Assembly (NCBI RefSeq): GCF_038069945.1
Contig: NZ_JBBPEV010000024.1
Coordinates: 1 to 6,666, forward strand
DNA length: 6,666 nt
From: Aquabacterium sp. A3
Lineage (GTDB): Bacteria; Pseudomonadota; Gammaproteobacteria; Burkholderiales; Burkholderiaceae_C
Direction: 5' to 3'
Positions 1 to 6,666 of this stretch are shown piece by piece. Each line of letters begins with the position of its first letter. The first letter of the stretch is position 1. The notes under the pieces were generated by a model. It ran no database searches. It saw only the letters and a program-made list of their open reading frames with translations, and had not been told where the DNA came from. The translations under genes and the position numbers were made by a program.

Positions 1-121
1 GGGTCGCGCACCCTTTGACGTGCGTTTCAGCGTCATGGGGGCTGGTCTGCGATGCATTCGGCTCATTTGTCGAAGCGATCACGCCGCCTGTTGCCTCGCA
101 AACGAGTTGTTCAGACCTTCC
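1..121 (-). mobile_element. Insertion sequence end, left copy (IS5-like by tip and target)
   Basis: This segment is the exact reverse complement of 6546-6666. The element tip lies at 121 and its interior runs out of the window past position 1. Read inward from the tip it begins GGAAGGTCTGAACAACTC, which resembles termini of IS5-family elements as I remember them. It interrupts a gene cassette: the bases from 122 onward are an exact copy of 1227 onward, while those below 120 are not. The flanking bases 122-125 are CTAG, which fits the YTAR target of IS5-type elements. The element is truncated by the window, so no transposase domain can be read and the family call is inference. Confidence 0.6.
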
Positions 122-236
122 CTAGAAGTAGAGAAACTATGAACGATATTGCGGCGGCCGCTGCGGCAATCTGGATGGGCTTCCCCAGCAGGTAGGTGAG
201 ATAGCATAGGCTAGCTGTGATGAGAATTCCAATCAT
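111..236 (-). pseudogene. Truncated duplicate of the 87-aa membrane protein gene, cut by IS
   Basis: Bases 122-306 are identical by eye to 1227-1411, the start of the cassette carrying the small membrane protein at 1078-1341. The reading frame opens at the same ATG (234-236) and keeps the first 38 residues (MIGILITASL...). It then enters the IS end, where GGG-AAG-GTC-TGA adds three foreign residues and a stop at 111-113. The remnant holds about one and a half membrane segments and is most likely non-functional. Its cassette boundary is the R' cut point at 306/307, and its own attC was lost with the 3' half. Confidence 0.75.
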
Positions 237-300
237 TGGAATGGCTTATTGAGTTCGATTGATGGGTTTGGCGAATGGCCGTGACGATTGTTTTACGGGA

Positions 301-418
301 GCCTAACTACCAAGGTAACCGGCGCCGGAGCCCGCCAGGGCGGAGGGCACAACCAAGGGCCGTGAAAATGCCGAAGGCATGGCCCTTGGTTGCGTCCGCG
401 TTGACCTGACAGTTAGGC
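301..418 (-). repeat. attC: attC-1 (118 bp), belongs to the cassette of 504-908
   Basis: Read on the minus strand it starts with R'' GCCTAAC (412-418) and ends with R' GTTAGGC (301-307). The inner L'' GGTCAACG pairs with L' CGGTTACC and leaves one extra C unpaired. The centre folds as a hairpin of CCAAGGGCC against GGCCCTTGG. The integrase cut point on the minus strand is between G307 and T306. This copy has a single G at position 362, where most copies have A, which turns one central stem pair into a G-T wobble. It also carries GCTGTGGC just outside R'' where the others have GCTGGGGC. Confidence 0.95.
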
Positions 419-461
419 TGTGGCGCGGAGTGGAAGGTTTTTGCATTACGCCTGCCTGCAG

Positions 462-496
462 TTTTGAGTGTTGTACTTCATGTGTCAATCCGCGCC
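462..496 (-). repeat. Shared 3' cassette element, copy 1
   Basis: The stretch lies between the stop codon (504-506) and attC-1. On the plus strand it reads TTTTGAGTGTTGTACTTC followed by ATGTGTCAATCCGCGCC. It is one of five copies found at this place in different cassettes; the others are at 2118, 2708, 4029 and 5801. It contains a near-palindrome, TTGnAC against GTGTCAA. Its outline resembles the terminal repeats of IS30-family elements (TGTTGCACTT...), but no transposase or second end is present, so that origin is only a guess. Confidence 0.6.
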
Positions 497-503
497 ACGG
501 TGC

Positions 504-908
504 TTAGGCCACTGCATTCTTACTCCCCTTGCTCTCTCTGCTTGGTAGATCCTGCCACCAAGACCACACGCAGGCAACTGTGACTAGAGCAAAGCCTGTT
601 GATGCTTGATAGTGGTGTGGGCTGAACCAGGACGCTGACATTGCCAAGGACATCAGTGCAGCTAACGCAGCTGGGACAGCACGGATTGCCCGCCATAGGC
701 GGCTGTGCTTTGGAAGTGAGACGGAAGCGCCAACAGCAAGAAGAATAAGCACCGAGGCGCTTATTGCTTCCATAAGCGGGATGCTGATGGAGTCACTATC
801 TGGCAGGTAAAAGCCCGCTTTTAGATTGCTGTCGAGGACATGAAAAAGTGTGCCGTTCGCGACAAGCAATGACGCCAGCATTACCAGGAAAGTGCGCAAG
901 CCTTGCAT
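504..908 (-). CDS. Small four-helix membrane protein of unknown function (cassette gene)
   Basis: The product is 134 residues starting MQGLRTFLVML. I chose the ATG at 906-908, which sits 11 nt after attC-2. The longer open frame upstream only translates attC sequence and has no ATG. Four hydrophobic stretches are visible at about residues 6-25, 45-65, 74-93 and 103-118. A basic patch (K67, H68, R70, R73, R76) lies between helices 2 and 3, and the tail is polar and charged (SRESKGSK), which suggests cytoplasmic positive loops in the inner membrane. No signature motif is recognised. No convincing Shine-Dalgarno precedes the start, as is common in cassette genes. The cassette spans 307-925. Function is unknown; a membrane immunity or stress role would be speculation. 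Confidence 0.75.
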   Translation of the reverse strand: MQGLRTFLVMLASLLVANGTLFHVLDSNLKAGFYLPDSDSISIPLMEAISASVLILLAVGASVSLPKHSRLWRAIRAVPAALAALMSLAMSASWFSPHHYQASTGFALVTVACVWSWWQDLPSRESKGSKNAVA

Positions 909-919
909 AGTGCGGAGTG

Positions 920-1037
920 GCCTAACTACCAAGGTAACCGGCGCCGGAGCCCGCCAGGGCGGAGGGTACAACCAAGGGCCATGAAAATGCCGAAGGCATG
1001 GCCCTTGGTTGCGTCCGCGTTGACCTGACAGTTAGGC
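920..1037 (-). repeat. attC: attC-2 (118 bp), belongs to the cassette of 1078-1341
   Basis: R'' GCCTAAC is at 1031-1037 and R' GTTAGGC at 920-926 on the minus strand. The length and interior match the array consensus, including the CCAAGGGCCATG/CATGGCCCTTGG central hairpin and the extra C in L''. The cut point is between 926 and 925. It carries the GTACAA variant shared with attC-6 and attC-9, where others have GCACAA. Confidence 0.95.
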
Positions 1038-1077
1038 TGGGGCGCGGAGTAGAGGGCGTAGAGTTCACGAGAAACCC

Positions 1078-1341
1078 TCAAAAGACTAGCTGTATGACAC
1101 AGCCGGCTACGGAGACAGCAACGACTTTCACAGCATCATGGCGCACGCGATCAACAAGCCAAAAGAGTGCCAGGCAGAAGGCGCCATGGAGCGCTGTGTA
1201 ACCCAATGCACCTAGAAAGCTTGCCCCTAGAAGTAGAGAAACTATGAACGATATTGCGGCGGCCGCTGCGGCAATCTGGATGGGCTTCCCCAGCAGGTAG
1301 GTGAGATAGCATAGGCTAGCTGTGATGAGAATTCCAATCAT
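1078..1341 (-). CDS. 87-aa hydrophobic membrane protein, unknown function (cassette gene)
   Basis: The product begins MIGILITASLCYLTYLLG and has no family I recognise. It is almost entirely hydrophobic. Three or four membrane segments are likely, at about residues 2-17, 21-40 (opening with a run of six alanines at 24-29), 43-63 and possibly 70-87. A short charged loop, DRVRHD, lies at 64-69. An in-frame TAA lies four codons before the ATG at 1339-1341, so the start cannot move far upstream. The 64-nt leader after attC-3 shows no clear Shine-Dalgarno. The stop is only 40 nt from attC-2. The cassette spans 926-1411. Its first 185 bp are duplicated exactly at 122-306, which argues that it is a real and recently copied cassette. 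Confidence 0.7.
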   Translation of the reverse strand: MIGILITASLCYLTYLLGKPIQIAAAAAAISFIVSLLLGASFLGALGYTALHGAFCLALFWLVDRVRHDAVKVVAVSVAGCVIQLVF

Positions 1342-1405
1342 TGGAATGGCTTATTGAGTTCGATTGATGGGTTTGGCGAATGGCCGTGACGATTGTTTTA
1401 CGGGA

Positions 1406-1523
1406 GCCTAACTACCAAGGTAACCGGCGCCGGAGCCCTTCAGGGCGGAGGGCACAAGCAAGGGCCATGAGAATGCCGAAGGCATGGCCCTTGGTTGCGT
1501 CCGCGTTGACCTGACAGTTAGGC
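1406..1523 (-). repeat. attC: attC-3 (118 bp), belongs to the cassette of 1571-1933
   Basis: R'' is at 1517-1523 and R' at 1406-1412 on the minus strand, with cut point 1412/1411. It carries the CCCTTCAGGG variant in the outer stem-loop, shared with attC-7, where most copies have CCCGCCAGGG. Outside R'' the flank is AGAGGGCGTGGAGCATACGGCAA, a version shared with the attC-2 and attC-6 cassettes and different from the GTGGAAGG flank of the others. Confidence 0.95.
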
Positions 1524-1570
1524 TGGGGCGCGGAGGAGAGGGCGTGGAGCATACGGCAACCTGGATTGCC

Positions 1571-1933
1571 TTAACTTGCCGACTGAGTTGAGATGTATTT
1601 TGCAAGTGCTTCGCCCTTGAGTAATTGTCTTGCTGCTACTAGATGAACGGCTGCCTGAATAAGAGTAAATGTGGCATACGGCCAGTCTATTGGGCCGAGG
1701 ATCAAGCTTAATGGTCCGATGAAGCCTAGGAAGTAAAATATATAGCCCAAAGCTTTTGCCGCGCCAGCTTTGCCAATCCAAACGCTCAAACTAAGCGCGC
1801 CAAGCACGGCGGACAAGAACAGCGCTCCACCAGCGTTGGTGGGAAGAAGAACGATGCGAGCGATAGGTAAGAGAATGCTTATTGCCAGCAGTGCAAATAG
1901 CTGCTTAGGGAATTGGTTATTGGGGTGTGACAT
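1571..1933 (-). CDS. 120-aa four-helix membrane protein, unknown function (cassette gene)
   Basis: The protein starts MSHPNNQFPKQLFALL at the ATG of 1931-1933, 23 nt past attC-4. The frame is open further upstream, but only through attC. Hydrophobic segments lie at about residues 11-30, 35-53, 60-80 and 88-103. The N-terminal ten residues are polar, and the C-terminal 15-20 residues are polar with scattered lysines (KGEALAKY). A PIDWPY motif (81-86) joins helices 3 and 4. The layout (short N-tail, four helices) resembles many small inner-membrane DUFs, but I cannot assign it to one. The cassette spans 1412-1962, and the stop TAA is 47 nt from attC-3. Confidence 0.72.
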   Translation of the reverse strand: MSHPNNQFPKQLFALLAISILLPIARIVLLPTNAGGALFLSAVLGALSLSVWIGKAGAAKALGYIFYFLGFIGPLSLILGPIDWPYATFTLIQAAVHLVAARQLLKGEALAKYISTQSAS

Positions 1934-1956
1934 GGTGTGGCCGTGGTTATGTGGGA

Positions 1957-2074
1957 GCCTAACTACCAAGGTAACCGGCGCCGGAGCCCGCCAGGGCGGA
2001 GGGCACAAGCAAGGGCCATGAGAATGCCGAAGGCATGGCCCTTGGTTGCGTCCGCGTTGACCTGACAGTTAGGC
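1957..2074 (-). repeat. attC: attC-4 (118 bp), belongs to the cassette of 2204-2527
   Basis: R'' is at 2068-2074 and R' at 1957-1963 on the minus strand, with cut point 1963/1962. The interior matches the consensus: CCCGCCAGGG outer stem, GCACAAGC and the central CCATGAGAATG loop. The flank outside R'' is of the GTGGAAGGTTTT type. Confidence 0.95.
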
Positions 2075-2117
2075 TGGGGCGCGGAGTGGAAGGTTTTTAT
2101 AGTACAGCCGCCTGCAT

Positions 2118-2165
2118 TTTTGGGCATTGCACTTCACGTCTCAGTCCACGTGTGTCAATCCGCGC
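2118..2165 (-). repeat. Shared 3' cassette element, copy 2 (with small internal duplication)
   Basis: On the plus strand it reads TTTGGGCATTGCACTTCACG, then an extra segment of about 13 bp (CTCAGTCCACGTG or a shifted version of it), then TGTCAATCCGCGC. The extra segment partly repeats the CACGT core, so it looks like a local duplication within the element. It lies between the stop of the DUF2834-like gene and attC-4. Confidence 0.55.
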
Positions 2166-2203
2166 TGGGGTGATATGCGGGAAGCGAGAGGCGGCACTGG
2201 GAC

Positions 2204-2527
2204 TCATTTTCGGCCTTGTTGCATGCGAAGCAGCAGGTAGAACGCGAAGCCAGTAGCTACGCCGGGTGCAATGCCCAACACTATGGCGATCCATCCGTGC
2301 TTGACGCCGGATGACTTTGCTTCATAAAGAACCCAAGAGGTGAGAATGGCCCAGCAGCTAATTGCGTCCAGTGCGTAACCTGATGCATACGGATTGACAA
2401 AGCCAGCGGCGAATGCGCCAACTACATCGGGGTTTTGCATCAATGGTGGCGCGACGATCCAGATGAACGCGGCGGCAAATGCAATGCCGATACCCGCAAC
2501 AATCGATTTGAAGATTTGTGGAGTCAT
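2204..2527 (-). CDS. DUF2834-like small membrane protein (cassette gene)
   Basis: The product is 107 residues starting MTPQIFKSIVAGIG. Membrane segments are predicted at about 8-27, 50-66 and 78-98. The middle of the protein carries the pattern I associate with DUF2834: a GFVNPYASGYALD stretch (N45, P46, D54), then a helix ending W65-x-x-Y-E69, a short basic loop (K71, K76), and a last helix ending in FYLLLR. DUF2834 proteins are short inner-membrane proteins without an established function. The ATG at 2525-2527 is immediately preceded by a GTG that could also serve as the start. It is 20 nt past attC-5, with no strong ribosome binding site. The cassette spans 1963-2553. The family assignment is from memory of the pattern and would need a profile search. 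Confidence 0.7.
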   Translation of the reverse strand: MTPQIFKSIVAGIGIAFAAAFIWIVAPPLMQNPDVVGAFAAGFVNPYASGYALDAISCWAILTSWVLYEAKSSGVKHGWIAIVLGIAPGVATGFAFYLLLRMQQGRK

Positions 2528-2547
2528 CACGATCGTGGTTTGAAGAG

Positions 2548-2664
2548 GCCTAACGCTGAGTTCACCGGCGCCGGAGCCCGTAAGGGCGCAGGGCACCAAC
2601 ATGGGCCATCAAAATCGCGAAGCGATGGCCCATGGTGGCGTCCGCGTGCAACGCCGAGTTAGGC
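2548..2664 (-). repeat. attC: attC-5 (117 bp), divergent copy; belongs to the cassette of 2769-3296
   Basis: R'' GCCTAAC is at 2658-2664 and R' GTTAGGC at 2548-2554 on the minus strand. The architecture matches the other long sites, but the sequence differs through most of the spacer, the L boxes and the central hairpin, which is ATGGGCCATC..GATGGCCCAT instead of CCAAGGGCC..GGCCCTTGG. L'' TTGCAC against L' GTGAA keeps one unpaired G on the 5' side, so orientation is conserved. Compensatory changes on both arms keep the stem paired, which supports a working folded site. The cut point is 2554/2553. Confidence 0.92.
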
Positions 2665-2707
2665 TGGGGAGCGGAGTGGAAGGGGATGGAATAACACATG
2701 ATCTGAA

Positions 2708-2742
2708 TTTATGGGGGTTGCACTTCACGTGTCAATCCGCGC
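2708..2742 (-). repeat. Shared 3' cassette element, copy 3
   Basis: On the plus strand it reads TTTATGGGGGTTGCACTTCA followed by CGTGTCAATCCGCGC. It is close to the copy at 5801-5835 although it belongs to a cassette with a divergent attC. The element may therefore travel or be kept independently of the attC version. Confidence 0.6.
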
Positions 2743-2768
2743 TGGTGGCAGATGAGATATTGCATAAG

Positions 2769-3296
2769 TTACTCACAACGTTTCATCCCGGGTAGCTTTT
2801 TTTCTGTAATGTTTTTATTTTCTGCGCATTTGGAGGATTGGCTGATGCAACGAATTTTGTAGCCCTTGTGCATCTTTGCTTTTTTGCCTTGTACACCTTG
2901 TGTGGCTGTGATGACCCAATTCACGACTGCTTGAGCATCTGCTTGTTCTTCGAGCGTATAGCCGGTCAAGAGATATCGAACTTTGCCTTCGTACATACGG
3001 CGAGCTAAGTTTGGCGCTAACGACGCCAAGGTTGGACCTCCTGCATCAAACAATAAGAAATGCTTAAAAGTAACAAGAGGCGAAGCCCAATCACCAACAT
3101 GCTTGCTCGGAGCTATTCCGACCCACGTAATTTTCCCATCAATTCTATGTTTCCTGGCTTCTGATCCGATGCCGCCAATTCCTATGACGGCCTCATACTC
3201 AAGGTCACGTACTTGACCCATACAGTCGTTGATTCCAAATACCCCATCCTCATTGGGATCGCCTGTATGAGTTCGCTTATAGGTGAGAATGCGCAT
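2769..3296 (-). CDS. Conserved-looking soluble protein, unknown function (cassette gene)
   Basis: The product is 175 residues starting MRILTYKRTHTGDPNEDGVF. There is no signal peptide or membrane segment, so it is probably cytoplasmic. Visible blocks are the N-terminal THTGDP (9-14), FGINDCMGQVRD (20-31), a glycine-rich turn AVIGIGGIGSE (36-46) after a beta strand, and GKITWVGI (54-61). These are followed by VTFKHFLLFDAGGP (75-88) and a helix LAPNLARRMYEGKVRYLLTGYTLEEQADA. The last 40 residues are lysine-rich with three cysteines (150, 157, 174). The block order looks like a genuine enzyme- or nucleotide-binding-type fold, and I have a vague memory of similar hypothetical proteins, but no function can be named. 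The ATG is 12 nt after attC-6 with no clear Shine-Dalgarno. The cassette spans 2554-3314 and is visibly less GC-rich than its neighbours. Confidence 0.78.
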   Translation of the reverse strand: MRILTYKRTHTGDPNEDGVFGINDCMGQVRDLEYEAVIGIGGIGSEARKHRIDGKITWVGIAPSKHVGDWASPLVTFKHFLLFDAGGPTLASLAPNLARRMYEGKVRYLLTGYTLEEQADAQAVVNWVITATQGVQGKKAKMHKGYKIRCISQSSKCAENKNITEKKLPGMKRCE

Positions 3297-3308
3297 GGAA
3301 TTTTGGAA

Positions 3309-3426
3309 GCCTAACTACCAAGGTAACCGGCGCCGGAGCCCGCCAGGGCGGAGGGTACAAGCAAGGGCCATGAGAATGCCGAAGGCATGGCCCTTGGTTG
3401 CGTCCGCGTTGACCTGACAGTTAGGC
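3309..3426 (-). repeat. attC: attC-6 (118 bp), belongs to the cassette without a clear gene
   Basis: R'' is at 3420-3426 and R' at 3309-3315 on the minus strand, with cut point 3315/3314. The interior is consensus with the GTACAA variant. Outside R'' the flank reads GGGGCGCGAAGTAGAGGGCG, then TGGAGCACACGGCAAACTGG, a close match to the flank at the attC-3 cassette. Confidence 0.95.
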
Positions 3427-3867
3427 TGGGGCGCGAAGTAGAGGGCGTGGAGCACACGGCAAACTGGCCGTGGTTCGATGAACAGTGATGCTGCACAGAC
3501 GCTCCCTTTGATGTTTCCAGAGAGTCTGCCAGACGCGCGGTCTTGGTGGAAGACCACCGAGCGTGTTTGGCCAAAAGGCCGATGGCGAATGGCACTTTGG
3601 CGCCCCAGGATGTTGAGCTGACTGCCGCAGGACAGGCGGCCCACAAGGCCGATGGCGTGTGGCACTTGGGCGCAGCGCGGTGGTGAGCAGGCTGCCGGAG
3701 GACAGACGGCCGGACTGAGCGGCCAAAGTAAGACCCCATGCGTGCCGTGCTGCAGGTTCGGCGCGCGTTGAAACCGTTCAAAAGGGTAAGGCAGTGGACA
3801 CCAAACCAGGCTTCCAGAGCCTTCCGAATACTGCTCACTCGACTTCCAGAGAGCTTCGGAAACGAAG
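3427..3867 (-). other. Cassette interior with no convincing gene
   Basis: These 441 bp fill the cassette bounded by 3315 and 3873. All three minus-strand frames stay open for long stretches, and the frames read through attC-6, but none starts with a plausible leader or looks like a folded protein. The translations are rich in R, S, P, H and C. The longest minus frame with an ATG begins at 3739 and stops only inside R' of attC-6. The interior contains the 70-bp tandem repeat described separately. Cassettes without genes are known in large integrons, and some carry promoters or small RNAs; nothing here proves either. Confidence 0.6.
3569..3707. repeat. Imperfect 70-bp tandem repeat, two copies plus a partial
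   Basis: Copy A spans about 3569-3637 and copy B about 3638-3707. Both share GGCCnnAAGGCCGATGGCG, then TGGCACTT, then a more variable centre, then CTGCCGnAGGACAG. A short third start, GGCCGGACTGAGCGGCC, follows at 3708. The copies differ at many sites, including the spacer, so the duplication is not very recent. The ends contain short inverted pairs (GGCC...GGCC), which could form small hairpins. Confidence 0.65.
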
Positions 3868-3985
3868 GCCTAACTACCAAGGTAACCGGCGCCGGAGCCC
3901 TTCAGGGCGGAGGGCACAACCAAGGGCCATGAGAATGCCGAAGGCATGGCCCTTGGTTGCGTCCGCGTTGACCTGACAGTTAGGC
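3868..3985 (-). repeat. attC: attC-7 (118 bp), belongs to the PEP-CTERM cassette
   Basis: R'' is at 3979-3985 and R' at 3868-3874 on the minus strand, with cut point 3874/3873. It has the CCCTTCAGGG outer stem shared with attC-3. The flank outside R'' is GTGGAAGGTTTTG. Confidence 0.95.
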
Positions 3986-4028
3986 TGGGGCGCGGAGTGG
4001 AAGGTTTTGATAACATGTCAGTCTAGAA

Positions 4029-4060
4029 TTTTGGGTGTTGCACTTCCCGCCCCAACCTGC
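4029..4060 (-). repeat. Shared 3' cassette element, copy 4 (decayed at one end)
   Basis: On the plus strand it begins TTTTGGGTGTTGCACTTC, as in the other copies. It then diverges to CCGCCCCAACCTGC where the others have CACGTGTCAATCCGC. The half next to attC is conserved and the half next to the gene is not, so the inner part seems to be the less constrained side. Confidence 0.5.
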
Positions 4061-4086
4061 TTAGGGGCGTGGCGCGGGTCGCCCAT

Positions 4087-4764
4087 TTAATGTGAATGCG
4101 TGCGGCGAGTTTTTGGTGCGGCAAGAAAGCAGCCCATCAGCCCGCCTAAGCCAAAGAGAGCGAGCGTTCCCGGCTCCGGAACTGCTGAGACAGTAATGGT
4201 GGCTACGCCAGAACCCGTGCCATACAACCAGCGACCATCTTGGAGCTCGAAACCGGTCCATTGAGGGCCAAAGCTTGAGAGGTCGTCGGTGATGAGCGGC
4301 GTTGTTACCAGTGACAAATAGCCCTCTAGCGTGTTGACTGAAGAAAAATGGTTGTCCTCATAGACAACTACAGTCCATGGTGATCCTCCATTGATGGTGT
4401 TCGCAAAGCCAAAACGATCGGGATAAATGAATAAAAATGGCGCGTTCAATATTGGCATATCAAACAAGCCCAGCGATGCTTGAGTGATTGTCAGTTGGCT
4501 CAGCTCGTACCCGCCGAGATGTGAGACTTCCCAAAGGTCAATTGCGTCGGATTCCACTGTACCCTTAAAGATCCAGTCGCCTGTGGGGTTGGCTCCATAG
4601 GCTACTCCGCTTGGCACCCCATAGTCATCGTAAATCACATTGCTATACGATTGAGTGATGGTGATGGGTGTTGAATGCGACTGGGTTACAAAAGTGACTA
4701 AGCAAAAAGAGGCGAATAGTTCCTTGAACATGCTCTTCATGGATGTTGATTTCAGTACTGTCAT
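4087..4764 (-). CDS. PEP-CTERM sorting domain protein (cassette gene)
   Basis: The product is 225 residues. The N-terminus has a basic start and a hydrophobic core (LFASFCLVTFVT, about 16-27), then polar residues near 28-32, as in a secretion signal; M9 is an alternative start. The C-terminus has the full PEP-CTERM tripartite signal: VPEPGT (195-200), a membrane stretch LALFGLGGLMGCFLA (201-215) and a basic tail with R220-R221. Such proteins are exported and processed by an exosortase (EpsH/XrtA), commonly in exopolysaccharide-producing Gram-negatives. The middle is a beta-rich, aromatic and acidic secreted domain (VYEDNHFSS, PQWTGFELQDGRWLYG) with no family I recognise. An AAGGA lies about 10 nt before the ATG, and the 74-nt leader contains a promoter candidate. 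The cassette spans 3874-4844. The exosortase must be encoded elsewhere. Confidence 0.9.
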   Translation of the reverse strand: MTVLKSTSMKSMFKELFASFCLVTFVTQSHSTPITITQSYSNVIYDDYGVPSGVAYGANPTGDWIFKGTVESDAIDLWEVSHLGGYELSQLTITQASLGLFDMPILNAPFLFIYPDRFGFANTINGGSPWTVVVYEDNHFSSVNTLEGYLSLVTTPLITDDLSSFGPQWTGFELQDGRWLYGTGSGVATITVSAVPEPGTLALFGLGGLMGCFLAAPKTRRTHSH

Positions 4765-4802
4765 GGGAATTTTTCCTTGTGCTTTGGTGTCCGTTTGCGT
4801 TC

Positions 4803-4831
4803 TTGGTACGAATGGTGTTGTTTGTAGTCAA
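4803..4831 (-). promoter_or_regulatory. Candidate cassette-borne promoter for the PEP-CTERM gene
   Basis: On the minus strand, TTGACT (4826-4831) is five of six to the sigma-70 -35 box. It is followed after exactly 17 nt by TACCAA (4803-4808), a weak -10 with three of six matches. It lies in the longest leader of the array, about 40-65 nt upstream of the start codon. The good spacing and the unusual leader length support it; the poor -10 weakens it. Confidence 0.35.
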
Positions 4832-4838
4832 TGTAGGA

Positions 4839-4928
4839 GCCTAACGCCCGCGGTAAGCTGCGCCGGAGCGAAGCGGAGGGCACCAACAGGCAGAGCCTGT
4901 TGGCGTCAGCTTGACCAACCAGTTAGGC
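4839..4928 (-). repeat. attC: attC-8 (90 bp), unrelated type; belongs to the cassette of 5040-5624
   Basis: R'' GCCTAAC is at 4922-4928 and R' GTTAGGC at 4839-4845 on the minus strand. L'' GGTCAAGCTG pairs with L' CAGCTTACC and again leaves an extra C on the 5' side. The centre has a hairpin CCAACAGGCTCTGCCTGTTGG and an outer CCGCTTCGCTCCGG-type arm. Beyond the R boxes and the general fold it shares little with the 118-bp sites and is 28 bp shorter, so this cassette was probably captured from a different integron. The cut point is 4845/4844. Confidence 0.93.
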
Positions 4929-5039
4929 CATTTTGCCTTTGACATGAACAAGATGCCTCCCAACGTATTACTTTTCAGCCGTAACATTTTTCCATTTTTT
5001 AACCCAACCGCTCATATGAGGGAGATCCTATTGCTTTTT
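4929..5039 (-). other. AT-rich 3' region of the exported-protein cassette
   Basis: These 111 bp separate the stop codon from attC-8. The stretch has T runs on the plus strand (GCTTTTTTTAA, CCATTTTTTAACCC) and is clearly AT-richer than the rest of the window. It lacks the shared 3' element. The A runs on the minus strand are not preceded by a strong hairpin, so no terminator is called. A 34-codon frame (4841-4945) with an upstream GGGAGG runs from here into attC-8, and a 15-codon frame starts at the palindrome CTCATATGAG; neither is convincing. Confidence 0.4.
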
Positions 5040-5624
5040 TTAATGGTCGATTCTGTCAAGCGTTTTTGCGGCATCGCAAAGCTTATTCGCTGCCCCCTTG
5101 ATTGATGTGTCAACTTGATCTTTGATTGATGGGCCATCAGGAGATAGATCTAGCGGGAACTCTAGGTCTAAAAATTCCTGGGAAGCTTTGAAGCTAGGGC
5201 GTTTCACAGTGTCTGCTTCGCTGCGTGTAATGGCAAAGTATTGAAGTGCAAGTGAGAGTACAGGCTTCGCCTTTAATGACAGCACAACTACACGGTTAGC
5301 ATTCGCGCTGTCGATGATAGTTGGCAATGCCTGCATTGGGTCTTCCCCGTTCACCTCAATGAAACCATAATATGAGCGCAAGTCACATTGCGCTGCGCCT
5401 TTGTAGACACCATCGTGGAAAGTCGAGAGGATTGCTAGAAACATCCGCTCCATTTTTTGTGCCAAGCGAACATCACTATTCCGATCTTCTGCATCAGGTC
5501 TAGGGATGCTGCTGTCTGTGGCGTAGATGAGGAATCGCCGCTGATCTTTGGCGTCTTGTGCGTATACGGAGCATCCAATCAAGAACGCCAGAAGGGTGAC
5601 GCCTATTTGCTTATACATATGCAT
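5040..5624 (-). CDS. Exported protein or lipoprotein of unknown function (cassette gene)
   Basis: The product is 194 residues starting MHMYKQIGVTLLAFLIGCSVYAQD. It has a clear export signal: a lysine, a hydrophobic core at 7-17, then LIGC (15-18), which fits a lipobox, and immediately afterwards VYA-QD, which fits signal peptidase I. Which peptidase acts cannot be decided by eye. The mature part is soluble and charged. It has the blocks RRFLIYATDSS (29-39), a helix AQKMERMFLAILSTFHDGVYKG, an NRVVVLSLKAKPVLSLALQYF strand/helix pair and a C-terminal helix IKGAANKLCDAAKTLDRI. No family is recognised. M3 is an alternative start. The leader after attC-9 is 15 nt with only a weak Shine-Dalgarno (AATAAGT). 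The cassette spans 4845-5645 and differs from its neighbours in base composition and attC type. Confidence 0.82.
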   Translation of the reverse strand: MHMYKQIGVTLLAFLIGCSVYAQDAKDQRRFLIYATDSSIPRPDAEDRNSDVRLAQKMERMFLAILSTFHDGVYKGAAQCDLRSYYGFIEVNGEDPMQALPTIIDSANANRVVVLSLKAKPVLSLALQYFAITRSEADTVKRPSFKASQEFLDLEFPLDLSPDGPSIKDQVDTSIKGAANKLCDAAKTLDRIDH

Positions 5625-5639
5625 ACTTATTAAGTAGTG

Positions 5640-5757
5640 GCCTAACTACCAAGGTAACCGGCGCCGGAGCCCTTTAGGGCGGAGGGTACAACCAAGGGCC
5701 ATGAAAATGCCGAAGGCATGGCCCTTGGTTGCGTCCGCGTTGACCTGACAGTTAGGC
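5640..5757 (-). repeat. attC: attC-9 (118 bp), belongs to the Imm50-like cassette
   Basis: R'' is at 5751-5757 and R' at 5640-5646 on the minus strand, with cut point 5646/5645. It has the unique outer-stem variant CCCTTTAGGG and the GTACAA variant. The central loop reads CCATGAAAATG. Confidence 0.95.
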
Positions 5758-5800
5758 TGGGGCGCGGAGTGGAAGGTTTTGGTGCTGTGTGAGCCTGCAT

Positions 5801-5835
5801 TTTTGGGTGTTGCACTTGACGTGTCAATCCGCGCC
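5801..5835 (-). repeat. Shared 3' cassette element, copy 5
   Basis: On the plus strand it reads TTTTGGGTGTTGCACTTGAC, then GTGTCAATCCGCGCC. It is the cleanest full-length copy and a good reference for the others. It ends 28 bp before the stop codon of the Imm50-like gene at 5864-5866. Confidence 0.6.
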
Positions 5836-5863
5836 AGTGTTTATCGCTTGGCGGAGGCAATGC

Positions 5864-6286
5864 TCACTTCGCATAGGGCGTGATGGTGATGAGCTGAGCT
5901 GTTTGGGCGGTGAATGAAGCCTCAAAGAGGTAGCAGTGCTCTAGCTCAACTTTGATGATGGTTTGCTCTTGCTTGTCTCGGGCCTGCGCTAGCTCCAGGT
6001 TCAGTGATGAGATGACGTTCTGGCCATTGAAGCCTTCGACGTGAACTTCGCTGACGCCCTCAAACCGGAAATGAAGCACTGCATCGCCATGCAACTTGTA
6101 GTGGCCTTCTGGCGTGATCTCGGAGGTCATTACCCATCCGCGCAAGTGCAAGTCAAGTGTCGGGGATGGTTTGCCCTGCGTCCTATCGAGAGATAGCGTG
6201 AACACCTCTGCATCATGAAAGCTCGGCCAAAGCCCGAAGTGGGCGATGACGCGCTCATGACCGACGATGAACTCATGTGCTTCCAT
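5864..6286 (-). CDS. Imm50-like immunity protein (cassette gene)
   Basis: The product is 140 residues starting MEAHEFIVGHERVIAHFGLWPSFHD. The hallmark is FG-x-WPSFHDAEV (17-28) near the N-terminus, followed by alternating beta strands (LSLDR, TLDLHLRGWVMT, VLHFRFEGVSEVHVEGF) and a QNVISSLNLEL segment. This pattern matches my memory of the Imm50 family of polymorphic-toxin immunity proteins. Such proteins neutralise a toxin delivered by contact-dependent or type VI systems, presumably in the cytoplasm since there is no signal peptide. No toxin gene lies beside it, so it would be an orphan. The ATG (6284-6286) is only 8 nt past attC-10, without a Shine-Dalgarno; the frame continues upstream only through attC. 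The cassette spans 5646-6300. The family is inferred from the motif, not from a search. Confidence 0.75.
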   Translation of the reverse strand: MEAHEFIVGHERVIAHFGLWPSFHDAEVFTLSLDRTQGKPSPTLDLHLRGWVMTSEITPEGHYKLHGDAVLHFRFEGVSEVHVEGFNGQNVISSLNLELAQARDKQEQTIIKVELEHCYLFEASFTAQTAQLITITPYAK

Positions 6287-6294
6287 AAACAGTG

Positions 6295-6412
6295 GCCTAA
6301 CTACCAAGGTAACCGGCGCCGGAGCCCGCCAGGGCGGAGGGCACAACCAAGGGCCATGAGAATGCCGAAGGCATGGCCCTTGGTTGCGTCCGCGTTGACC
6401 TGACAGTTAGGC
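6295..6412 (-). repeat. attC: attC-10 (118 bp), belongs to the truncated right-edge cassette
   Basis: R'' is at 6406-6412 and R' at 6295-6301 on the minus strand, with cut point 6301/6300. The interior is consensus (CCCGCCAGGG, GCACAACC, CCATGAGAATG). The flank GTGGAAGGTTTTCAT matches the other members of that flank group, but the shared 35-bp element is missing from this cassette. Confidence 0.95.
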
Positions 6413-6443
6413 TGGGGCGCGGAGTGGAAGGTTTTCATATTAC

Positions 6444-6545
6444 TCACGGCAGGAGGGCTGGGCGTTGCTCTTTGCTCGATAGTTTACGCATTAATTTTTT
6501 CCGCACCCAGCAACCAACAACTGGGGTCCATATGAGCGCTGCTAA
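6444..6545 (-). pseudogene. C-terminal remnant of a cassette gene truncated by the IS
   Basis: From the IS junction the minus strand reads LAALIWTPVVGCWVRKK then LMRKLSSKEQRPALLP and a TGA at 6444-6446, 31 nt before attC-10. The spacing from stop to attC is normal for this array. A hydrophobic stretch followed by a basic tail suggests the last helix and cytoplasmic tail of another small membrane protein. The 5' part is missing beyond the IS. The other frames stop sooner, but the piece is too short to be certain that this frame was the coding one. Confidence 0.45.
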
Positions 6546-6666
6546 GGAAGGTCTGAACAACTCGTTTGCGAGGCAACAGGCGGCGTGATCGCTTCGACAA
6601 ATGAGCCGAATGCATCGCAGACCAGCCCCCATGACGCTGAAACGCACGTCAAAGGGTGCGCGACCC
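6546..6666 (+). mobile_element. Insertion sequence end, right copy (IS5-like by tip and target)
   Basis: The segment is a perfect inverted copy of 1-121, with its tip at 6546 and the interior running past 6666. The bases just outside (6542-6545) are CTAA, again fitting YTAR. CTAA here and CTAG at the left are not direct repeats of one another, so the two copies are separate insertions. The same end of the element faces the array on both sides, so the two copies have opposite orientation. Confidence 0.6.
6601..6666 (+). CDS. Possible transposase N-terminus, runs off the window (mirrored at 1-66)
   Basis: An ATG 55 nt inside the IS tip opens a frame that continues to the window edge as MSRMHRRPAPMTLKRTSKGA and two more residues. 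A start this close to the tip is usual for IS5-family transposases, and the segment is basic. Twenty-two codons contain no recognisable domain, no Shine-Dalgarno is obvious, and M11 is an alternative start. The same frame exists on the minus strand at 1-66 in the left copy. Confidence 0.25.
   Translation, partial: MSRMHRRPAPMTLKRTSKGARP

Follow-up and report, generated by a model that had tools for sequence, protein, structure and literature searches.

Shared 3' tails and possible attC exchange at the R'' edge in a sedentary chromosomal integron array of Aquabacterium sp. A3

Sedentary chromosomal integrons of Vibrio and Xanthomonas contain paralogous non-coding cassettes, which, in the parts of Boucher 2006 (PMC1382264) that deal with them, resemble their homologs over the whole length. 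The array described here is similar to these integrons, as portrayed there, in being a long one-way array with a host-typical attC, a chromosomal intI and non-coding paralogous cassettes, but it differs in that the ends of a non-coding cassette, and a second family of tails, are joined to unrelated coding cassettes. Fused gene cassettes of class 1 integrons are described as rare and consist of two fused genes, whereas here one partner is apparently gene-less, three joins lie at R'' and many cassettes are tailed. Delta-attI-type cassettes of mobile integrons are also similar, since their attC was replaced through a rearrangement at R'', according to the relevant portion of the source (PMC12901181); their new sequence is a part of attI, whereas in the chromosomal arrays described here it is a different attC, in some cases preceded by a 77-nt leader. 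Finally, ORF-less cassettes that bear an attC but no gene, some with promoters or small RNAs, are described in a section of PMC8876359. The cassette body termed B below likewise bears an attC and has no gene, but it is unlike them in having no Rfam match and in that its 3' end recurs in coding cassettes.

The window, i.e. the whole stretch of DNA that was analysed (6,666 nucleotides), is the entire contig C24, and both contig ends are repeats. The limits of the array had been correctly placed at 122-6545: on each side they directly abut an IS end, the two copies of which are inverted, and a target-like CTAG at 122-125 and CTAA at 6542-6545 adjoin these copies. We take this IS to resemble the IS5 family; the contigs examined contain just its ends. 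The features of the window are as follows.

1-121, IS end facing inward, in a 128-bp inverted repeat with 6539-6666
122-300, strand -, IS-truncated cassette (120-301 equals 1225-1406, 182/182 bases identical)
301-418, strand -, attC, 118 bp
419-495, strand -, tail A
504-905, strand -, cassette gene, 133 aa (longer reading 504-971: weak DUF2919 likeness, below cut-off)
920-1037, strand -, attC, 118 bp
1038-1075, strand -, short tail B, 38 nt
1078-1341, strand -, cassette gene, 87 aa
1406-1523, strand -, attC, 118 bp
1524-1564, strand -, short tail B, 41 nt
1571-1930, strand -, cassette gene, 119 aa
1957-2074, strand -, attC, 118 bp
2075-2165, strand -, tail A, first 14 bases duplicated at the 5' end
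2204-2530, strand -, cassette gene, 108 aa, DUF2834 (longer reading 2204-2602: PF11196 with 64.6 bits, cut-off 22.9)
2548-2664, strand -, attC, 117-bp variant
2665-2742, strand -, tail A
2769-3296, strand -, cassette gene, 175 aa (same cassette also on contig C13)
3309-3426, strand -, attC, 118 bp
3427-3867, strand -, gene-less cassette body B (447 bp including TTAGGC at 3868-3873)
3868-3985, strand -, attC, 118 bp
3986-4045, strand -, diverged tail A
4087-4764, strand -, cassette gene, 225 aa, PEP-CTERM sorting signal
4839-4928, strand -, attC, 90 bp, different family, without tail
5040-5624, strand -, cassette gene, 194 aa
5640-5757, strand -, attC, 118 bp
5758-5834, strand -, tail A, missing from the same cassette in the sister genome G368
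5864-6286, strand -, cassette gene, 140 aa, Imm50 (longer reading 5864-6346: PF15594 with 39.2 bits, cut-off 27.1)
6295-6412, strand -, attC, 118 bp
6413-6435, strand -, tail A, 3' end only
6546-6666, IS end facing inward, inverted copy of 1-121

The original prediction of ten GCCTAAC...GTTAGGC attC sites on one strand, with cassettes running leftward, was borne out: a covariance model recovered all ten on the minus strand (E 1e-32 to 5e-19), four of them being among its 20 training sites and the other six independent. Paired R''/R' and L''/L' arms are present in the consensus structure of the 20 sites and in the covariance model matches. The sites comprise eight of 118 bp, one of 117 bp and one of 90 bp, and the eight 118-bp sites are indeed nearly identical (95-99% pairwise identity, 5640-5757 being the most divergent). 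Repeat families far above chance were found in the window: a 142-nt unit occurs nine times and a 39-nt unit ten times. The ten consecutive sites enclose nine complete cassettes, not the eight intact ones first counted, and the one with its body at 3427-3867 lacks a coding signature in all forward frames. This ninth cassette, the gene-less one and the sharing of 3' tails go beyond what had been predicted.

The absence of an integrase holds for the window, but not for the genome, in which one complete intI was found on contig C5, adjoining parC. Its product of 349 aa, free of internal stops, matches TIGR02249 with 465 bits (cut-off 265) and PRK15417 with 483 bits (cut-off 435). Beside intI (locus L051), the covariance model search found decayed attC-like sites and no others. 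The parE gene (692 bits, slightly below the NCBIfam cut-off of 723) is located on contig C4, whose start lies in the array; we infer the order of the contigs between C5 (intI, parC) and C4 (parE). At least 65 attC sites, 51 of these 65 being 118 bp long, are present in the searched stretches of the genome. Together, intI beside parC, parE on the contig at the other array end and these sites support the array being a sedentary chromosomal integron. Both proposed searches, for attC with a covariance model and for intI, thus gave strong matches, and the alternative of dispersed repeats did not hold, since in a genome-wide attC sequence search all 40 scored matches (of 81 candidates) were on the array contigs C4, C8, C9, C11, C13 and C24. 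Among the 80 IntI relatives kept, the closest integrase is that of A. fontiphilum, and nearly all attC matches are in the same species, in support of the predicted host-typical attC family. Matches were obtained in 50 plasmid records, but in no record did a single place cover 80% of the query; the best coverage was 18%, in Aquabacterium olei. Rfam gave one chance match in the window (E 0.74); across nine loci it matched two tRNAs and one ureB RNA, none of the three inside a cassette, and no group II intron. PADLOC returned two very weak matches, which were set aside.

Unrelated genes are followed, before attC, by tails of two families, the 77-nt tail A and tail B, the latter made up of pieces of the 447-bp gene-less cassette. 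Among 1653 cassette pairs of the genome, 460 share only the tail and none only the head; for longer shared tails (score at least 30 over 60 nt) the numbers are 285 versus 0. The asymmetry is opposite in G368, with 49 head-only versus 25 tail-only pairs. The 5' edge of tail A is sharp: among 22 distinct copies, pairwise identity rises from about 0.26 upstream of the edge to about 0.85 within the tail, whereas B tails begin at many points, indicating that imprecise joins occur as well. Identity is 83% for tail A, 89% for B and 96% for attC (mean over the 13 A-tailed cassettes compared); judged from the sequences, tails and attC appear to differ in age or constraint. The same 12-nt extension lies upstream of 74 of the 75 canonical 118-bp attC sites, with an A- or B-like 3' end.

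B occurs both as a free cassette and as 3' ends in coding cassettes. Its coding signature is absent in all three forward frames, the reverse strand having been checked for stops only. In seven full-length copies, pairwise differences by codon position number 332, 308 and 407, and nonsynonymous codon changes exceed synonymous ones 3-5 fold in all three forward frames. We do not regard the ORF across body B and its attC, 189 aa long in the window, as a gene, because some other copies have stops in this frame and the substitution pattern lacks a codon signature. No Rfam family matched body B. A free A cassette was not found: the shortest body among 260 complete cassettes is 184 bp (gaps of up to 30 bp were not counted as cassettes), and the exact pattern of R' followed by A had no match in 231 loci. 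An A-like start straight after attC in locus L218 of genome G159 was dismissed as noise ahead of a transposase-like frame, presumably related to IS30.

Tails could be functional 3' elements under selection, for instance promoters for the next cassette, that spread because they are useful. TTGACA is present in the cassette direction in many A copies, with AAAAAT 17 nt on in some, the only two promoter-like matches of the window are both in A tails, and A-like tails were also found in three genomes from two other genera. However, two promoter matches are fewer than in shuffled sequences (mean 4.5), the spacer bases are conserved as much as the hexamer, the RNA fold of tail A is not conserved (-0.3 kcal/mol and no compensatory pair), B tails vary widely in length and the precise replacement of attC described below is left unexplained, which makes this explanation improbable.

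Comparison with sister species, whose genomes are mostly drafts, revealed four genes with species-differing tails; in three of them the join falls at the same place, within the first bases of R'', and in one elsewhere. Each of the three genes is followed by A and a 118-bp attC in one species and by a bare attC of a different type in the sister: the Imm50 cassette (own genome versus G368, 98.5% over 468 nt), a 419-nt cassette body (A. fontiphilum versus G368, 91%; our genome's copy, 75% alike, likewise carries tail A) and the gene of cassette C9_2 (own genome versus G159, 75%). In the bare copy, homology continues through the first two bases of R'', and in its counterpart through the first two of tail A; only 2 bp (GC) are common at the junctions. 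In the fourth gene (A. fontiphilum L264-|3 versus G368 L216+|3, 86%), homology stops 75 and 200 nt before R''. Genome G402 has a homolog of a C8 cassette gene outside an array; it has only a weak attC nearby and was excluded from the count. We regard it as very improbable that tail A is a tiny mobile element inserting immediately before R'': its sharp 5' edge and constant position relative to attC would fit, but the attC type switches along with the tail in 3/3 A pairs, and the A- or B-like 3' ends of 74 of the 75 canonical sites leave one candidate empty site. Assembly chimeras at repeats are hardly credible, even though repeats terminate the array contigs and the sister genomes are mostly drafts, because one junction is common to three genes from four genomes (our own, A. 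fontiphilum, G368 and G159) and tail A is present on both the A. fontiphilum copy and ours of one gene.

In three further pairs, the body or tail is kept and the attC type changes within the first 9-18 bases of attC. A tail-A cassette (91%) has a 118-bp attC in our genome and an 85-bp one in G368, with the first 9 attC bases identical; gene-less B differs in the same way between the two genomes (118 versus 85), with the first 18 identical; and one gene present twice within G368 (84%) has attC sites of 118 and 85, with the first 13 identical. As the attC types diverge only after these bases, we place the exchange within the R''-L'' arm, the B site of G368 being a mosaic.

A block of tail and attC might instead be spread by gene conversion or homologous recombination among the copies in the array, the R'' edge then being the end of similarity. 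The attC sites are more uniform (96%) than the tails, the 12-nt extension implies that a longer block travels together, the attC-only changes have 9-18 common bases at the attC start and 7-10 at its end, and gene conversion between 59-be sites is proposed for Vibrio in a passage of PMC1382264. We nevertheless consider this explanation unlikely, as the three A swaps have approximately 2 bp in common at their left junctions, which is too short for ordinary homologous recombination. Somewhat less likely still is that the integrase, complete in this genome, recombines at R'' and swaps one attC for another site. The three A junctions retain just GC of R'', whereas cutting by IntI at what we take to be its known position would leave GCCTAA on the gene. 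The mobile-integron cassettes whose attC was replaced by part of attI via an R'' rearrangement, as described in the portion of PMC12901181 cited above, speak in favor of the integrase.

We tentatively prefer an explanation whose chances we put at a little under even, namely that a cassette lost its own attC, or had it replaced, through slippage or template switching at the attC hairpin base, and in this way received the tail and attC of another cassette. It starts from observations: the array, its intI, the sharing of tails, the differences between sister species and the joining of three of four tail differences at the R'' edge. Replication would encounter a folded attC hairpin, and the new strand would depart at the hairpin base. 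If the hairpin were skipped, attC would be removed exactly and the gene fused to the downstream cassette, the gene-less leader becoming a tail; if the new strand landed in another attC instead, the site would be replaced. Repeated over time, this could turn foreign attC sites into the host type and yield a uniform attC family. The attC-only changes need replacement, not skipping, hence two outcomes of one process must be assumed. Simple skipping also requires that free A cassettes exist or have existed, and that none was found counts against it. The fourth gene's break away from R'', the position of the attC-only changes (9-18 bases inside attC, not precisely at R''), the scattered B starts, the 2-bp junctions, the reversal in G368, the difference in age or constraint between tails and attC and the mostly draft state of the sister genomes were likewise counted against hairpin-base slippage.

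The broader view, to which we give slightly less credence, is that attC may not be a fixed part of a cassette: slippage would delete or exchange attC modules at R'', converting incoming cassettes to the host type, and gene-less cassettes would donate 3' ends. If true, host-specific attC families and new cassettes would arise by a working route of this kind, the swaps might help to explain the uniformity of one species' attC sites, and attC type would be a poor record of cassette origin, which affects the tracing of cassettes by attC. The swap pairs supply the precise alternatives in sequence around a single point, which makes the process testable in a laboratory strain.

Measured from the stop codon, tail A lies at a median distance of 27.5 (n=20), which is closer to the stop-to-R'' distance of tail-less cassettes (48, n=77) than is the stop-to-R'' distance of A cassettes (104). 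This was counted in favor of slippage; the first two distances differ (p 0.015), which was counted against it. The octamers preceding tail A resemble pre-R'' octamers (23 distinct, p 0.004), another point in favor of slippage. Those above the 90th percentile of the null make up 39% of pre-A octamers versus 54% of true pre-R'' ones, and the 39% was also counted against slippage.

The direction, in which attC would be lost and the tail gained, is suggested by leftover pre-attC sequence directly before A-like tails. The sequence usually found before the 118-bp attC runs directly into an A-like tail in A. fontiphilum L262-|5 (called by the A pattern), A. fontiphilum L262-|15 (by eye) and G159 L219-|4 (by a shorter A motif), and a fourth case, G422 L274-|2, is likely, again by eye. 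A motif search gave five internal matches in 313 records; one of them was an overlooked attC, and another lay at a distance of 848 nt from the 3' end. With 20 shuffled motifs there were 0-3 matches (mean 0.55), and on the reverse strand one. By their sequence, three cassettes thus appear to be fused ones, the upstream attC being wholly or partly lost. Cassette C11_2, considered as another fusion, turned out to be two cassettes, the inner attC of which has GCCTAAA for R'' and had been missed by the pattern.

The window is a complete contig (C24) of the 3.83-Mb draft genome of Aquabacterium sp. A3 and contains ten attC sites, every one on the minus strand, so that its cassettes read leftward. 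Between these sites lie nine complete cassettes, where the original prediction had counted eight, and one further cassette is cut at each end. The left cut cassette is a copy of part of an internal window cassette (182/182 nucleotides identical). Both ends of the window are formed by an identical 121-bp IS end, adjoining CTAG and CTAA.

1-128 and 6539-6666, inward-facing: IS end repeat, also present at the ends of contigs C1, C5 and C10
3309-3873, read leftward: gene-less cassette with a body of 447 bp (body B)

The IS end terminates four contigs in total, and the bases after the five copies are CTAG in three cases, TTAG in one and CTTA in one; thus, the IS is repeated in this genome and contributed to the fragmentation of the assembly. 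Among the window genes, the families Imm50, DUF2834 and PEP-CTERM scored above the cut-off and DUF2919 below it; no family was assigned to the remaining genes. PEP-CTERM sorting signals on cassette-borne genes were seen at positions 4087-4764 and in C4_3, the latter judged by eye. On the cassette strand, frames are open across the canonical 118-bp attC sites (attC118) of the window and stop within the last bases of the site, which results in many spurious long ORFs. The 90-bp attC at positions 4839-4928 is 96.6% identical to plasmid sites of Pseudomonas, Comamonas and Klebsiella quasipneumoniae, suggesting that its cassette probably came from another attC pool.

A search of 160,969 bases of the A3 genome with an attC model built from 20 sites revealed 65 sites (66 rows, one site being reported on both strands), two of which are decayed and adjoin intI. 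When the whole genome was searched with the attC sequence, the 40 that were scored out of 81 candidates were all located on C4, C8, C9, C11, C13 and C24. The integrase gene, absent from the window of what had been proposed to be a chromosomal integron, is complete on contig C5 and adjoins parC; VapC- and ParD-like genes follow it, and then the start of a B cassette at the contig end. Contig C4 starts within the array and carries parE. The position of intI beside parC on C5, together with the array start and parE on C4, indicates that the locus is likely ordered parC-intI-array-parE. Next to intI (locus L051, 6323-7580), decayed attC-like sites occur with the VapC- and ParD-like toxin-antitoxin genes, and this stretch probably represents an older array section. 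The integrase shares 77% identity with its counterpart in Aquabacterium fontiphilum, the closest among the 80 relatives listed. Within the literature covered, which omits most subscription journals, we found nothing linking integrons and attC sites to Aquabacterium.

Many cassettes of this array have only their 3' ends in common. In comparisons anchored at each cassette end, where a score of at least 18 counted as sharing (the maximum of 1500 shuffled comparisons was 11), 460 of the 1653 pairs among the 58 complete A3 cassettes shared only the tail and none only the head, and 48 of the 58 had a tail-only partner. Requiring longer tails left 285 tail-only pairs and 40 cassettes, still with no head-only pair. 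The sister genome G368 differs, with 49 head-only versus 25 tail-only pairs. A 77-nt sequence, tail A, ends about twenty A3 cassettes, of which 17 fit the A pattern and the remainder are more diverged; every one of its 26 matches in the genome starts against an attC on an array contig. Pieces from the 3' end of body B, 38 to 214 nt long, precede attC in nine further cassettes (one cut by a contig end). Body B itself has 25 matches in the whole genome, none of them outside the array contigs and the array end of C5, and 13 of the matches are complete or nearly so (nine full-length, two whose middle differs and two missing one unit of a 70-bp tandem repeat). No codon signature was detected in any forward frame of seven full-length copies. 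G368 has a full-length copy, 88% identical. Of the 399 family genomes, 19, A3 included, gave any matches to B, mostly short, under a limit of two scored candidates for each genome. For Vibrio, non-coding paralogous cassettes and attC homogeneity, with gene conversion as a possible cause, are discussed in an excerpt of earlier work (PMC1382264).

A CTCCGCGCCCCA-like end precedes the R'' arm of attC in 74 of 75 canonical attC118 sites from 12 genomes, compared with 55 of 229 other sites, so the travelling unit is longer than attC. One cassette of A. fontiphilum (locus L264) ends in CTGCTACTTGCACC before R'', and the same end occurs on many G368 cassettes with an 85-bp attC (attC85) and on one A3 cassette; it makes up a third tail family.

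Exchange of cassette ends between species was analyzed in loci of 25 genomes, which supplied 313 attC records and 260 complete cassettes, with a detector that recovers 60 of the 65 A3 sites. Pairs with a shared head and different ends numbered 125, several of which involve a missed attC: 88 joined cassettes of a single genome, chiefly from repeated families in G159 and G402, and 37 were between genomes, of which eight remained after omission of the G159-G402 family matches. Three different genes among these eight gave one clean picture, with tail A plus attC in one copy and a bare, other attC in the other. The Imm50 cassettes of the window and of G368 are 98.5% identical across 468 nt; in G368 a different 118-bp attC follows the body directly, and in the window tail A comes next, then the canonical attC. 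The second gene (91% alike) has A and a 118-bp site in A. fontiphilum and an 85-bp attC in G368. The third (75% alike) carries A in A3 and is bare, with another attC, in the sister genome G159. In all three, homology extends through the first two bases of R'' in the bare copy and of tail A in the tailed one. Different ends also occur in a fourth gene (A. fontiphilum L264-|3 versus G368 L216+|3, 86%), with homology stopping short of R'' by 75 nt in one copy and 200 nt in the other. The other pairs comprise the A3 copy of the second gene (tail A present, 75% alike to the G368 copy), two B-type cassette pairs and one missed-attC pair. We found no title or abstract opening on attC swapping between species, most subscription journals being outside coverage.

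From 570 pairs with bodies matching up to R'', the 25 with the greatest excess of body over attC identity were inspected, and three kinds of attC-type change were prominent among them. A tail-A cassette (91%) has a 118- or an 85-bp attC, the sites agreeing for the first 9 bases; body B has a 118-bp site in A3 and an 85-bp site in G368, agreeing for the first 18; and a gene present twice within G368 (84%) has sites agreeing for the first 13. Since agreement gives way to difference at these points, all three changes fall within the R''-L'' arm. In G368 the B cassette (locus L214) has an 85-bp attC that matches the 118-bp type over its first 18 bases and is a mosaic.

We infer that attC is most likely lost and exchanged through departure of a new strand from its template at the base of the hairpin into which attC folds. 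Resumption just past the hairpin would delete attC and fuse the gene to the next cassette, placing the junction at R'', where the three A swaps have theirs. Resumption inside another attC would replace the site, with a junction at R'' or slightly inside the arm, which fits the three attC changes. The direction of change (attC loss, tail gain) is one that we infer. Against this mechanism count the A junctions, which share two bases only, the fourth gene pair and the B tails, which break elsewhere than R'', and the failure to find a free A cassette. A further point against it is that replacement of attC at R'' driven by the integrase has a precedent in mobile integrons, as an excerpt on class 1 and 2 integrons reports part of attI replacing attC at R'' (PMC12901181); we consider integrase-driven replacement less likely here.

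Strand departure at the hairpin base would leave fused cassettes, which are known to arise via attC loss and are termed rare in excerpts of two reports (PMC4670013, PMC8876359). No attC pieces were detected inside the A3 cassette bodies. The sequence usually ending just before attC118 was found at five places within the bodies of the 313 records, compared with 0 to 3 (mean 0.55) for 20 shuffled motifs and 1 on the reverse strand. Three of the five lead straight into an A-like tail, 77-80 nt from attC (one tail judged by eye); the remaining two are a missed attC of a different type and a place at a long distance from the 3' end. A fourth case of the motif followed by an A-like tail was seen by eye in genome G422. 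Octamers preceding tail A resemble pre-R'' octamers in score more often than octamers from the flanks (p 0.004).
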